DNA from: Chitinophagales bacterium | GTDB lineage: Bacteria; Bacteroidota; Bacteroidia; Chitinophagales; Chitinophagaceae | Direction of reading: 5' to 3' | DNA: 64,000 bases | NCBI GenBank assembly: GCA_017303395.1 | Contig: JAFLBN010000001.1 | Coordinates: forward strand, 1 to 64,000 | Shown: positions 1-64,000 of the stretch, in pieces | Numbering within the stretch: the first letter of the stretch is position 1 | How the letters are laid out: every line of letters begins with the position of its first letter | The notes under the pieces: generated by a model | Database searches by the model: none | What the model saw: only the letters and a program-made list of their open reading frames with translations | Told to the model about the DNA's origin: nothing | Program-made: the position numbers and the translations under genes

Positions 1-847
1 GTGTACCAATGGTCGTGGTGCCGCTGGCAAATGACCCGCTCGCGTTGCTCAACTGCACACTGAAAACATTGCCGCTATTGAAGTTGTTAACATTGTTAAT
101 TGTATAGGGTACCTGAAATGTATCGCCCGCACATATCATACTATCCGCATACAAATTATTAATGCCAGTAGCCAATTTTACTACTACTGAATCAACATAG
201 TAATAGGAATAGTTTCCGGAACCAAGGCCAGTGGTAGTAAGACCGCCGGGAGGATTGAACCTGCCAATAACTATATTATCGTAAGCAGAGTCTGCAATGA
301 AATAGCCGGTAACACGAACCCAGTTTTGCGTATCTGTAATAGCACCATAACTGGTGTATAATACCTGAGGTGTAACACTCAGGGTTGCAGAACCGGTTAG
401 TGTTGTTGTTGGCCCGTTATCATAAAAAAAGACACCCAAGCCATTATTAGCATATCCGGACATGTTGGATAACGAAACAGACATAGACACCTCATATTGT
501 GCACCGATAGTAAGTGCAGTTATCGGTGCTGCTATGTATTCTGTATAACCATTAACGCTTGAAACCGATGTGAATGAATACCCTCCCGCATATGCATTTC
601 CACTAGCCGCATTCTGCCAGCCAAACGTATTAGACGGTACTGATACATTTGGATTGCCACATACATGCAAATAGTCTGAACTACCACCATGATATGCACG
701 CCAAGGAGGGGCATTCGCAGTTTGACTAAAACTACTGGGACATGATGTATACGTCTCAAAATTGCCATTAGATACCATGTTCTGTGCATAAGTATTAACG
801 CTAAAGAACAGCATAATAAATGCAAAGAGTAAAAGGTTGCGAACCAT
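1..847 (-). CDS. Secreted surface protein, N-terminal part (cut by window edge)
   Basis: The reading frame is open from an ATG at 847 to the window edge, so the C-terminus is missing. A signal peptide (MVRNLLLFAF to TYAQ, about 22 residues) is followed by NMVSNGNFETYTSCPSS, the 'NGxFE...CP' opening typical of large Bacteroidota surface proteins with a jelly-roll N-terminal domain. Near the cut end the sequence MICAGDTFQVPYTI resembles repeats in T9SS-exported surface or gliding-associated proteins. I infer a T9SS cargo protein; the sorting domain itself lies outside the window. No specific function can be given. Confidence 0.8.
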   Translation of the reverse strand, partial: MVRNLLLFAFIMLFFSVNTYAQNMVSNGNFETYTSCPSSFSQTANAPPWRAYHGGSSDYLHVCGNPNVSVPSNTFGWQNAASGNAYAGGYSFTSVSSVNGYTEYIAAPITALTIGAQYEVSMSVSLSNMSGYANNGLGVFFYDNGPTTTLTGSATLSVTPQVLYTSYGAITDTQNWVRVTGYFIADSAYDNIVIGRFNPPGGLTTTGLGSGNYSYYYVDSVVVKLATGINNLYADSMICAGDTFQVPYTINNVNNFNSGNVFSVQLSNASGSFASGTTTIGT

Positions 848-1000
848 ATGCAGTACTAAATAAGATGTAGATAATAAAACGGTGCAGCACAATGCAATAC
901 TTAAACGCAATGTGCATCAGGCAAATATGATAAATAATAAAGGCTGGCTTTATTAAAATCTAATTAAGATAAATATGATATTAACTGAAAGGCAATAATT

Positions 1001-1285
1001 CTATAATTGCTTCACAAACGTCTCAACGGTTTCGGCGATGGTATTTTTAAAATCTGTAGTCAGCTCATCGGGAAGCGAGCCAGCCTCTGCTTTGTAATTT
1101 TCTAAAAGCTTTACCCCTTCTGTAGTTAATTGCGTATCTAATATTTGCAATACTTTCATCAGGTCTTCAAAAGAAGGCTTTGCTCCTTTTATGGCAGTAA
1201 CATTCTTAATGTCCAGCAAAAAACTTGCTGCAACACTATAGCATTTTTGCCTGAAGAGCTCTTTAATTTCGCCTTCATTATTCAT
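1001..1285 (-). CDS. Small hypothetical protein, about 94 aa
   Basis: Short cytoplasmic-looking protein with no signal peptide and no membrane segment, probably helical (for example EDLMKVLQILDTQLT). I chose the ATG at 1285 (MNNEGEIKELFRQ); a longer version would need a GTG at 1330 and adds a Gly/Val-rich stretch with no coding look. I do not recognise the family. The next upstream gene (ATG at 1908) runs in the same direction about 290 bp away and is also a small unknown. Confidence 0.5.
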   Translation of the reverse strand: MNNEGEIKELFRQKCYSVAASFLLDIKNVTAIKGAKPSFEDLMKVLQILDTQLTTEGVKLLENYKAEAGSLPDELTTDFKNTIAETVETFVKQL

Positions 1286-1575
1286 AAACAGATAGTATTT
1301 GTCTTTTAAAAAAACAATCACTCCCCCCACCCTGTTTACAAAAGAAAATATCAGAAAACAATCGTAAGCAATTGCAGCTATACAATAATGAACTGTATCT
1401 GCACCCTGATACGAAAGTACCTGCTTGTCTGTTTGTTTGTGGAATAAAACTGCCCTTAATAAAGATATTGATTAACCAAGAACTTTCAAAGGTATATGCA
1501 TATATCTTTTTACTGTATCGGGAATACAGACAAATAAAACGGGAACAATGTGGTCGCCTGGTATTCTGCGCAGCG

Positions 1576-1908
1576 CTAATCCAGCTCTACAAACAAATCA
1601 GGATTAGCGGTTATAAAGGATAAATGCGCATTGATATCTCTGCATACTACATTTTTATCTTTATCTCTTCCTATAAGCACTACATCATACGTATCGCCTG
1701 TGTAAAAACTTATTGCCTGTGCTGCTTGTTGGTATCGTTGATAGTATTTGGCAAACGCCCATTTGTCCAACTTTCCGGATGGGGCTACCACTACAGCCTC
1801 GATAGTTCCGAATTCGCGATATTCTCCGCAAAACATACTACCTACCAAGTGTTGGTATTCAAGGCAAATATTATTGGCTTCTTCTAGTGTTAAGGTATTC
1901 TCTTTCAT
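1576..1908 (-). CDS. Small hypothetical protein, 110 aa
   Basis: Starts at an ATG at 1908 with MKENTLTLEEANNICLEYQ and has no signal peptide or membrane segment. The middle (VVVAPSGKLDKWAFAKYYQRY) and the end (AHLSFITANPDLFVELD) look like a compact alpha/beta soluble protein. A TACATTTG promoter box lies 21 nt upstream on the same strand, which supports this being a real gene. I do not recognise the family and give no function. Confidence 0.65.
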   Translation of the reverse strand: MKENTLTLEEANNICLEYQHLVGSMFCGEYREFGTIEAVVVAPSGKLDKWAFAKYYQRYQQAAQAISFYTGDTYDVVLIGRDKDKNVVCRDINAHLSFITANPDLFVELD

Positions 1909-1929
1909 GTGGCAATCTTATACAGAATT

Positions 1930-1937
1930 CAAATGTA
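1930..1937 (-). promoter_or_regulatory. Putative -7 promoter box (TACATTTG)
   Basis: On the minus strand this reads TACATTTG, a match to the Bacteroidota housekeeping -7 consensus TAnnTTTG, 21 nt before the ATG at 1908. A TTG lies 17 nt further upstream, close to the expected -33 position. Confidence 0.5.
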
Positions 1938-2124
1938 TCAAAAAATACACTATACAACATTAACCTGAATCAATATTTTATTCTCACATTATACACAATT
2001 CAATATCAATTCTATCTCGCTGTTATCAAGTTAAAATAGTCTCAATTGAATATTCAGGCATGATTTTTCGTGTATCTTAGTAGTTAATTAAGACTAAATA
2101 GCCCTACAGAAACATATTAAAAAT

Positions 2125-3627
2125 ATGAAAAAACAAGCTTTGCTGGCAGCGTTGGCTGCGATGATCGGAATTAGTTCTACAGCACAAACAGGCATAACTA
2201 AATTAGATATCAATACGGGTTCAGGTTCTTCCTACCCTTTACATATTATACCATTCGGCAGTGGTGTGGCCTGCTATGCTACAAATGGCAGCAAAGGCTG
2301 GGAGCTGCATACTACAGATGGGACTACTGCACCTGTTATGGTTGCAGACCTGAACCCACTGGCCGGCAGTGCTATCGGGCAGTTCTTCAATCGCCCGATG
2401 GGGGTTATACAGTCTAAACTATATTTTACCGGAGATAATGGTTCTTCGGGTTACGAACTATTCAAATACACAGGTAGTGGTACACCATCGGTGATAGACA
2501 TAGAACTGGGTGGCGGCAGCAGCTCTCCGGATAATTTTGCGGTGCTGAACAATATACTCTACTTCCGTGCCAGTACCAGCACTGAAGGGTATGAACTGTG
2601 GAGCTACGACCCGAATGTAACACTCCCTACACGTCTGACTGATATAAGAACCGGGACAGATAGCAGCCTGACGGGAAGCGTTATCGCATTCAATAACAAA
2701 ATCTACTTCACAGCAGACAATAACAGCAACAATAACGAGCTATGGGTATATGACCCTGCTCTGCAAATGACGCAAATAGTAGCCGATATAAACGCAACAG
2801 GCTCATCGAACCCAATGCACCTGACGGTACTGAACAACAAACTATACTTCTCTGCAGATGATGGCAGCTATGGCAGAGAGTTGTATGTGTATGATGGCAT
2901 CAACCCGCCAACAAGACTTACAGATGCAGGCACCGGCAGCTTTGACGGAATGCCCGACACTAAAGCGCCGCTCATTACGTACTACAACAATAAGATATAT
3001 TTTGTAGGTAGCAATACCAGTGCCGAGAAGCAAATATATGTGTACGATGCAACTACAGGCAATGCCACTGTTGCTGCAAGCACTAATGGCGCAAACTCTT
3101 CAGAACCATCATGGTTGACACTTTACAACGGCAAAATATACTTTGCTGCAAACAACGATACGAAAGGCATTGAAATGTGGTCTTTCGATGGCACAAATAC
3201 CCCTAAACTTGAAATTGAACTTTGTACAGGCGCTAACAACAGCAATCCGCAACAACTGACACCGGTTGGCGATAATCTGTACTTCCGCGCTATAGATTGT
3301 GGCGGTGTAGGTGAAGAACTTTTCAGGTACAACTATAAAGAAGTAAGCGTAACTAATATCAGCTTCGACGGCAAAGCCACCCTCTTCCCAAACCCGGCTA
3401 CTACAGGTGCTACACTGCAATTGCAACTGAACAAGGCAGAGAACATACTGGTAACCATAACAGATATGCAAGGCAGAACAGTTTATACAACAGGTATGCA
3501 AAACATGCCCGCAGGCGAAACCAATGTAGCACTACCAACGGCAAGGCTGCAGCCAGGCATATATAACTGCAGCGTAACAAGCAGCACAGGCAGTAAATAC
3601 TATAGCACACAACTGGTAGTGAAATAA
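2125..3627 (+). CDS. ELW-repeat secreted protein with T9SS sorting domain
   Basis: 500 residues. A signal peptide (MKKQALLAALAAMIG...STAQ) is followed by about seven to eight propeller-like repeats of roughly 45-50 residues carrying the signature [YNR]EL[WFY]xYD/xYT (YELFKYTG, YELWSYDP, NELWVYDP, RELYVYDG, IEMWSFDG, EELFRYN). This matches the 'ELWxxDGT' repeat family common in Bacteroidota. The last 80 residues are a type A sorting domain (LFPNPATTG at its start, final strand ending QLVVK), which directs T9SS export and surface attachment. Ligand unknown. It is a single transcription unit: a strong terminator lies 30 nt after the stop. Confidence 0.85.
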   Translation: MKKQALLAALAAMIGISSTAQTGITKLDINTGSGSSYPLHIIPFGSGVACYATNGSKGWELHTTDGTTAPVMVADLNPLAGSAIGQFFNRPMGVIQSKLYFTGDNGSSGYELFKYTGSGTPSVIDIELGGGSSSPDNFAVLNNILYFRASTSTEGYELWSYDPNVTLPTRLTDIRTGTDSSLTGSVIAFNNKIYFTADNNSNNNELWVYDPALQMTQIVADINATGSSNPMHLTVLNNKLYFSADDGSYGRELYVYDGINPPTRLTDAGTGSFDGMPDTKAPLITYYNNKIYFVGSNTSAEKQIYVYDATTGNATVAASTNGANSSEPSWLTLYNGKIYFAANNDTKGIEMWSFDGTNTPKLEIELCTGANNSNPQQLTPVGDNLYFRAIDCGGVGEELFRYNYKEVSVTNISFDGKATLFPNPATTGATLQLQLNKAENILVTITDMQGRTVYTTGMQNMPAGETNVALPTARLQPGIYNCSVTSSTGSKYYSTQLVVK

Positions 3628-3660
3628 TTTTTTCGCACCAGGTGTGATGTTTTACCATAC

Positions 3661-3700
3661 ACGGCTACTAATAATTGTATATTATTGGTAGCCGTATTTT
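3661..3700 (+). terminator. Rho-independent terminator
   Basis: ACGGCTAC (3661-3668) pairs with GTAGCCGT (3688-3695), extended by TAATAAT/ATTATT, followed by ATTTTT. It ends the ELW-repeat gene and sits directly in front of the sigma factor start. Confidence 0.85.
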
Positions 3701-3701
3701 T

Positions 3702-4202
3702 ATGCAGTCAAATCTTCAACAGGCATTTGCAACACTGATACAGCAGCACGAAAAGCTGGTGTATAAAGTCTGCCATCTGTACGCGGCAGATGACGAGGAC
3801 ATTCGCGACCTGTTTCAGGAAATTGTATTGCAGGCATGGAATGGCTATGCCCGTTATCGTGGCGATGCTGCGGTAAGCACCTGGCTATACCGTGTGGCGC
3901 TGAATACGGCCATTACACACAAACGCAAACAGCGCAACGCCATTACCACTACCCCGCAACTACCTATCATAGACATAGCAGACGATGGACATGTACCGTA
4001 TGCAGAAGAATACCGCATTATGCACAAACTGATTGGCGAACTGCCACCGCTGGACAAGGCATTGGTGCTCCTGTACTTCGAAGACAGGACGCATGCTGAA
4101 ATTGCTGAGATCCTGGGCATCAGCACCAGCAACGTGGGCACTAAGCTAAACAGGATAAAAGACAGATTGCGGAAACAGGCACAACCATTGTTGAACAACT
4201 AA
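3702..4202 (+). CDS. ECF-type RNA polymerase sigma factor
   Basis: 166 residues. Region 2 covers about residues 10-75 (core motif DLFQEIVLQAW at 36-46, then WLYRVALNTA at 61-70) and region 4 covers about 112-160 with the helix-turn-helix HAEIAEILGISTSNVGTKLN. An in-frame ATG exists 24 nt upstream, but it falls inside the terminator hairpin of the previous gene, so I start at 3702 (MQSNLQQAF). The stop is 15 nt before a membrane protein gene, so the two probably form a sigma/regulator pair. The target regulon cannot be seen. Confidence 0.9.
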   Translation: MQSNLQQAFATLIQQHEKLVYKVCHLYAADDEDIRDLFQEIVLQAWNGYARYRGDAAVSTWLYRVALNTAITHKRKQRNAITTTPQLPIIDIADDGHVPYAEEYRIMHKLIGELPPLDKALVLLYFEDRTHAEIAEILGISTSNVGTKLNRIKDRLRKQAQPLLNN

Positions 4203-4217
4203 AAAAGAAATTGCTTT

Positions 4218-4829
4218 ATGGAACTGGACGATATGAAGGCCATGTGGCAGCAGTACGATAAAACACTGCAAGAAAATAAAATACTGAATGAACAGCTCAT
4301 CAACCTGATGCTGGAAAACAAATCGCGCAGCGCGGTAAAGAATATACTGATATACGAATACATGGGGCTGGCACTTTGCATACTGCTTACCATTGTATAT
4401 ATCCTCTTATTCAACACCGTATTCGAAAACACATTGCTTACCGCTTCTTACTTTGTGTCCTTTGCATTTATCATCAGCAGTTTGTTTATGTTTTACAAAA
4501 AATACAAAATGCTATCAGCCATAGACCCAAGCAAAAACAGTGTAAGCGAAACTGCACAAGCCACAGAACGCTTCAGGCTGCTGGTGAGCAAAGAAAGATT
4601 GTGGACCATTATCCTCTCACCACTCATCATCAGCAGCACACTGGTAGTGATGGCAAAATGGGTAAAGGATATAGATGTGATGGATATGCCCGATGTATTT
4701 CTGCCGCGCATACTGATAGGCATTGTAGCAATCATAGTATCGCTGCTACTGGTTTACAAACTGCTATACTTCAAAAGTATCAAAACCATTAAGGACAATC
4801 TGGAAGAGATAAAAAAATTCAGGGCATAA
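4218..4829 (+). CDS. Four-helix membrane protein, putative anti-sigma partner
   Basis: 203 residues. An N-terminal cytoplasmic segment (MELDDMKAMWQQYDKTL, then a helical stretch to about residue 40) precedes two membrane helices (about 50-70 and 77-92), a charged loop, two more helices (about 130-150 and 165-182) and a short basic tail. There is no FecR or zinc-binding anti-sigma motif. The 'LDDMKAMWQ' N-terminus is common in Bacteroidota membrane proteins placed just after ECF sigma genes; an anti-sigma role is inferred from position only. Confidence 0.75.
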   Translation: MELDDMKAMWQQYDKTLQENKILNEQLINLMLENKSRSAVKNILIYEYMGLALCILLTIVYILLFNTVFENTLLTASYFVSFAFIISSLFMFYKKYKMLSAIDPSKNSVSETAQATERFRLLVSKERLWTIILSPLIISSTLVVMAKWVKDIDVMDMPDVFLPRILIGIVAIIVSLLLVYKLLYFKSIKTIKDNLEEIKKFRA

Positions 4830-4854
4830 ATAAAGGGAGCAAATGCTCCCTTTA
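4830..4854. terminator. Bidirectional terminator hairpin
   Basis: ATAAAGGGAGC and GCTCCCTTTAT form an 11-bp stem with a 3-nt loop between two convergent genes, so it can serve both strands. Confidence 0.8.
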
Positions 4855-4881
4855 TCATTATATCAGTATTATTATAAAAAA

Positions 4882-5739
4882 CTACTTCACGGTTACAATC
4901 TGTTCTTTAACCTCGCTGCACAGGTATGTTTTGGTTGGTGCTATTTTACTTTTGTTGCTGGCATTGCTGTGTATGAAGGTAAACCTGTATTGGCTGCCAC
5001 GCGTCAGCTCATATTCAAAAAACGGGTCGTCTGCAAAACGATACTCGTAGGTTTCGCCCGGGTCTATGCGTACATATTCGCTATGGTCAAAGCGTTTTAC
5101 AAAGTCTATACGACGCAGGCGTTTCACAGGTTTCCCGAAATAATCTGTAACACCGAAACGGAACGCGTATGAATAGACAAACACTTCCGATTTACAATTG
5201 TTCTTGAACGTAAATGAGTAGTTGATATAGTCTTCGTAGCTGATGGTATCCTGCCCTTTTATCTTCAACTCTACACATCCGCAAAAACCTTCCTTAGGCT
5301 TTTCTTTTATCGTATCCTTTAAGGTTTTCGCATCTGCAATGGCAGGTACTTGTGGTGCTTTTATTTTATCTTCCGCACCGGGCTGGTTTTCTTCGGGCTT
5401 AGGTTTCTTTACATACTTCACCGTGTCGTACACTATCTGCACATTCTTTCTGCGGTTGGTATCTTTCTTGGGTATGGTTATTACTTCTTCTTTTACCGAG
5501 AGCAATGAACCGCTGTTATCTATCTGTTTCTTCTGTTGCTTGGCAGGTACGGTTTCGTAAATTATCTCTACCGTATCTTTCTTTGGTTGTCTTACAGGTG
5601 TGCGTTCTATTAAATCGGGCACAGGTTGTGCTTTTGTTTTAGGCTCTTGTTTGGCAGGCTTTTTTCGTTGCGCAAAGCTTTCTGTACCGCACAGAAAAGC
5701 AACAAAAAGCAACAATGATATTTTAGCCGTCCTACTCAA
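4882..5739 (-). CDS. Secreted hypothetical protein with Lys/Pro-rich linker
   Basis: 285 residues. A signal peptide (MSRTAKISLLLFVAFLCGTE...FAQ) is followed by a 110-residue low-complexity region rich in Lys, Pro, Thr and Gln with 'DTVEIIYETV' / 'NVQIVYDTVKYV' repeats, then a compact C-terminal beta domain (about 145-285) containing FCGCVELKIKG, a paired-Cys motif. The C-terminal domain may bind cell-wall or membrane components, but I do not recognise it. The start overlaps the end of the upstream gene by 8 nt, so the two are translated from one mRNA. Confidence 0.75.
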   Translation of the reverse strand: MSRTAKISLLLFVAFLCGTESFAQRKKPAKQEPKTKAQPVPDLIERTPVRQPKKDTVEIIYETVPAKQQKKQIDNSGSLLSVKEEVITIPKKDTNRRKNVQIVYDTVKYVKKPKPEENQPGAEDKIKAPQVPAIADAKTLKDTIKEKPKEGFCGCVELKIKGQDTISYEDYINYSFTFKNNCKSEVFVYSYAFRFGVTDYFGKPVKRLRRIDFVKRFDHSEYVRIDPGETYEYRFADDPFFEYELTRGSQYRFTFIHSNASNKSKIAPTKTYLCSEVKEQIVTVK

Positions 5740-6187
5740 GTTCTATATCTTTTTGTTGATTGCTGCACAATGTCAGCACTGGCTGTGGCAGCTCCGGGTC
5801 GAAGTTGAAATATTGTTTCTTACCGTTTGTGGTAGTAATCTCTACATAATCTTCCACTTCTATACTATTGGCTGCTGTGTGCATAATGAAATTGGTAACC
5901 CTGCAGAGCGATACGTTTATCCTCGCTTTGTGTCGGTATGCATCCAGATATTTAGGCACCAGTATTTCACCTGTTGCCTTGCTCTTTCCTTCACTGTATT
6001 CAAATGCATACAGGTTGTAATAGTTGAGCATGGCAGTATCTCTACCTGTAATTTTTATACTGATAGCTTGCTCTAACGGAATAGTGGCAGCAAGCTTCGA
6101 AACTTCAGTTGCATCGGCATCTTCCTGCGCATGTGCGGCAGTAGCAAGGCATAGCAGTAAGAGTAGAAAACGTATATATAAGTGCAA
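5732..6187 (-). CDS. Secreted hypothetical protein, 151 aa, TTG start
   Basis: A signal peptide (HLYIRFLLLLLCLATAAHAQ) and about 130 mature residues, probably beta-rich (VEDYVEITTTNGKKQYFNF). No ATG is available: an in-frame stop lies 7 codons upstream of 6187 and the first internal ATG is beyond the signal peptide, so the start is the TTG at 6187. It overlaps the next gene by 8 nt. Function unknown; co-expression with the linker protein suggests a common envelope role. Confidence 0.7.
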   Translation of the reverse strand: MHLYIRFLLLLLCLATAAHAQEDADATEVSKLAATIPLEQAISIKITGRDTAMLNYYNLYAFEYSEGKSKATGEILVPKYLDAYRHKARINVSLCRVTNFIMHTAANSIEVEDYVEITTTNGKKQYFNFDPELPQPVLTLCSNQQKDIELE

Positions 6188-6257
6188 ACAAAAGGCTTTA
6201 AAACATTAAATATAATGTTTTAAAAAAGTAAATCCTACAACGTGTGGTCGCTGATTA

Positions 6258-7265
6258 TCATTTAGCACCCAATGCCTTCAGCCTTATTTTAGCAGCTTCA
6301 AAATCTTCTGCAAAAACAAGTGTTTGTTGATACTCTCTGATGGCATCTTCTTTCTTGCCCATTTTTTCGTAAGCAAGCCCTTTGTTGAAATAGCCTTCAG
6401 GGTTTGTCTGGTCCAGCTGTGTTATCAGTTCATACTGGCGCAGTGCTTTTTCAAAAGAATCCTGCTGCATATACACATAGCCCATATTGAAGTAGGCATC
6501 CAGATACATTCTGTTGTGCAGTATGGTGTTGCGGTATTCTGCTTTTGCTAATTCATATTCTTTCCTATCCTGATAAAACACACCGCGGGCAAACAAAGGG
6601 AACACATCTGTCGTATCACTCTTGAAGGCGTTGTTGTAATAAGAAAGCGCCAACGGGTCGGCCTTTGCACTGAATAGCTGCCCCAGTTGCACAAATGCAT
6701 CCGCATATTGCGCATCTACCTGTACAGCCGTGCGGAAACTGGATATTGCCCTAGAGGTATCCTTCAGGTCTTTATATATCATCCCTTTCAGGAAATAGCC
6801 CTCTGCGGCAAATACGTCTTGCCTCAGCACAGTATTGATGGCAGCAAAAGCTTTTGAATATTCTTTGATGTAAACAAACATCTTGGCAAGTTTCAGTTGC
6901 GCCACTTTATCTTCCGGGTTCAGCTTCAGTGCTTTTTCTATATAGATAACACTACCACTGATGTCTTTATGTTCAAACAGCACCTCGCCTATGGCACTGT
7001 AATAGGTAGCTTTAGTACTATCCAGCGATATGGCTTTTTTAAAATCGACAATAGCAAGTGAGTCCTCTTCCAGTTTGTGCAGTTTATTACCACGCTCAAA
7101 GTAGAGGGCGGCATTCTCAGGGTCCTGTGCTATCTTATCACTTATATCCTTCAACTTCGGGTCTTGAAACAGGGGATTATTGTCTACCGCTTGTTTCTTA
7201 TCTCCGTTTTTGCAGGCAGCCAATGCTATAAATAATGCAACAAATCCGTACAGTACCTTTTTCAT
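6258..7265 (-). CDS. TPR-repeat lipoprotein
   Basis: 335 residues. A lipoprotein signal with lipobox IALAAC (Cys at about residue 18) is followed by about eight tetratricopeptide repeats, visible as A-[LI]-Y-F-x-[RK]-G and 'AYFNMGYVYMQQDSFEKALRQY' -like units (for example PEGYFNKGLAYEKMGKKEDA near the end). TPR lipoproteins act as protein-protein scaffolds at the membrane; the partner is unknown. A TAAGTTTG promoter box ends only 5 nt before the ATG, so the transcript may be almost leaderless. Confidence 0.85.
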   Translation of the reverse strand: MKKVLYGFVALFIALAACKNGDKKQAVDNNPLFQDPKLKDISDKIAQDPENAALYFERGNKLHKLEEDSLAIVDFKKAISLDSTKATYYSAIGEVLFEHKDISGSVIYIEKALKLNPEDKVAQLKLAKMFVYIKEYSKAFAAINTVLRQDVFAAEGYFLKGMIYKDLKDTSRAISSFRTAVQVDAQYADAFVQLGQLFSAKADPLALSYYNNAFKSDTTDVFPLFARGVFYQDRKEYELAKAEYRNTILHNRMYLDAYFNMGYVYMQQDSFEKALRQYELITQLDQTNPEGYFNKGLAYEKMGKKEDAIREYQQTLVFAEDFEAAKIRLKALGAK

Positions 7266-7270
7266 GGCTG

Positions 7271-7278
7271 CAAACTTA
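7271..7278 (-). promoter_or_regulatory. Putative -7 promoter box (TAAGTTTG)
   Basis: Minus-strand TAAGTTTG fits TAnnTTTG and ends 5 nt upstream of the TPR lipoprotein ATG at 7265. No good -33 TTTG at the usual spacing was seen. Confidence 0.4.
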
Positions 7279-7311
7279 AATAATTAGCCCGTCAAAAAAG
7301 CAATGGAAATA

Positions 7312-8019
7312 TCAATATTTACTTCGCGAACCAAACCTGTAGTACAGCACCAGATACACACTCGGGTTCAGCATATGGCCCTGTAGTTTGGGGTTCAGGT
7401 TGTAGAGGTTGTACTGGTCATCTACCACCGCTATGCGCCATGTTGTTTGCCTTTCAAAATAGTAGCTATACAAAAGCTGCCCGCCTATGCCCAGATACAC
7501 AGGCGCCTGCGATGTTACGGGTATCAGATATTCGGCATTCAGTGCCACTTGCGGGGCAATGGCTTGTATATAGTCTGCCGAGTCTTCTATAACATTTATA
7601 TAACTGTTCTGATTACCACTCAGGCTCACGCTTCTGCCCTTCATATACGTAGCGCCAATGCCTACCCCATAGTATAGCTCTTTATTATTATTAAGTACTT
7701 TCTTTGCCCTGCCATATAGCATGGCATTCAGGGTAAAGAAATTCATATTCAGCACCCTGTCAGTATTGCCCAGCATATTAACAGGCAATATGTATGGCGA
7801 TACCTCTACCGCCAGTGTAGGTACAAATGTTGCATTTTGCGGCTGATAGGTAAACTGCGCTTTGGCACCCGGCACACCCGACGAATGGTTGTAATTGCCC
7901 ACATTGGGATTGAAAGACATGGGAAACCCAAATGAAGCACCAACACCTGCATCTATCTGTGCATTTGCCGCAATACTGCCTAACATCAGTGCTGCAAGCA
8001 CCGTTATTGTCCTGAACAT
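7312..8019 (-). CDS. Outer-membrane beta-barrel protein
   Basis: 235 residues. A signal peptide (MFRTITVLAALMLGSIAANAQ) is followed by alternating hydrophobic/polar strands with aromatic girdle residues (AQFTYQPQNATFVPTLAVEV, YYGVGIGATYMKG, YLGIGGQLLYSYYF) and a C-terminal strand YLVLYYRFG. This is the look of a small porin-like barrel of the 'outer membrane beta-barrel' class. There is a 46-nt gap to the TPR lipoprotein gene on the same strand, so they may be co-transcribed. Function unknown. Confidence 0.7.
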   Translation of the reverse strand: MFRTITVLAALMLGSIAANAQIDAGVGASFGFPMSFNPNVGNYNHSSGVPGAKAQFTYQPQNATFVPTLAVEVSPYILPVNMLGNTDRVLNMNFFTLNAMLYGRAKKVLNNNKELYYGVGIGATYMKGRSVSLSGNQNSYINVIEDSADYIQAIAPQVALNAEYLIPVTSQAPVYLGIGGQLLYSYYFERQTTWRIAVVDDQYNLYNLNPKLQGHMLNPSVYLVLYYRFGSRSKY

Positions 8020-8113
8020 AGCTGCAATTTACAGCTATACATGCACTAACAGGACAGTGCATATTGCCATAATATCAATTAATATGTATCTTGTTGATTA
8101 TAAATACAGGCTT

Positions 8114-8968
8114 ATGAAAAAAGGTATGCTGTTGTGCTTACTGGCACTCCAATATCTGGTTGCATCCGCGCAATCTCCATGTACAGACAAACATCGCATT
8201 TTCAATGTACCGAAAGATAAAACACCCGCAGTTATTACAAAGCTGGGCGTATCGCCACAGTTTGTACCGCTGCGCCACGTGGTAGATAAGAATGTATATT
8301 TCAAAAACCTGAAGGCATTGGCAAACGATGCTAAGTACAAAAACGAAATAAACTCGCTTTTCACTGCCATAGGTTACAAAGGCGTTAGCGACCCTGCGTT
8401 TACAATCGACAAGCTGGAAAGCACTACCCTGCCGTTTGGTGCTATAGGTATGCTGGGCGATGGCAAACACAATTATATATACAGCCTGCTGGCGCTTACC
8501 AATCAGCGCAATATACCATGCTGGGTAGTACGCCCTGCTACAAAGGGTTGCACGTTGTATATTATGAACGAATGTGGCAATGCATTCTATTATGCTAATC
8601 CGAACACGGAAACAATAACGTATGTAGAACGCTGCAACGGCACAGCAAAGGTAAAAGTGAAAGTATATGCCCGCTACTACAGCAAGGAAGACTGTGAATG
8701 CAACGACTGCGAAGGCACTACGTATGTAAAAGAAATAGACGAGAGCGCGCTGCTGGCTACAGAAAAGATTGAGAACATCCCTGTACTGCCTGCCAAAGCA
8801 TCATACCCTGTTAAGAAGATTTATATAGATGTAGACAAAGCTACCTTCAAACGTATAAAAGAGTACGACATCAACGGCAAGTACTCAAAACATGCGTGTG
8901 ATGAAAGCTGCGGCAGCGAATGTGGCGAAAGCTGCGGTAGCGAATGCACCGATAGTTGTCATAAATAA
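8114..8968 (+). CDS. Secreted protein with period-4 cysteine tail
   Basis: 284 residues from the ATG at 8114, which opens a clear signal peptide (MKKGMLLCLLALQYLVASAQ). The mature part has a predicted alpha/beta core, a CECNDCEG cluster near residue 196, and a remarkable C-terminus in which six cysteines recur every fourth residue (CDESCGSECGESCGSEC then TDSC). The spacers are Gly, Ser, Asp and Glu. Such a tail could bind metal ions or form stacked disulfides, but no family was recognised. A strong terminator follows 45 nt after the stop. An opposing small reading frame overlaps the tail. Confidence 0.8.
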   Translation: MKKGMLLCLLALQYLVASAQSPCTDKHRIFNVPKDKTPAVITKLGVSPQFVPLRHVVDKNVYFKNLKALANDAKYKNEINSLFTAIGYKGVSDPAFTIDKLESTTLPFGAIGMLGDGKHNYIYSLLALTNQRNIPCWVVRPATKGCTLYIMNECGNAFYYANPNTETITYVERCNGTAKVKVKVYARYYSKEDCECNDCEGTTYVKEIDESALLATEKIENIPVLPAKASYPVKKIYIDVDKATFKRIKEYDINGKYSKHACDESCGSECGESCGSECTDSCHK

Positions 8969-9070
8969 TACCAACAGAAATTTCAGGCCTTTTTCTTTAG
9001 AGGCTTCCGTATCTCCCGTATATGGTTCCGCACCGTATACGGGATTTTGTTTTTCGTAGTTTTCCATCAT
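8885..9070 (-). CDS. Possible small membrane protein, 61 aa, overlapping the Cys-tail gene
   Basis: The frame starts MMENYEKQNPVYGAEPYTG, has a charged soluble half with amino-acid composition typical of real proteins, and ends in a hydrophobic Ala/Phe/Thr helix (FATAAFATFAAAAFI). Its last 84 nt run antisense to the Cys-rich tail of the convergent gene, which could by itself create the hydrophobic pattern. The start region also contains the inverted repeat that I call a terminator for the opposite strand. Either could be coincidental; I regard this as uncertain. Confidence 0.35.
   Translation of the reverse strand: MMENYEKQNPVYGAEPYTGDTEASKEKGLKFLLVLFMTTIGAFATAAFATFAAAAFITRMF
9014..9055 (+). 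terminator. Rho-independent terminator
   Basis: TCCCGTATA (9014-9022) pairs with TATACGGGA (9036-9044), with an inner GGT/ACC extension across one mismatch, followed by TTTTGTTTTT. It ends the Cys-tail gene. Confidence 0.75.
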
Positions 9071-9260
9071 TAGTTGCGGTTGTTTGCCACTCGCATCCTA
9101 CAAATGTGGTCAATACCTTTCCCACAAGCAAGCAAAACCCATTGATTAACAGCCCGTTAGCGCGGCATTAACATCTCATTAAAAGCAATACCAATCAATA
9201 CTGGTTATCAGCCACTTGCGGCAAATTGCAGATATTTGTAAAAATTTTTCGGAAGGGCGT

Positions 9261-9287
9261 AGGGGTAATTGTTCTATAGGTTGTCAT
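9261..9287 (+). promoter_or_regulatory. Putative ECF-sigma promoter A (AGGGGTA-N13-TTGTCAT)
   Basis: AGGGGTA at 9261-9267 and TTGTCAT at 9281-9287, separated by 13 nt. The same two blocks with the same spacing occur before the genes at 12833 and 14177. Placed before the sigma gene, this suggests autoregulation. Confidence 0.7.
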
Positions 9288-9314
9288 ACTTGAAATGGCA
9301 ACGGCAGAAGCGGT

Positions 9315-9322
9315 TATCTTTG
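9315..9322 (+). promoter_or_regulatory. Putative -7 promoter box (TATCTTTG)
   Basis: TATCTTTG matches TAnnTTTG and lies 23 nt before the ATG at 9346. With promoter A it gives the sigma gene a possible second, housekeeping promoter and argues against the in-frame ATG at 9295, which would lie upstream of this transcript. Confidence 0.45.
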
Positions 9323-9345
9323 CACCCCGATACCACACAGGCTGC

Positions 9346-9915
9346 ATGGAACTAACGAGCGGTAATGCCACCGTAAGTATGGCAAGTACCGAAATATTGT
9401 TTGAAGAAGTGTTCAAGTCTCACTACAAGAGACTGCACGCCTACGCATGCACTATACTGAACGACGAAGACGATGCGGAGGAAATAGTGCAGAACGTGTT
9501 TGTAAAGCTGTGGGAAAAGAAAGAAAAGATACATGAACTGCAATCGCTGAATGCCTATCTGTACCGCGCTGTGTACAACGACTGCATCAATTTCGTGAAG
9601 CACGAAAAAGTAAAACAGTCGTACCGCAACTACGCTGTGCATACCAATAGCGAGATGGACAATAACAATACACAACGCAGCAAAGTGCTGCAACTGGAAG
9701 AAAGGCTGCGACAGGCATTGGCAGAACTGCCCGAGCAATGCCGCACTATTTTTCAGATGAGCAGATTTGAGGATATGAAGTACCGTGAGATAGCCGAGCA
9801 GTTGGGTTTGTCTGTAAAAACAGTAGAAAACCAGATGGGAAAGGCGCTGAAATTGATGAGGGTTAAACTGGCAGACTTGCTGCCTGTATTGTGGATTTTT
9901 TTGCTAAACATGTAA
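9346..9915 (+). CDS. ECF sigma factor, FecI-like
   Basis: 189 residues from the ATG at 9346. Region 2 (about 20-90) contains DAEEIVQNVFVKLWE at 43-57 and LNAYLYRAVYNDCINF; region 4 (about 128-170) contains LPEQCRTIFQMSRFEDMKY and the helix-turn-helix REIAEQLGLSVKTVENQMGK. An alternative start is the ATG at 9379 (MASTEILFEEVF), which is closer to the usual N-terminus of the family. It heads a cassette with FecR (9950) and an STN-domain protein (10917), 34 and 13 nt apart. I infer it recognises the shared motif upstream of itself, 12833 and 14177. Confidence 0.92.
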   Translation: MELTSGNATVSMASTEILFEEVFKSHYKRLHAYACTILNDEDDAEEIVQNVFVKLWEKKEKIHELQSLNAYLYRAVYNDCINFVKHEKVKQSYRNYAVHTNSEMDNNNTQRSKVLQLEERLRQALAELPEQCRTIFQMSRFEDMKYREIAEQLGLSVKTVENQMGKALKLMRVKLADLLPVLWIFLLNM

Positions 9916-9949
9916 CGATAACAAAACATTGAACACGAACAACAGCCAT

Positions 9950-10903
9950 ATGAACGATGACCTGCTGGTGAAATACCTGCTCGGCGAGGCTACGCCCGAA
10001 GAGCAGCAGCAAGTGCAGCAATGGGAGGCAGCCGATGCCGCCAATGCCAGGCACCTGCAACACCTGCACTATATATGGCAGGAAAGCAAAAAGCTGGAAG
10101 CAAAAAGCACGGTAGATGAAAATGCGGCGTGGGAACGCTTCAAGCAGCGGGTAGCAGCAAAACCTGCAACACCTAAAACCATACCACTGGGCAGACGCAC
10201 CAACTGGATGCGCGTTGCAGCAGCACTCATCATGATGGTGGGTGGCAGCTACACAGCCTACTATTACCTGTATAGCGGGCGCATGATAACATTGGAGTCT
10301 GATGGTGTAGTACTATCAGAAACACTGCCTGATGGCACTGTTGTAACACTGAATAAACATGCGTCTATCAAATATCCTAAAAACTTTAGTGGCGATACAA
10401 GAGAGGTAACGCTGGATGGTGAAGCTTTCTTCAACGTAACACCCAACAAGAGCAAACCATTCATCATACACGCCAACGAGGCCGATGTACAGGTGGTAGG
10501 TACTTCTTTCAACGTAAAGAGCAGCACTGCCGAAACAGAAGTAATTGTAGAAACAGGCGTAGTACAGGTTAGCAAAAAACAACTGGGCGTTATCCTGAAG
10601 CCGAAAGAAAAAGCAACAGTAAAGCAAAGCCTGGAACAGCCTGTGAAAGAACAGACAGACGATGAATTGCACAATTACTACCGTACCAAAGAGTTTGTGT
10701 GCAACAACACACCACTCAGCCGTCTGGTGCCTGTACTCAACGATGCGTATGATACCAATATTGTGATTGCCAATGACAAGCTGAACGACCTGCGCCTGAC
10801 CACCACATTCCACAACCAGTCGCTGGATGCCATAATAGACGTAATTGCCAATACATTCAACATAAGTGTAGAGAGAACAGACGGACAGATAGTTTTAAAA
10901 TAA
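9950..10903 (+). CDS. FecR-family anti-sigma/transmembrane regulator
   Basis: 317 residues. Cytoplasmic N-terminal helices (MNDDLLVKYLLGEATPEEQQ) bind sigma in this family; a single membrane helix spans about 86-107; the periplasmic FecR domain covers about 115-210 (LPDGTVVTLNKHASIKYP, REVTLDGEAFFNV, VGTSFNV); the C-terminal DUF4974-type domain covers about 240-317 and should contact an STN domain. I use the ATG at 9950; a TTG 21 nt upstream only adds residues unlike the family. Neighbours are the sigma gene upstream and an STN-domain protein downstream in one operon. Confidence 0.92.
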   Translation: MNDDLLVKYLLGEATPEEQQQVQQWEAADAANARHLQHLHYIWQESKKLEAKSTVDENAAWERFKQRVAAKPATPKTIPLGRRTNWMRVAAALIMMVGGSYTAYYYLYSGRMITLESDGVVLSETLPDGTVVTLNKHASIKYPKNFSGDTREVTLDGEAFFNVTPNKSKPFIIHANEADVQVVGTSFNVKSSTAETEVIVETGVVQVSKKQLGVILKPKEKATVKQSLEQPVKEQTDDELHNYYRTKEFVCNNTPLSRLVPVLNDAYDTNIVIANDKLNDLRLTTTFHNQSLDAIIDVIANTFNISVERTDGQIVLK

Positions 10904-10916
10904 GATTCACCCCCGC

Positions 10917-12764
10917 ATGAAGCCTTTATACAAGCTCACGCTCATTATATTATTCATTTCAGCGCCATTGCTTTCAATGGCGCAACAGTTTTTGAACAAA
11001 CAGGTAAGCATCAATGCAAAAAACAAACCTGTTGGCGAGGTATTGAAAACCATCAGCCGTCAGGGCGGTTTTTATTTTTCTTACAATAGCGAACTTATCA
11101 AAGACGATAGCCTTGTATCGGTATCTGCCAACAACAAAACCGTGAGGCAGGTATTGGGTATGCTCTTCGATAAAAACTTTGAATACACAGAAACCAAAAC
11201 ACACATCATCATACAGCCATCGGCAGCTATGTATTGGTATGCTACGGGCTATGTGAAAGATGAGCTGACCGGCGAAGGCATTGCCTATGCCAGCGTGTAC
11301 GAGAAGACACAGTTTGTAAGTACACTAACAAACGAAATCGGTTACTTCCGCCTGCGCCTGAAAGACAGGAACAAAGCTGCAACCATATCTGTTAGCAAAT
11401 CGTGGTATGCAGATACTGCTGTCGTAATATCCCCATCTGCTAAACAAGATGTAAAAGTGGGCATCAAACCCAAAAACTTCGAGCTGGATACATTTGTCGT
11501 AACCAAGAAAACAGGGCTGGAAGGCAATTGGCTGAGCCGCATGTTCCTTTCATCAAAGCAGCGTATGCAAGGCATGAACCTCGGCAAGTTCTTTGCAAAC
11601 AAACCCTACCAGACATCACTCATCCCCGGCCTCAGCACACACGGCAACATGAGCAGCCAGTCTGTCAACAAATTTTCATTCAATGTATTGGGCGGCTATA
11701 CGGGTGGCGTAAACGGTTTTGAGATGGCAGGCGTTTTCAACATCAACAAAACAGATGTTCGCGGTGCACAGATAGGTGGGTTATTCAACATGGCCGATGG
11801 CAAAGTAAGTGGCTTGCAGATAGCAGGGCTTTACAACCATGTGATGCACGCATCCGAAGGATGGCAGTTTGCAGGCTTTGCCAATCTGGTAAATGCAGAG
11901 CTTACGGGCATGCAGATAGGCGGTGCTTACAACCATGTGTGGGGCAATATTACAGGTGTGCAGATAGGCGGCTTTGCCAACCTTGCAAAAGGCGTAGTGG
12001 AAGGCGCGCAGATAAGCGGCGCATTTAACTATGCAGACAGTACCATAAACGGCACACAGATAGCAGGCTTTGTAAACGTAGCCATGGAAAAAACAGAAGG
12101 TGTGCAAATAGCAGGCTCTGCCAACTATGCCAATGACACACTTGACGGAACACAGATAGCAGGTTTTGTAAACGTAGCCCGCAAAGAAATGAAAGGCACA
12201 CAGGTATCAGGCTTTTTCAACTATGCCAAACATGTGAAAGGTGTGCAGGTAGGTGTCATCAATATTGCTGATACGTCTTCGGGCGTAAGTATTGGTTTTA
12301 TCAACTTCGTGGTAAAGGGCTATCACAAGCTTACCATATCATCCAACGAGTTTACGAATATCAATGTATCGGGCAAGCTGGGTACGCGCAATATGTACAC
12401 CATCGTTTCTTTCGGCATCAACGCAGGCAGTGGTATGGCTATAACTGCGGGCTATGGTTTAGGCAGACAGTTTAACATCAGTAAGCGTTTTTCCATCAAT
12501 CCCGAAGCAACCATCCATCAACTATACCTCGGCGATTTTGAATATACCAACGGCATATTCCGTTTCGACCTCGGGCTGAATTATAAATTCAACAAATACC
12601 TGTCTGCATTCGTGGCACCGTCCTACAGCTATTGTTACAAAGACCAGACAGATATACCCAACGGCTATCGCAGAGACATACCCAACATAGGCTTTGGCGG
12701 CACACAGCATAGCAAAGACTGGAGCAGTTGGGTTGGCTGGAGCGTGGGTGTAAATATCTTCTGA
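10917..12764 (+). CDS. STN-domain outer-membrane protein with surface repeats
   Basis: 615 residues. Order: signal peptide (1-22); STN domain about 27-100 (VSINAKNKPVGEVLKTISRQ, then GGFYFSYNSELI); carboxypeptidase-regulatory-like beta domain about 108-190 (GYVKDELTGEGIAYASVYE); linker; about 13 repeats of 20-22 residues with consensus GxQ[IV][AGS]G[FLA]xN (GAQIGGLFN, GVQIGGFAN, GTQIAGFVN) about 250-460; a C-terminal barrel-like region ending SVGVNIF. There is no TonB plug or TonB-dependent barrel. The STN domain is the part that signals to FecR in known systems, so this protein probably replaces the receptor as sensor. The repeats resemble those annotated in LA_2272-type surface-repeat proteins. 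Confidence 0.85.
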   Translation: MKPLYKLTLIILFISAPLLSMAQQFLNKQVSINAKNKPVGEVLKTISRQGGFYFSYNSELIKDDSLVSVSANNKTVRQVLGMLFDKNFEYTETKTHIIIQPSAAMYWYATGYVKDELTGEGIAYASVYEKTQFVSTLTNEIGYFRLRLKDRNKAATISVSKSWYADTAVVISPSAKQDVKVGIKPKNFELDTFVVTKKTGLEGNWLSRMFLSSKQRMQGMNLGKFFANKPYQTSLIPGLSTHGNMSSQSVNKFSFNVLGGYTGGVNGFEMAGVFNINKTDVRGAQIGGLFNMADGKVSGLQIAGLYNHVMHASEGWQFAGFANLVNAELTGMQIGGAYNHVWGNITGVQIGGFANLAKGVVEGAQISGAFNYADSTINGTQIAGFVNVAMEKTEGVQIAGSANYANDTLDGTQIAGFVNVARKEMKGTQVSGFFNYAKHVKGVQVGVINIADTSSGVSIGFINFVVKGYHKLTISSNEFTNINVSGKLGTRNMYTIVSFGINAGSGMAITAGYGLGRQFNISKRFSINPEATIHQLYLGDFEYTNGIFRFDLGLNYKFNKYLSAFVAPSYSYCYKDQTDIPNGYRRDIPNIGFGGTQHSKDWSSWVGWSVGVNIF

Positions 12765-12783
12765 TTTTTTTCTGAAAATACAT

Positions 12784-12810
12784 AGGGGTACAGTACACAC
12801 TCGTTGTCAT
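12784..12810 (+). promoter_or_regulatory. Putative ECF-sigma promoter B
   Basis: AGGGGTA (12784-12790), 13 nt, TTGTCAT (12804-12810), ending 22 nt before the ATG at 12833. Same blocks and spacing as promoters A and C. Confidence 0.75.
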
Positions 12811-12832
12811 ACTATCAAAAGAAGGAAAGTAT

Positions 12833-13954
12833 ATGACAACGAAGATAGCAGGGCTTTTAGCTGCCTTATTTTTATCATCAACTATCAACGCACAGCCTCG
12901 CAAATATGCGGCGGCACACATAGGCTTAGTATATCCGTTGAGCACAAACGGAGCTACAGCCAAAGAATACACCAATGGTTTTTCATTGCACGCAATAGGT
13001 GGCTTATCCTACAACGAAACATCCCTGTGTGCATCGGGCATCAGCAGCTATGTATTTCACAATGCAGATGGCATTATGCTGGCAGGCTTTTCCAACCACG
13101 TACGCAATGAAATGAACGGCGGACAGCTTGCGGGCTTTATGAACACCGTACGCCATAACACACGCGGCTTGCAGGCTGCTGGGTTTATGAATCTTTCAGG
13201 CAGCGTTAACGGTGCACAGCTTGGTGGTTTTGCCAATATCGTATTCGAATATTCAGAGGGCATGCAAAGCGCAGGTTTCATAAACCTCGCAGTGAAAGAT
13301 TTTCGTGGTATGCAGGTAGCAGGGTTTATGAACAGCGCCAACAATGTAGATGGCTTGCAGATGAGCGGTTTTATCAATCAGGCAAAAGATGCAAATGTAC
13401 AGATAGCGGGCTTCATCAATATTGCAAAAGAAGTACGTGGTGTACAGGTAGCGGGCTTCATCAATATTGCAGATAGTTGCGATTATCCCATTGCACCTAT
13501 CAACATATTGAAGAGAGGACAAAAATCTTTGGGTGTAACAGTGTATGACGGTACCACCACGATGGCTACATTCCGTTCAGGCGGCAGGGTAATGTACGGT
13601 GTTGTTGGTGCAGGTTATCACCACTATTCTAAAACACCACTGTATGCTGCAGAAGCTGGTTTAGGTGCACACATCAATATTGCAAAAGGCTTCAGGATAA
13701 ACCTGGAAGGGAGTGCTACCAGCTATACAGACTTTACAGACGAGATATATCTGAAATCATCATTCCGCATAATGCCTGCAGTAAGCTTTGGCAAAAAGCT
13801 GGAAATCTTTGCAGGGCCCAGCCTCAACCATGTAAATGGTGACGACCGCAATGGTGATGAGATAAGCAAAAACTATGTATGGAGCAATTACGACTGGGGG
13901 ACGTTCAACGGTTTATATTTCGGCTTCGTAGGTGGGCTGCACTATCATCTGTAA
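12833..13954 (+). CDS. Surface-repeat outer-membrane protein
   Basis: 373 residues. A signal peptide (MTTKIAGLLAALFLSSTINA) is followed by about nine copies of the same ~21-residue repeat as in the STN protein (GGQLAGFMN, GLQAAGFMN, GAQLGGFAN, GMQVAGFMN, GLQMSGFIN, GVQVAGFIN) at about 75-225, then a barrel-like C-terminal half with alternating strands, ending FVGGLHYHL. It looks like the repeat-plus-barrel part of the preceding protein without the STN and regulatory domains. It has its own copy of the shared sigma promoter (12784-12810). Ligand and function unknown. Confidence 0.8.
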   Translation: MTTKIAGLLAALFLSSTINAQPRKYAAAHIGLVYPLSTNGATAKEYTNGFSLHAIGGLSYNETSLCASGISSYVFHNADGIMLAGFSNHVRNEMNGGQLAGFMNTVRHNTRGLQAAGFMNLSGSVNGAQLGGFANIVFEYSEGMQSAGFINLAVKDFRGMQVAGFMNSANNVDGLQMSGFINQAKDANVQIAGFINIAKEVRGVQVAGFINIADSCDYPIAPINILKRGQKSLGVTVYDGTTTMATFRSGGRVMYGVVGAGYHHYSKTPLYAAEAGLGAHINIAKGFRINLEGSATSYTDFTDEIYLKSSFRIMPAVSFGKKLEIFAGPSLNHVNGDDRNGDEISKNYVWSNYDWGTFNGLYFGFVGGLHYHL

Positions 13955-14128
13955 TCAATATTTCTCTCCGACAGGTAACAGCCGCTTACCGATAAACTTA
14001 CAATACTCACCGATAGCGGGTTTCACGAAACACTTGTCTGCACTTGTTTTGCACCCGCAATCAGCTGAACGTATTATCAACAAAACGCATTAACAAAGCT
14101 TTAAGAAAACAAAAACACAACCACCCAT

Positions 14129-14155
14129 AGGGGTAAAACAATCACTCATTGTCAT
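14129..14155 (+). promoter_or_regulatory. Putative ECF-sigma promoter C
   Basis: AGGGGTA (14129-14135), 13 nt, TTGTCAT (14149-14155), ending 21 nt before the ATG of the TonB receptor. Third copy of the motif. Confidence 0.75.
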
Positions 14156-14176
14156 TAGATAAACCAACAAGAAAAA

Positions 14177-16588
14177 ATGTCACAGTTTAAGAATTGGATA
14201 TTAGCATCAGGACTGGCAATAGCTGCAAGCAACGCAACATATGCACAGGATGCTACATCCGCTACAGGAAAAACCACTACCATCACACAAAAAGTACACG
14301 GTATTGTTACAGATGCCGCATCAAAACAACCGCTGGCAGGTGTTGTAGTAGTCCTGAAGTCAAATACACAAATAAATACCGTAACAGACGAAACAGGTTC
14401 TTTCTCGCTGAGCAATGTACCAATAGGCCGTCAAACATTCATATTCAAACTGGTAGGCTTTGATGACTACACAGTAACAGAAGTACCCGTTATCAGCGGT
14501 AAAGAACTGGATCTGAGCGTATCTATGAACGAAAAGCTGACAAAGCTGGCAGACGTTGTAGTAAAAGCAGCAGGCAAAGACCGCATCAAACCAATGAATG
14601 AATTTGCTACCGTTAGTGCGCGTGCATTTTCTGTAGAGGAAACACGCCGTTATGCAGCCGCATTTGCAGACCCTGCACGTATGGTGCAAAACTTCCCTGG
14701 CGTTAGCAATGCGGGCGATATGGATAATAGCATCGTAGTACGTGGCAACTCTCCCAAAGGCGTGCTGTGGCGTATGGAAGGCATAGAAATACCAAACCCA
14801 AACCACTTTACATCGCAAGGTGCAAGCGGCGGGCCTATCAGCATGCTGAATGCAAATACGCTTGGCAATTCAGACTTCTACACAGGTGCTTTTGTACCAG
14901 AAATAGGCAATGCCCTTTCAGGAGCTTTCGACCTGAACCTGCGCACAGGTAACAACAAACGTGCAGAGCATACGGTGGCAATAGGCACGCTAGGCTTTGA
15001 ACTGGCAACAGAAGGCCCCTTCAGTAAAAACGGCAAAGGCTCCTACCTTATCAACTACCGCTACTCTAGCCTGGCACTGCTTACCAAAGTAATAGACCTT
15101 GGCGTGGGTACATCTATACCAAGCTATCAGGATGGTTCTTTCAAAGTAAATCTGCCTACAAAAAAATCGGGTACGTTTACCATTTGGGGATTGGGTGGCT
15201 ATAATGTTGCAGCCAGCAACCCCGAAAAAGACAGCAGCAAATGGGATGACGACCACCTGAATATAAAATATGACAGCAGAAACCACATGTACACAGGTGG
15301 CATATCTCATCAATACTTCATCAACAAAGACGGTTATATAAAAACCATCATCGCAGCATCGCAAGACAAAGCAGGCAATGATGCCGATACACTAAACCCA
15401 GGCAATAACTACGAACGTGTTGCAGTACAAAAAAGCAGCATCACCAACAACGCAATACGCGCATCTGTAATGTATAACCAAAAGCTGAATGCACAGCATA
15501 CATTTCGTGCAGGTGTTGTAGGCCAGTACTGGTCTTACAATATGAACCAACGCTACTTCGACCTGCCTGAAAACAGATGGAAAAACATGCTGGAAGGCGA
15601 AGGCAATACACAGTTCTACCAAGGATATATACAATGGAAAACACGCCTGTCTCAACGCCTGAGTGTAATAGGTGGCGTGCATGGCTCTTATCTGGCACTG
15701 AATGGCAAATCGAGCGTAGAACCACGTGCATCTGTTACCTATCAGGCAAATAAAAACAAAGTAACACTGGCGGCAGGACTGCATTCTAAACCAGAGCACT
15801 TATCTACATACCTGTTTCAGAATACAGACCTCGGCAACACGGTAACACACCCCAACAAAAACCTCGACCTGCAACGTGCCTTTCACGGAGTACTGGGCTA
15901 TGAAACAAGCCTGCCACTACGCACAAAGCTGAAGGTAGAGCTGTACTATCAGCACCTGTATAACATTCCTGTAGAGCAAGACAGCACAACAGGCTTCTCT
16001 ATCATCAATGCGCTGGATGTGTACTCTTTGCTGAATACAAAGCCATTGGTTAGCAAAGGCACAGGCACCAACTATGGTGTAGATATCAGCATAGAGCGTC
16101 CGTTTGCAAATAATTTTTATGTGTTGGCTACGGGGTCAATTTTCAAAAGTACTTACAAAGACTATGGGGGTAAAGAATACAATACGCGTTTTAACAGAGG
16201 ATATACGTTCAATATGGTTGGCGGAAAGGAATTTAAGCTGAACAGCAGCGGAAGGAAAATAATAGGTTTGAATGGTAAAGTACTGACAAACGGCGGTTCC
16301 AGAGAATCTGTGATAGACATGGCTTTATCTAAAGCTACAGGCAGAGAAGAATATGTACAAGGACAGTACTTCACCAAACAGGTTCCTGCATATTTCCGTG
16401 TGGACTTTGGTGTGTACTACAAGAAAAATAATAAGCGCGCAACACACACTATACAACTCGACTTGCAAAACATCACAGACCGCAGAAACTTCTTTTTCTC
16501 TTATTACGATTACAAATCGCAAACCGTTAAAACCGTTAACCAGACAGGCTTATTTCCAAACCTTAGCTACCGTGTAGAATTTCATTAA
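14177..16588 (+). CDS. TonB-dependent receptor with carboxypeptidase-like N-terminal domain
   Basis: 803 residues. Signal peptide (1-24, ending NATYAQ); carboxypeptidase-regulatory-like domain about 37-125 (GIVTDAASKQPLAGVVVVLK, GSFSLSNVPIG); plug about 150-290 (MVQNFPGVSNAGDMDNSIVV, RGNSPKGVLWRMEGIEIPN); beta-barrel to the C-terminus, ending LSYRVEFH. TonB-dependent receptors import large substrates across the outer membrane using proton-motive energy. It has no STN domain, so it cannot itself signal to FecR in the usual way. Expression probably depends on the sigma factor at 9346 through promoter C. Substrate unknown; no SusD partner is present. Confidence 0.9.
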   Translation: MSQFKNWILASGLAIAASNATYAQDATSATGKTTTITQKVHGIVTDAASKQPLAGVVVVLKSNTQINTVTDETGSFSLSNVPIGRQTFIFKLVGFDDYTVTEVPVISGKELDLSVSMNEKLTKLADVVVKAAGKDRIKPMNEFATVSARAFSVEETRRYAAAFADPARMVQNFPGVSNAGDMDNSIVVRGNSPKGVLWRMEGIEIPNPNHFTSQGASGGPISMLNANTLGNSDFYTGAFVPEIGNALSGAFDLNLRTGNNKRAEHTVAIGTLGFELATEGPFSKNGKGSYLINYRYSSLALLTKVIDLGVGTSIPSYQDGSFKVNLPTKKSGTFTIWGLGGYNVAASNPEKDSSKWDDDHLNIKYDSRNHMYTGGISHQYFINKDGYIKTIIAASQDKAGNDADTLNPGNNYERVAVQKSSITNNAIRASVMYNQKLNAQHTFRAGVVGQYWSYNMNQRYFDLPENRWKNMLEGEGNTQFYQGYIQWKTRLSQRLSVIGGVHGSYLALNGKSSVEPRASVTYQANKNKVTLAAGLHSKPEHLSTYLFQNTDLGNTVTHPNKNLDLQRAFHGVLGYETSLPLRTKLKVELYYQHLYNIPVEQDSTTGFSIINALDVYSLLNTKPLVSKGTGTNYGVDISIERPFANNFYVLATGSIFKSTYKDYGGKEYNTRFNRGYTFNMVGGKEFKLNSSGRKIIGLNGKVLTNGGSRESVIDMALSKATGREEYVQGQYFTKQVPAYFRVDFGVYYKKNNKRATHTIQLDLQNITDRRNFFFSYYDYKSQTVKTVNQTGLFPNLSYRVEFH

Positions 16589-16636
16589 TAACAAACATCA
16601 ATCAATAGCAATAGAAAAATTAAAAATCAGAAAGAC

Positions 16637-17293
16637 ATGAAAAACTTATTTGTATTTGCCGCACTATCTGTACTCACATTTACATCTTGCAGCAAGCACC
16701 GTTTGAAAGGTGAAGGCTCTATAGTGAGCGAAACACGCAGTGTATCAGGTTTCTCAAACATCAGCCTGAATGGCAGCGAAGACGTTGAAATCATCCCTTC
16801 AAAAGAAAATAAAGTAATAGTAAGCGGTTATCAGAATCTGGTACCATCTTACAAAACAAAAGTATCGGGCAGCACACTGAATCTGGAGTTTGAAAGAAAC
16901 TATTACAATGTTCGCAACAACAACATCAAAGTAACCATCTATACTACAGGCATTTCTAAAATAGAAATGAACGGTTCGGGCAATATATCATTGAGAGACA
17001 GCCTGAAAACAGACAGGCTGCGTATGGAAATAAACGGTTCGGGAAACATCTATACATACAACAACTATATAGAGAATGTAGAGCTTGATATCAACGGTTC
17101 GGGCAACATCAATGCACGCAACACAACAGGCCGTTATGTATATGCAGAAATCTCAGGTTCGGGAGATATAGAAATAACAGCTCAGGAAAAACTGGAAGCA
17201 AAAATATCAGGCTCAGGCGAAATAAAATATTGGGGTAATCCTTCTACAGTCAATACCGACGTTTCAGGTTCGGGCAAAGTAAGGAAACAATAA
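16637..17293 (+). CDS. Lipoprotein with head GIN domain (DUF2807)
   Basis: 218 residues. Lipobox TFTSC (Cys at about 19) followed by a beta-helix of short repeats with the signature [NS]GSG[ND]I (MNGSGNISLRDS, INGSGNIYTYN, INGSGNINARN, ISGSGDIEIT, ISGSGEIKYW, VSGSGKV). This is the 'putative auto-transporter adhesin head GIN domain' family, mostly outer-membrane lipoproteins of unknown role. It lies 48 nt after the TonB receptor stop with no terminator between, so it is probably in the same sigma-driven unit. Confidence 0.9.
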   Translation: MKNLFVFAALSVLTFTSCSKHRLKGEGSIVSETRSVSGFSNISLNGSEDVEIIPSKENKVIVSGYQNLVPSYKTKVSGSTLNLEFERNYYNVRNNNIKVTIYTTGISKIEMNGSGNISLRDSLKTDRLRMEINGSGNIYTYNNYIENVELDINGSGNINARNTTGRYVYAEISGSGDIEITAQEKLEAKISGSGEIKYWGNPSTVNTDVSGSGKVRKQ

Positions 17294-17319
17294 AGAGCAG
17301 TCAATTGGGGTGATTGACC

Positions 17320-17365
17320 ATAACCAACCGGCGCCATACGGCAATCATGGTGCCAGGTTGGTTAT
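17320..17365. terminator. Bidirectional terminator hairpin
   Basis: ATAACCAACC...GGCGCCA and TGGTGCC..GGTTGGTTAT form a long stem followed by TATTTTTG. It lies between convergent genes and covers the stop codon of the histidine kinase. Confidence 0.75.
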
Positions 17366-19018
17366 TATTTTTGTATAAAGTAGTTCGGGGTCAAATGGCT
17401 TTGTGATGAAATCGTTCATCCCTACTTCTTTGGCACGTGTACGTGCTTCATCATACGCATCGGCAGTAAAGGCTATTACAGGTGTCACCTTATCATACTC
17501 ACGCAGTTTTGTAGTAGCCTGATAACCATCCATTATCGGCATATGCAAATCCATCAGTACAATATCATATTGCTTGTTCCGCATCATATCCAGTGCCTCT
17601 GCACCATGCTTGGCAATATCTACAGATGCTTTCAGGTTTTCCAGTATTTTTCTGGCCACAAGGATGTTTAGTTTATTATCCTCTACCAGCAGCACTTTCA
17701 CGCCCGACAGGTCGTGCGTTTCTATAAAGCGTTGTTCTGCATCTTTTATTTCGGTTGTCAGCCCCAGTGCTACTTCAAAAAAGAATGTTGCACCTACCCC
17801 AACTTCACTATCTACATGCAGTGTAGTCTTCATCAGCTTCAGCAATCTTTTAGATATTGCAAGCCCCAGCCCCATACCATCGTAACTGCGTGTTATGCTG
17901 CTATCCAGTTGATTGAACACATCGAAGATATTCTGCAAACGCTCGCTGCTGATGCCGATACCTGTATCTGCTACTTTGAATGTGATGTAGCATTTTTTAT
18001 CATCAGCATGGTTCATTTTCACTAAGAGAAATACTTCCCCCTTCTTCGTGAATTTGATGGCATTGCTCAGCAGATTGTGCAATACCAAGACAAGCTTTTC
18101 ATAATCGCCCAACACAAACTGTGGTATGCGGTCGTCGAAGTCAAAGCGTAGTTCTATATTTTTCTTAGCTGCTTCCAGTACAAAACTATCTACCGCATTG
18201 TGGCATAGTTTGCGGATGTCAAACGGGCGTTCGTCTATATCTACTTTGCCCGTTTCCAGTACGTTATAATACAGCACATTATCTATCAGCGATTTCAGTT
18301 GTTGTGCAGAATAGTGCAGTATCTGCACATCCCGATTCAGTGCATCGGGCACACCTTTTTCTTTCAGCAGATGTGTCATGCCCAATATACCATTGGCAGG
18401 TGTGCGTATCTCGTGGCTCATGATGGAAAGGAACCGGTTCTTTTCCTTCAGCGATTGCTCTGCCGTTTCTTTGGCATCGGCAAGTGCTTCTTCCATCTTA
18501 TAGTTATTGCGCGCTACGGTACGTACCAGCAGCAAGCTGCAAATGATTGCCACAATCAGGTGAAACGCACGCATTGCCATGACTACAGATTCGCCTCCGT
18601 AATAGGCCATACCCAATCTGGGGGTCAGTTCTGTAAAATTGACTAATACCAGACACAGCAGTGTAAAGCCGATTACAATCGCTCTCAGTGCCTTGTCTTT
18701 ATACTCGGTTACCACATAGCTAAACATCAGCAAGGGCAAATACATGACCACCGCGTTGTTATGATTATCTCTGTAGCCGGCATCAAATATCAGCACCAGC
18801 ATATCGCTGTATAATATGCTAAGTATGCCTACCGCTTTTATCCGGTTTCTGCTTATCAGGTACAGATTGAACCCGAATGCAAGTGCCGCCAACGCAAAGT
18901 ATATAGCATGCGCATCTTTATCTACTATATAGTAGATGTACGAGAAGAAGGTAATTGAGACGAGAACAGCTATAATGTTGAGGTGCAACAGTATTCTGCT
19001 CTGCTTATTATTTTTCAT
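17345..19018 (-). CDS. Hybrid sensor histidine kinase
   Basis: 557 residues. Five to six membrane helices (about 10-168); HisKA domain with phospho-acceptor H202 in SIMSHEIRTPANGILGM; HATPase domain about 305-415 (N box LHNLLSNAIKFT around N318, D351 in ADTGIGIS, G box GMGLGLA at 381-387); receiver domain about 440-555 (E446-D447, phospho-acceptor D490 in IVLMDLHMPIMDG, K540). There is no periplasmic sensor domain, so the membrane region itself probably senses the signal. No DNA-binding output is attached and no partner regulator is adjacent. Confidence 0.92.
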   Translation of the reverse strand: MKNNKQSRILLHLNIIAVLVSITFFSYIYYIVDKDAHAIYFALAALAFGFNLYLISRNRIKAVGILSILYSDMLVLIFDAGYRDNHNNAVVMYLPLLMFSYVVTEYKDKALRAIVIGFTLLCLVLVNFTELTPRLGMAYYGGESVVMAMRAFHLIVAIICSLLLVRTVARNNYKMEEALADAKETAEQSLKEKNRFLSIMSHEIRTPANGILGMTHLLKEKGVPDALNRDVQILHYSAQQLKSLIDNVLYYNVLETGKVDIDERPFDIRKLCHNAVDSFVLEAAKKNIELRFDFDDRIPQFVLGDYEKLVLVLHNLLSNAIKFTKKGEVFLLVKMNHADDKKCYITFKVADTGIGISSERLQNIFDVFNQLDSSITRSYDGMGLGLAISKRLLKLMKTTLHVDSEVGVGATFFFEVALGLTTEIKDAEQRFIETHDLSGVKVLLVEDNKLNILVARKILENLKASVDIAKHGAEALDMMRNKQYDIVLMDLHMPIMDGYQATTKLREYDKVTPVIAFTADAYDEARTRAKEVGMNDFITKPFDPELLYTKIITNLAP

Positions 19019-19176
19019 AGCAGTGCTTTGAGGCCGCCGGCCGTTTGAAATAGAGTTGCTACAGGTAGTGTTGTGTTTATTTCGTTGTCTCTTCTTGCAC
19101 CCATAACAAATGTAGCAAATCGTATGGGGGAATTCAAATTATATTATACTGAATGTGTCGGCCGCTGATATTTATT

Positions 19177-19184
19177 TACCTTTG
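19177..19184 (+). promoter_or_regulatory. Putative -7 promoter box (TACCTTTG)
   Basis: TACCTTTG fits TAnnTTTG, 24 nt before the rpe ATG. It excludes the longer in-frame start at 19155, which would lie upstream of the transcript. Confidence 0.5.
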
Positions 19185-19208
19185 CAGCATCGAAAAAACA
19201 ACTCATTT

Positions 19209-19862
19209 ATGCCAATTATAGCGCCTTCAATCCTTTCTGCTGATTTTCTGAACCTGGGACGCGATATTGAAATGGTAAATAACAGTGAAGCCGATTGGTT
19301 TCACCTGGATGTAATGGACGGGCGCTTTGTTCCCAACATCAGTTATGGTATGTCTATCATCGCGCAGATGAAGAAAAAGGCTACCAAAACAATGGATGTG
19401 CACCTGATGATTGTAGAGCCTGAGAAATATTTTGAGGACTTCAAAAAAGCAGGCGCCGATATACTGACGGTACACTACGAAGCCAGCACACACCTGCACC
19501 GCAGCCTGCAAGCCATCAAGGCACTGGGTATGAAGGCGGGCGTATCGCTGAACCCACACACACCGGTTAGTGTATTGGAAGACGTGATTACAGAAATAGA
19601 CCTTGTACTGATAATGAGCGTGAACCCCGGCTTTGGCGGACAGAAGTTTATACCACAGGCGCTGAACAAAATCAGTAAGCTGAAGGCTATGATTACCGCT
19701 ACTGGTAGCAATGCGCTGATAGAGGTAGATGGCGGTGTGACATTGGAAAATGCCGCTGCACTGGTAGCTGCAGGTGCAGATGCACTGGTGGCAGGCAATA
19801 CCGTATTTTCTTCGCCAGACCCTGCCGATACTATAAAAAAGCTGAAGCAGGTAGGAAAATAA
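19209..19862 (+). CDS. rpe: Ribulose-phosphate 3-epimerase
   Basis: 217 residues, the normal family length. It interconverts ribulose 5-phosphate and xylulose 5-phosphate in the pentose phosphate pathway, in the cytoplasm. Family signatures are complete: IAPSILSADF at 4-13, HLDVMDGRFVPN at 32-43 with the metal/catalytic Asp, MSVNPGFGGQKF at 136-147, and IEVDGGV at 171-177. The start at 19209 gives the canonical N-terminus and fits the promoter box just upstream. A TonB receptor gene follows after 29 nt and may be co-transcribed. Confidence 0.96.
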   Translation: MPIIAPSILSADFLNLGRDIEMVNNSEADWFHLDVMDGRFVPNISYGMSIIAQMKKKATKTMDVHLMIVEPEKYFEDFKKAGADILTVHYEASTHLHRSLQAIKALGMKAGVSLNPHTPVSVLEDVITEIDLVLIMSVNPGFGGQKFIPQALNKISKLKAMITATGSNALIEVDGGVTLENAAALVAAGADALVAGNTVFSSPDPADTIKKLKQVGK

Positions 19863-19891
19863 ACGTAACTTTTAAACGTTATTTATCCAAT

Positions 19892-22336
19892 ATGTTCCCA
19901 AAACAGATTGTTTTATCGGCCATCTTCATGATGGCCTCTGTATATACCTATGCACAAACTGCTACCCTGCAGGGTAGGGTTATGAACGAACGTGGCAGGG
20001 CACTGGATGCTGCCACGGTAGCTGTAGAGGGCTCTACTATAGGTGCCACTACCAATGAAAAAGGCCAGTACACCCTGCAGGTACCTGCAGGCACTGCCGT
20101 TAAAATAGTATTCTCTTACAGCGGTTTTCTTACAGATAAAAAAGAGATTACCCTCAGTGCCAACGAAACCAAGACACTGGACATCCGGCTGAAAAAAGTA
20201 GACAGAGAACTGACAGGCGTTACCATAAAAGGCGAGCGCCAGAATGATATCGGCTCTGTAAGAATCGATGCTACAAAATCGGGGCTGCTGCCAACAGTTG
20301 GCTTTGGTGATGGTGTAAATGCCATGATTAAAACCATGGTGGGTACAAACAACGAGCTTACTTCTCAGTACAACGTGCGCGGCGGCAACTACGATGAAAA
20401 CCTTGTTTATGTAAACGACTTTGAAATATATCGCCCCTTCCTTACCCGCAGCGGACAACAGGAAGGTATGAGCTTTGTGAATGCAGACCTTGTATCGGGT
20501 GTAAACTTTTCGGTGGGTGGTTTCCAGAGCAAGTATGGCGATAAGATGAGCAGTGTGCTGGATGTTACCTACAAACGCCCCAAACAATTTGGCGGCCGCG
20601 CTGTAGCCAGCCTCTTAGGCGCCAGCCTTTCTTTAGAAGGTGCCAGTAAAAACGAAAAACTCACTTACCTGATAGGTGTACGCCATAAGAGTAATCAATA
20701 CCTGCTGAGATCTCAACCAACAAAAGGTATATACAACCCTTCATTTACAGATGCGCAGTTTCTTTTAAACTACCGTTTCAATCAAAAATGGGATATAGAA
20801 GCAATAGGCAACTATGCACGCAACCGCTTCAGCTTCATACCTGAAGAATCTACCAGCAGCTTTGGCTTGATAAATAAAGCCTACCAGTTGCGTATGTTCT
20901 ACAACGGAAGCGAGATAGATCAGTTCGACTCTCGTTTCGGTGGCCTCTCTACAACTTTCCGTCCCAATGAAAAGTTGAAACTGAAACTGCTTGCATCGGG
21001 CTTTCAAACAAATGAAAAAGAAACCTACGACATAAACGGCGAGTATCTGCTGGGCGAACTGGAAACAGACCTTGGCAAAGAAAGCTTCGGGCAGGTAAAG
21101 ACCTATCTGGGTACAGGTATCATACACAACTATGCACGCAACTACCTGAAGGTGAATGTGGGCAATCTGGCACACCGCGGTTCTTACAGTGGCAACCTAC
21201 ACTTTATACAATGGGGTTTGGATGCCAACGTTACCAATATTGAAGACAAGCTGTACGAATGGGAGCGCCGCGACTCTGCAGGCTTCACCCAACCATACAA
21301 CCCCAACAAGCTGGAACTGACACGTTTCTACCGCTCCGGTGCTACGTTCGATTATATGCGCTACAGTGGCTTCCTGCAAGACAATTTCCGTTTCAACGAT
21401 TCACTCGACCTGACGATATCGCTCGGTGTGCGCTTCAACTACAGTACGCTGAACAATGAGTTCTTGGCAAGCCCTCGCATGCAGGTATCATACAAGCCTA
21501 AGTGGCGCACCAATATGGTATTTAAAATGGCTGGTGGTTTGTATCAGCAGCCCAACTTCTACCGCGAAATGCGCGACCTGAATGGTAATGTAAATACCAA
21601 CCTGAAAGCACAGAAGTCTTACCATGCAGTAGCAGGTTTAGATTACAACTTCCAGGCATGGGCACGCCCTTTCAAAATGACGACAGAGGTTTACTACAAA
21701 GGCCTGTGGGACCTGGTGCCATACGAGTATGATAATGTACGCATACGCTACTTTGGCAAGAACAACTCTGTAGGCTATGCAGTAGGTGGTGAGGTGCGCC
21801 TGTATGGCGACCTTGTAAAAGATGCAACATCTTGGATAAGCATCGGCATTATGAAAACAATGGAAGACATTACGGACGATTCTGTCGTTACAACAAATAA
21901 TGGTGTTACAACAGGTGTTTCCTACCCCGGCTATGTACCCCGCCCTGCCGACCAGCGTTTTATGCTGGGCATGTATTTTGAAGACTATTTCCCTAAATGG
22001 AAAAACTTTAAAATGCACCTGAACCTGATGTATGCAACAGGCCTTCCCTTCGGCCCACCGGATGCGGCACGCTATGGAGATACGCTGCGCCTGCCCGACT
22101 ACAAGCGTGTAGATATAGGCTTCAGCACCCTGCTGCTGAATGGTGCAAAACACAAAAGCAAAGTACTGAGCAGTGTTAAAAACAGTTGGCTGAGCCTTGA
22201 AGTGTTTAATCTTTTGGGCATTCAGAACACACTGTCTTACACATGGGTACAAGACCAGACTAGCGGCAAAACATTCGCCGTTCCAAACCGCCTCACAGCA
22301 CGATTGATTAACGTGAAGCTGATAGTCGATTTTTAG
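19892..22336 (+). CDS. TonB-dependent receptor
   Basis: 814 residues. Signal peptide (MFPKQIVLSAIFMMASVYTY plus AQ); carboxypeptidase-regulatory-like domain about 25-110 (LQGRVMNERGRALDAATVAV, NEKGQYTLQVPAG); plug about 120-230 (MVGTNNELTSQYNVRGGNYD, ENLVYVNDFEIYRP); the rest is a beta-barrel ending LINVKLIVDF. There is no STN domain and no SusD neighbour. The substrate is not visible. It has its own terminator (22370-22397) and probably shares a transcript with rpe. Confidence 0.92.
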   Translation: MFPKQIVLSAIFMMASVYTYAQTATLQGRVMNERGRALDAATVAVEGSTIGATTNEKGQYTLQVPAGTAVKIVFSYSGFLTDKKEITLSANETKTLDIRLKKVDRELTGVTIKGERQNDIGSVRIDATKSGLLPTVGFGDGVNAMIKTMVGTNNELTSQYNVRGGNYDENLVYVNDFEIYRPFLTRSGQQEGMSFVNADLVSGVNFSVGGFQSKYGDKMSSVLDVTYKRPKQFGGRAVASLLGASLSLEGASKNEKLTYLIGVRHKSNQYLLRSQPTKGIYNPSFTDAQFLLNYRFNQKWDIEAIGNYARNRFSFIPEESTSSFGLINKAYQLRMFYNGSEIDQFDSRFGGLSTTFRPNEKLKLKLLASGFQTNEKETYDINGEYLLGELETDLGKESFGQVKTYLGTGIIHNYARNYLKVNVGNLAHRGSYSGNLHFIQWGLDANVTNIEDKLYEWERRDSAGFTQPYNPNKLELTRFYRSGATFDYMRYSGFLQDNFRFNDSLDLTISLGVRFNYSTLNNEFLASPRMQVSYKPKWRTNMVFKMAGGLYQQPNFYREMRDLNGNVNTNLKAQKSYHAVAGLDYNFQAWARPFKMTTEVYYKGLWDLVPYEYDNVRIRYFGKNNSVGYAVGGEVRLYGDLVKDATSWISIGIMKTMEDITDDSVVTTNNGVTTGVSYPGYVPRPADQRFMLGMYFEDYFPKWKNFKMHLNLMYATGLPFGPPDAARYGDTLRLPDYKRVDIGFSTLLLNGAKHKSKVLSSVKNSWLSLEVFNLLGIQNTLSYTWVQDQTSGKTFAVPNRLTARLINVKLIVDF

Positions 22337-22369
22337 ATACTAAAACTATATACATAAATACTCATGCAG

Positions 22370-22397
22370 AAAGGTGGTTTACTAAAACCACCTTTTT
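22370..22397 (+). terminator. Rho-independent terminator
   Basis: AAAGGTGGTTT and AAACCACCTTT form an 11-bp stem with loop ACTA, followed by TTT. It ends the TonB receptor gene. An in-frame ATG at 22364 is just before it and so is not the start of the next gene. Confidence 0.85.
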
Positions 22398-22444
22398 TGC
22401 TGTATAGCTGTGCGCGATATTGGTTGTACAAAATCATCGAGCTT

Positions 22445-24148
22445 ATGAAAAAATTATTCGTTGTACTAATCACATTTGTGTTTTTCACCACTACTATCAG
22501 TGTACAAGCACAAAACATCATCAAGCATTTTAACAATGCAATGAATGAAAATATAGACTACATGATACCTACTAATGAGTATGTATTATCGGGCAACACC
22601 TACCCTCCTACCATTAGTGGCATGAATAATGTAGGTCCATCTACCACAGTTTCCCGCATACAACTACAAGTTATAGACGACCAGTTGAATACTATTTGGT
22701 TTAAAACATACTGTACACAAAATGAAGTAAACGATTATCAGAACTCGATTTGTCCGAACCTTAATGTTTTTTTTACAGCAGGCGATGCTAAGCAAACAAG
22801 TGATGAAGGGTTCATTATTTGCGGACGCGTGCGTGTTGATGGAGAAACATCTGGCTGCTCTTTTGCACCTACATACGACGATTTGTTTTTGCTAAAAACC
22901 GATGCATCGGGAGCAGTGCAGTGGTACAGAAGATATGACGACCCTGCCATGCAATTCGGCATGCTCAATAGCGTAATAGAAGCTTCAAACGGAAATTTCA
23001 TAACATGTGGTTATCAAAACTATGGCAGTATGCAATGGGGTGTTATCATCGGCGTAGATGCTAATGGTGGCCTATTATGGTCTAACTATGCTGTTACACC
23101 CGCTTATTGGGACCCTTCGGTTACTGTACCATCAGAATACTTTGAAATTACTTCATATCAGAACGATTATGCTTTGGTTGGTATTGCCAATACATTTGGC
23201 GGTGTGTGGGGCGCTACCCTCATAACAGTTATTGATGCTAATGGGAATTATATTGCCGACAATATCGTTGACAACCAAAGGTACGGTTATGTGATAGTAG
23301 GACACGGTATAGACGATGCTGATGATGGAGATGTGGTAATAACAGGTGCTGCAGGCACACCTTGTCAGGGTGGTTCTCATGTAATGATACTAAAGATTAA
23401 TCCTGTTACACTTGCTCAAAACTTCTTTAAGATTTTTGAAAACCCGAGTTCAGGCTTCTCAACATGGGGGCATAGCATTATTACCCTCAATAGTGTTGGC
23501 GGGCTGTTTTGTGTTACCGGACAAACGGATGAGTACGGTGGTGGGTTGTATGTAGAAACCGACTACAACGGAAATCTGCTACGCTATGTGCCATACGGAG
23601 CTAATGATGCAGCACAAGGGCGCTCTATTGTAGCCAATACTGCAGGTGCATTTCCAACATTTACAGGCATACATCTTAATGCGCCGGAGCCAACATTTGT
23701 AATACGGAACAACTATGGATACGATTGTCCTTCTGATATTAGTAAACCTGAATACGATACTCCGCTTGATAATTATCCATCAGACCATATTTATCCACCA
23801 ATCGCAGAAATAGATGAACCGGTAGTAGACTATGACCTGCAGCCTGATGAAAATGTTGTTTGCGGACAATTAAAAAACGGAACTACCACAGTTGCCAAAA
23901 TACCTGAAGGCAAAAACATAGGACTGTACCCGAACCCTGCCACCAGTACGCTAAATATTACTATGAGTAACACGTTAGCCAACAGCACACTGAAAGTGTA
24001 TGATATGACAGGCAAAGAAGTACTAAGCCAGCATATCAGCAGTAAAACGACAACTATAAATATTGCTACGCTACCTGCGGGCAATTACATTCTGAAAATA
24101 ACAAATACACAAGGCTTCTCAGAAAGAGCAATTTTCACTAAGGAATAA
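22445..24148 (+). CDS. Secreted T9SS protein, possible beta-propeller
   Basis: 567 residues from the ATG at 22445, which opens a signal peptide (MKKLFVVLITFVFFTTTISV then QAQ). The middle has recurring sheets such as TSDEGFIICGRVRVDG, ASNGNFITCGYQNYG and VVITGAAGTPCQGGS, like proteins annotated as hypothetical secreted beta-propellers. The end is a type A T9SS sorting domain (IGLYPNPATSTLNITMS, then SERAIFTKE). A terminator follows directly. Function unknown. Confidence 0.8.
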   Translation: MKKLFVVLITFVFFTTTISVQAQNIIKHFNNAMNENIDYMIPTNEYVLSGNTYPPTISGMNNVGPSTTVSRIQLQVIDDQLNTIWFKTYCTQNEVNDYQNSICPNLNVFFTAGDAKQTSDEGFIICGRVRVDGETSGCSFAPTYDDLFLLKTDASGAVQWYRRYDDPAMQFGMLNSVIEASNGNFITCGYQNYGSMQWGVIIGVDANGGLLWSNYAVTPAYWDPSVTVPSEYFEITSYQNDYALVGIANTFGGVWGATLITVIDANGNYIADNIVDNQRYGYVIVGHGIDDADDGDVVITGAAGTPCQGGSHVMILKINPVTLAQNFFKIFENPSSGFSTWGHSIITLNSVGGLFCVTGQTDEYGGGLYVETDYNGNLLRYVPYGANDAAQGRSIVANTAGAFPTFTGIHLNAPEPTFVIRNNYGYDCPSDISKPEYDTPLDNYPSDHIYPPIAEIDEPVVDYDLQPDENVVCGQLKNGTTTVAKIPEGKNIGLYPNPATSTLNITMSNTLANSTLKVYDMTGKEVLSQHISSKTTTINIATLPAGNYILKITNTQGFSERAIFTKE

Positions 24149-24163
24149 TAATATTGCGTCTAT

Positions 24164-24205
24164 ATTAACAAAAAAACCAGTGTATACACTGGTTTTTTTG
24201 TTAAT
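24164..24205 (+). terminator. Rho-independent terminator
   Basis: ATTAACAAAAAAACCAGTGT pairs with ACACTGGTTTTTTTGTTAAT, a nearly perfect long stem with a T-rich 3' arm, 15 nt after the T9SS gene stop. Confidence 0.85.
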
Positions 24206-24292
24206 AACTCATTTATATATTGCTTTATCATATAAACGCAATATTTTACATGTATTACTGAATAGTGTTTTATATACTACCACTATTATACC

Positions 24293-24352
24293 ATGAAACA
24301 AATCCTTTTCTTCTTATGTGTAGCTGATAGCCACAAACGTGGCTCGCCATGA
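24293..24352 (+). CDS. Possible 19-residue leader peptide coupled to the LytTR gene
   Basis: ATG at 24293 encodes MKQILFFLCVADSHKRGSP and stops at the TGA inside ATGA, overlapping the ATG of the LytTR regulator at 24349. The overlap is the classic arrangement for translational coupling. It is too short to judge by composition, so the evidence is position alone. Confidence 0.35.
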   Translation: MKQILFFLCVADSHKRGSP

Positions 24353-25116
24353 CATGTTCCATTACAAAGCCTAATATATCAGATATGAGAGAAGCCATAA
24401 AAACAATCATAGTAGGAAACAGGCGCCCCGAAGCAGGTCGCTTGCACAACATTTTATCTGCACACTGTCCGCAAGTAGCCGTAAGCGGCATTGCTTTTTC
24501 TGCCGCAGAGGCCGAACAACTGGTATCGCGGACCAGCCCGGGGCTGGCCTTTATGGAAATGGACTTCCAAGAGAATGGAAGTAGGCTGCTTACAAAGCTG
24601 TCAGCCTTGGACTGTAATATCATCTTTACAGCCCCAGAACAGCAATACACACTCAATCAGGTACCTGAACTGGCTATTGATTGCCTGCATTACCATGCGG
24701 ATATCAAAGACATTACCAATGCGGTAAGCAAAGCCCTGCAATTGCAATGGCTGAAGCAGCAAATGAATAAAATCAACCATATTAATCAATTGCAGACAAT
24801 AGCCCTCAGCAACCTGAACGAGATACAATTTGTACAGCCCCAACACGTCATACGCCTGGAAGCCAGTAATAACTATACCAACTTCTTTCTGGCTGACGGC
24901 AGTAAAATAACCGTCAGCCATACACTGAAGCACTATGAAGAAACTTTGATACCACATGGTTTTGTAAGAGTCCACCAATCGCACATCATCAACATCAATA
25001 AAATACGCAAGTATGTAAAAGGCAAAGGCGGCTATGTAATAATGCAGGATGGTGAATGCATTAATATATCGCCCAACAGAAAAGAAGTCCTGTTCAAATC
25101 GCTGAATATAACATAA
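24349..25116 (+). CDS. LytTR DNA-binding regulator with degenerate receiver domain
   Basis: 255 residues. The N-terminal ~130 residues have the outline of a receiver domain but lack its active site: the acidic pair is replaced by G23-N24 (TIIVGNRRPE), the phospho-acceptor Asp by E70 (LAFMEMDF), and the conserved Lys-Pro by Y105-H106. The C-terminal LytTR domain is intact (about 150-253: IRLEASNNYTNFFLADG, GFVRVHQSHIININKI, ISPNRKEV). It should bind DNA without phosphorylation control. No histidine kinase of the LytS type is next to it. A strong terminator follows. Confidence 0.88.
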   Translation: MTCSITKPNISDMREAIKTIIVGNRRPEAGRLHNILSAHCPQVAVSGIAFSAAEAEQLVSRTSPGLAFMEMDFQENGSRLLTKLSALDCNIIFTAPEQQYTLNQVPELAIDCLHYHADIKDITNAVSKALQLQWLKQQMNKINHINQLQTIALSNLNEIQFVQPQHVIRLEASNNYTNFFLADGSKITVSHTLKHYEETLIPHGFVRVHQSHIININKIRKYVKGKGGYVIMQDGECINISPNRKEVLFKSLNIT

Positions 25117-25158
25117 GCATACAGCCCCTGAAACTATTACCACGAAGGCCTTCCCCTG

Positions 25159-25190
25159 AAAAGCACAGCCCCCGCTGTGCTTTTTTATTT
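25159..25190 (+). terminator. Rho-independent terminator
   Basis: AAAAGCACAGC and GCTGTGCTTTT form the stem around CCCC, followed by TTATTT. It ends the LytTR gene. Confidence 0.9.
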
Positions 25191-25199
25191 CTTAATGGT

Positions 25200-25232
25200 T
25201 GGTTAACGCTTAACAAAGCTAGTCGTTAACCA
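25200..25232. other. Inverted repeat, possible operator
   Basis: TGGTTAACG (25200-25208) and CGTTAACCA (25224-25232) are perfect inverted 9-mers 15 nt apart, in the intergenic region between the LytTR gene and the small-peptide genes. No T-run follows, so a protein-binding site is as likely as a hairpin. Confidence 0.35.
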
Positions 25233-25309
25233 CTTCTAAACGACCGGTTAAGTGCCCCGTTTTTTTTGGCAACCCCTTGTTTGTAGTTGCATATTTGCAT
25301 TGTCAAACG

Positions 25310-25528
25310 GAAACAAACGAAGACAACAAAACAAAAAACACAGCCTTTTAAAACAAACTTTAAAAAACACACACAATGCAAAAGATTACAATGTTCATAG
25401 CTATACTGGGTTGCATAGTAGCTGCAGTAAACATCTAAGCAAAGTGAACACAAAACAAAAACTAAAAAACACCTGAAAAAGGGAACAAACAAAACAAACA
25501 CATTATCAAACATCAAAACAAACAAAAA
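25310..25528 (+). other. A/C-rich, T-poor leader region around two tiny genes
   Basis: The plus strand is dominated by A and C (repeated AAACAAAC/ACAAAAAC units) with long runs without T, both before the 20-codon gene at 25376 and between it and the gene at 25529. Such sequence would give an unstructured mRNA leader, favourable for strong translation. The composition differs sharply from neighbouring intergenic DNA. Confidence 0.5.
25376..25438 (+). CDS. Putative 20-residue membrane peptide
   Basis: ATG at 25376, protein MQKITMFIAILGCIVAAVNI. Two to three polar residues are followed by one hydrophobic helix to the end, which is the pattern of very small membrane proteins. It lies in the A/C-rich leader, 90 nt before a 51-codon membrane-peptide gene. 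Too short for family assignment; support is the hydrophobic design, the ATG context and the paired arrangement. Confidence 0.4.
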   Translation: MQKITMFIAILGCIVAAVNI

Positions 25529-25684
25529 ATGAAATCGCTGTTACTTGCTCCAATCGGTCTGCTGCTTCGCTGCTATCTTGGCTTTGCCTTCATGATGGTG
25601 TTCCTGCAAAAGCAAAAGGTAAAACGCATTGAGAAAAGAATTGCGATGGCATCTATGAAAGATGCTCGCCAACTGGGTGTATAG
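25529..25684 (+). CDS. Small membrane protein, 51 aa
   Basis: ATG at 25529. The first ~27 residues are hydrophobic (MKSLLLAPIGLLLRCYLGFA, then FMMVFL) and the rest is a basic amphipathic tail (QKQKVKRIEKRIAMASMKDA). One membrane helix with a positively charged cytoplasmic tail fits a small regulatory or stress membrane protein. It follows an A-rich stretch (AACAAACAAAAA) and precedes a bidirectional terminator by about 80 nt. No family was recognised. Confidence 0.55.
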   Translation: MKSLLLAPIGLLLRCYLGFAFMMVFLQKQKVKRIEKRIAMASMKDARQLGV

Positions 25685-25762
25685 CATCGTTTTTGTTTGT
25701 TGAAATCATTATAAGTGAGAGAGCCATTTGTAGTTATTGCACGATAACAACACATGTCACAA

Positions 25763-25798
25763 AAAATCCCCCGATGCTTATCGGGGGATTTTCTTTTT
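25763..25798. terminator. Bidirectional terminator hairpin
   Basis: AAAATCCCCCGAT and ATCGGGGGATTTT form a strong stem with loop GCTT, followed by CTTTTTT; A-rich on the other side. It separates the small membrane protein gene from the convergent T9SS gene. Confidence 0.9.
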
Positions 25799-25828
25799 TA
25801 CAATCAATATCTCATAAAAGCATTGCCG

Positions 25829-27199
25829 TTATCGCAAGACTGTAAACTGTTTCACATTTTCCATCTCTCCATTCTTGCTATGTAGTATATATGTACCGGC
25901 TGATAAATCTGCCACTGGTATAGCATACTTACCGTTAGCAACTGTTTTCACAACCATACGCCTTACCAATCTGCCATCTGTGCTATATACTTCAAAAGCT
26001 GTTTCGTTTTCCTTACCATTACTGATGTCTATATTCAGCATAGCTGTTGCAGGTACGGGATATATGCTGCATTGTAATTGTGTGGCAGGCACTTTATTAA
26101 CACTGGCTATGCTTGAATAATAATAGTAGCGTTGTGTGTCTACAGCCGGTGGAACCCACGATGCACTTGCACTATCCCAATCTTTCTGTACATACTTTTC
26201 TATAAGGTTCAGGCTATTGTAAGTAAACTCGTGTCTGTATGTATAAAATGTATCTGTACCGGATATTGAACGATGGTGCAAAGACAGCATATTATGATTA
26301 GCATCGTAGTTCATAAAGTAAGCATAAGGTCCGTTTTCAGACAATATAAGGTCTCCGTTGGTATTATAGGTATATTGATATTTATCGCCGGCTCTAGGCA
26401 CTCCGTGGTCAATAATAGTCATAGAATCCTCTATGGGCAGACCTACAGTGTTAAATTTTGTATGCACCAGATAACTATAAACCAATGAATGAAAATCCTC
26501 CCTGAATGAAGCTACATGTGCACCATTGTATGTATAGTAACGTTTAGAATAATAATCGAAAATACTATCCATAGCATTGCCTGTAAAATACAGATCCGTA
26601 GCATTGGTTAAGATACCATTCTGGTATTTGAATATATGTACCAGTTTACCTGCAGTGTTATAAGAAAAGCTGTCTTTTTTTGTTGCGAGTGTTGCCCCAG
26701 CAATATTCAATGATTTTTCTTCTTTCAGAATCAGGTTTCCGGAACTATTATAAGTATATGTTGTGCTTAGTTTTCTTGTACCCGGGTATAGAGGTTGGTA
26801 CCAGTAGAAAGTTGTATCTACATACTGTTCATGCTTATCTAGCAAACCGGCAGCATTGTATGTCTTCGTCTCCTTATAAAAAGGAACAGTAGTTTCAAGC
26901 GTATTTGCTCGATGATTCTCTGCATGAGAAAACTCAAGACTCGAAAGACTTACAATACCCCTGTAGTCAATTGGACGGTTGTGTATATAATCCGGATAGT
27001 ACCGTTTGTTGAAAGAGGCTTCAATATAAGGAACACCACCATGTGTAGAAAAATAAGAATACTTAACCGTATCCAGGCTTGTAACGGTAGAGCCTGTTTG
27101 CACTTTCACACTAAATGCAGATAGGCGAGCCGGAGATTGTGCAGTTGCGTGCTCACATATCATAGCTGCAAGTAGCATGGGCAGAAGTTTGAAGTTCAT
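25829..27199 (-). CDS. Secreted YD-like repeat protein with T9SS sorting domain (paralog 1)
   Basis: 456 residues. Signal peptide (MNFKLLPMLLAAMICEHATA), then about 350 residues of short YD/RHS-like beta units with the pattern [YF]xYNxxGxLxxxxxY (YTYNSSGNLILKEE, SFSYNTAGKLVHIF, TYNTNGDLILSENG, YDANHNMLSLHH). The last ~80 residues are a type A sorting domain (SIYPVPATAMLNIDISNGKE, ending QFTVLR). It is a paralog of the next upstream gene, and both have a nearly identical sorting domain. Exported and anchored by T9SS; target unknown. Confidence 0.85.
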   Translation of the reverse strand: MNFKLLPMLLAAMICEHATAQSPARLSAFSVKVQTGSTVTSLDTVKYSYFSTHGGVPYIEASFNKRYYPDYIHNRPIDYRGIVSLSSLEFSHAENHRANTLETTVPFYKETKTYNAAGLLDKHEQYVDTTFYWYQPLYPGTRKLSTTYTYNSSGNLILKEEKSLNIAGATLATKKDSFSYNTAGKLVHIFKYQNGILTNATDLYFTGNAMDSIFDYYSKRYYTYNGAHVASFREDFHSLVYSYLVHTKFNTVGLPIEDSMTIIDHGVPRAGDKYQYTYNTNGDLILSENGPYAYFMNYDANHNMLSLHHRSISGTDTFYTYRHEFTYNSLNLIEKYVQKDWDSASASWVPPAVDTQRYYYYSSIASVNKVPATQLQCSIYPVPATAMLNIDISNGKENETAFEVYSTDGRLVRRMVVKTVANGKYAIPVADLSAGTYILHSKNGEMENVKQFTVLR

Positions 27200-27258
27200 A
27201 AGTTTAGTTTTTAGGTTACTGATATATAGACTGCTGCAACACAGTATATAGTTGGCAA

Positions 27259-27284
27259 AATACCCCGGGAATACTCCGGGATAT
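27259..27284 (-). terminator. Probable terminator, minus strand
   Basis: AATACCCCGG and TCCGGGATATT form a stem between two minus-strand genes; on the transcribed strand it is followed by a short T-run (GTATTTTGCC). Confidence 0.5.
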
Positions 27285-27319
27285 TATTTATTTCAATATT
27301 TAGAATGAACAAAGTAACA

Positions 27320-28735
27320 TTATCGCAGTACTGCAAACTGTTTCACATTCTCCATCTCTCCATTCTTACAATGCAGTATATATGTACCTGCGTTTAAATC
27401 TGCCACCGGTATTGTGTATTTACCATTAGCAGTTGTTTTAACCACCATACGCCTCACCAATTGTCCGCTGGTGTTAAACACTTCAAAAGCTGTTTCATTT
27501 TCTTTACCATTGCTAATGTCTATATTCAGCATAGCTGTTGCAGGTACGGGATAAATGCTGCAGTGTAATTGTTGTGCCTGAACTCTATTTATCCCTGTCA
27601 CAGGCATATAATAATAGTGCCTGATGGTATCCGCTACATTCGATATCCATGTAGATGTTGTCGCGTCCCACATTTGGATACCGAAAGTTTCCAACAGGTT
27701 CGAAGAATTATATGTATATAAACACTTAGGACTGTAATCTGGCAGCCTATTAGGCACGTAGTCATAAAACGAAGTCAGATTATGATTAGCATCGTAGGTA
27801 GCGTAGTCATGTGATACTGCCGAGGACCAATTGGATGCTACTGAATTCCATTGATAAATAACACGGTCAGTTGCATCCCCTTGCACGTTGTAGGAATATG
27901 TCACTTTTTCATATGGCCCGGAAGGGGACCATTGTTGGGTTATATACGAAGAGTCGACCAGCAAATTGCCTGAAGAATTGTAAGTATAGTAGTTATCAAT
28001 AATACTACTGCTCAACCAGCGACGCCTGGCATGCGAAAGCACCCCACCGCTATAAAAGAACTTATAGTAATCCGGACCAAAATATACACTGTCAAGCATC
28101 CCTCCTGCATAATAAAATCTTGCCATTACCCTAGACCACATGCTGTTACTATGAATATCTGTGAAAGTTGGAAGCCCTAATGTATTGTATGCGAAAGTAT
28201 CTGATCCGGTAAACTTAATAGTGTTTGTTGCATCATATTCTATTACATCTTTTGCTCTCAGGCTACCATTACTATTGTACCTGTAGTTGGTTACAACTCT
28301 AGTAATATCATAATTATAAAATCCTTGTTTATGGCTGTTCATATCTACAAATTGCTCTTGTTTTACCAACAAACCGGAACTATTGTATGTATTAAACTCT
28401 TTCTCGAAAGTAGCCTGTCCCTTCAACGCAATATTTTTCAGATTTATAGCAGTGTCAAAACTGAGATTTTCCATATGGACATAATAATCCGTATTAGGCA
28501 CCGGCATTCTATAATAAGGATCATAGTCTTTGTGCTGACGGGAATATATTGGGTTCTCAACAACCGGGACTCCGCCTCTGCCCGATGAATAGCTATAAAC
28601 AATGGAATCGACAAGTGTGCGTGTTGATGAGGCGTTAACAACAGAGCTCATAGAGCTAAGGGCCATTGAAGACTGTGCCTGTACTTCTTTACAAAAGAGC
28701 GCAGCTGCAAGCAAGGGTAGGAACTTGATGTTCAT
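27320..28735 (-). CDS. Secreted YD-like repeat protein with T9SS sorting domain (paralog 2)
   Basis: 471 residues. Signal peptide (MNIKFLPLLAAALFCKEVQA), YD-like units (FNTYNSSGLLVKQEQF, YRYNSNGSLRAKDVI, YYTYNSSGNLLVDSS, ATYDANHNLTSFYD) and a type A sorting domain matching paralog 1 almost residue for residue (SIYPVPATAMLNIDISNGKE, ending QFAVLR). The regions just upstream of both starts are also alike (GTAACCTAAAAACTAAA), so the duplication included the promoter. Function unknown. Confidence 0.85.
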   Translation of the reverse strand: MNIKFLPLLAAALFCKEVQAQSSMALSSMSSVVNASSTRTLVDSIVYSYSSGRGGVPVVENPIYSRQHKDYDPYYRMPVPNTDYYVHMENLSFDTAINLKNIALKGQATFEKEFNTYNSSGLLVKQEQFVDMNSHKQGFYNYDITRVVTNYRYNSNGSLRAKDVIEYDATNTIKFTGSDTFAYNTLGLPTFTDIHSNSMWSRVMARFYYAGGMLDSVYFGPDYYKFFYSGGVLSHARRRWLSSSIIDNYYTYNSSGNLLVDSSYITQQWSPSGPYEKVTYSYNVQGDATDRVIYQWNSVASNWSSAVSHDYATYDANHNLTSFYDYVPNRLPDYSPKCLYTYNSSNLLETFGIQMWDATTSTWISNVADTIRHYYYMPVTGINRVQAQQLHCSIYPVPATAMLNIDISNGKENETAFEVFNTSGQLVRRMVVKTTANGKYTIPVADLNAGTYILHCKNGEMENVKQFAVLR

Positions 28736-28800
28736 AAGTATTTTAGTTTTTAGGTTACAGTATTATAGACTACATATCCAATTAAATGGTTGGCAAAAAA

Positions 28801-28825
28801 ATGCCCCATATATAATATAGGGCAT
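28801..28825 (-). terminator. Rho-independent terminator, minus strand
   Basis: ATGCCCC and GGGCAT pair around an AT-rich loop; on the minus strand the stem is followed by ATTTTTTT. It ends the lipoprotein gene at 28848. Confidence 0.7.
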
Positions 28826-28847
28826 CACAAAAAAAATATTATAACAT

Positions 28848-29348
28848 CTATTTTTTGATATATGCGGTATTGCTTTCTACCCAAAAGCCCTCTATGGCGT
28901 AAGATTTTATGCTGTTCGTGCATTTGGTATCATTGTCCTTACAAGGCACTTTTTCAAAACGCTTATCCCCTTCTACTATATCCGTAAAACGTATTGTTCT
29001 GTTTATTGCAGGCAGATATATAATCCAGTCATTGCCATAGGTAATGCCTTGCAAACTGCCCGACGTAAGGGTGTAACTGCTGAGCCATGATGTATCTGGC
29101 TTACCGAAAGTTGTATTCAATGCAGTATTATTTACCAATTGCGATGAGTCCAATGCTTTATTCATCACTTTATCGCCCATCATATACCTTTTCAGTATCA
29201 CGGTACGTACACTGCTTCTGTCATATCCTGTAAAGGCAACCTTCAACTGTTCGTTGTTGCAAAACGTTCGCTTTTTGCAGCACGATGGTAATATTGCAGC
29301 ACAAGCTGCTATCAGCACTATATTTAATACTCTGCCTGTCATCTTCAT
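28848..29348 (-). CDS. Lipoprotein of unknown function
   Basis: 166 residues from the ATG at 29348. N-terminus MKMTGRVLNIVLIAACAAIL with lipobox LPSC, then CKKRTFCNNEQLKVAFTGYD. The mature part is a small beta-rich domain with no recognised family. A TAGATTTG promoter box lies just upstream, and a TTG start five codons earlier falls inside that box and is unlikely. The promoter sits in the 3' gap of the T9SS gene, so this lipoprotein is probably expressed independently. Confidence 0.75.
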   Translation of the reverse strand: MKMTGRVLNIVLIAACAAILPSCCKKRTFCNNEQLKVAFTGYDRSSVRTVILKRYMMGDKVMNKALDSSQLVNNTALNTTFGKPDTSWLSSYTLTSGSLQGITYGNDWIIYLPAINRTIRFTDIVEGDKRFEKVPCKDNDTKCTNSIKSYAIEGFWVESNTAYIKK

Positions 29349-29360
29349 TTTTGAATGGCG

Positions 29361-29368
29361 CAAATCTA
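29361..29368 (-). promoter_or_regulatory. Putative -7 promoter box (TAGATTTG)
   Basis: Minus-strand TAGATTTG, 12 nt before the lipoprotein ATG at 29348, in the 24-nt gap after the upstream T9SS gene. Confidence 0.45.
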
Positions 29369-29372
29369 CATT

Positions 29373-30755
29373 TTATTGATTGGCAATGATTAACAGTTTT
29401 GTCATTTCTTCACTACCATTTGCTGCACGCAGTATGTACTGCCCTGCCTGTATGCCATGTAGCTGCAGGCTGTAAGTATTTGCAGCCTGTTGGTACCATT
29501 GGCGCACCAGCCTGCCCTGCATATCGTGCAGCAATATGCTTACAGGCTGTTGTTGTTTCCAATTTACCCGAAGGCTTACACTTCCTGTAGCAGGGTTGGG
29601 ATACAACAATGCCGCTTGTGGTTCAGCAACATTGGCAATACCATTATACTTCTCATAGTAGTACAGCACCTGGCTGTTGTTGCTCTTTTCTGGCAGCCAC
29701 GCAACCCACATATCATTCCATACAAAGTTCCTGCGTACGGTAGGCAGGCCGCTGCTGTTGTATAACCAACTTTTGCGGCTGTGGTCTTTAAATATCGGGT
29801 AGTCAAACTGCTTTTCTATAATATCTGTAATATTGAAAGACGGATCGTAGTAGTAATATGTTTTGCTAAGTGGCCCCCACATTTGCGCAAAGAGGTCCCA
29901 ATAGTTTTTTACTTCTTCCGTTACATCGTTGTGGCTGTTGTAGCTGTAGTAGTACTCATTGAGCCCCTGCCAGCTTTGCGATATTTTGAACCAGTAATAC
30001 TTCCACAACCCTGCAACACGCTTCAGGGCATCATATACATACACTTCTTTTCTTTCAGGTTGCAGTGTTATCGTAGGTATGTCTATTGTGTGTAGTTCGT
30101 AAGTATCTGTTTTGCCTGTTGTCTGGTCATAATGCCATGTTTCCAGTTGCCACCGGTCCCATTGCACAAGCGTGTCGTTCCACACATCCAGTGTGTGCTT
30201 GGTAAGCATCGTATCGGTATAATGATAGGCATCTACCGCCTCTGTTACCCAGCTACTACCCGATGGCTTCAGCCAATATACACTGTCTATCCTCCCCCTA
30301 ATATCATACTTATATTTATAAATGCGGGTCGTCTTCCACAAGGCATTGGTAGTATCCCACCTGTTGGCCCATACAGTATCGTAGCTGTTAGCAGGTGTGT
30401 ATTTGTACACAAATTGCTGGCTATTTCGCCACGCAACACTTTTGTATTGCTGTGTGGTGTGGCTTGCAATTCTATTTGCACCATCATACGTGCGTGCATA
30501 CCGCACTGTTGGCACCCTGATGATGGTAGCCCAGTGTGTTGCGGTGTCGTACATATGTTCGCCGGTAGTCATATTACTGGTGCGCATACCGCTATACAGG
30601 TAGCGCGTACTATCTGTTAACGTATAATTGACCGAATCGTTAGCATACAAAGCTTCTGCCATCAGCCTTAGTGTACCCTGCGCCTTTGCAACTACAGTAC
30701 ACAACACCGAAAGCACTACCATAATGGCCTTTATTAAGGTACATCTTACCTTCAT
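29373..30755 (-). CDS. Secreted YD-like repeat protein with T9SS sorting domain (paralog 3)
   Basis: 460 residues. Signal peptide (MKVRCTLIKAIMVVLSVLCT, then VVAKAQ); YD-like units (RTYDGANRIASHTTQ, YKYDIRGRIDSVYWL, YYSYNSHNDVTEEV, WLYNSSGLPTVRRN); type A sorting domain at the end (LLYPNPATGSVSLRV, then MTKLLIIANQ). It shares domain design with the two downstream paralogs but its sorting domain has diverged, so it is the older copy. Trp-rich repeats (DTTNALWKTTRIYKYKYD) are notable. Function unknown. Confidence 0.85.
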   Translation of the reverse strand: MKVRCTLIKAIMVVLSVLCTVVAKAQGTLRLMAEALYANDSVNYTLTDSTRYLYSGMRTSNMTTGEHMYDTATHWATIIRVPTVRYARTYDGANRIASHTTQQYKSVAWRNSQQFVYKYTPANSYDTVWANRWDTTNALWKTTRIYKYKYDIRGRIDSVYWLKPSGSSWVTEAVDAYHYTDTMLTKHTLDVWNDTLVQWDRWQLETWHYDQTTGKTDTYELHTIDIPTITLQPERKEVYVYDALKRVAGLWKYYWFKISQSWQGLNEYYYSYNSHNDVTEEVKNYWDLFAQMWGPLSKTYYYYDPSFNITDIIEKQFDYPIFKDHSRKSWLYNSSGLPTVRRNFVWNDMWVAWLPEKSNNSQVLYYYEKYNGIANVAEPQAALLYPNPATGSVSLRVNWKQQQPVSILLHDMQGRLVRQWYQQAANTYSLQLHGIQAGQYILRAANGSEEMTKLLIIANQ

Positions 30756-30849
30756 AACCTATAAATTTCACATTATTTCCGTATTTATACGAAACTTTTT
30801 TAGGGCAGACTATTTCAAAAAATCCAAACTAATTATATCTTTAAACATT

Positions 30850-31293
30850 ATGCGTACAAAACATATACTTTTCGTCTTACTTCTGGGTATTGTAGCAGTT
30901 AGCTGCCGTAGAAAAAATGAGGAAATAAAACCAGTAGCAGACCCGGTAGCCGGCAAAGGCGGTAATACTCAGCTGAGGGTTGTTACCAAACATTTTGAAA
31001 AAGTTATAGATACCGGTACGGTATATCTGCGTTATAATACTGCTATTACACAGCAGGATATGAGAGCTGATGATTCTGGTAATATTAAATTCCAGAATGG
31101 CAATTATATGGTAGTATTCGATAGCCTGAAACGTGGCAATTATTACTTCTTTGTAAGAGCCCGCGACTTTAAATACACAACACCAAATGATAGCTTGTTT
31201 GGTTATGGCAGCTTCATGGTTGTAGATACCATTAAGCAAATACATGATGTAAACATCAATGTGCGTAACTGGGGCAATGTTTACAACCCATAA
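30850..31293 (+). CDS. Lipoprotein, AGKGGN family (paralog of 34109)
   Basis: 147 residues from the ATG at 30850. Lipoprotein signal MRTKHILFVLLLGIVAVSC with Cys at 19, then KPVADPVAGKGGNTQLRVV and a beta-sandwich-like domain (VYLRYNTAITQQD, MVVFDSLKRGNYYFFVRA). It shares the 'AGKGGN...VxKHx...[VM]Y[LI][RK]YNT...LK[RK]G[NK]YY' pattern with the lipoprotein at 34109, so the two flank the MbnP operon as paralogs. It ends at its own terminator. Function unknown. Confidence 0.75.
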   Translation: MRTKHILFVLLLGIVAVSCRRKNEEIKPVADPVAGKGGNTQLRVVTKHFEKVIDTGTVYLRYNTAITQQDMRADDSGNIKFQNGNYMVVFDSLKRGNYYFFVRARDFKYTTPNDSLFGYGSFMVVDTIKQIHDVNINVRNWGNVYNP

Positions 31294-31322
31294 AAAATAA
31301 TACAATCGTATTCCCGTATAAG

Positions 31323-31350
31323 AACCGCTTGCAATGCAGGCGGTTTTTTT
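31323..31350 (+). terminator. Rho-independent terminator
   Basis: AACCGCTTGC and GCAGGCGGTT form the stem around AAT, followed by TTTTT. Confidence 0.85.
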
Positions 31351-31403
31351 ATTTGATAGTTAATCCACTTCGCATCATACCCATTAAAATATGATTAAGC
31401 TCA

Positions 31404-31433
31404 TTTGCTGAGTATATAATAGCCATACCTTTG
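31404..31433 (+). promoter_or_regulatory. Housekeeping-type promoter (TTTG-N18-TACCTTTG)
   Basis: TTTG at 31404-31407 and TACCTTTG at 31426-31433, 18 nt apart, the best full match to the Bacteroidota -33/-7 consensus in the window. It ends 8 nt before the TTG start at 31442. Confidence 0.7.
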
Positions 31434-31441
31434 TAGAGATT

Positions 31442-31816
31442 TTGAAACACTTCTTTGTCATATCACTATTAATATGCCTTTCATTTCAGTCTGTGCTGAA
31501 ACTGGGTATAGTGGCGTGGTACGAGGCTAATAAAGCCTATGTTGCCAAAGAACTTTGCGAAAACAAGGCACGTCCGCAAATGAAGTGTAACGGTAAGTGC
31601 TACCTGCGCAAGCAGCTGAACAAAACCGAAAACAATCAGCAACAAAATCAGTCATCAAAACAATCTCAGGTAGAAGGCGTAGAGTTTTTGCCTGCTATTT
31701 CCATCTCATTCACACCATGCTTCCATGAGGAAGCCATTACCTATATCGACATATATACATCACCAAAAGGCTACAATCCTTTAGTTAACATTTTTCATCC
31801 GCCACAGGTTGCATAA
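31442..31816 (+). CDS. Conserved small Cys protein of a copper-related operon, TTG start
   Basis: 124 residues. One N-terminal membrane segment or signal (KHFFVISLLICLSFQSVLKL) followed by the motif ELCENKARPQMKCNGKCYLRK (three Cys) and a Gln/Asn/Ser-rich linker. I know this 'CxNKxxPxxxCxGKCYLxK' segment as a recurrent Bacteroidota small-protein family without a defined function. No ATG precedes the hydrophobic segment, so the start is TTG at 31442, 8 nt after the -7 box: the leader can be only a few nucleotides. It opens the operon containing the MbnP gene, so a metal role is likely. Confidence 0.75.
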   Translation: MKHFFVISLLICLSFQSVLKLGIVAWYEANKAYVAKELCENKARPQMKCNGKCYLRKQLNKTENNQQQNQSSKQSQVEGVEFLPAISISFTPCFHEEAITYIDIYTSPKGYNPLVNIFHPPQVA

Positions 31817-31899
31817 ACTATCTATGTTTTGTGTTGATGCCATCGCAGGATATACCTGCAGATAGCGTCTGTATGTTCATATAGTTTATCAGATTTTTC

Positions 31900-32814
31900 A
31901 TGCTTAAAAAACTAGCAACAGTTGCTATGCTGCTAGCCTATGCACCTGCACATGCGTGCGATGTGTGCGGGGCTTCGGGCAGTAGTCAGGGCTTGGGTAT
32001 TCTACCCCAGTTCTACAAACATTTTGTGGGCATACAATATCAGTATCGCAGCTTTGTAAGCGAGCACCCGGGCCTATTTGAAAATCTGCCTAAAGAGCGC
32101 AGTACAGAGTATTACAATACGCTGCAACTGTGGGGCAAGGCCAATATTGGCAGTCATGTACAGCTCTTCGGCTTTTTACCTTATCAATACAACAACAGGG
32201 TAACAGATACAGGTACAGGTACTTACAAAGGCTTGGGCGATGCCAGTCTTTTGGCTATGGCAACCATCATCCATACTGCCGATACGTCTGCCAATCGTAT
32301 GAAACACATATTGCTGGCTGGTGGCGGCATTAAAGTACCTACCGGCAGGCGCACTACAGGCGCCAATAGCGGCGAAATGATGAACATACAAACAGGCAGC
32401 GGCAGTTGGGACTTTATACTAAGCGCCAACTATACCCTGCGCGGGGGCAATGCAGGCTTTAATGCAGATGCATCTTACACCTTTACCACAGTCAATGCTG
32501 CCAACTACAAGTATGGCGATAGGCTATCTCTAAGCCTTAACGGCTTCTACTGGTGGAAGGTGAACAATGTGGTGCTGCAACCACAAATGGGCATCCGCGC
32601 AGACTATGCCCTGCATGACTATGACAACTATAGCCGCAAATGGCTGAATTACAATACGGGCGGATACCTCACTTATATAACAGCCGGCGCGCAGGTATAT
32701 TATAAGCGCCTTGGCTTACAGTGTAGTTATGCTATTCCTGTATTTCAACATTATGCATCGGGCTATGTAGAGGCAACACAAAAGATGGAATTAGGATTTT
32801 TATACTTTTTATGA
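31900..32814 (+). CDS. Outer-membrane barrel protein with N-terminal CxxC
   Basis: 304 residues. Signal peptide (MLKKLATVAMLLAYAPAHA), then CDVCGASGSSQGLG at the mature N-terminus, a CxxC that could bind copper or form a disulfide. The rest is barrel-like (VGIQYQYRSFVSEH, LFGFLPYQYNNRV, GGGIKVPTGRRTT, LGLQCSYAIPVFQHYASGY). Homologs are often annotated only as transporters. It lies second in the MbnP operon, so I infer a metal-transport or metal-sensing role at the outer membrane. Confidence 0.7.
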   Translation: MLKKLATVAMLLAYAPAHACDVCGASGSSQGLGILPQFYKHFVGIQYQYRSFVSEHPGLFENLPKERSTEYYNTLQLWGKANIGSHVQLFGFLPYQYNNRVTDTGTGTYKGLGDASLLAMATIIHTADTSANRMKHILLAGGGIKVPTGRRTTGANSGEMMNIQTGSGSWDFILSANYTLRGGNAGFNADASYTFTTVNAANYKYGDRLSLSLNGFYWWKVNNVVLQPQMGIRADYALHDYDNYSRKWLNYNTGGYLTYITAGAQVYYKRLGLQCSYAIPVFQHYASGYVEATQKMELGFLYFL

Positions 32815-32832
32815 TTTTTCCATTACAATAGA

Positions 32833-33234
32833 ATGAAACTTTTAAAACAATTAACGGTTATTATTGCAGGGGCCATAGCTTTTGCAAGTTGCCAGAAGCA
32901 TGACGATACGCCTGCACAGGCAGACAAAGTGGTAATAACAATTACTTCTTTACAAGACGGGCAGGCTTTCAAAAAAGGTGATACTGTAAAAATGCAGGGA
33001 TTAATAAGCTATATCAGTCAACTGCACGGGTACGAGGTGAAGCTAACAAGCAAAAAGACCAGCAAAGAGCTTTTCTATTATTATGAGCATACACATAGTG
33101 ATAAGGTTAGCTTTAGCCAAAACTGGGTAGATACACTTAGTACAGCAGACTCTTTAGTCCTTACACTTACTGCAGAAATTGACCATGACGGCAATAAAGG
33201 CGCTAAACAACTAGTACTGACAAGCCAACCCTGA
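32833..33234 (+). CDS. Small lipoprotein of the MbnP operon
   Basis: 133 residues. Lipobox FASC (Cys about residue 20), then a single beta-sandwich-like domain (VVITITSLQDGQAFKKGDTV, GYEVKLTSKKTSKELFYYYE, HTHSDKVSFSQNWVD). The His-Thr-His in the middle and its place 18 nt after the outer-membrane gene suggest a periplasmic metal-handling lipoprotein, but no family was recognised. Confidence 0.7.
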   Translation: MKLLKQLTVIIAGAIAFASCQKHDDTPAQADKVVITITSLQDGQAFKKGDTVKMQGLISYISQLHGYEVKLTSKKTSKELFYYYEHTHSDKVSFSQNWVDTLSTADSLVLTLTAEIDHDGNKGAKQLVLTSQP

Positions 33235-33290
33235 TTGGCATAAATATTGTCTATAATTATTAATTAACTTTATCAAATAACAATAAGAAA

Positions 33291-34088
33291 ATGAACGCGA
33301 TAAAATCTCTTTCAATAATAGCTGCACTGGCAGTTTCCTTTGCAGCATGCAGCAAAAAAGAAGATAATAAGACAACAACCCCAACACCTAACCCTACCCC
33401 AACAGACACCGCAACGGTAGGTAAAGTAGGTTTTGAATTCAGCCACAAAGCAGGCAGTGCTGATTTGGTGATGACTACGGGCAACTATACCAATGCGGCC
33501 GGAGAATCTTTTACAGTCACAAAATTCAACTATTACATCACCAACATTAAAATGATAAAAGCCGATGGCAGTGAATATGCCGAGCCTGAAAGCTACCATC
33601 TGATTGAAGGCGATGTTGCATCTACTCACCACTTCCACATGAACAGCGTACCAAAAGGCAGCTACAAAGGCATCAGCTTTTTGATTGGTGTAGATAGCAC
33701 ACGCAATGTTAGTGGTGCACAAACAGGTGCATTAGACCCTGCAAAAGGTATGTTCTGGACATGGAATACAGGCTACATAATGGCAAAAGTAGAAGGCACA
33801 TCTCCTGTTGCTACATCTACCGACAAAAAATTTGTACACCATATTGGTGGCTTCACAGGTGGCAACAGCGGTGTTAAAAAAGTAACCATCATGTTCCCGC
33901 AAAACATGGACGTATCTGCTGCTAAAGAACTGAGTGTGTTGCTGAATACTGATATCCTGAAATGGTTTTCACCAAGCACTATTTCAATTGCTTCAAACAC
34001 GAATATCATGAGCGTTGGTATGACGTCTGCTGCCATAGCATCGAACTATGCGAATATGATAACACTGAATGCTGCAAAGTATGAGTAA
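33291..34088 (+). CDS. MbnP-family copper-binding lipoprotein
   Basis: 265 residues. Lipobox FAAC (Cys about residue 20), a Thr/Pro-rich linker (TTTPTPNPTPTDT), then the MbnP domain: VTKFNYYITNIKM, YHLIEGDVASTHHFHMNSVP with a His cluster, LDPAKGMFWTWNTGYIMAKV, the Trp-rich signature of this family, and HHIGGFTG. MbnP binds copper in the periplasm and is usually paired with the MbnH di-haem peroxidase, which is not in this window. The gene lies in the operon beginning at 31442. Confidence 0.85.
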   Translation: MNAIKSLSIIAALAVSFAACSKKEDNKTTTPTPNPTPTDTATVGKVGFEFSHKAGSADLVMTTGNYTNAAGESFTVTKFNYYITNIKMIKADGSEYAEPESYHLIEGDVASTHHFHMNSVPKGSYKGISFLIGVDSTRNVSGAQTGALDPAKGMFWTWNTGYIMAKVEGTSPVATSTDKKFVHHIGGFTGGNSGVKKVTIMFPQNMDVSAAKELSVLLNTDILKWFSPSTISIASNTNIMSVGMTSAAIASNYANMITLNAAKYE

Positions 34089-34108
34089 CAACAACAAATA
34101 AACCTCTT

Positions 34109-34531
34109 ATGCACACAAACAAAATATTATCTGTAGTTGGCGGCGCAATGCTGATACTGGTATGCAGTGCTTCTTCCTGCAAACGCGAAGAGCCTGCAGA
34201 AATAGCCGGTAAAGGTGGCAATGCAAGCATCAAAGCTGTACCAAAGCACCATAGCAAGTACATCAACAACTGTACGATGTACATCAAGTACAATACCAAC
34301 GATCTGCCTTCGGCAACATTCAACGCATCGCAATACGACGATTCGCTGAAATGTGTTGTGGTAGATGGTATTCCATACTCCACATTTACAGGCCTGAAAA
34401 AGGGCAAATATTATGTATATGGCGTGGGCTACGATAGCACTATACAAATGACGGTGCAGGCAGGCAAACCTGTTACCATTACTGCCGACCAAACCTACGA
34501 GATAACAGTACCCGTAACTGAAGGCGACTGA
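34109..34531 (+). CDS. Lipoprotein, AGKGGN family
   Basis: 140 residues. Signal MHTNKILSVVGGAMLILVCS then lipobox SSC, followed by AGKGGNASIKAVPKHHSKYI, CTMYIKYNTNDLPS and LKKGKYYVYGVGYD. It is the paralog of the lipoprotein at 30850 and follows MbnP by 20 nt as the last gene of the operon. KHHSKYINNC has His and Cys that could bind copper. A strong terminator follows 22 nt after the stop. Confidence 0.75.
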   Translation: MHTNKILSVVGGAMLILVCSASSCKREEPAEIAGKGGNASIKAVPKHHSKYINNCTMYIKYNTNDLPSATFNASQYDDSLKCVVVDGIPYSTFTGLKKGKYYVYGVGYDSTIQMTVQAGKPVTITADQTYEITVPVTEGD

Positions 34532-34553
34532 TAATGTTCATACAATTGTCATA

Positions 34554-34587
34554 AAGAAAGCTCCCAAAATCGGGAGCTTTCTTGTTT
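34554..34587 (+). terminator. Rho-independent terminator
   Basis: AAGAAAGCTCCC and GGGAGCTTTCTT form a 12-bp stem followed by GTTTT, ending the MbnP operon. Confidence 0.9.
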
Positions 34588-34834
34588 TACATTATTATAA
34601 CAATTCTATACCAACGGGCACGGAAATTGTATCGTCTTATTTAGTAGAGCTTGATACTGAAGAATCAGATAACGGTATAAAAAGATGAGCTATGAACCAT
34701 TTACTCCACAAATCCAGAAACCTTACATTCTCAATCAGGTTGTTCCATTATAAATGGCGATTCAGGCTACGATTTAGTGTTTCATACATTTAGCGAATGG
34801 CGCGTCCTCTCTACAAGGCGCGCCGTTTGCTTTT
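34588..34834. other. Intergenic region with one hairpin
   Basis: About 250 bp with no convincing gene. The only structure is GGCGCG (34799-34804) pairing with CGCGCC (34819-34824), followed on the plus strand by GTTTGCTTTTTT, a terminator-like element whose T-run overlaps the arsC stop. Its source transcript is unclear. Confidence 0.4.
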
Positions 34835-35218
34835 TTATAAAGATGCTATCAGCTCATTCACTTTTTCACGAATCAGGTCGCGCACTTCGTTAAACTGTTC
34901 AGGCTCCATATTCCGCGGGTCTGGTATCTGCCAGTCTATATGTTGTTTGGCTGGCATCCACGGGCAGGCATCGCCGCAGCCCATCGTCACCACCGCATCA
35001 AACGGTGCAAAGTCTTTTACCTCGTCCAGCGATTTGCTTTTGTGTGTGCTTAAATCATAGCCAAGTTCTTTCATGGCTGCAATAGCCTTGGGGTTTACAA
35101 TACCCGATGGCCTTGAGCCCGAGCTGTATGCCTCTGCCTTACCACTCATCAGTGCAAAAGCCTGCGCCATCTGGCTGCGGTTGCTGTTTTCTATACAAAC
35201 AAAAAGTAGTTTTTTCAT
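34835..35218 (-). CDS. arsC: Arsenate reductase (low-molecular-weight phosphatase type)
   Basis: 127 residues from the ATG at 35218. It reduces arsenate to arsenite for export. The N-terminal P-loop is VCIENSNRSQMA with nucleophile C8 and R14; GCGDACPWMPAK (about 75-90) supplies the later redox Cys residues and IPDPRNM the catalytic Asp region. This is the thioredoxin-coupled LMW-PTP-like class. It is the last gene of the ars operon, one nt after the acr3 stop; co-transcription is certain from spacing. Confidence 0.9.
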   Translation of the reverse strand: MKKLLFVCIENSNRSQMAQAFALMSGKAEAYSSGSRPSGIVNPKAIAAMKELGYDLSTHKSKSLDEVKDFAPFDAVVTMGCGDACPWMPAKQHIDWQIPDPRNMEPEQFNEVRDLIREKVNELIASL

Positions 35219-35219
35219 A

Positions 35220-36299
35220 TCAGTTGGTTGCGGTTGCTTTGTTATAGTATTTGTTTTTAAGCCTGTATGCAATGTTTACCATTGTTATCAACGCGGGCAC
35301 TTCTACCAGCGGCCCAATAACCCCTGCAAACGCCTGGCCCGAATTGATACCAAACACACCTATTGCTACGGCTATCGCCAATTCAAAATTGTTGCCCGAT
35401 GCTGTAAATGCAATAGCCGCGTTTTGTGAATAATCTGCACCTGCTTTCTTTGCGGCAAAGAATGTAACAAGAAACATAATGCTGAAAAATATAACCAGCG
35501 GTATAGCAACGCGCACCACATCCATCGGTATCTGTACTATCATTTCACCCTTCAGGCTGAACATAACAACAATTGTAAACAGCAATGCTATCAGTGTAAT
35601 GGGGGATATACGTGGTATGAATTTTGTCTGAAACCACTCTTCACCTTTTACAGCTATCAACCCATACCTGCTGATGACACCCATTGCAAACGGAATACCC
35701 AGATAGATACCTACCGTCTTCGCTATCTGCCCTATGGTAATATCTATCTCTACACCTTTTACTCCAAACAATGGCGGCATAATGGTGAGGTAGAAGTATG
35801 CATAGAAGCTAAAGAAAAACACTTGCATCAGGCTGTTAACACCAACCAATCCTGCCACATATTCCCTGTTGCCATCTGCCAGTTCATTCCACACTATTAC
35901 CATAGCTATACACGGGGCAATGCCTATCAGTATCAGCCCTGTCATGTACTCAGGGTAGTCTTTCAGAAAAGTGATTGCCAAGAGGAACATTATAAACGGA
36001 CCTACAATCCATGTTATGAACATGGATAAAGAGAACAGTTTTGTGTTCTTGAATAATTGCGGAATTTTCTCGTACCTCACTTTGGCAAGTGGCGGGTACA
36101 TCATCAATATCAGCCCTATGGCAAGGGGCACATTGGTAGTACCATTGCTGAATGAATTAATAAAATCGGCACTGGAAGGAATAAAATATCCTATTGCAAC
36201 CCCTAGCAGCATTGCGGCAAAAATCCACAGTGTCAGGTACCTATCAAGGAAACCCAGTTTTTTTCTTCCCGCTGCGGGTGCACAGTTGTTTGCAGACAT
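35220..36299 (-). CDS. acr3: Arsenite efflux transporter, ACR3 family
   Basis: 359 residues with ten predicted membrane helices. It exports arsenite across the inner membrane using proton-motive force. The family signature [17 protein letters not shown], with the conserved Cys needed for arsenite transport, and the [15 protein letters not shown] and [17 protein letters not shown] segments are present. I start at the ATG at 36299 ([20 protein letters not shown]); earlier in-frame ATGs give a non-family extension. It lies between arsM and arsC. Confidence 0.94.
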
Positions 36300-36331
36300 A
36301 TTTATGTTGGTTTGTGTCAGTTTAGTTTTTA

Positions 36332-37171
36332 TTAGCAGCATCCACCACCGGGTGTGCAACAAGCCTCGGGCTTTTTAGCAAATACGGTAATGCTATAAAT
36401 ACCTGTACCACTGTTTTTGAATGCAGCAATATCTTCTGCTCCCAAATATTGGTTCAGTATATCATCGGGTACTACAATAGCCTTTTCTTTTTGCAGGGTG
36501 ATGTTTGTAAAGCCATTGGCTTGTATCAGCGCCAGATAATCATCTTTCTGTATAGCACCGCTGATGCAGCCTGCATACATTTCTGCTACATTGCGCAGCT
36601 TATCGGGCAGGTTGCCCACCAGCACTACGTCTGATATACTGAAGTGTCCACCCGGTTTCAGCACACGGAATATTTCTTTGAAAACACCATCTTTATTCGG
36701 TACCAGATTCAGTACACAGTTGCTCACCACCACATCGGCAACATTTGCCGTCACTGGCATTTTCTCTATATCTCCTTGTCTGAATTCAACATTGTTGAAT
36801 CCTACCTTCTCTGCATTGGCACGTGCTTTTTCTATCATCGCCTCGGTAAAGTCTATACCTATTACTTTACCTTTTTCGCCTGTTGCTTTGCGTGCTATAA
36901 AACAATCATTTCCTGCACCGCTACCCAAGTCTATTACCGTATCGCCTTCTTTTATCTGTGCAAATTCTGTAGGCAGTCCGCAGCCCAATCCCAGGTCTGC
37001 ATCTGCATTATAGCCTTCCATTTTGGTATAGTCATCACTCATGATGTTGTACACCTCTGTGCTGCAACCACCGCTGCCGCAGCAACTGCTCATGTTTGTT
37101 TCTTTGTCCTGCAGCGCTATTTCGCTATACTTCCGGCGCACTAGTTCTTTCAATTCCTGCTCTGTTTGCAT
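36332..37171 (-). CDS. arsM: Arsenite S-adenosylmethionine methyltransferase
   Basis: 279 residues. It methylates arsenite with SAM. The SAM-binding motif is [15 protein letters not shown] (about 79-93). Conserved arsenic-binding-type Cys are seen at C64 ([10 protein letters not shown]), C152 ([11 protein letters not shown]) and C202 (AGCISGAI). Extra Cys clusters occur at both ends: SSCCGSGGC (29-36) and the C-terminal CCTPGGGCC, which may add metal binding. It follows the 31-residue Cys-Cys peptide gene and precedes acr3 by 32 nt. Confidence 0.94.
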
Positions 37172-37210
37172 ATACTTCGTTTTATGTATTGTGATTCATG
37201 AAAAATATAT

Positions 37211-37238
37211 AGCAGGGCCTCTTTACAGAAGCCCTGCT
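37211..37238 (-). terminator. Hairpin between CC-peptide and arsM, possible terminator or attenuator
   Basis: AGCAGGGC (37211-37218) and GCCCTGCT (37231-37238) pair; on the minus strand the stem is followed by ATATATATTTTTC. It lies between the CC-peptide stop (37245) and the arsM start, so it could cause partial termination within the operon. Confidence 0.6.
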
Positions 37239-37244
37239 GTTTTG

Positions 37245-37340
37245 TTAGCAGCAACCCAAGCCTTCGCAACAATCCGTATTACCGCCGCAGCAGTCGTTTG
37301 TTACATCACAGCAGTTGCTTACCTGCATTTGATTTTTCAT
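37245..37340 (-). CDS. Cys-Cys-rich peptide of the ars operon, 31 aa
   Basis: ATG at 37340, protein MKNQMQVSNCCDVTNDCCGG followed by NTDCCEGLGCC. Eight of 31 residues are Cys, in four Cys-Cys pairs separated by 4-5 residue acidic/polar linkers. It lies between arsR and arsM on the same strand, directly behind an ArsR-type operator (37360-37379). Such spacing of CC pairs suits thiol binding of As(III) or another soft metal. No named family is known to me; the arsenic link is by position and composition. Confidence 0.75.
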   Translation of the reverse strand: MKNQMQVSNCCDVTNDCCGGNTDCCEGLGCC

Positions 37341-37359
37341 AACGCTAATTTATTGTGTT

Positions 37360-37379
37360 ATTGCAATATTGCGATTGAT
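37360..37379 (-). promoter_or_regulatory. Putative ArsR operator in front of the CC-peptide/arsM unit
   Basis: ATTGCAATATTGCGATTGAT, an imperfect palindrome centred on AATATT. It matches the site upstream of arsR (37739-37758) in 18 of 20 positions and lies 20 nt before the CC-peptide ATG. Confidence 0.75.
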
Positions 37380-37394
37380 ACAGACAAAAAAATA

Positions 37395-37724
37395 TCAGCA
37401 ACAAGGTTTATTCTCCGGCAATTCCTTAAAGAACATGGCAAAGAATTCTTTGTACTGTTGCCATGCTTTCGGGTTGATGCAATAGCACACACTGGTACCC
37501 TCTATGGTGCCTTGTATCAGTCCTACTTGCTTCAGTTCTTTCAGGTGTTGCGATATAGTGGCTTGCGCCAAACCCAGTTCGTCAACCAGGCTGCCACATA
37601 CACATGCATTGGTTTTCACCAATACTTGCAATATGGCAATACGTGCAGGATGTGCCAGCGCCTTGGCCATGGCAGCCAACTCATTCTGCTTTTTCGAAAA
37701 TAAATCTGTTTTTGTTGCGCCCAT
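37395..37724 (-). CDS. arsR: ArsR-family metalloregulator
   Basis: 109 residues. Winged helix-turn-helix repressor (HPARIAILQVLVK, then LGLAQATISQHLKELKQVG). The metal-sensing Cys pair C41-x-C43 (NACVCGSLV) is in the alpha-3 position used by As(III)-sensing ArsR proteins, and the C-terminus ends ENKPCC, giving two further Cys. It should release its operator on binding arsenite. It is transcribed towards the CC-peptide gene, and copies of its likely operator lie before itself and before that gene. Confidence 0.93.
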   Translation of the reverse strand: MGATKTDLFSKKQNELAAMAKALAHPARIAILQVLVKTNACVCGSLVDELGLAQATISQHLKELKQVGLIQGTIEGTSVCYCINPKAWQQYKEFFAMFFKELPENKPCC

Positions 37725-37738
37725 CTCTTTAACTATTC

Positions 37739-37758
37739 ATTGCAATATTACGATTAAT
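37739..37758 (-). promoter_or_regulatory. Putative ArsR operator in front of arsR
   Basis: ATTGCAATATTACGATTAAT, 15 nt before the arsR ATG. Together with 37360-37379 it defines the site ATTGCAATATTRCGATTRAT and implies autoregulation. Confidence 0.75.
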
Positions 37759-37801
37759 ATTTTCAAAGCAACAAATCCGTCTCGATAAATTTTGCTGATA
37801 C

Positions 37802-38041
37802 TTACATTTTCACGAAAACAGAACGTCCTGTACGGCTGTTCAGAAAGGTGACCTCTACTATGTAGGTAGCCCCCGGCAGGTGCCTGATGTCTATGGTATT
37901 CTTCTTGCAGCGGATATCTTTTGCTTTCACCATTTCATTGCCTGCCATATCCATCACACGTATGCAGCACATATCTTCTGCCGCAAATACGTTCAGCTGA
38001 TCTCCAGTTGAGATGGGATATACTGTCAGGTTCTTATCCAT
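37802..38041 (-). CDS. Orphan T9SS-like sorting domain, 79 aa
   Basis: From the ATG at 38041 (MDKNLTVYPISTGDQLNVFA). The whole protein is a type A sorting-domain-like fold: 'xVYPxxxxxxLNV' opening, VMDMAGNEM middle strand pair, NTIDIRHLPGATYIVEV closing. No signal peptide precedes it, and no cargo domain is attached. It may be a remnant of a deleted T9SS cargo gene or a free-standing small protein. The nearest upstream gene (38125) is a separate barrel protein. Confidence 0.55.
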   Translation of the reverse strand: MDKNLTVYPISTGDQLNVFAAEDMCCIRVMDMAGNEMVKAKDIRCKKNTIDIRHLPGATYIVEVTFLNSRTGRSVFVKM

Positions 38042-38124
38042 AAGGCTGTTGCAAATTTGCAAAGCCCCACAGCCGTTTCCTATACCCCGAATTGGGTATT
38101 TTGTTTAAACCTTTGTGCGCAGGA

Positions 38125-38907
38125 TTATACTTTACTATAACGCTTTATGCCGCCATCTCTCAGGCTTAGGAAATAGTAGCAGAGCTTGAAGTCTATATGC
38201 GCCAGTCGCGGATAGTAAGTGCCGCGATAGTTAACAGTTCCGCCGCCTGTATTTACATCTGATGCAATGGTATATCCCGCAGCATTGCCCATCGGCAGGT
38301 GGAAGGTAAAGCCGTAATCTATCAGCCCCACCCCACGCAGTATGGCATTGATGTTCATACCTGCAACAATGTTCATCCATTGGCTCTTATCGCCCACATA
38401 GCCTATATCGTAGCTTTGCAATTGGGCAGAACCATTACTTCCTCTTACACCTGTCTTAGACGATACGCCATTCAGCGTATTCCATTCGTAAGAAACACCT
38501 GCCACACCATACACATGATAGTATGTCTCTCTGTTTTGGGTAGCCAGTTTGTAGCCTACCAACATTGGCACTTCTACAGATATTGTTTCTACTATATCCT
38601 TTGCATAGGCATCCACGTTATTGCTGTTAGTGCGCTGATAATATGAGACTGATTTGTGCATCAAACCCGCACCTGTCTGCAGGCGCCATTTGCCCATTAC
38701 CAGATTGGCATCCAAGCCGATATTGGCACCAATCCGTGCTTTAGATACGTTTATGCGATTATCTCCCTTCGATGCTCCGTCCAAATACGGCGTGGTAAGT
38801 ATAGGGTTCACATGCACACCCAGGTTCAGCTCCTGCGCAGTGGCACAGCTAGCAATGCAAATAGCAGATGAAATTAAAAACAGCCTCATTTTCAGTCGAT
38901 TGTCCAT
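38125..38907 (-). CDS. Outer-membrane beta-barrel protein
   Basis: 260 residues from the ATG at 38907. Signal peptide (MRLFLISSAICIASCATAQ after a short leader MDNRLK); strands with alternating residues (RLQTGAGLMHKSVSYYQ, VEVPMLVGYKLATQNRE, YYHVYGVAGVSYEW, YGFTFHLPMGNAAGY) end in HIDFKLCYYFLSL. It looks like a small outer-membrane barrel of the PorT/OmpW-like class in Bacteroidota; function unknown. The next gene (glutaminyl cyclotransferase) lies 34 nt upstream on the same strand. Confidence 0.65.
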   Translation of the reverse strand: MDNRLKMRLFLISSAICIASCATAQELNLGVHVNPILTTPYLDGASKGDNRINVSKARIGANIGLDANLVMGKWRLQTGAGLMHKSVSYYQRTNSNNVDAYAKDIVETISVEVPMLVGYKLATQNRETYYHVYGVAGVSYEWNTLNGVSSKTGVRGSNGSAQLQSYDIGYVGDKSQWMNIVAGMNINAILRGVGLIDYGFTFHLPMGNAAGYTIASDVNTGGGTVNYRGTYYPRLAHIDFKLCYYFLSLRDGGIKRYSKV

Positions 38908-38941
38908 ACTAAACGGCTGAGGATGCAATTTATTATGCAGC

Positions 38942-39784
38942 TTAGTTATCCAGCTTCACTTCAAACAGCTTTGGCCAGTTTTTGCCAGTTATGTATATTT
39001 TGTTCGTAGCCGCATCATATGCTATGCCGTTCATTACTTCAGGCTGCGTCTCGTCTGTAGCCTGCCCCAATGCCAAGATGCCCGTTTGCTGGCGCAGGTT
39101 GCGCATGTCGGCAATACCTACCACATTGCCCGTAGCAGGGTCTATTTTATATATCAGGTCGGCCTGCCATTGGTTGGCATAGATATAGCCTTTTATATAC
39201 TCCAGCTCATTAATACGCGTCACGGTTCCATACTGGTCTTTTACCTGTATGCGTTTCACTTCTTTAAAGTTTACAGGGTCTATAAAGAACAATTCGTCCG
39301 TACCGTCGCTGTATATCAGGTTGGTGCCGTCATTGGTCATCCCCCAGCCTTCGGCATTAGGGTAGCTGAATGTCTGTAGCTGTTTCAGGGTTTTAGCATC
39401 ATATACTATACCTGTCTTCTCTTTGTATGTCAGTTGGTATAGCTTACCGTTCAGCACCGTGATGCCTTCACCGAAGTATTTGGCATCCATAGCCTGCTTT
39501 TGCAGCACTTTCCCTGTCGCCAATGCTACTTTGCGCACGTCGGAAGAGCCGTATTGTCCTGTACTTTCATACAAAACACCATCAACCATCTGCAACCCTT
39601 CTGTAAAAGCGGTAGCATCATGCGGGTATTCTGTAACCAATGAAAACGGTATTTGCTTGGGCGCTGGTACATTGGTAGCAGGCTGTTCTGTAGCAGTGGT
39701 ATCTTCTGCAGGCTTATCATTGTCTTTACAGGCGCTTATAGTCATTGCCAGCATCAGGGCTGCATACAGGCTAATCTTTTTCAT
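38942..39784 (-). CDS. Glutaminyl-peptide cyclotransferase (lipoprotein)
   Basis: 280 residues. Lipobox ISAC (Cys about 19), a Thr/Pro linker, then a five-bladed beta-propeller of the glutamine-cyclotransferase family: YPHDATAFTEGLQM, YFGEGITVLNGKLYQLTYKE, GWGMTNDGTNLIYSDGTDEL, INELEYIKGYIYANQW, MNGIAYDAATNKIYITGKNW. The enzyme cyclises N-terminal Gln of exported proteins to pyroglutamate, outside the cytoplasm. Bacteroidota use it on T9SS and other secreted proteins. A beta-barrel gene follows on the same strand. Confidence 0.92.
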   Translation of the reverse strand: MKKISLYAALMLAMTISACKDNDKPAEDTTATEQPATNVPAPKQIPFSLVTEYPHDATAFTEGLQMVDGVLYESTGQYGSSDVRKVALATGKVLQKQAMDAKYFGEGITVLNGKLYQLTYKEKTGIVYDAKTLKQLQTFSYPNAEGWGMTNDGTNLIYSDGTDELFFIDPVNFKEVKRIQVKDQYGTVTRINELEYIKGYIYANQWQADLIYKIDPATGNVVGIADMRNLRQQTGILALGQATDETQPEVMNGIAYDAATNKIYITGKNWPKLFEVKLDN

Positions 39785-39830
39785 CTCAACTATTTATGCA
39801 GCGAATATAAGGATAGGCAGGCACAGATAG

Positions 39831-39881
39831 AAAAACTACTATAATTAGTGAGATGGGGCTATGCACACCAGCCTACATTTG
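39831..39881 (+). promoter_or_regulatory. Promoter P1 with shared upstream element
   Basis: AAAAACTACTAT, AAT, TAGTGA starting at 39831, with TACATTTG (-7 box) at 39874-39881, 43 nt after the element begins. The same element/box arrangement recurs at 39971-40022. No -33 TTTG was seen, so activation by a protein bound at the element is likely. Confidence 0.55.
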
Positions 39882-39887
39882 CAGCAG

Positions 39888-39960
39888 TATCATACACATA
39901 GGGGCATATGGGTGTTGACTACTATGGGGAGGGGCATCGAAAGTGCCCTTTTCTGTTGTC
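39888..39960 (+). ncRNA. Candidate small RNA from promoter P1
   Basis: A transcript starting just after the P1 -7 box would run about 70 nt to GGGCA...TGCCC (39932-39948) followed by TTTTCTGTT, a moderate terminator. A 26-codon frame (ATG at 39908) exists in the same stretch but has no other support. Existence and strand of the RNA are inferred. Confidence 0.35.
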
Positions 39961-39970
39961 TGCTACTGCT

Positions 39971-40022
39971 AAAAACTACTATTTATAGTGATGTGGAAGG
40001 GGTGCGGGCAAAGCTATTTTTG
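39971..40022 (+). promoter_or_regulatory. Promoter P2 with shared upstream element
   Basis: AAAAACTACTAT, TTA, TAGTGA starting at 39971, with TATTTTTG at 40015-40022 (44 nt after the element begins), 27 nt before the ATG at 40050. Second copy of the P1 arrangement. Confidence 0.6.
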
Positions 40023-40049
40023 TAATTGTAAAAAGGGAAAGAAAAAGAC

Positions 40050-40355
40050 ATGAATACGGGTATAGCATCGCTGCAATTGCTGGTGTTTGCAATCTTTATT
40101 CTGCTGTTAATGGTGATGGTGAAGTTGTTAATGATACTGGCGTACAGGCAAAATGTGCACTTCTCCAGAAAGTTCGTGAAGTCGTTTTTCTACTACAATG
40201 TAGAGAAAATAGGCAGGGCACAGGAACTGAGGCTGAAACGCTACTACCAGAACAGCAATAAGGTAAACACCATTTTTTACACGGCTGTGGTATCACTATC
40301 CGCACTCAGTATGGGTATATATGTAATAAATACGGTGGGGCAGATACTACGCTGA
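40050..40355 (+). CDS. Small membrane protein, 101 aa
   Basis: Two membrane helices (about 7-30 and 75-95) separated by a basic, helical cytoplasmic part (FSRKFVKSFFYYNVEKIGRA, then ELRLKRYYQNSNK). No family was recognised. It is driven by P2, whose upstream element it shares with P1, and starts a plus-strand run (second small membrane gene, then regulator and kinase). It may be a target of the two-component system just downstream. Confidence 0.65.
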   Translation: MNTGIASLQLLVFAIFILLLMVMVKLLMILAYRQNVHFSRKFVKSFFYYNVEKIGRAQELRLKRYYQNSNKVNTIFYTAVVSLSALSMGIYVINTVGQILR

Positions 40356-40395
40356 CCCGCTGAAAACAAAGCGTAAAACACGACAAGCAGAAAAC

Positions 40396-40584
40396 ATGGG
40401 CAAACTGATTTTATCATACTTGGGTGCAGCTACAGCCATCATTGGCATGCTGTACATACGGCAGATATGGTCCCTGTGTTTATACCTGCTGAAAGCACTC
40501 AAAGAACGAGACAGAATAGAAGAAGCTTATAAGACAAACAAGATGAATGAAGGCATTGATTTAGAAGATTTTAAAATTAAATGA
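40396..40584 (+). CDS. Small membrane protein, 62 aa
   Basis: One N-terminal hydrophobic region (MGKLILSYLGAATAIIGMLY, then IRQIWSLCLYLL), then a charged helix (KERDRIEEAYKTNKMNEG). It follows the 101-residue membrane protein by 40 nt and is probably in the same transcript. Function unknown; the pair could form one membrane complex. Confidence 0.6.
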   Translation: MGKLILSYLGAATAIIGMLYIRQIWSLCLYLLKALKERDRIEEAYKTNKMNEGIDLEDFKIK

Positions 40585-40713
40585 AAAACACAATTTGTTA
40601 ACCGTTTGTTACCAACAGTTTAAATTGTTATTCCGTTGTTATTCGGTTAATAAGGCATGAAAATGTGTTGATATATACAGACATTTGTATTAGAAAAAAT
40701 CAGCTGTAGTATC

Positions 40714-41361
40714 ATGAATGCGAAACCAAAATTATATGCAGTAGGTATCCTCGAAGACAATGATGCGCTTCGAAGCAATATCTCGCATTACCTGGAAGCC
40801 ATGCCCGACTATTTTGTAGTATTCTCAGAGCCATGCTACAAAAACATCGAAAACAAAACGATTGACTGTGACCCTGACTTTATCCTATTGGATATACACC
40901 TGAAGGAAACATCCGGTATAGACCTGATTACAGATATTGTAAAAAAGTTTCCGGAAACATCCATCATCATAATGACGGGCGACCAGAACGAGCACCACAT
41001 TATGAAGGCTTTTGAAAGCGGTGCTAAAGGCTATCTGTACAAACCGTTTACAATGGCAGACACAGTGGCTACCATGCAGGCACTACTGAGCAACGGCAGC
41101 TATATGTCGCCTATTGCAGCTACCAAGCTGATAGGCATTTTGAATAAAAAGGAACCGACTGTTTCTATCAAAGAAAGATTCGGCCTTACAGACCGCGAGT
41201 ACGAGATAGTACAGCTTATAAAGGAAGGCCTTGCCTATCAAGCAATAGCCGACAAGTTGTTTATATCGTACCACACGGTGAACCACCATCTGAAGAATGT
41301 GTACGTGAAGATGAACGTAAAATCGCGTTCGGAGTTAATTGCAAACTACCTTACAAACTAA
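40714..41361 (+). CDS. Response regulator, NarL/LuxR type
   Basis: 215 residues. Intact receiver domain with acidic pair E14-D15, phospho-acceptor D60 (FILLDIHLKE), T88 and K110 (GYLYKPF); C-terminal LuxR helix-turn-helix about 152-210 (LTDREYEIVQLIKEG, AIADKLFISYHTVNHHLKNV). It should bind DNA after phosphorylation. Its likely partner, the PAS histidine kinase, starts 7 nt after its stop. The paired upstream elements at 39831 and 39971 are candidate binding sites. Confidence 0.93.
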   Translation: MNAKPKLYAVGILEDNDALRSNISHYLEAMPDYFVVFSEPCYKNIENKTIDCDPDFILLDIHLKETSGIDLITDIVKKFPETSIIIMTGDQNEHHIMKAFESGAKGYLYKPFTMADTVATMQALLSNGSYMSPIAATKLIGILNKKEPTVSIKERFGLTDREYEIVQLIKEGLAYQAIADKLFISYHTVNHHLKNVYVKMNVKSRSELIANYLTN

Positions 41362-41368
41362 GGCGCAG

Positions 41369-43285
41369 ATGGTGATGACAGAGAACATATTATTGGAAAA
41401 CCTGCAGGCAGTGTTCAACACGCTGGAGTCGGGTGTATTATTAGAGAGTGCAGACCGTACTATACTGTCTGTAAATAAGAAGTTCATTGAAATATTCAGC
41501 ATTCCCGGCAAGCCGGAAGACCTGGCAGGATACAACTGTCTGGGCGCTGCACAGGTAGCCAAGGCTTTCTTTAAAGACCCTGAACAGTTTGTTCTGGATG
41601 TGATAGAGATACCCGAAATAGGCAAAGAAAGGCTTGATGTGATAGAAAGCACAGATGGCAGGCATTTCAAACGTAAATACCACCCTATCCTGAAAGATGG
41701 TGTTATTACATGCCATATATGGTACTACGAGCAGATAACCTCTTTGATGCATAAAGAAGTAGAGCTGATAAATCAGCGAAACTTCTATCATACCATCCTT
41801 AATGAGTTGCCTGCAGATATCGCCATCTTCTCGGCAGACCATAAGTATCTGTACCTGAACAAAACAGCCATCAAAAGTGATGAGCTGCGCGCATGGATGA
41901 TTGGCAAAGACGATTATGAGTATTGCGCATTCAGAGAAAGAGATATTGCCATTGCAGACGAAAGACGTGCATACTTCAACCGCGCAAAGGAAACAGGTGC
42001 CAGCGTACCGTGGATAGATGAAACTGTGAAACCTGACGGAACTAAAGACTATGTGCTGCGCATCTTCTACCCTTACTTCGGCGACAATAAGAAACTGAAG
42101 TTTGTGATAGGCTACGGTATCAACATAACTGAACAGAAGGAACAGCAGATAGCTGTAAGTGAAGAGAAGGAGCGCTTCAAGACACTGATGCAAACGCTGA
42201 ACGATGGTGTATTCCAGATAAGTTTTGACGGAGACATCATGTTCTACAACAATGCATTCCTGAAAGCGATGAACCTTGATGACTATGTGATGCCCGTTAA
42301 GTATCAGCCGGCTATCATGAAGCATGTGCACCCGGATGATAAGTCTGAACTGTACTACTCTTTCGATCAGTTGCGCATTCGCAAGCAACCGCAGAAAGGC
42401 ATCTTCCGCATTATAGATTCGGAGGGCAATGTAACACAGTATATAGACTATTACATCTGGCACAGGCATACTGATAAGGATGGCAATATTGTAGCAGGTC
42501 GTTTATCAAACGTTACAGAACGTGTGCAGAAAGAACAGCAGATGGTGAGCCTGATAGAACGCGAGAAGGAGTTGAACAATATGAAGTCAAACTTCATACA
42601 CATAACTTCTCACGAGCTGCGCACGCCGCTTTCGGTTATCATGTCGTCGGCAGAGATACTGGAGATGTACGAGTCTATGGGCAGCGATGCCGTGGCTATA
42701 GACAAGAAGAAGTTCACAACCGGTATTGTGAAAGAAGTAAAACGCATTACCGATATACTGAACGAGCTATTGATAGTAGGACGTATTGAAAACAACAAAG
42801 TGAAGTACGAGCCTAAGCATGTAGATGTTCGCAACTACATGGGCGAGATAGCACACGAGCAGTTTATGCCTTATACAGACGGGCGCAATGTTGAAATAGA
42901 AATAGACGAAGACGTAAAAACAATATTTATAGACAGCAGCCTGATGAGGCACGCAGTGGTAAACATACTGAGCAATGCATTCAAGTATTCTGCCAATCGC
43001 CCTGCACCACAGCTGCATATTTTCAGAAAAGAAGAAAACATACATATACAAATAACCGACCATGGCATAGGCATACCCGAAACAGAACTGGACAATCTGT
43101 TCCACTCATTCTACCGCGCATCAAACGTGGGCAATATTTCGGGCACAGGCATAGGGCTGATGGTTGTACAACACGCAATAAAAACGCACAACGGTAACAT
43201 AGCAATAGAAAGCAGTTTAGGGAGAGGCTCTGTTTTCAGCATTATAATACCGGATGTACAAACAGACACAAACGATGGCAAGTAG
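41369..43285 (+). CDS. PAS-domain histidine kinase
   Basis: 638 residues, cytoplasmic (no membrane helix). Three PAS-type domains about 10-110, 125-255 and 270-385 (for example NILLENLQAVFNTLESGVLL, QTLNDGVFQISFDGDIMFYN); HisKA with H415 in HITSHELRTPLSVIMSSAEI; HATPase with N box VNILSNAFKYS, HGIGIPETEL and GTGIGLMV. I use the ATG at 41369; a TTG 30 nt upstream is inside the response regulator. The stop overlaps the ATG of the next receiver gene, so all three signal proteins are translated together. Confidence 0.93.
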   Translation: MVMTENILLENLQAVFNTLESGVLLESADRTILSVNKKFIEIFSIPGKPEDLAGYNCLGAAQVAKAFFKDPEQFVLDVIEIPEIGKERLDVIESTDGRHFKRKYHPILKDGVITCHIWYYEQITSLMHKEVELINQRNFYHTILNELPADIAIFSADHKYLYLNKTAIKSDELRAWMIGKDDYEYCAFRERDIAIADERRAYFNRAKETGASVPWIDETVKPDGTKDYVLRIFYPYFGDNKKLKFVIGYGINITEQKEQQIAVSEEKERFKTLMQTLNDGVFQISFDGDIMFYNNAFLKAMNLDDYVMPVKYQPAIMKHVHPDDKSELYYSFDQLRIRKQPQKGIFRIIDSEGNVTQYIDYYIWHRHTDKDGNIVAGRLSNVTERVQKEQQMVSLIEREKELNNMKSNFIHITSHELRTPLSVIMSSAEILEMYESMGSDAVAIDKKKFTTGIVKEVKRITDILNELLIVGRIENNKVKYEPKHVDVRNYMGEIAHEQFMPYTDGRNVEIEIDEDVKTIFIDSSLMRHAVVNILSNAFKYSANRPAPQLHIFRKEENIHIQITDHGIGIPETELDNLFHSFYRASNVGNISGTGIGLMVVQHAIKTHNGNIAIESSLGRGSVFSIIIPDVQTDTNDGK

Positions 43286-43655
43286 TAAAACAGTTCTTGT
43301 AATAGAGGACGACAAAGGGATAACAGAAGTGATGAGGACTATCTTCCTCATGCACGGCATCAATACGGTATTCGCAGATAACGGGCAGGATGGCCTGCGC
43401 ATGCTGGCGGCAAATGATATTGACCTTATCATCTGCGACTTTATGCTGCCCGATATCAACGGGGATAAGATACTTTCGGCTGTTAAGACAAACCCGATAA
43501 CAGCAGGCATACCTTTCATATTCCTCAGCGCATTTGCCGACGCTGATGATATTAACAAAGGATTGGAAATGGGCGCCGATCTTTACATCACAAAACCATT
43601 CTCCGCACCACACCTCATCAACGTAGTGAAAGAAAAACTTACTCCTGTTGCGTAA
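43275..43655 (+). CDS. Single-domain response regulator (receiver only)
   Basis: 126 residues starting at an ATG that overlaps the kinase stop by 11 nt. Receiver signature complete: D12-D13 (IEDDKGI), phospho-acceptor D55 (LIICDFMLPD), K107 (LYITKPF). No output domain. Together with the NarL regulator it gives the kinase two possible phosphate acceptors, so it may be a phosphate sink or a protein-interaction regulator. The longer in-frame start at 43254 lies inside the kinase. Confidence 0.9.
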   Translation: MASSKTVLVIEDDKGITEVMRTIFLMHGINTVFADNGQDGLRMLAANDIDLIICDFMLPDINGDKILSAVKTNPITAGIPFIFLSAFADADDINKGLEMGADLYITKPFSAPHLINVVKEKLTPVA

Positions 43656-43670
43656 GCAACGTATATATTA

Positions 43671-44486
43671 TTAGTGTAAAGCCAGCAAAGGAATATTGAT
43701 GCTTCTAGCCAGTGCCTTTGTATGGCTTTTATGAAATATGCGCTCAAAGAAGCCGTGTTTGTGCGGTGCCACTATCAGCCAATCTATATCATTATTATCT
43801 GCAAAATCCTGTATGGCTGCATCTACGTCTTCTCCTTCCACATAATGATATACAGGCTTTGCAACAGCTAATGCCGCATGCAGCATTTCATTTATTTCAG
43901 GCGTATCTGTACTGAAGTGTTCGCTGTTATGGTCCACATTCACCACATGCAGTGCCGCACCGGTTTGGTGTGCAATGGCTGTTATCATACCAAGTGGTAA
44001 TGTAGTAGTATCTTTTTTATAGTCGCAGGCAAAGCAGAGTTTTTCCACTTCTTTATAGTCGCAACCTGTAGGCACCGCCAGCACCGGGTGGTGCAGTTCT
44101 CGCATAATATCTATCAGATTGCCCGAGAACCAAACACTATCCTCGTCGTGCAGGCTGTTGCCAAGCACTATCATCCAGGGATTCTTTTCATTGGCATAGT
44201 CTGTCAATACCTCGGTGATATCACCAAACATGGTAACCCCGTTTATAGCAATATCAGGAAAAGAAACGGTCAGCTCATCTACCACCTTTGCTATACCCTT
44301 CTCTGCTACTTCTCGGCACTCTTCTATACTCATCACAGGCATCGGCGTTTCGCTGATGGCTACAGGCACTGTATAGCTGTGCAATACCGTAAGTTGTGCT
44401 TTATGTTTCGTTGCCAGTGCAGCGGCGTAGCGCAGCGCATGGTTGGCGGTGGTAGAAAAATCGGTTGCAGTGATTATTAAAGACAT
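43671..44486 (-). CDS. Universal stress protein, tandem UspA domains
   Basis: 271 residues, two UspA domains (about 1-140 and 150-270). First domain opens ATDFSTTANHALRYAAALA and has VLGNSLHDEDSVWFSGN with LHHPVLAVP; the second contains FACDYKKDTTTL and LIVAPHKHGFFERIFHKSHT. Such proteins act in stress survival and some bind ATP. It is convergent with the receiver gene and only 15 nt away; no terminator separates them. Confidence 0.88.
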   Translation of the reverse strand: MSLIITATDFSTTANHALRYAAALATKHKAQLTVLHSYTVPVAISETPMPVMSIEECREVAEKGIAKVVDELTVSFPDIAINGVTMFGDITEVLTDYANEKNPWMIVLGNSLHDEDSVWFSGNLIDIMRELHHPVLAVPTGCDYKEVEKLCFACDYKKDTTTLPLGMITAIAHQTGAALHVVNVDHNSEHFSTDTPEINEMLHAALAVAKPVYHYVEGEDVDAAIQDFADNNDIDWLIVAPHKHGFFERIFHKSHTKALARSINIPLLALH

Positions 44487-44573
44487 ATCCCGTATTTAAG
44501 CTACTTAAAGTTACGCCTAAATACGGGATGATATATGTACTGCTTCGATGATTTAAAGCAGTGTTAACAATGA

Positions 44574-45317
44574 TTATTGATTCTTTCCTGCACCCTTCAG
44601 TGCCTTGCCGAATACCTGTGCAAATGTGGTGAAGATGATAGTAATATCCAACCAGATGCTACGATTCTTCAGGTAGTACACATCCCACTGTATGCGCTTG
44701 CGCAATTCGCGTTCTGCAGTTATCTCACCTATAAAACCTTTTATCTGTGCCATACCCGTCATACCAGGTACTGCTTCATGACGCAGATTGTAGTATGGTA
44801 TGAACTGTGAATAGTAGCGTGTGTGGTAGAGCATGTGCGGGCGCGGACCTACAATGCTCATATCGCCCAACAGTACGTTGAAGAACTGTGGCACTTCGTC
44901 AAGGTGTGTTTTGCGGAGGAATTTACCTACCGGCGTAATACGCTTATCGCCCGTTGTTGCTTGTTTAGTATCAGCATCTGCATTCACGTACATAGTACGG
45001 AACTTAAAGCAATCGAATTCTATGCCTTTGTAGCCTGTACGTTTCTGGATGAAGAAAACAGGGCCTTTTGATGTAAGCTTGATAAGAAGGGCAACAATCG
45101 GGTACACCCAAGACATCACGAGCAAAATGAATGTCATGGATGCGAAAATATCAATAGCACGCTTAACCACTGCATAGTATCCAGATGGCTGATAAACCAT
45201 ATAACGCTGATTTATCTCGCGAAACATTTCGCGAATATCTGCTACGTCCGACTGTGGTGCTACCTGCTTGCGGGCAGGCTGTACTAAAGGTATTTTCCCT
45301 ACAAAAGGTTGTTCCAT
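44574..45317 (-). CDS. Initiating sugar-phosphate transferase (bacterial sugar transferase family)
   Basis: 247 residues from the ATG at 45317. An N-terminal extension (about 1-60), then the PglC-like domain: KRAIDIFASMTFILLVMSWV membrane helix, FFIQKRTGYKGIEFDCFKF, LPR-like KTHLDEVPQFFNVLLGDMSI, VGPRPH. It transfers a sugar phosphate to undecaprenyl phosphate to begin exopolysaccharide or O-antigen synthesis. There is one membrane helix, so it is the short monotopic form, not the long WcaJ type. Confidence 0.9.
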   Translation of the reverse strand: MEQPFVGKIPLVQPARKQVAPQSDVADIREMFREINQRYMVYQPSGYYAVVKRAIDIFASMTFILLVMSWVYPIVALLIKLTSKGPVFFIQKRTGYKGIEFDCFKFRTMYVNADADTKQATTGDKRITPVGKFLRKTHLDEVPQFFNVLLGDMSIVGPRPHMLYHTRYYSQFIPYYNLRHEAVPGMTGMAQIKGFIGEITAERELRKRIQWDVYYLKNRSIWLDITIIFTTFAQVFGKALKGAGKNQ

Positions 45318-45449
45318 TACTGTTATTCTAATATCTTGCTCTAAATGACTTAAAATACACAGCAAAAATCGTGTCAAACTTTACGATTTCATGATATTTT
45401 TTGATTTTTTTCACAAAAAATAAAATATGTTAATTATAATATCTGTAAA

Positions 45450-46745
45450 TTATTGATTATCATTTCTGTATTTCAAATTCCAGAATATCATACTGAACAC
45501 AGAATAAAACACAATTCCGGCCTGTGTCTGGAAAATTGCTTCCTGAAACATGAAAAAAAGCATACTTACATGAAAAACAAAGAATATATGACGATATTCC
45601 ATAACCCTCAAAGCAAGTAATGGACTGAAAACCATGATAATATAAAGTAACAAACCGGGTATGCCAATCATCATCAATACCTGGAAAAACATATTATGAA
45701 GATTGATATTGTAAAACTCGCTCCGCACATTATCTTTAGCAGCATCTATATCAAAACCATGCTGTTCCAGCTTCTGGTTTTGCAGATCTACTGCATCTCC
45801 ATTGCCCGCCCCCTTCAGCCATAGGTTATGCTCCTGCATATTCTCATAACCAAAACGCCACAACATCAATCTCAATGTTACATTGCTGAAAGAATCCTGC
45901 GGTATTTGGCTGTAGTCATCTTGCCAGGCTATACTCAAGTCTTTCTGAAACATATCGTTGAACCTGTTTTTTACAGGATTGTCTGTTGTAAACACTCCTG
46001 CCCCTACAATGGCAAACAAAGCTGCTATGATTGCCAACCGGCCAACACCCCAACCTTTGTGCTTAAAAGCCTTACGTATATAGAAAGGAACCAATAAAAT
46101 AAAGAACAATATTATCAGCAGGCGAGATGAAAGGAGTATGAAAAACAGAATTTGCCACACTATCAACAGCACCTTCACCCATTTATACTTCCCTGTAAAA
46201 AAGTGTTGCCATTGCAGCATCAGCAGGCATGCCAGCGAAAACAGGCAATACAACGCCATGTACACGGCACTGCTGTCAAAGCCAGCTACCAAGTCATGAT
46301 AGAAGAAAAAAGGCTTATATATATACCCCTCACGATAGCAACGTACAATAGCATGGATAATACTGATGACAGCTACAATAGAAAGGCTGCTGATAAAGAA
46401 AACCAACACCCTTTCAAACAGCTTTTTGCTGATGGGTGCACCCGCACCTATTACAAATGGCAATAACAGAATGCTCATTTTTGCGCCGATATCAAAGAGA
46501 GACTGCCCTTTGTTTTCACTGTAGAAATAGCTGAGTGCGTTCAGCACATAGTATGCCACCCATGCCCATAATACCTTATTAGCTTTGAAGCGCTGAAAAC
46601 TACCCTTAAAATCACCATTCAGTATCCACAAGAGAGATAGCAGTACAATTGCATAAGAGCCAAAAATAAACGGGAACGGGATAAGGAACGCGAGTATACA
46701 CAACGCGTACTGCAGTGCAGTTTGTACCCATGGAGCCCTCAGCAT
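45450..46745 (-). CDS. O-antigen ligase / polymerase family membrane protein
   Basis: 431 residues, about 11 membrane helices. The Wzy_C-type region includes FNVHN-like NLHNMFFQVLMMIG and SRLLIILFFILLVPFYIRKA. Members join O-antigen to lipid A or polymerise repeat units; I cannot tell which. It is divergent from the flippase gene with a TACTTTTG -7 box 7 nt from its ATG. The polymerase-like gene at 48258 is the better Wzy candidate, so a ligase role is slightly favoured here. Confidence 0.8.
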   Translation of the reverse strand: MLRAPWVQTALQYALCILAFLIPFPFIFGSYAIVLLSLLWILNGDFKGSFQRFKANKVLWAWVAYYVLNALSYFYSENKGQSLFDIGAKMSILLLPFVIGAGAPISKKLFERVLVFFISSLSIVAVISIIHAIVRCYREGYIYKPFFFYHDLVAGFDSSAVYMALYCLFSLACLLMLQWQHFFTGKYKWVKVLLIVWQILFFILLSSRLLIILFFILLVPFYIRKAFKHKGWGVGRLAIIAALFAIVGAGVFTTDNPVKNRFNDMFQKDLSIAWQDDYSQIPQDSFSNVTLRLMLWRFGYENMQEHNLWLKGAGNGDAVDLQNQKLEQHGFDIDAAKDNVRSEFYNINLHNMFFQVLMMIGIPGLLLYIIMVFSPLLALRVMEYRHIFFVFHVSMLFFMFQEAIFQTQAGIVFYSVFSMIFWNLKYRNDNQ

Positions 46746-46752
46746 ATGATTA

Positions 46753-46760
46753 CAAAAGTA
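46753..46760 (-). promoter_or_regulatory. Putative -7 promoter box (TACTTTTG)
   Basis: Minus-strand TACTTTTG fits TAnnTTTG; it ends 7 nt before the ATG at 46745, so the leader can be only a few nucleotides. Confidence 0.45.
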
Positions 46761-46815
46761 GCTGATTAAATAGTAATTTTACCCGCTCATATCCAAATTA
46801 ATACACAACACATTT

Positions 46816-48246
46816 GTGAAGAACAGCCTATTCAGCAAACTATTTTCGTCCGGCGTACAGGCTGTTGCCGTTCAGGTATTGGGGGGCATCTTCTTCATAC
46901 TCATATCACTATATCTACCCAAGAGCGATTCCGGCAGTATTGCATGGGCCAATACGGTAGCATTGATACTGGTTATGGCCCTCAGCTTCGGGCTCGACCA
47001 GATTGTTACCCGCCGCATAGCGAGCTCTTCCCGTTCAGACTGGGCTGCACCAGCATATTTGTTTCATGCATCTGTATTATCAGCTATAACATTTCTGATA
47101 CTATTGTTTTCGGTATGGCTTTGGGGAGACAGCATGATGTATGGCATGCGCCTTACCCCATGGATGTTTCTAGTACAGGCACTTATTTTTACTGCAGGGC
47201 CGTTGAAATTCTTTCTTAATGCCAAACAACATTTTGCCCCTTATGCCATCATTGCCATTGTAAGCAATATTGTAAAACTATCCCTTGGCATATTGTTATT
47301 AACTACCAAAAGCCTTTCTGTAACAACAGCCTTAGCTACACTTGCCGGCTGTGCCGCTTTTGAGTTGTTAGCACTATTATCCTACATCATTACTACCCGG
47401 CAGTTTTCTTTCAGCTTCAAATGGATAGCATATAAAAAGCTGCTGAAGGAAGCTTTACCGCAATATATATCCGTACTCTTCGATTCCAGCCTTGCCCGTG
47501 CAGACTTATTCTTGCTTGGTCTTATTAGCACAGATATTATTACGTCTGAGTACAATCTCGCATACCGCGCATACGAAATATCAAAACTTCCGCTGACGGT
47601 AATAGGCCCAATACTGCTTGCACGCTATGCCCGCCTGCTGGCAACAGGCGATAATCTTGATGCAGACACATATAATAATACCAAGAACCTATACAGGTTG
47701 GAATCCTACTTTTCTATGCTGATACCACTGGTGTTGAATATCCTATGGGCACCCGTATTAGACAATCTGTTCGATAAAAAATTCGGAACCGTTAATGCGC
47801 CAGAGTTTATGATACTTTCTGTTTGTATTCCACTGCATTTTATCATCAACCTGCTGTGGACACTGGCATTTTCTGCCCGCAGATACAAACAGATAAGCAC
47901 ATTGGTGGGGGCTTCTGCCATCATCAATATAATACTCAATCTGGTATTGATTCCGTTTTTAGATGGCATGGGTGCTGCTATAGCATTCCTCATCACTACT
48001 ATTTTCCAATTGATAGCATACTACAAGCTAACATCAAAACACTTGGCAACATTTGCACTCACTCCATTTCTGCTATTTGCATTCATGGCATTAATCAGTT
48101 ATTTTATTACCACTTTTACAGGTATCAATATGTGGCTGCAGGTGGTTGTGGCGGTTGTTGTATACACTGCTATAGCAGTACTGACAAGACAATTAAAGAA
48201 AGAACATATTACCGGCACCATTTCATTCTTCAAACCCAACACCTGA
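46816..48246 (+). CDS. Polysaccharide flippase (Wzx/MATE-like)
   Basis: 476 residues, about 12-14 membrane helices. Polysaccharide-biosynthesis export signature: SLYLPKSDSGSIAWANTVAL, LYLFHASVLSAIT-type helices, NLAYRAYEISKLPLTVIGPI, ARRYKQISTLVGASAIINII. It flips lipid-linked repeat units to the periplasmic face. Start is a GTG at 46816. It heads a plus-strand run of polymerase and glycosyltransferase genes with short gaps. Confidence 0.9.
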   Translation: MKNSLFSKLFSSGVQAVAVQVLGGIFFILISLYLPKSDSGSIAWANTVALILVMALSFGLDQIVTRRIASSSRSDWAAPAYLFHASVLSAITFLILLFSVWLWGDSMMYGMRLTPWMFLVQALIFTAGPLKFFLNAKQHFAPYAIIAIVSNIVKLSLGILLLTTKSLSVTTALATLAGCAAFELLALLSYIITTRQFSFSFKWIAYKKLLKEALPQYISVLFDSSLARADLFLLGLISTDIITSEYNLAYRAYEISKLPLTVIGPILLARYARLLATGDNLDADTYNNTKNLYRLESYFSMLIPLVLNILWAPVLDNLFDKKFGTVNAPEFMILSVCIPLHFIINLLWTLAFSARRYKQISTLVGASAIINIILNLVLIPFLDGMGAAIAFLITTIFQLIAYYKLTSKHLATFALTPFLLFAFMALISYFITTFTGINMWLQVVVAVVVYTAIAVLTRQLKKEHITGTISFFKPNT

Positions 48247-48257
48247 TAACAGTATAA

Positions 48258-49844
48258 ATGCAAAACAGAAGAAACATATTTGCTGATGCAGACTGGGCGT
48301 TCCTGCTATTTTTAGTAGGTGTCACCTATGTAAAGCTCTACGTAAAGGTAGCAGCAATAGCCTTCTATTTTATATATCTGGCTTACAAGCGCTACAAGAC
48401 ACCGGCATTAACAGGCTTTAGCAAGTTCTATTTTATTATGCCTGTAGTGGGCACCATAGCCTCATTGTTTCACAACTCTTTTGCCACAGACGGTTATTGG
48501 TTTGGCTGGCTTATGTCTGTTATCAATTGGCTGCTGGCAGGTATAGCAGTACATTTCTTAGCAAGTACCGTTTACAATCAGCCCAAAGAAAAACTGGTAG
48601 CCTCTGTCAAATTATTTTTCCTTGTAAATACCTTGTTCAGTTTGGGTGAGTTGGGTAAAATGATAATTGATTCAGGCCAACTGATGCCCTATTGGTACTG
48701 GGAACCAACCGAATATTATGGCGGCTCTACCGGAGACCATGTAAAAGGCATCATGAGTAATATATCTGTAACCAATGCTACGCTCAATGCAATTGGTACA
48801 TTATACTTCATTTATAATAATCAGTTTCGTTGGGCAGCACTTTGCCTGTTGGTACTATTACTGTGCACCAGCAACCTTACACTCATACTTTTGCTGGCTA
48901 CTATGGCTGGAGTATTCTTGCTTGTCGGCAAAAAAAGGACAAGGGTACAAATCCTTTATTCATTGCTGATTATCAGCATTGTGTACCCCGTACTAAGCCT
49001 TAATAACATTAAATATGTAACAGCAGTTTACGACAGAGAAACAGAGAAAAAAGAACCTGTTGCTGCTGCACCTGCTACAGATGTAAAAAAAGCAGACCTG
49101 CCATATTACGAGCAAAAGCTGAGTCAGAAAAAGAAATACGAACTAGATAAAGGCTCGTATTACCGTATGCACAAAAGCGACACCGAACTGCTGAGCTACA
49201 AGGATGAGCTTAAATACATCCAACAATTCGGCACTGCTAAATCTAAGGATAACAGCAACCTGCGAATGGAACCCGATGTATTGAAATATATCATCGAAAA
49301 ATGGTATGCTGTGGAATATGCAAAAACACCGTTGGCAGTAAGGGAAAGCGGACTCATCAAGGTATACACACACGAGCAAACGTTGTACTACCTGCTTAGC
49401 AGAAAAAAGAACTTATTATTTGGTGCAGGTATTGGCAACTTTTCTTCCAAACAGGCAATAAAATCTACAGGACTGAATTTGCAAGGCGACTACCCTACCA
49501 GGTATATATACATCAATGACGATTTTTTGCTGGCACACCTGTATAGCCTGTTATATGTATTCTCTCTGCCTATCGGCGAGCATTCTATCATCAACATGCC
49601 TAATAGCGTGTACAATCAGGTAGCTGGCGAATATGGCCTTGTAGGCATACTCTGCTTCCTGTTATTCTATATCGGATTCCCTTTGAAGAACTTTAAACGC
49701 CTGAAAGCCACCAGATACATAGCACCTTTATTCCTTTTATTTCTCGGATTTGAGTATTGGTTCGAAATGCTGACCATTACTGCCATATTCGAACTGTTTG
49801 TTTTAATGGATATTCACTACGAAAATGATGAACAGCGTGCATAA
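48258..49844 (+). CDS. Polysaccharide polymerase-like membrane protein
   Basis: 528 residues, about 10 membrane helices. A long hydrophilic insert (about 255-385: AVYDRETEKKEPVAAAP... DLPYYEQKLSQKKKYELDKG ... KYIIEKWYAVEYAKTP) interrupts them, probably a periplasmic loop. The final helices and overall layout fit Wzy-type polymerases, but sequence similarity in this class is low. It lies between flippase and glycosyltransferases, and overlaps the next gene by 20 nt. I infer repeat-unit polymerisation. Confidence 0.65.
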   Translation: MQNRRNIFADADWAFLLFLVGVTYVKLYVKVAAIAFYFIYLAYKRYKTPALTGFSKFYFIMPVVGTIASLFHNSFATDGYWFGWLMSVINWLLAGIAVHFLASTVYNQPKEKLVASVKLFFLVNTLFSLGELGKMIIDSGQLMPYWYWEPTEYYGGSTGDHVKGIMSNISVTNATLNAIGTLYFIYNNQFRWAALCLLVLLLCTSNLTLILLLATMAGVFLLVGKKRTRVQILYSLLIISIVYPVLSLNNIKYVTAVYDRETEKKEPVAAAPATDVKKADLPYYEQKLSQKKKYELDKGSYYRMHKSDTELLSYKDELKYIQQFGTAKSKDNSNLRMEPDVLKYIIEKWYAVEYAKTPLAVRESGLIKVYTHEQTLYYLLSRKKNLLFGAGIGNFSSKQAIKSTGLNLQGDYPTRYIYINDDFLLAHLYSLLYVFSLPIGEHSIINMPNSVYNQVAGEYGLVGILCFLLFYIGFPLKNFKRLKATRYIAPLFLLFLGFEYWFEMLTITAIFELFVLMDIHYENDEQRA

Positions 49845-50790
49845 AATACCCCTAAGCATAATAATGCCTGCCTACAATGCTGAAGCATACGTAGCGGAGG
49901 CAATAGAAAGTGTATTGAATCAGAGTTTCACAGAATTTGAATTTATAATTGTCAACGATGGTTCTAAAGACAATACGCTGGAAGTTATAAAACGATACAA
50001 CGACCCGCGCATAAAACTGATAGACCAACCCAATAAAGGGCTGATAGATACGCTGAACGATTGCATACTAATGTCTGATGCAGACATCATAGCACGTATG
50101 GATGCGGATGATGTGAACCTGCCCGGACGCCTGCAAGTAGAATTTGATTTTCTGCAACAACACCCCGACTATGTAATGGTGGGTTGCGAAGCTGATATTA
50201 TAGACCGCGATGGCAACTACCTGACACCACTGGTACCCATAGGCCATACACACGAAGAAATCGTAGAACGCATCGACCGCAAATGCCCATTCATACACCC
50301 TTGCGTTATGTTTCGTAAAGATGCTGTGATAGCTGCGGGGCTGTATCCTAAAAACGCATTGACATTTGAAGACCACCTGCTGTGGAAGAAGCTATTATCG
50401 CAAGGCAAGGTCTGTAACCTGAGGCAGTCATTAATGAAAGTGCGCTTCAACCCTGAATCTGTAACCATAGATGAGAAATGGCGCGGGCAAATGTTTATAG
50501 ATATTCGTAGAAGTGCAATCCATAATGGCTATGTAAGCGACGAAGATGCTGCAAAACTGAAAGAACTCATCAGCAGCCAAAATCTCAGCGCATATAAGAT
50601 TGCATCTTATCATGCCATGGTGGGCAAAAAATACCTGTGGGATAACCCTAATGGCCTGCTTGCAAGGCAACATATGGCACAGGCCATCAAGCATTATCCC
50701 GGCAATTTTGCTTCTTATATACTGTATATATTTTCGTTCCTGCCCTCTGCACTGCGCAAGGGCTTATATAAAACACTCAAAAAACACTAA
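49825..50790 (+). CDS. Glycosyltransferase family 2
   Basis: 321 residues. GT-A fold: LSIIMPAYNAEAYVAEAIES, VNDGSKDNTLEVI, DIIARMDADDVNLPGRLQ (DxD metal site), then GLYPKNALTFEDHLLWKKL with the catalytic base region (ED). It transfers a sugar from a nucleotide donor to the growing repeat unit on the cytoplasmic side. The start overlaps the polymerase end by 20 nt. A C-terminal region of basic helices could associate with the membrane. Confidence 0.92.
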   Translation: MMNSVHKIPLSIIMPAYNAEAYVAEAIESVLNQSFTEFEFIIVNDGSKDNTLEVIKRYNDPRIKLIDQPNKGLIDTLNDCILMSDADIIARMDADDVNLPGRLQVEFDFLQQHPDYVMVGCEADIIDRDGNYLTPLVPIGHTHEEIVERIDRKCPFIHPCVMFRKDAVIAAGLYPKNALTFEDHLLWKKLLSQGKVCNLRQSLMKVRFNPESVTIDEKWRGQMFIDIRRSAIHNGYVSDEDAAKLKELISSQNLSAYKIASYHAMVGKKYLWDNPNGLLARQHMAQAIKHYPGNFASYILYIFSFLPSALRKGLYKTLKKH

Positions 50791-50798
50791 GCCATTCA

Positions 50799-51881
50799 AT
50801 GAAAGTAGCTTTCATATCTAGGGCAACATTATACTCATCTCCCGGTGGCGATACCAAGCAACTGGAAGAAACTGCCGTAGGGCTTCGCAACATGGGCGTT
50901 CTGGTAGATATCTATCTCACCAACCAACAGATAGACTATGCTAAGTACGACCTGCTGCATTTTTTCAATATCATTCGCCCTGCAGATGTGATAGCACACA
51001 TGAAACACAGCGGCAAGCCTTGCCTTGTGTCTACCATATTTGTAGAATACGGTACGGTAAAAGAAGAAGGGCGTAGCGGTATTGTTGGCACCATCAAAAA
51101 ACTGATACCCGAAAGCACGTTCGAATACATTAAGACCGTAGCACGTGCTGTGAAGAATGGCGAGAAAATAGTAAGTAAAGAATACCTGCTGTGGGGACAT
51201 ACAAAATCTACCATGTATGTTGCCAAGCATGCAAAAATGCTGCTGCCAAATTCTGAAAGCGAGTACCGAAGGTTTGTGGCTAAATATCCTGTTACTACAC
51301 CATACCACGTTGTACCCAACGGCATCAATACCAAGAACCTTGAAAACAAATACCCCGAAAATACAGACTACAAAAATGCCATCATCTGCATGGGGCGTAT
51401 AGAAAGCAGGAAGAATCAGCTGAACCTGATACGTGCACTCAACAATACACAATACAAACTATACATACACGGCAAGCCGTCGCCCAACAACATGGCATAC
51501 TTTGAGCAATGTAAACAAGAGGCAGCGGGTAATATACACATAGGCGGACATCTTGATGAAGATATGCTCTACACTGCCTACAGCAATGCCAAAGTGCATG
51601 TACTGCCAAGCTATTTTGAAACAACAGGGCTTTCATCGCTGGAAGCAGCGGTAATGGGTTGCAATATTGTGGTGACTGACAAGGGCGACACGCGCGACTA
51701 TTTCCTGAACGACGCATGGTATTGCGAGCCCGATGATGTGGCATCTATCAAAGATGCTATAGACAAAGCTTTCAATGCCCCGTATAGCCAGGACTTCAAA
51801 AAGCGTATACTGGATAGCTTTACATGGAAGCGTGCGGCAGAAGAAACTTACAAAGCCTATGTGAATGTTTTAAAACTTTGA
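50799..51881 (+). CDS. Glycosyltransferase family 4
   Basis: 360 residues. GT-B fold. The C-terminal half has the GT4 signature: VVPNGINTKNLENKYPEN, ICMGRIESRKNQLNLIRAL, HVLPSYFETTGLSSLEAAVM (E-x7-E type), VVTDKGDTRDYFLN. The N-terminal half has the start motif FISRATLYSSPGGDTKQ. It extends the repeat unit with an unknown sugar. It follows GT2 by 8 nt. Confidence 0.92.
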   Translation: MKVAFISRATLYSSPGGDTKQLEETAVGLRNMGVLVDIYLTNQQIDYAKYDLLHFFNIIRPADVIAHMKHSGKPCLVSTIFVEYGTVKEEGRSGIVGTIKKLIPESTFEYIKTVARAVKNGEKIVSKEYLLWGHTKSTMYVAKHAKMLLPNSESEYRRFVAKYPVTTPYHVVPNGINTKNLENKYPENTDYKNAIICMGRIESRKNQLNLIRALNNTQYKLYIHGKPSPNNMAYFEQCKQEAAGNIHIGGHLDEDMLYTAYSNAKVHVLPSYFETTGLSSLEAAVMGCNIVVTDKGDTRDYFLNDAWYCEPDDVASIKDAIDKAFNAPYSQDFKKRILDSFTWKRAAEETYKAYVNVLKL

Positions 51882-51900
51882 TGTTCTTTTGCAGTCTGAA

Positions 51901-53004
51901 ATGAAGAAGTCGCTGAAAATAGGAATACTAGGTACACGCGGCATACCCAACAGGTATGGCGGTTTTGAACAATGCGCAGAATATCTGGCATTGGGACTTA
52001 CCCAACGCGGGCATCAGGTGTGGGTGTACAATTCTCATTCTCATGAATATCAGGGCAGTGAATGGAACGGAGTAAACATTGTTCACTGCAATGACCCTGA
52101 AGATAAACTCGGCACTGCAGGCCAATTCATTTACGACCTCAACTGCATCAACGATGCACGTAAGCGCGGCTTTGATGTGCTGCTGCAACTGGGCTATACC
52201 AGCAATAGTGTATGGTATTGGCGCTGGCCTTCTTACTGTCCTAACGTAGTAAACATGGACGGGTTGGAATGGAAGCGAAGCAAATACAGCAAAAAAGTAC
52301 AATGGTTTTTGAAACATGCAGAGCGCTGGGCAGCAAAACATGGCGATGTGCTGATAGCAGACTCTCTGGGTATTCAGCAATATCTGAAAGAGACCTACAA
52401 TAAAGAATCTCACTTCATAGCATACGGTGCGGATATTTTTGACACACCCGATGCCAATGTTATACAACAATACAACGTTGAGCCATACAAATACTATATG
52501 CTGATGGCGCGTATGGAGCCAGAGAACAATATAGAACTGATACTACAAGGCTATGTAGAAAGTGGTTCTGAAAATCCGTTGTTGGTTGTGGGCAAAACAA
52601 ACAACGAGTTTGGCACCATGCTGGTAAACCGCTACGGACAGCATAAGGGTATCAAATTCCTTGGTGGTATTTACGATATCAAAGCTGTAAACAACCTGCG
52701 CTATTATTCAAGCATTTACTTCCACGGGCATTCTGTTGGTGGCACCAACCCATCGTTGCTGGAAGCAATGAGCAGCAATGCACTGATAGCCGCGCACGAT
52801 AATGTGTTTAATAAAACAGTATTGGAGCGCGATGCATTTTACTTCTCTGCACCTGCGCATATTGCAGACATCATCCGCAACAACAGCGATAAGGAATCTT
52901 ACAAAACACTGTTGCAAAACAACCTAAATAAAATACGCACCCAATATAGTTGGGCGCGTATCACAGATATGTACGAGCAGGTATTGCTCGATGCGGTCAA
53001 GTAA
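51901..53004 (+). CDS. Glycosyltransferase (DUF1972 / GT-B rhamnosyltransferase-like)
   Basis: 367 residues from the ATG at 51901. N-terminal DUF1972 domain with LGTRGIPNRYGGFEQCAEYL and VWVYNSHSHEY, QLGYTSNSVWYW; C-terminal GT-B half with YMLMARMEPENNIELILQGY, SVGGTNPSLLEAMSSNALIA. This domain pair is typical of enzymes like RgpA that add rhamnose or related sugars, but the donor here is not known. It is the last gene of the cluster; the next gene is convergent with only 2 nt between stops. Confidence 0.88.
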   Translation: MKKSLKIGILGTRGIPNRYGGFEQCAEYLALGLTQRGHQVWVYNSHSHEYQGSEWNGVNIVHCNDPEDKLGTAGQFIYDLNCINDARKRGFDVLLQLGYTSNSVWYWRWPSYCPNVVNMDGLEWKRSKYSKKVQWFLKHAERWAAKHGDVLIADSLGIQQYLKETYNKESHFIAYGADIFDTPDANVIQQYNVEPYKYYMLMARMEPENNIELILQGYVESGSENPLLVVGKTNNEFGTMLVNRYGQHKGIKFLGGIYDIKAVNNLRYYSSIYFHGHSVGGTNPSLLEAMSSNALIAAHDNVFNKTVLERDAFYFSAPAHIADIIRNNSDKESYKTLLQNNLNKIRTQYSWARITDMYEQVLLDAVK

Positions 53005-53006
53005 GC

Positions 53007-53789
53007 TTATTTATTACTTGCTTCGTTTTTAGCTTTGAATTTGTTGATGGCATTGCGTGTAAAATCGCTCAGCACCAAACGTCCGCTGATGCCTGCACGT
53101 TCTGTCAGCAATGTATCCCAGTTTTCAGTACCCTGCCAGAAGATTTTCTTCAGCTGTGCCATTGCATCAGGACTGCTGTTGGCAAGCCTTTCAGCTAATG
53201 CCTGTACCGCATCATCCATTTCCGATACGTTTGAATACAGCTCTGCATAAAGCCCATGTTTCTTAGCCCATTCTGCACTGCGCCATTCTGTAGCATCTAT
53301 TGCCAGCTGGCTGAAACATGATACACCTACTTTACGCTCAACCGCAGGGCCTACCACAAACGGGCCAATACCTACTGCCAGTTCGCTCAGTTTTACAGAT
53401 GCTTCTTCTGTAGCTATTGCATAATCTACAGCTGCAGCAAGGCCTACACCACCGCCTACAGCTTTGCCATGTATACGGCCTATTATCAGCTTGTGGCATT
53501 TGCGCATTGCGTTTATCACTTTGGCAAAGCCACTGAAAAATTCTTTACCCTGTGCCTCGCTGCTGATGGCAACCAGTTCATCAAAAGACGCACCTGCACA
53601 GAATGCTTTTTCACCGGCACTCTTCAGGATGATGACTTTTACATTCTGGTCTATGCCTATATCATTGATAGTTTTAGCAAGATCGTTCAGTATTACACCC
53701 GGTAATGAGTTACTGCTCGGGTGGAAAAATTCAATCGTAGCAATGCCATGATCTATTTCACTGCGTACGTAGCCTTCTGCGTGTTGCAT
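53007..53789 (-). CDS. Enoyl-CoA hydratase/isomerase family protein
   Basis: 260 residues. Crotonase fold: GIATIEFFHPSSNSL, oxyanion-hole residues AFCAGASFDELVAI and GGGVGLAAAVDYAIA. The usual catalytic Glu pair of hydratases is not obvious, so isomerase or another crotonase reaction is possible. It lies next to paaZ on the same strand (71 nt apart with a terminator between), which suggests phenylacetate or related aromatic CoA degradation. A paaF/paaG-like role is inferred. Confidence 0.85.
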   Translation of the reverse strand: MQHAEGYVRSEIDHGIATIEFFHPSSNSLPGVILNDLAKTINDIGIDQNVKVIILKSAGEKAFCAGASFDELVAISSEAQGKEFFSGFAKVINAMRKCHKLIIGRIHGKAVGGGVGLAAAVDYAIATEEASVKLSELAVGIGPFVVGPAVERKVGVSCFSQLAIDATEWRSAEWAKKHGLYAELYSNVSEMDDAVQALAERLANSSPDAMAQLKKIFWQGTENWDTLLTERAGISGRLVLSDFTRNAINKFKAKNEASNK

Positions 53790-53827
53790 AATTCGTTCGT
53801 TTATTTACAGTACAAATATCATATAAA

Positions 53828-53853
53828 AAGTCCTGCCGTGGTAGCAGGACTTT
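53828..53853 (-). terminator. Rho-independent terminator, minus strand
   Basis: AAGTCCTGC and GCAGGACTT form the stem; on the minus strand it is followed by TTTATA. It ends paaZ before the crotonase gene. Confidence 0.75.
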
Positions 53854-53859
53854 GTTAAT

Positions 53860-55911
53860 TTAGTCTTGGTTTCTTTTCTTCACCATCGTCAGGATGGTTG
53901 CTATGGCTACTGTTTCACCTGTTTCGTCATACACATCTACCAACCATTTTACGATACCTTTTGCTATATCTTCCGCGTCACGTTTTTCCTGGTCTACCCT
54001 TTCTTTCACCGTCAGCTTCACGCCTATCGTCATACCCGGGTACACAGGTTTTGTGAAGCGAGCCTCATCAATACCATAGTTCAGCAATACAGGTCCTTTC
54101 TTGGCATCTACAAACAAGCCCGCTGCTTTTGAAAGCACAAAGTAACCATGCGCCACACGCCCTGTAAAGATGGTGCCTTCCAGCGATGTTGCATCCATGT
54201 GTGCATAGAAGTTATCACCACTTACATTGGCAAAATTGGTGATGTCGGCTTCCGTTACCGTATGCTTGGCAGTTATCAGTGTATCACCCACTTTCAGGTC
54301 TTCAAAATACTGGCGGAACGGATGCACCACTGTTTCATTTTGTTTACCACCTTGCTGATATACATTCGTAATGCGGCTGATGGTAGTTGGCGAACCTTGT
54401 ATAGCTGTGCGTTGCAGGTAGTGCAGCACACCACGCTTACCGCCCATCTCTTCACCACCACCTGCGCGGCCCGGGCCACCGTGTACCAGCAGCGGCATTG
54501 GCGAACCATGACCTGTGCTTTCTTTCGCACAGTCTGCATTCAGCACCAATATACGACCGTGCATACTTGCTGCACCCAGTACAAATTCTGTAGCCACATC
54601 ATCATCTGCTGTGATGATAGAACACACCAGTGAACCTTTACCCAGTTTAGACAATGCAATTGCGTCGTCTATTGTGCTGTATGGCATGATGGTACTTACA
54701 GGGCCAAATGCTTCGATATTGTGGCAGTCTGTTTTTGTAAACGGACTATCGTTGAAGAATACTATCGGAGAAAGGAAAGCACCTTTTTCTTTGTCTGCAC
54801 CTACTACTTCAAATTTTTCGAGATCGCCAATAATGATTTGCTGGCTTTGTGCAAGCTGCATTACTTTTTCGCGCACCTCTTTGCGTTGAGACTGCCCAGC
54901 CAATGGACCCATGCGCACACCTTCTACACTAGGGTCACCAATCGTAGTTCCTTTCAGGCGTTTGCCCAATGCTATCTGTACGTCTTCTACCATGTTTGCT
55001 GGCACCATGATGCGGCGCACTGCCGTACACTTCTGTCCAGCTTTGGTAGTTATTTCGCGTGTTACTTCTTTTATAAAGATGTCAAACTCCGGCATGGCCG
55101 TTGTAACATCAGGACCCAACACACAACAGTTCAGCGAGTCGGCTTCCAGATTGAAAGACACTGCTTCTGAAACAATGCGCGGATGCGACTTCAATTGCTG
55201 CCCTGTAGATGCACTACCTGTAAAGGTTACAACATCCTGTGTTTCTATCGTATCCAATATACCACGTGCACTGCCGCATATCAATTGCAGCGAACCCTCG
55301 GGCAGTATGTTCGATTTGATGATTTCTTCAAACACCGCTTCTGTAAGGAACGATGTAAGTGTTGCAGGCTTTACGATAGCAGGCACACCAGCCAGCAGGT
55401 TTACTGCAATCTTTTCCAGCATACCCCATACCGGGAAGTTGAACGCGTTGATGTGTATCGCAACACCCTCGCGCGGCACCATGATGTGGTGGCCTATGAA
55501 CGTACCGTTTTTAGAAAGCTTGGCAGCATCACCATCTACATAAAAACGCTCATCAGGAAACTGGCGTCGCAGGCTGGCATTGGCAAACAGGTTGCCGATA
55601 CCACCTTCAATATCCACCCAGCTATCTACACGCGTAGCACCAGTGTAGGCACTTATCTTGTAGAAGTATTCTTTCTTTTCCAGCAAGTGAAAAGCCAGCG
55701 CCTTCAGCATCCGCCCACGCTGGTGAAAGGTGAGCTTGCGCAATGCAGGGCCTCCCACTTTGCGTGCATAGTTCATCATGGCACCAAAGTCAAGCCCTTC
55801 GCTGCTGGCAGTATATATTGCTTCGCCTGTTACGGCATTATAGAGCGCATCTCCATCTTTGGCAGCTACCCATTTGCCTTCGGCATAGTTTTTCAGTTGT
55901 GTTACCGACAT
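53860..55911 (-). CDS. paaZ: Bifunctional PaaZ: oxepin-CoA hydrolase / semialdehyde dehydrogenase
   Basis: 683 residues, the full fusion length. N-terminal aldehyde dehydrogenase (about 1-520): NFPVWGMLEKIAVNLLAGVP, catalytic Cys in ITTKAGQKCTAVRRIM, Glu in SFNLEADSLNCC. C-terminal MaoC-type hydratase (about 535-683): VSGDNFYAHMDATSLEGTIF with the Asp/His dyad, GRVAHGYFVLSKAAG. It opens the oxepin-CoA ring and oxidises the aldehyde in phenylacetate degradation. The other paa genes are not in the window. Confidence 0.93.
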   Translation of the reverse strand: MSVTQLKNYAEGKWVAAKDGDALYNAVTGEAIYTASSEGLDFGAMMNYARKVGGPALRKLTFHQRGRMLKALAFHLLEKKEYFYKISAYTGATRVDSWVDIEGGIGNLFANASLRRQFPDERFYVDGDAAKLSKNGTFIGHHIMVPREGVAIHINAFNFPVWGMLEKIAVNLLAGVPAIVKPATLTSFLTEAVFEEIIKSNILPEGSLQLICGSARGILDTIETQDVVTFTGSASTGQQLKSHPRIVSEAVSFNLEADSLNCCVLGPDVTTAMPEFDIFIKEVTREITTKAGQKCTAVRRIMVPANMVEDVQIALGKRLKGTTIGDPSVEGVRMGPLAGQSQRKEVREKVMQLAQSQQIIIGDLEKFEVVGADKEKGAFLSPIVFFNDSPFTKTDCHNIEAFGPVSTIMPYSTIDDAIALSKLGKGSLVCSIITADDDVATEFVLGAASMHGRILVLNADCAKESTGHGSPMPLLVHGGPGRAGGGEEMGGKRGVLHYLQRTAIQGSPTTISRITNVYQQGGKQNETVVHPFRQYFEDLKVGDTLITAKHTVTEADITNFANVSGDNFYAHMDATSLEGTIFTGRVAHGYFVLSKAAGLFVDAKKGPVLLNYGIDEARFTKPVYPGMTIGVKLTVKERVDQEKRDAEDIAKGIVKWLVDVYDETGETVAIATILTMVKKRNQD

Positions 55912-55999
55912 ATAAGTATCGTACGTTTTGAGGCTGCAATTTACAATTAACTTACCTATCTGGCTACTATCATATTAATCGTTTTCATAACTTTATATA

Positions 56000-56890
56000 A
56001 TGAAAAGATTATACATCCTTATTCCCTTACTGCTGCTTTTTATATCTGCCACCTCTTACGGGCAGAAAATCCGATTTACAGATACTAGTAATAAATGGCA
56101 TTACGTATACAAGTACCTTTTTAATCTTTATTGGTCTCCGGTCAAAGGTTCTATTACCGGAACTACTATTCAAAATGGTATCACCTACAGCATATATGAA
56201 GGGAGTAATGATTCTGCATTAGTAAGATTTGATACAACTACAAACAAGGTGTACACTAAAATATATAGAAACAGTTATTACCCGCTTGATACTAATGAGT
56301 TTGTACTATACGATTTCAATGCAAATGTAGGAGACTCTCTTAAAACACCATATCACAACTACATTGTCAGAACTAAAGACTCAATAAATATTAATGGGAC
56401 AAAGCACTATACTTTTCAAATTGATAATGGCCTTAGATTGTTGACAATTATTGAAGGAATCGGAAGCATTAATGATCCATTAATGCCGTATCTGGGTTTC
56501 TTTTTTGAATGGCAACAACGATTAGTTTGTTTTCAAAACAATGGCACTTATCCGACACTATCGGTTCCATATACTTACATGGAATTCGACAATAATATCA
56601 GTTGTAAAGACACAAACGGTGTTGATGTAAAAAACATACCAATAAATAGGAAGGGAGTCACCATCTCCCCCAACCCTGCTAACCAGTACTCAAAAATAAC
56701 ATTCCCATACACCATACAATCTGGGCAACTTACTATTACAGATGTATTGGGCAAAACAATCTGCAGCAAGTCAATAACCAACAAGACTGAAATAGCAATT
56801 GGCGAAATGCCGGCAAGTGGTTTCTACTTATACCAGCTTACAGACCTTACACAAAACCAATCCTACACCGGCAAATTCATTTACGAATGA
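56000..56890 (+). CDS. Secreted protein with T9SS sorting domain (tandem copy 1)
   Basis: 296 residues. Signal peptide (MKRLYILIPLLLLFISATSY, then GQ); mature region starts KIRFTDTSNKWHYVYKYLF and contains IIEGIGSINDPLMPYLGFFF; type A sorting domain at the end (VTISPNPANQYSKITFPYTI, LGKTICSKSITNKTEIAIGE, FIYE). It overlaps the next gene by 4 nt (ATGA). The pair share their whole layout, and their sorting domains are nearly identical at DNA level. Function unknown. Confidence 0.82.
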   Translation: MKRLYILIPLLLLFISATSYGQKIRFTDTSNKWHYVYKYLFNLYWSPVKGSITGTTIQNGITYSIYEGSNDSALVRFDTTTNKVYTKIYRNSYYPLDTNEFVLYDFNANVGDSLKTPYHNYIVRTKDSININGTKHYTFQIDNGLRLLTIIEGIGSINDPLMPYLGFFFEWQQRLVCFQNNGTYPTLSVPYTYMEFDNNISCKDTNGVDVKNIPINRKGVTISPNPANQYSKITFPYTIQSGQLTITDVLGKTICSKSITNKTEIAIGEMPASGFYLYQLTDLTQNQSYTGKFIYE

Positions 56891-57771
56891 GAACATACCT
56901 ACTAATACTATCCTTGCTATTGATGCATTGCTTTGCTAATGCACAGAAAATACATTTTACGGATACTAGTAACGTATGGACAGAAAGCTTTTACCACCCT
57001 GACTATACTTCTGTTAACAGGATTTATAATGGCAACTACAATACCATAAATGGACTTACTTATGTAAGTGGATATGAGCTACGTCGAGAAGATACCCTAC
57101 AAAACAAAATATACCTGAAATACAATGACACAGATGATACCACTGAGCATTTACTGTACGACTATAACCTTTCTATAGGTGACAGCTTCACAAGTATTGC
57201 CTACAGTAATTTAATACCGAGAGATACTTTTATTTATTCTGTCACACAACTCGACTCAGTAAAAATTAATAATATCTGGCACAAAGTATGGACGTTTATG
57301 AATGTCTATGCAAGTAATATCCCCTTATACTATTATCCCCCCTATACTGTCATTGAAGGTATAGGATGTACATCTGGGCTTAACAGACCACTTATGCCCG
57401 GAATATTTGAAGGCATGAGGTATATATTATGCTTTGAAAACAATGGAAATATTATCACAGTCCCCAAACCTTCAGGAGGATATTATCTAAATGCACAAAC
57501 CTGCGCATTATCAGTAATAAATAATACCGATAGGAAAACAATCACCATCTCCCCAAACCCCGCCAACCAGTACTCAAAAATCACCTTACCATATACTATA
57601 CAATCTGGCAGGCTTACCATTACAGATGTCTTGGGCAAAACAATCTGCAGCAAGTCAATAACCAACAAGACTGAAATAGCAATTGGTGAAATGCCGACAA
57701 GCGGTGTATATTTTTATATGCTAACAGACAGTTCAGGTAATAAATTCGCAGGCAGGTTCGTTTATCAATAA
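56887..57771 (+). CDS. Secreted protein with T9SS sorting domain (tandem copy 2)
   Basis: 294 residues. Signal peptide (MRTYLLILSLLLMHCFANAQ); KIHFTDTSNVWTESFYHPDY matches the start of copy 1; VIEGIGCTSGLNRPLMPGIF matches its IEGIG motif; sorting domain SPNPANQYSKITLPYTIQSG, ending GRFVYQ. The N-terminal halves have diverged well below the sorting domains. It is translated from the same mRNA as copy 1 and the next gene starts 17 nt later. Confidence 0.82.
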   Translation: MRTYLLILSLLLMHCFANAQKIHFTDTSNVWTESFYHPDYTSVNRIYNGNYNTINGLTYVSGYELRREDTLQNKIYLKYNDTDDTTEHLLYDYNLSIGDSFTSIAYSNLIPRDTFIYSVTQLDSVKINNIWHKVWTFMNVYASNIPLYYYPPYTVIEGIGCTSGLNRPLMPGIFEGMRYILCFENNGNIITVPKPSGGYYLNAQTCALSVINNTDRKTITISPNPANQYSKITLPYTIQSGRLTITDVLGKTICSKSITNKTEIAIGEMPTSGVYFYMLTDSSGNKFAGRFVYQ

Positions 57772-57787
57772 CTATCTTGCAATTTCT

Positions 57788-59263
57788 ATGCGCGCTGCCT
57801 TCAGGGAAGAAAAACTATATAAATGGCTGGCTTTTGCAGCAATAGCTGCGGGTGTAGCTATACGCATAGGTGTTTACCTGCAAAACCGCAATCTGATGAT
57901 AGACGAGGCCAATGTTGCCCGCAATATCTACGAGCGTGGGTTTACGCAACTATGGTCGCCGCTTACCTACGAGCAATACGCCCCACCACTGTGGCTCTGG
58001 CTGGTAAAAGCATCTACCCTGCTCATCAATATGGGAGAACAGGCGCTCAGGCTCTCCTCTATGTTATCCGGCATTGCATCATTACTATTGCTCTACCTGA
58101 TACTGAAACAACTGAACATGCTCAGGTCTGCATGGTACGCACTCATACTATTTGCATCTGGTTATATATATGTACGGTATAGTACAGAGCTGAAGCAGTA
58201 TATGACCGATGTGGCTGTTGCGCTCACATTAATATTAGCTGCTCTCCGCATGAACATAACAGACACAAAACCTGCAAAGTTCTCCCTGCTCTGGGTGGTT
58301 GCGGGTAGCATTACGGTATGGCTTAGTATGCCTTCCGTATTCATACTGGCAGGTGTAGGCAGCTACTACCTGCTCTCTTACCATCAGGAAAGCAAATTGA
58401 AACAAGCCTGGCCAATTATTATCGCGGGTACAGTATGGGTTATTCAATTTGCACTATACTACCTGCTGATTCTTAAAGACCAGGCAAACAGCAGCTACCT
58501 GCAAAACTTTCATAAAGACTATTTTTTATCTGCACGTCCTACTACACTGAAAGAAATAGACCACAACCTAAGCCTGTTAGGTCAAATCCTAGGTGAAAGC
58601 TCGGGCTTCACCTTCCTTGCCAAATCCATGCATGCAGTTTTTATTACATGGTCTTGTTGGGTGCTGCTAAGGAACAACAGAAAATTATTTGCATTAATTG
58701 TACTGCCATTGATACTGGTACTGATTGCTGCGGCTGCCAACCAATTTACTCTTATCAGCCGCGTAGTGCTGTTTATGATGCCTGTTATGCTGATACTGAT
58801 TACGATGGGTCTCGACAAGTTGCTGCAAGTAAAACATCTATATATAAAGGCGCTTGTCTTTACTGCATGTACAATTTGTGTAGTGAATCTACAGGTATTT
58901 CGCTTTTTTGTCACGCCAATGGAGGCTGAACAGCTAACAGATGCTATGGAGCTATGCAATAAACACAGTATTACAAGCAATGCATTGTATATACACTGCG
59001 GTGCAGTTCCTCCTTTTATTTACTACACTACCATACACCCCGAAAAACAACGGTGGAAAAACATGGCAGATGCACATCAGTTGAAATGGGATGCAGACTA
59101 CAGAAAGCTTGCCGAAACATCAACTAAACCATGTGCATTTATCTTTACCAGCATATACGAAGAAGATCTCCACAATATTACCAATACCCTGCAACAGCAA
59201 TTGAAAGAAACTGATAAGATAGATAAACACGGCTGCCACGCTTATATATATACTTCTAAATAG
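57788..59263 (+). CDS. GT39-like membrane glycosyltransferase (ArnT/PMT-type)
   Basis: 491 residues, about 11 membrane helices, then a C-terminal soluble domain of about 110 residues. The first loop has the catalytic acidic motif NLMIDEANVARNIYERG (Asp-Glu) followed by APPLWLWLVKASTLL, as in polyprenyl-phosphate-sugar-dependent transferases that act on the periplasmic side. It adds a sugar to a protein or lipid. It follows two T9SS genes by 17 nt, so it may modify those cargo proteins; that link is inference. Confidence 0.85.
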   Translation: MRAAFREEKLYKWLAFAAIAAGVAIRIGVYLQNRNLMIDEANVARNIYERGFTQLWSPLTYEQYAPPLWLWLVKASTLLINMGEQALRLSSMLSGIASLLLLYLILKQLNMLRSAWYALILFASGYIYVRYSTELKQYMTDVAVALTLILAALRMNITDTKPAKFSLLWVVAGSITVWLSMPSVFILAGVGSYYLLSYHQESKLKQAWPIIIAGTVWVIQFALYYLLILKDQANSSYLQNFHKDYFLSARPTTLKEIDHNLSLLGQILGESSGFTFLAKSMHAVFITWSCWVLLRNNRKLFALIVLPLILVLIAAAANQFTLISRVVLFMMPVMLILITMGLDKLLQVKHLYIKALVFTACTICVVNLQVFRFFVTPMEAEQLTDAMELCNKHSITSNALYIHCGAVPPFIYYTTIHPEKQRWKNMADAHQLKWDADYRKLAETSTKPCAFIFTSIYEEDLHNITNTLQQQLKETDKIDKHGCHAYIYTSK

Positions 59264-59292
59264 CTATTAAACAATTATTCATTCAGGCATAA

Positions 59293-59322
59293 AAAAAGAC
59301 CGCAATTGCTTGCGGTCTTTTT
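59293..59322. terminator. Bidirectional terminator hairpin
   Basis: AAAAAGACCGCAA and TTGCGGTCTTTTT form a 13-bp stem with loop TTGC between convergent genes. Confidence 0.9.
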
Positions 59323-59344
59323 CGTTTTATGAAGAGAACAGCTA

Positions 59345-62300
59345 TTATCTGTTCACTTGTACTTTTATAACACCTTTCTTGCCATCAGCATCTTTTACCA
59401 CTACCTGGTAAGTACCGTTTGCAAGTTTACCAAGGTTCAGCACTTTCATAGAAGCACCTTTTACTTCGTCTTGCATTACTACCTGTCCAAGTTGGCTGTA
59501 AACAGTAATATCTACGTTTACATTTTTGCCTTTCCAGTCTAGTGTCAGCAAGCCGCCTGTAGGATTAGGGTACACACCCAAATCTTTCATATCTACAGTT
59601 TCAATATCCAGCAATGTGATGATCAGTGTGTTTGATGGTTTTGACCAGCAACCCAGATTATCTGTCACTGCATAGTAAGGGCCAACAGCCGTTGGACGAT
59701 ATGTGCCGCTTGTACCACCGCTCAACTGTCCGCCAGGACCAAACCATACAAACGAACCTTTACGATCTACATAAATTGTATTACCTATCAGGTGAATGAT
59801 TGGAGGATCCAATGTTATAGAGCGGAGCATGGTATCCGGTTCAGAATACAAAGTATCCGGCAGATAACATTGACCATCGGTCTGGTTAGCTCTTACAGTA
59901 ACAATATCACCTGTCAGCAAAGAAGCAGTGCTGTACGTGTCTCCCGTACCTGCCGGGAAGCCGTTTACAAACCATACATAGTCAACATTAATACCAAGGT
60001 TGAATGCGCTTGCCGTAAACTCGATAAGTGAGTCCAGACAGCCAGGGTCTTTACCTTGTGTAATCTTCATTGTAAGTGTAGGCCTGTTACTTGGCTTGGT
60101 TGATACTGTTATTTCATTTGATGTATCCAATGTGTTCAGTACACAAGGGTCTGTAGCAATAAATACAGCCTTCACCCTGTCATTATCTACCAGTGGAATT
60201 GTAAAGTTCGGGCCTGTTGGGGTACCGATAGCTGTATCGTTTTTATACCATTGATACAACGGATTGTTACCACTGTTTACGGTAGTTGCAGAGAAGGTAA
60301 CATCTTTACCATCACAAGACGGACTAGGTGTAATCTGAGAAATAGTAACATCAGCAGTTATTTGTGTATGGCTGATTGTTATAGTATTAGAATTGGCAGT
60401 AGTAGGAGATGCACACAATGAGTTTGAAGTCATCACACATCTTACCTGATCGCCATTAGCACGTACACCTGTAAAGGTAGCCGTTGTAGCACCTGTTTGC
60501 AGAATATTGTTTACATACCATGCATATGTAGGTGCTGTACCGCCTATTGTTGGCGTTGCAGTAAAACCAAGTGTCTGACCCGCACAACCAGGGTTGGTAC
60601 CAGTAGTAAGTGCAACACTTACAGTTGGCGCCTGTTGGTTGAAGGTCAATGTAAATGCATTAGAGTTGGCAGTACTTGGTATAGCACACGGAGCGCCTGC
60701 AGATGATGTCATTACAACACGTATCTGCGTATTTGCAGGCTTGCCCCAAGCTTTGTAAGTAGTACCTGTAGCACCGGCAATATTAGAGAACACAACCGCA
60801 GGCGGTATCATTTGCTGCCATTGGTATGTAGGAGCACCACCCGGGTTTACATTACCCGTTACACGGAAGGTAACCGTATCATCTATACAACCCGGAATAG
60901 AACCGCTCTGAATACCTATTGTTACAGTTGGTGCAATTGTAGTTACACGTTGCACTGTTACTACGCTCGACTCTACACTGTCCGTACCACATGGGCTTGT
61001 AAAGAACAAACGAACTTTTACCTGATCGTTGTTTGCAAAAGAAGAGCTTGCAAATGTATCTGTTGTTTGCCCTGGTTGTATTACATTGTTTACCAACCAT
61101 TTATAACCCAGTATAGTAATACCTGTACTTGGTACAGCGTAGAACTTGAGCCCGCTGCCAAAACAAGAAGGATTGCCACCAATTGGCGGGGTGCTGATAG
61201 CAACTGATGCTGAAGTAGAACCACCCGAACCAACAATATATACTGTGTAGTCTTCTGCCTGACCCAGATTCAACGGGCCGCAAGGAGGGCAAGTAACACC
61301 ACCTGTACCACCATCCACTACCACGCGCATGCGAAGCGGAGTACAGTACACCACACCGGTAGTTGGCACAAAGAATGTAACATTTTTATAGCCCGAACCT
61401 GCCGCACTTAATGCCATAACCTGTTCTGGACCAGATGTATTGAATACACCATCATTATTATAATCTATAAATACCCTTGCACGAGAAGTAGTAGTACTAG
61501 GGCCAACGTTTACAGCCATTTTATAAGATGTACCCGCAGTTACAGTAAGCCTGTGTGTACATGTATGGTCTATATATCCTTTGTTACCATCACCTACATA
61601 GCCCGATGACACAACATGCATCAGTGTATCTGCTGCCGGCGATGGGCTATTACCTGTTGTCACTATTACATTATACACACCCAGATTGAATGAGTTGGAA
61701 GCAGTAGTAGGTGTACAAGCTGTTGGTAATGAAGAACTTGGCGGTGCTGTTGCACCCAATGAAGTAATGTATGTAGATCTTGATGTCTGATTTTTCAAAG
61801 CATACATCATACGCAACCTCTGACCAGGTGTAAACCTGTCCTGACAGTTTGAGTAATCCATCATATTGTGTGAAGTCACACCATCATTAGGAACACCATT
61901 ACATGTCAGTGTAGATGTACCCGGGCAAGAGAAGTTTGAAGAAGCGATTGGTTGTGTATCACAAACCTCGTCACCTGTTGTAGAACAGTTAGTTGTTGGA
62001 GGGCAAGTTGTGTTTGGACTTGGGTCAAACACGTGCTTCAGGTTGAAAGCATGGCCCAGTTCGTGCGGCAGGGTAATATTACCCGGTCCGCCTGCTGTCC
62101 ATGCACCTGGTCCACTGGCTCTGTAGAATACAGTAGAAGCTAAAACCACAGTACCATCCAAACCCGGAGACGCACCCGGAGGGTATGCAAAACCTGCAGT
62201 ATAAGCCGCTGTACTATTATAACCGTCTTCACCTTCAATCCTATTAACAATCCAGATGTTGTAATATACTGAAGTTCTCCAACGGCTCAGGTTTTTCAAC

Positions 62301-62854
62301 GATAATTCGTTTACACCGATACCCGTACCATCTAAATCTATACCCTCAGTAGCATAGTTAGCAAATGTTGTAGATGCATTTACACGTACAATACCTGTTG
62401 CAGCATTACAGCTTGTATCACGTTTTGCCAACACAAACTTCAGCGGAACACGTGTACCACCAGTACTTGGTGTAGGGTATCCGCTATATGCAGCCGCAAA
62501 TGCCGCGTTTGTATAATCGATGTATGCTTGTATCTGCGCATCACTTGGGTTCAGGCGCTCACCTAAAACATTATCGCCAGAGTTGCCCGCACGCAGTACA
62601 TGCACTACAACAGGTATTTCAAATACCGAATCAGGACCACCACCTACCAGTGTTTTGAGTGCCTGCGGATTATTGCCGTATGCAGCCATGAATGCTGCCC
62701 ATTTAGCCTTAAAAGCCGCATCGTTAGCTGCATAAGCAGGGTCTGTCGCCATTAAACGCTGATGTACGATATCCGATCCACACTTTCTTTGAGAAAATGC
62801 AGATAGCTGTACAAACAGCATAGCCAGGAATAACAACGTAATTTTACGTATCAT
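59345..62854 (-). CDS. Secreted M43-like metalloprotease with GEVED, Ig-like repeats and T9SS sorting domain
   Basis: 1169 residues. Signal peptide (MIRKITLLFLAMLFVQLSAF then SQ); protease domain about 75-370 with zinc motif HELGHAFNLKH (H264, E265, H268, H274) and Met-turn NMMDYSNC (about 330-337), Cys-rich loop between; GEVED-like domain about 430-545 (VFIDYNNDGVFN, LNLGQAEDYTVYIV); about five Ig-like repeats about 550-1070, each with GxxPGC (for example TTGTNPGCAGQTLGFTATP); sorting domain to the end (GVYPNPTGGLLTLDW, VIKVQVNR). In the usual HExxHxxGxxH the Gly is replaced by Asn271. It degrades an unknown external protein. Confidence 0.9.
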   Translation of the reverse strand: MIRKITLLFLAMLFVQLSAFSQRKCGSDIVHQRLMATDPAYAANDAAFKAKWAAFMAAYGNNPQALKTLVGGGPDSVFEIPVVVHVLRAGNSGDNVLGERLNPSDAQIQAYIDYTNAAFAAAYSGYPTPSTGGTRVPLKFVLAKRDTSCNAATGIVRVNASTTFANYATEGIDLDGTGIGVNELSLKNLSRWRTSVYYNIWIVNRIEGEDGYNSTAAYTAGFAYPPGASPGLDGTVVLASTVFYRASGPGAWTAGGPGNITLPHELGHAFNLKHVFDPSPNTTCPPTTNCSTTGDEVCDTQPIASSNFSCPGTSTLTCNGVPNDGVTSHNMMDYSNCQDRFTPGQRLRMMYALKNQTSRSTYITSLGATAPPSSSLPTACTPTTASNSFNLGVYNVIVTTGNSPSPAADTLMHVVSSGYVGDGNKGYIDHTCTHRLTVTAGTSYKMAVNVGPSTTTSRARVFIDYNNDGVFNTSGPEQVMALSAAGSGYKNVTFFVPTTGVVYCTPLRMRVVVDGGTGGVTCPPCGPLNLGQAEDYTVYIVGSGGSTSASVAISTPPIGGNPSCFGSGLKFYAVPSTGITILGYKWLVNNVIQPGQTTDTFASSSFANNDQVKVRLFFTSPCGTDSVESSVVTVQRVTTIAPTVTIGIQSGSIPGCIDDTVTFRVTGNVNPGGAPTYQWQQMIPPAVVFSNIAGATGTTYKAWGKPANTQIRVVMTSSAGAPCAIPSTANSNAFTLTFNQQAPTVSVALTTGTNPGCAGQTLGFTATPTIGGTAPTYAWYVNNILQTGATTATFTGVRANGDQVRCVMTSNSLCASPTTANSNTITISHTQITADVTISQITPSPSCDGKDVTFSATTVNSGNNPLYQWYKNDTAIGTPTGPNFTIPLVDNDRVKAVFIATDPCVLNTLDTSNEITVSTKPSNRPTLTMKITQGKDPGCLDSLIEFTASAFNLGINVDYVWFVNGFPAGTGDTYSTASLLTGDIVTVRANQTDGQCYLPDTLYSEPDTMLRSITLDPPIIHLIGNTIYVDRKGSFVWFGPGGQLSGGTSGTYRPTAVGPYYAVTDNLGCWSKPSNTLIITLLDIETVDMKDLGVYPNPTGGLLTLDWKGKNVNVDITVYSQLGQVVMQDEVKGASMKVLNLGKLANGTYQVVVKDADGKKGVIKVQVNR

Positions 62855-63005
62855 CTGTTACTATGATTTTTTTACTGTATGGGTAAAAATAACATTTTCG
62901 TTAATAAAAAACTAAAAGATTTAGAAATAAAACATATTGTCATGAAAATTATGTATTCATGATTAACAAGGGGTTAAACGGGCTTTTATTATTTATATTA
63001 AATCC

Positions 63006-63013
63006 TATCTTTG
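63006..63013 (+). promoter_or_regulatory. Putative -7 promoter box (TATCTTTG)
   Basis: TATCTTTG fits TAnnTTTG, 46 nt before the secDF ATG at 63060. The rest of the ~200-nt gap shows no gene. Confidence 0.45.
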
Positions 63014-63059
63014 CCCACTCTGTTTTAAAAATTATAATAAGTATTAATCGACAAAACCT

Positions 63060-64000
63060 ATGCAATTAAAAGGGTTGGTAAAATTTTTTACCGCAGCGCT
63101 TATCCTTATCTCTTTGTACCAGTTGTCATTCACGTATGTGGTACGAAACGTAGAGAAAAAGGCGCGCGCGAAGGCTGAACAACAAGCTAAACTGGCTAAT
63201 CCAACGGCTACAGGACAGGACTTGGAAAAACTGATTGAAGCACGCTTTGATGAAATCACCGACAGTATGCAAGGTGCTACTGTTATGAACATTCCGCTGC
63301 TGAAAAAGTACACACTGATGGAGGCTAAAGAACAGGAACTGAACCTGGGTCTTGACCTGCAAGGTGGTATGAACGTAACACTGGAAGTAAGCCTTGACGA
63401 GCTGGTGCGTTCAATGTCAAACAATCCCAAAGATCCTGCGCTGAACAAAGCGATTGCTGATGCCAACAAAGCAAAAGCAAACAGCCAGGCAAACTTCGTA
63501 ACACTGTTTGGCGAAGCATATAAAGCAAACAACCCTAATGGCCAACTGGCTTACCTTTTCACTAAACCTTCTGAAAAAGAAATCACGCTTCAGTCTAAAA
63601 ACGAAGACGTGCTGAATAAAATAGGTAAAGAAGCTAAAGATGCCATCAAACGTACATACAATGTATTGCTGACGCGTATCGATAAATTCGGTGTGGCTTC
63701 TCCAAACATCAATCTGGATGACAATAAAGGCATCATCACTGTTGAGCTGGCTGGTGTTCGCGATCCTGAACGTGTTCGTAACTATCTGCAATCAACAGCA
63801 AAACTGCAATTCTTCGAAACTTACAGCAATCAGGAAATCATCAACGCAATTCAACCTGCTAACGATGCATTGGCTTCTTACCTGTCTGGTGTTAAAGAAG
63901 AAGATACTGCAGTTGTAAAAGAAGACACTGCTATCGTAGCAAGCAACAATGGTGTTGTTGACTCTGTGAAACCTGCTGCAGACGCTGCTAAAGATACTGC
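63060..64000 (+). CDS. secDF: Protein translocase SecDF, N-terminal part (cut by window edge)
   Basis: The frame is open from the ATG at 63060 to the window end. It begins with one membrane helix (VKFFTAALILISLYQLSFTY), then LNLGLDLQGGMNVTLEVSLD, the SecD signature, and a large periplasmic region with the second SecD landmark TRIDKFGVASPNI and AGVRDPERVRNYLQ. Bacteroidota usually carry SecD and SecF as one fused protein of about 1000 residues; fusion here is inferred, since the SecF half is outside. It uses the proton gradient to help Sec-dependent export. Confidence 0.95.
   Translation, partial: MQLKGLVKFFTAALILISLYQLSFTYVVRNVEKKARAKAEQQAKLANPTATGQDLEKLIEARFDEITDSMQGATVMNIPLLKKYTLMEAKEQELNLGLDLQGGMNVTLEVSLDELVRSMSNNPKDPALNKAIADANKAKANSQANFVTLFGEAYKANNPNGQLAYLFTKPSEKEITLQSKNEDVLNKIGKEAKDAIKRTYNVLLTRIDKFGVASPNINLDDNKGIITVELAGVRDPERVRNYLQSTAKLQFFETYSNQEIINAIQPANDALASYLSGVKEEDTAVVKEDTAIVASNNGVVDSVKPAADAAKDT

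Follow-up and report, generated by a model that had tools for sequence, protein, structure and literature searches.

Bacteroidota commonly encode FecI-like sigma factors, and the FecI-like ECF/FecR pairs of this phylum, which we take to be the old group ECF10, usually have SusC/SusD-type receptors as partners. In the FecI/FecR/FecA system of E. coli, an ECF sigma factor is combined with a FecR anti-sigma factor and a periplasmic signalling domain (STN) carried by the TonB receptor, and surface genes are expressed from sigma-dependent promoters. The fecIR genes of E. coli are not autoregulated (PMC9249621). In Bacteroidota, the SM6 promoters of F. psychrophilum are attributed to ECF sigma factors, their -10 element holds CGT, and their regulon contains a sigma/anti-sigma pair as well as T9SS components (PMC9723704). 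In P. gingivalis, SigP is reported to govern an ECF sigma regulon (PMC4800418). It belongs to a two-component cascade, PorY-PorX-SigP, and has T9SS targets.

The locus described here lies in a window of 64,000 nucleotides (the whole stretch of DNA analysed) from a Chitinophagales bacterium. It resembles the FecI-like pairs of Bacteroidota in its sigma family (TIGR02985, 180.1 bits) and in its FecR protein with a FecR_C domain, and it resembles SM6 as a promoter class with a sigma/anti-sigma pair in its own predicted regulon. It differs from the usual pairs by a regulon of LA_2272-type repeat and GIN proteins and by a conserved multi-site promoter. As in the Fec system, an ECF sigma factor, a FecR anti-sigma factor and an STN domain occur together with predicted sigma-dependent promoters of surface genes. 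Unlike in the Fec system, the STN domain sits on an LA_2272-repeat protein, and the sigma gene carries its own predicted promoter and appears autoregulated. The -10 element contains TTGTC in place of the CGT reported for SM6, and FecR/STN replaces the two-component cascade described for SigP. Among the papers listed in a literature search that mainly covered open-access work, none showed a promoter consensus for this sigma clade.

Gene order and candidate promoters

The features of the locus are the following:
9260..9287, + strand: candidate ECF-type promoter, TAGGGGTA-N13-TTGTCAT, from which the sigma-fecR-STN operon would regulate itself, exact match
9315..9322, + strand: TATCTTTG in the sigma leader, matching TAnnTTTG, the Bacteroidota primary-sigma -7 box
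9346..9915, + strand: ECF sigma factor of the Sig70_bacteroi1 family (TIGR02985, 180.1 bits, cut-off 126.4; Pfam regions 2 and 4)
9950..10903, + strand: FecR-type anti-sigma factor with FecR_C (PF04773, 60.2 bits; PF16344, 46.5 bits)
10917..12764, + strand: STN - CarbopepD_reg_2 - LA_2272 surface-repeat protein (PF07660, PF13715; NF047436, 47 bits)
12783..12810, + strand: predicted promoter of the surface-repeat gene, exact match, 22 nt from the -10 block to the ATG
12833..13954, + strand: repeat protein whose G-Q-AGF-N repeat is of the type found in the STN protein
14128..14155, + strand: predicted promoter of the receptor-GIN pair, exact match, 21 nt from the -10 block to the ATG
14177..16588, + strand: TonB-receptor-like protein with a CarboxypepD_reg domain (PF13620, 57.8 bits)
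16637..17293, + strand: GIN-domain (DUF2807) protein (PF10988, 120.6 bits)

The gene order given in the initial annotation (sigma, FecR, STN protein, repeat protein, TonB-receptor-like protein, GIN protein) was verified, and its motif AGGGGTA-N13-TTGTCAT was recovered letter for letter at 9261, 12784 and 14129 on the + strand, with spacers that differ in sequence as it had claimed. Alignment of the three window copies gives a first block, TAGGGGTA, that is one base longer than AGGGGTA. ECF promoters are characterized by two conserved blocks, a fixed spacer, a G-rich -35 element and a -10 element containing GTC, and the sites have all of these, with N13 as the dominant spacer. The sigma protein matches PF04542 and PF08281, as an ECF factor, and fecR directly follows the sigma gene in the gene maps of relatives too. 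We consider it very probable (about 0.92), from sequence comparison, that the ECF sigma factor encoded at 9346-9915 recognizes all three sites as -35/-10 promoters and would thus control itself together with surface genes.

Distribution and placement of the sites

The comparisons show directly how the sites are conserved, placed, oriented and spaced, how rare they are in the genome and how they occur together with the sigma gene. Frequent occurrence at random positions would speak against a regulon, but in the own genome (44 contigs, 3,760,363 bases) exact AGGGGTA-N13-TTGTCAT occurs only 3 times in 3.76 Mb, always within this one 5 kb region. The single match with one mismatch (C44:108464) falls at the 3′ end of a same-strand ORF, presumably a SecA-type gene terminus with its SEC-C motif, and no gene of the regulon set lies in its neighbourhood. 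A wider regulon in this genome was rejected, sites with up to two mismatches being at background level (28 matches versus 35 for the reversed control pattern).

In relatives, the sites stand before genes for sigma factors, surface-repeat proteins, TonB-receptor-like proteins and GIN proteins. Loci were picked only by their relative of the STN protein, and the best 80 of 252 were scanned with the pattern TAGGGGTA-N13-TTGTC-N-T. At up to one mismatch these 80 loci hold 108 sites with the N13 spacer (letter-permuted patterns: mean 0.52, maximum 6), and no other spacer from 7 to 21 yields more than 8. In the scan of the family, 30 of 294 genomes contain exact sites, 44 in total, against 7 for the reversed control; the STN-repeat protein is encoded in 29 of these 30 genomes as against 105 of the 294 overall. 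Neighbouring genes were read for 43 of the 44: 38 sites adjoin genes of the set, the neighbour being only a 24-27% receptor relative for 4 of them, and 5 do not. In a spacer scan, N13 accounts for 40 of 64 matches, and the remaining 24 are distributed among the 14 other spacings, none of which has more than 4. In the phylum, 13 sites were found beyond the own genome, versus 12 for the reversed control; 6 of the 13 (L118, L121, L122, L125, L130 and L131) adjoin sigma or STN/rep relatives and 7 do not. The comparison with related genomes proposed in the initial annotation finds the sites enriched before the same small gene set.

That the sites arose by chance, or as copies of a duplicated segment, is extremely improbable. 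A preceding T is common to all three window copies and ACT follows the second block in two of them, in favour of this reading, but the spacers differ, the 3 exact sites in 5 kb contrast with 0 elsewhere in the genome, and the same placement is found in many named loci, including six Pedobacter loci in which a single copy stands before the relative of the repeat gene (rep). Among 111 sites, GGG (positions 4-6) and GT (24-25) are invariant and C occupies position 26 in 101, the sites having been preselected at up to two mismatches.

Orientation and distance to the genes bear on the nature of the sites. In the best 80 of 252 loci, 107 of the 108 sites at up to one mismatch are oriented with the operon strand. 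At up to two mismatches the same loci contain 142 sites, 58 before sigma genes, 36 before rep relatives and 23 before receptor relatives (TBDR). The median distance from site to ATG is 20 nt for rep genes (33 sites) and 21 nt for TBDR genes (18 sites), and an ATG about 20 nt past the -10 block fits a transcription start a few nucleotides downstream of the -10. The first ATG is farther away and more variable for sigma and GIN genes (medians of 60 and 58.5 nt, with one GIN value of 493). The sites could instead be operators of another transcription factor, activator or repressor, rather than core promoter elements, and the distance of about 20 bp between the block centres would be compatible with a regulator that binds as a dimer. 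Such operators are nevertheless very unlikely: the two blocks are neither palindromic nor repeats of each other, the orientation is nearly uniform, the second block lies at a short distance before the starts of rep and TBDR genes, and the sites accompany the sigma gene. The -35/-10 pair of the initial annotation is thus favoured by spacing, orientation, position and conservation in relatives.

Recognition by the sigma factor at 9346, which the initial annotation had drawn from linkage alone, is supported by co-occurrence. At up to two mismatches, a site is present in 68 of the 69 loci bearing the sigma gene (best 80 of 252; the exception is L186) and in 3 of the 11 loci where no sigma gene was detected (L144, L154 and L185), and 0 of 8 full-length loci without the sigma gene have one. 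Site-bearing targets also lie far from the sigma site, namely a rep gene at 0.98 Mb in G226 and at 0.67 Mb in G102, and a receptor relative at 1.49 Mb in G085. Sites of the same locus share -10 variants, agreeing at positions 3, 22, 26 and 27 of the 28-mer to a degree that 0 of 500 shuffles reached.

Real ECF promoters might also be read by another ECF sigma factor of the genome, or by several with overlapping specificity. Sigma paralogues do exist, because 19 matches to the Sig70_bacteroi1 model were found in the own genome, 2 of them above the model cut-off, and overlapping ECF regulons are suggested for F. psychrophilum (PMC9723704). We nonetheless regard such a reader as quite unlikely, given that the sites go with this sigma gene and are absent from the full-length loci lacking it, and that none of the other 18 sigma-family matches has a site with up to two mismatches within 400 bp upstream in the same orientation.

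Coevolution of sigma residues and -10 letters was dropped as evidence. Mutual information, computed without a tree on 56 sequences, ranked residues 81, 77 and 59 first (in this plain ranking, for positions 22, 26 and 27, respectively). On a 72-sequence tree the co-changes were weak and the top columns scattered: over 129 columns, the best uncorrected p values were 0.016, 0.0018 and 0.005 for these positions, and position 19, which lies in the spacer, reached a lower p value (1.6e-4) than the -10 positions.

The STN protein and the predicted regulon

PF07660 identifies an STN signalling domain in the protein encoded at 10917..12764, and no STN match was found in the receptor-like protein. Among 35 aligned members of the STN-protein family, STN is present in 33 and CarbopepD_reg_2 in 35, and none matches Plug or receptor-barrel models at E 0.001. 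We propose that this protein is an outer-membrane signal transducer, and its domain content suggests an STN transducer other than a TonB receptor. PDB sequence searches matched it only to the CarboxypepD part of two receptors, gave weak matches for the repeat protein (best E 0.0077) and none for the receptor-like protein, and LA_2272 did not occur among the matches listed in the literature search.

At E 0.001 the repeat protein at 12833 matches no family in Pfam or NCBIfam; its description as a surface-repeat protein is based on its resemblance to the repeats found in the STN protein, both queries being matched by relatives. The label of TonB receptor is weak, Plug scoring 19.6 bits against a cut-off of 23.9.

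In the proposed mechanism, the membrane anti-sigma factor FecR would hold the sigma factor until an outer-membrane protein, whose periplasmic STN domain is fused to LA_2272 surface repeats, relieves FecR in response to some condition at the surface. Once free, the sigma factor would fire its own operon, creating positive feedback, and also the surface-repeat gene and the TonB-receptor-like/GIN pair. We infer from sequence the recognition by sigma, the outer-membrane location of the STN-repeat protein, the path from STN to FecR and the feedback. The same predicted wiring recurs in many related bacteria, with the sigma factor itself, a likely sensor and a set of probable surface proteins as targets. 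Since its 14 fixed letters are private to one sigma/FecR/STN clade, which spans several genera, the consensus makes it possible to read the regulon straight from genomes. It also connects a defined signalling system with LA_2272-repeat and GIN proteins that otherwise lack an explanation. Because the sensor and a main output share the G-Q-AGF-N repeat, the STN protein may even gauge how much of its own regulated repeat product is present or assembled at the surface. The circuit would then measure its own surface coat independently of TonB instead of switching nutrient uptake, a speculative and rather unlikely extension.

Leader of the sigma gene

The leader was first read as a coding N-terminal extension (EA.IF), and an alternative in-frame sigma start exists at 9295. 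The element TATCTTTG corresponds to TAnnTTTG, the consensus of the Bacteroidota primary-sigma -7 box (PMC9723704). It may mark a second promoter with basal activity, or belong to an N-terminal extension that starts at 9295. TAnnTTTG occurs in 63 of 86 leaders of sigma genes (mean 1.9 and maximum 7 after shuffling). When 59 non-redundant leaders are aligned solely by their start codon, 32 have it at this same fixed position. Among these 59 the codon at the Phe position is TTT in 39 and never TTC, so that the letters, and not only the residue, look constrained. Against a coding leader, some leaders retain the element although they lack an ATG/GTG/TTG start (L066, L104) or have it in another frame (L067). 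In favour of one, the sigma frame between box and start has 0 stops in 35 non-redundant leaders, compared with 5 and 11 in the other frames, and leaders without the box often retain the frame.

Three copies of a candidate promoter around an ECF sigma gene

The initial annotation had proposed that AGGGGTA-N13-TTGTCAT corresponds to the -35/-10 pair of an ECF sigma promoter occurring three times in the window. All three copies were recovered on the forward strand, as putative promoters of the sigma-fecR-STN operon, of a surface-repeat gene and of a receptor-GIN pair:

9261-9287, + strand: AGGGGTA-N13-TTGTCAT, exact match preceded by T
9315-9322: TATCTTTG, TAnnTTTG box in the sigma leader
9346-9915: ECF sigma factor, Sig70_bacteroi1 family (180.1 bits, cut-off 126.4)
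9950-10903: FecR (anti-sigma) with FecR_C
10917-12764: STN-repeat protein (STN, CarbopepD_reg_2 and LA_2272 surface repeats)
12784-12810, + strand: AGGGGTA-N13-TTGTCAT, exact match preceded by T
12833-13954: repeat protein, with repeats similar to those of the 10917-12764 product; no family matched in Pfam and NCBIfam at E 0.001
14129-14155, + strand: AGGGGTA-N13-TTGTCAT, exact match preceded by T
14177-16588: TonB-receptor-like CarboxypepD_reg-domain protein (Plug match sub-threshold, 19.6 of 23.9 bits)
16637-17293: GIN/DUF2807 protein

These three copies are the sole exact matches in the genome (44 contigs, 3,760,363 bases), and matches with up to two mismatches number 28, versus 35 for the reversed pattern; the motif is therefore not scattered through the genome by chance, the outcome that the initial annotation had named as refuting its reading. 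The only single-mismatch match lies within the 3' end of a same-strand ORF, away from every gene of the set. The genome contains two FecR genes and 19 matches to the sigma model, two of them over the cut-off; a coordinate comparison found no site with up to two mismatches in the same orientation within 400 bp upstream of the other 18. A second ECF sigma gene of the window (3675-4202, Sigma70_r2 and r4_2) has no exact site in front.

Distribution of the site among relatives

Related loci were selected by their STN-repeat protein and not by the motif (best 80 of 252 by protein profile, close relatives kept in and partly overlapping the genomes of the family scan below); they include Chitinophaga, Taibaiella, Dyadobacter, Pedobacter and Flavobacterium cerinum. 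The pattern TAGGGGTA-N13-TTGTC-N-T, compared with 100 letter permutations, gave 55 exact sites in these best 80 loci (permutations 0). Allowing one mismatch raises the number to 108 (permuted mean 0.52, maximum 6) and allowing two raises it to 142 (permuted mean 9.23, maximum 22); 58/80 loci have a site at one mismatch and 71/80 at two. Sites with at most one mismatch lie on the operon strand in 107 of 108 cases, and when the spacer was varied from 7 to 21, the 108 sites at 13 faced at most eight at every other value. The comparison with related genomes proposed in the initial annotation supports its gene assignment: the 142 sites stand mostly before sigma (58), surface-repeat (36), receptor (23) and GIN (13) genes, the rest preceding STN-repeat (2) or other genes (2), being distant from any gene start (4) or lying on the opposite strand (4). 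Counted from where the -10 block ends, the first in-frame ATG follows at a median of 20 nt for repeat genes (33 sites), 21 for receptors (18 sites), 60 for sigma (43 sites) and 58.5 for GIN (12 sites).

Among loci with a detected sigma gene, 68/69 have a site at up to two mismatches (the exception being L186) and 55/69 at up to one. The eight full-length loci without a detected sigma gene, as judged from roughly 8 kb flanking the STN gene in either direction, have no site, and a site is present in three of the 11 loci lacking a detected sigma gene (L144, L154 and L185, the first and last being short records). The sigma ORF was unrecognised in L154 and in L109, which comes from a contig equal in length to that of L154 and in which tblastn matched the sigma region; the reading frame may be interrupted in both. 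Eight STN-repeat relatives with neither a sigma/FecR neighbour nor a site (L148, L150, L151, L155, L161, L173, L192 and L197), seven from Chitinophaga and one (L150) from a Flavihumibacter MAG, are apparently orphan or re-wired copies. A locus labelled as an Azovibrio restrictus MAG (L142, JANLJF010000013.1) carries this Bacteroidota operon, the label being probably a binning error.

Six Pedobacter loci have just one site, in front of the repeat gene, with sigma, fecR and STN-repeat genes further downstream on the same strand. The repeat gene and its site lie 0.98 Mb (G226) and 0.67 Mb (G102) from the sigma site in two genomes, and a receptor relative with its own site lies 1.49 Mb away in a third (G085). 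Given these distant site-bearing targets, local duplication does not account for the sites.

A scan of 294 family genomes found 44 exact matches, distributed over 30 genomes (reversed control, 7 matches); these genomes include all five sampled members of the genus, one of which (G221) has its match away from the system. Among the 43 sites whose neighbours were examined (all except G002:C40:280455), 38 adjoin genes of the set, four of these (genus g86) having only a 24-27% receptor relative as neighbour, and five do not (G185, G132, G277, G221 and G195). The G195 motif (L057/L088) has a paralogous sigma/FecR pair (34% and 32% identity) close by; this genome lacks the STN-repeat protein, and the match may represent chance or a related regulon. 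STN-repeat relatives (E at most 1e-20) are present in 105/294 genomes, among them 29 of the 30 motif-bearing ones. With the spacer freed to 7-21, N13 accounts for 40 of 64 matches, the remaining 24 being spread over 14 spacings with none above four. At the level of sequence, the sites are rare, oriented, of fixed spacer and linked to this sigma gene and the genes next to it.

Agreement within loci and a second leader element

Two or more sites are present in 44 loci, and their 111 sites, preselected at up to two mismatches, were compared as 28-mers running from the preceding T to the end of the second block. Positions T1, G4-G6, G24 and T25 are invariant over these preselected sites, and sites of the same locus agree beyond shuffled sites at positions 3, 22, 26 and 27 (observed value reached in 0/500 shuffles, kinship of loci uncontrolled). 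For instance, the three one-mismatch sites of L065 all end in TTGTCTT and both sites end in TTGTTAT in each of L114 and L115; L095 is mixed, its four sites ending once in TTGTCTT, twice in TTGTCCT and once in TTGTCCC. This agreement, with kinship uncontrolled, fits one reader per genome; a tree-aware search for sigma changes matching site changes yielded no convincing residue.

TAnnTTTG is present in 63/86 sigma leaders (letter-shuffled mean 1.9, maximum 7), and when non-redundant leaders were aligned by their start codon alone, 32 of 59 had it at one constant position, 23 nt upstream of that codon. The same string is the -7 consensus described for the primary sigma factor of Bacteroidota (PMC9723704). 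Alternatively, the leader element could be a conserved N-terminal extension of sigma starting at 9295. A basal promoter is the likely reading: the box would supply sigma and FecR before induction.

A putative variant of FecI/FecR signalling

In FecI/FecR signalling, FecR controls the sigma factor and is itself acted on by a signalling domain at the outer membrane. Here, the STN-repeat protein would be the transducer and sigma would feed back on its own operon. This proposed autoregulation differs from fecIR, since a review that also covers the above scheme (PMC9249621) calls fecIR not autoregulated. Neither this promoter nor this regulon was found described in the literature searched, mostly without subscription papers. 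The parts are of known kinds and the arrangement is a variant, featuring STN on a surface-repeat protein, a putatively autoregulated sigma, repeat and GIN targets and a conserved private promoter. Directly downstream of the putative regulon, on the opposite strand (17345-19018), lies a gene for a histidine kinase with a C-terminal receiver domain.
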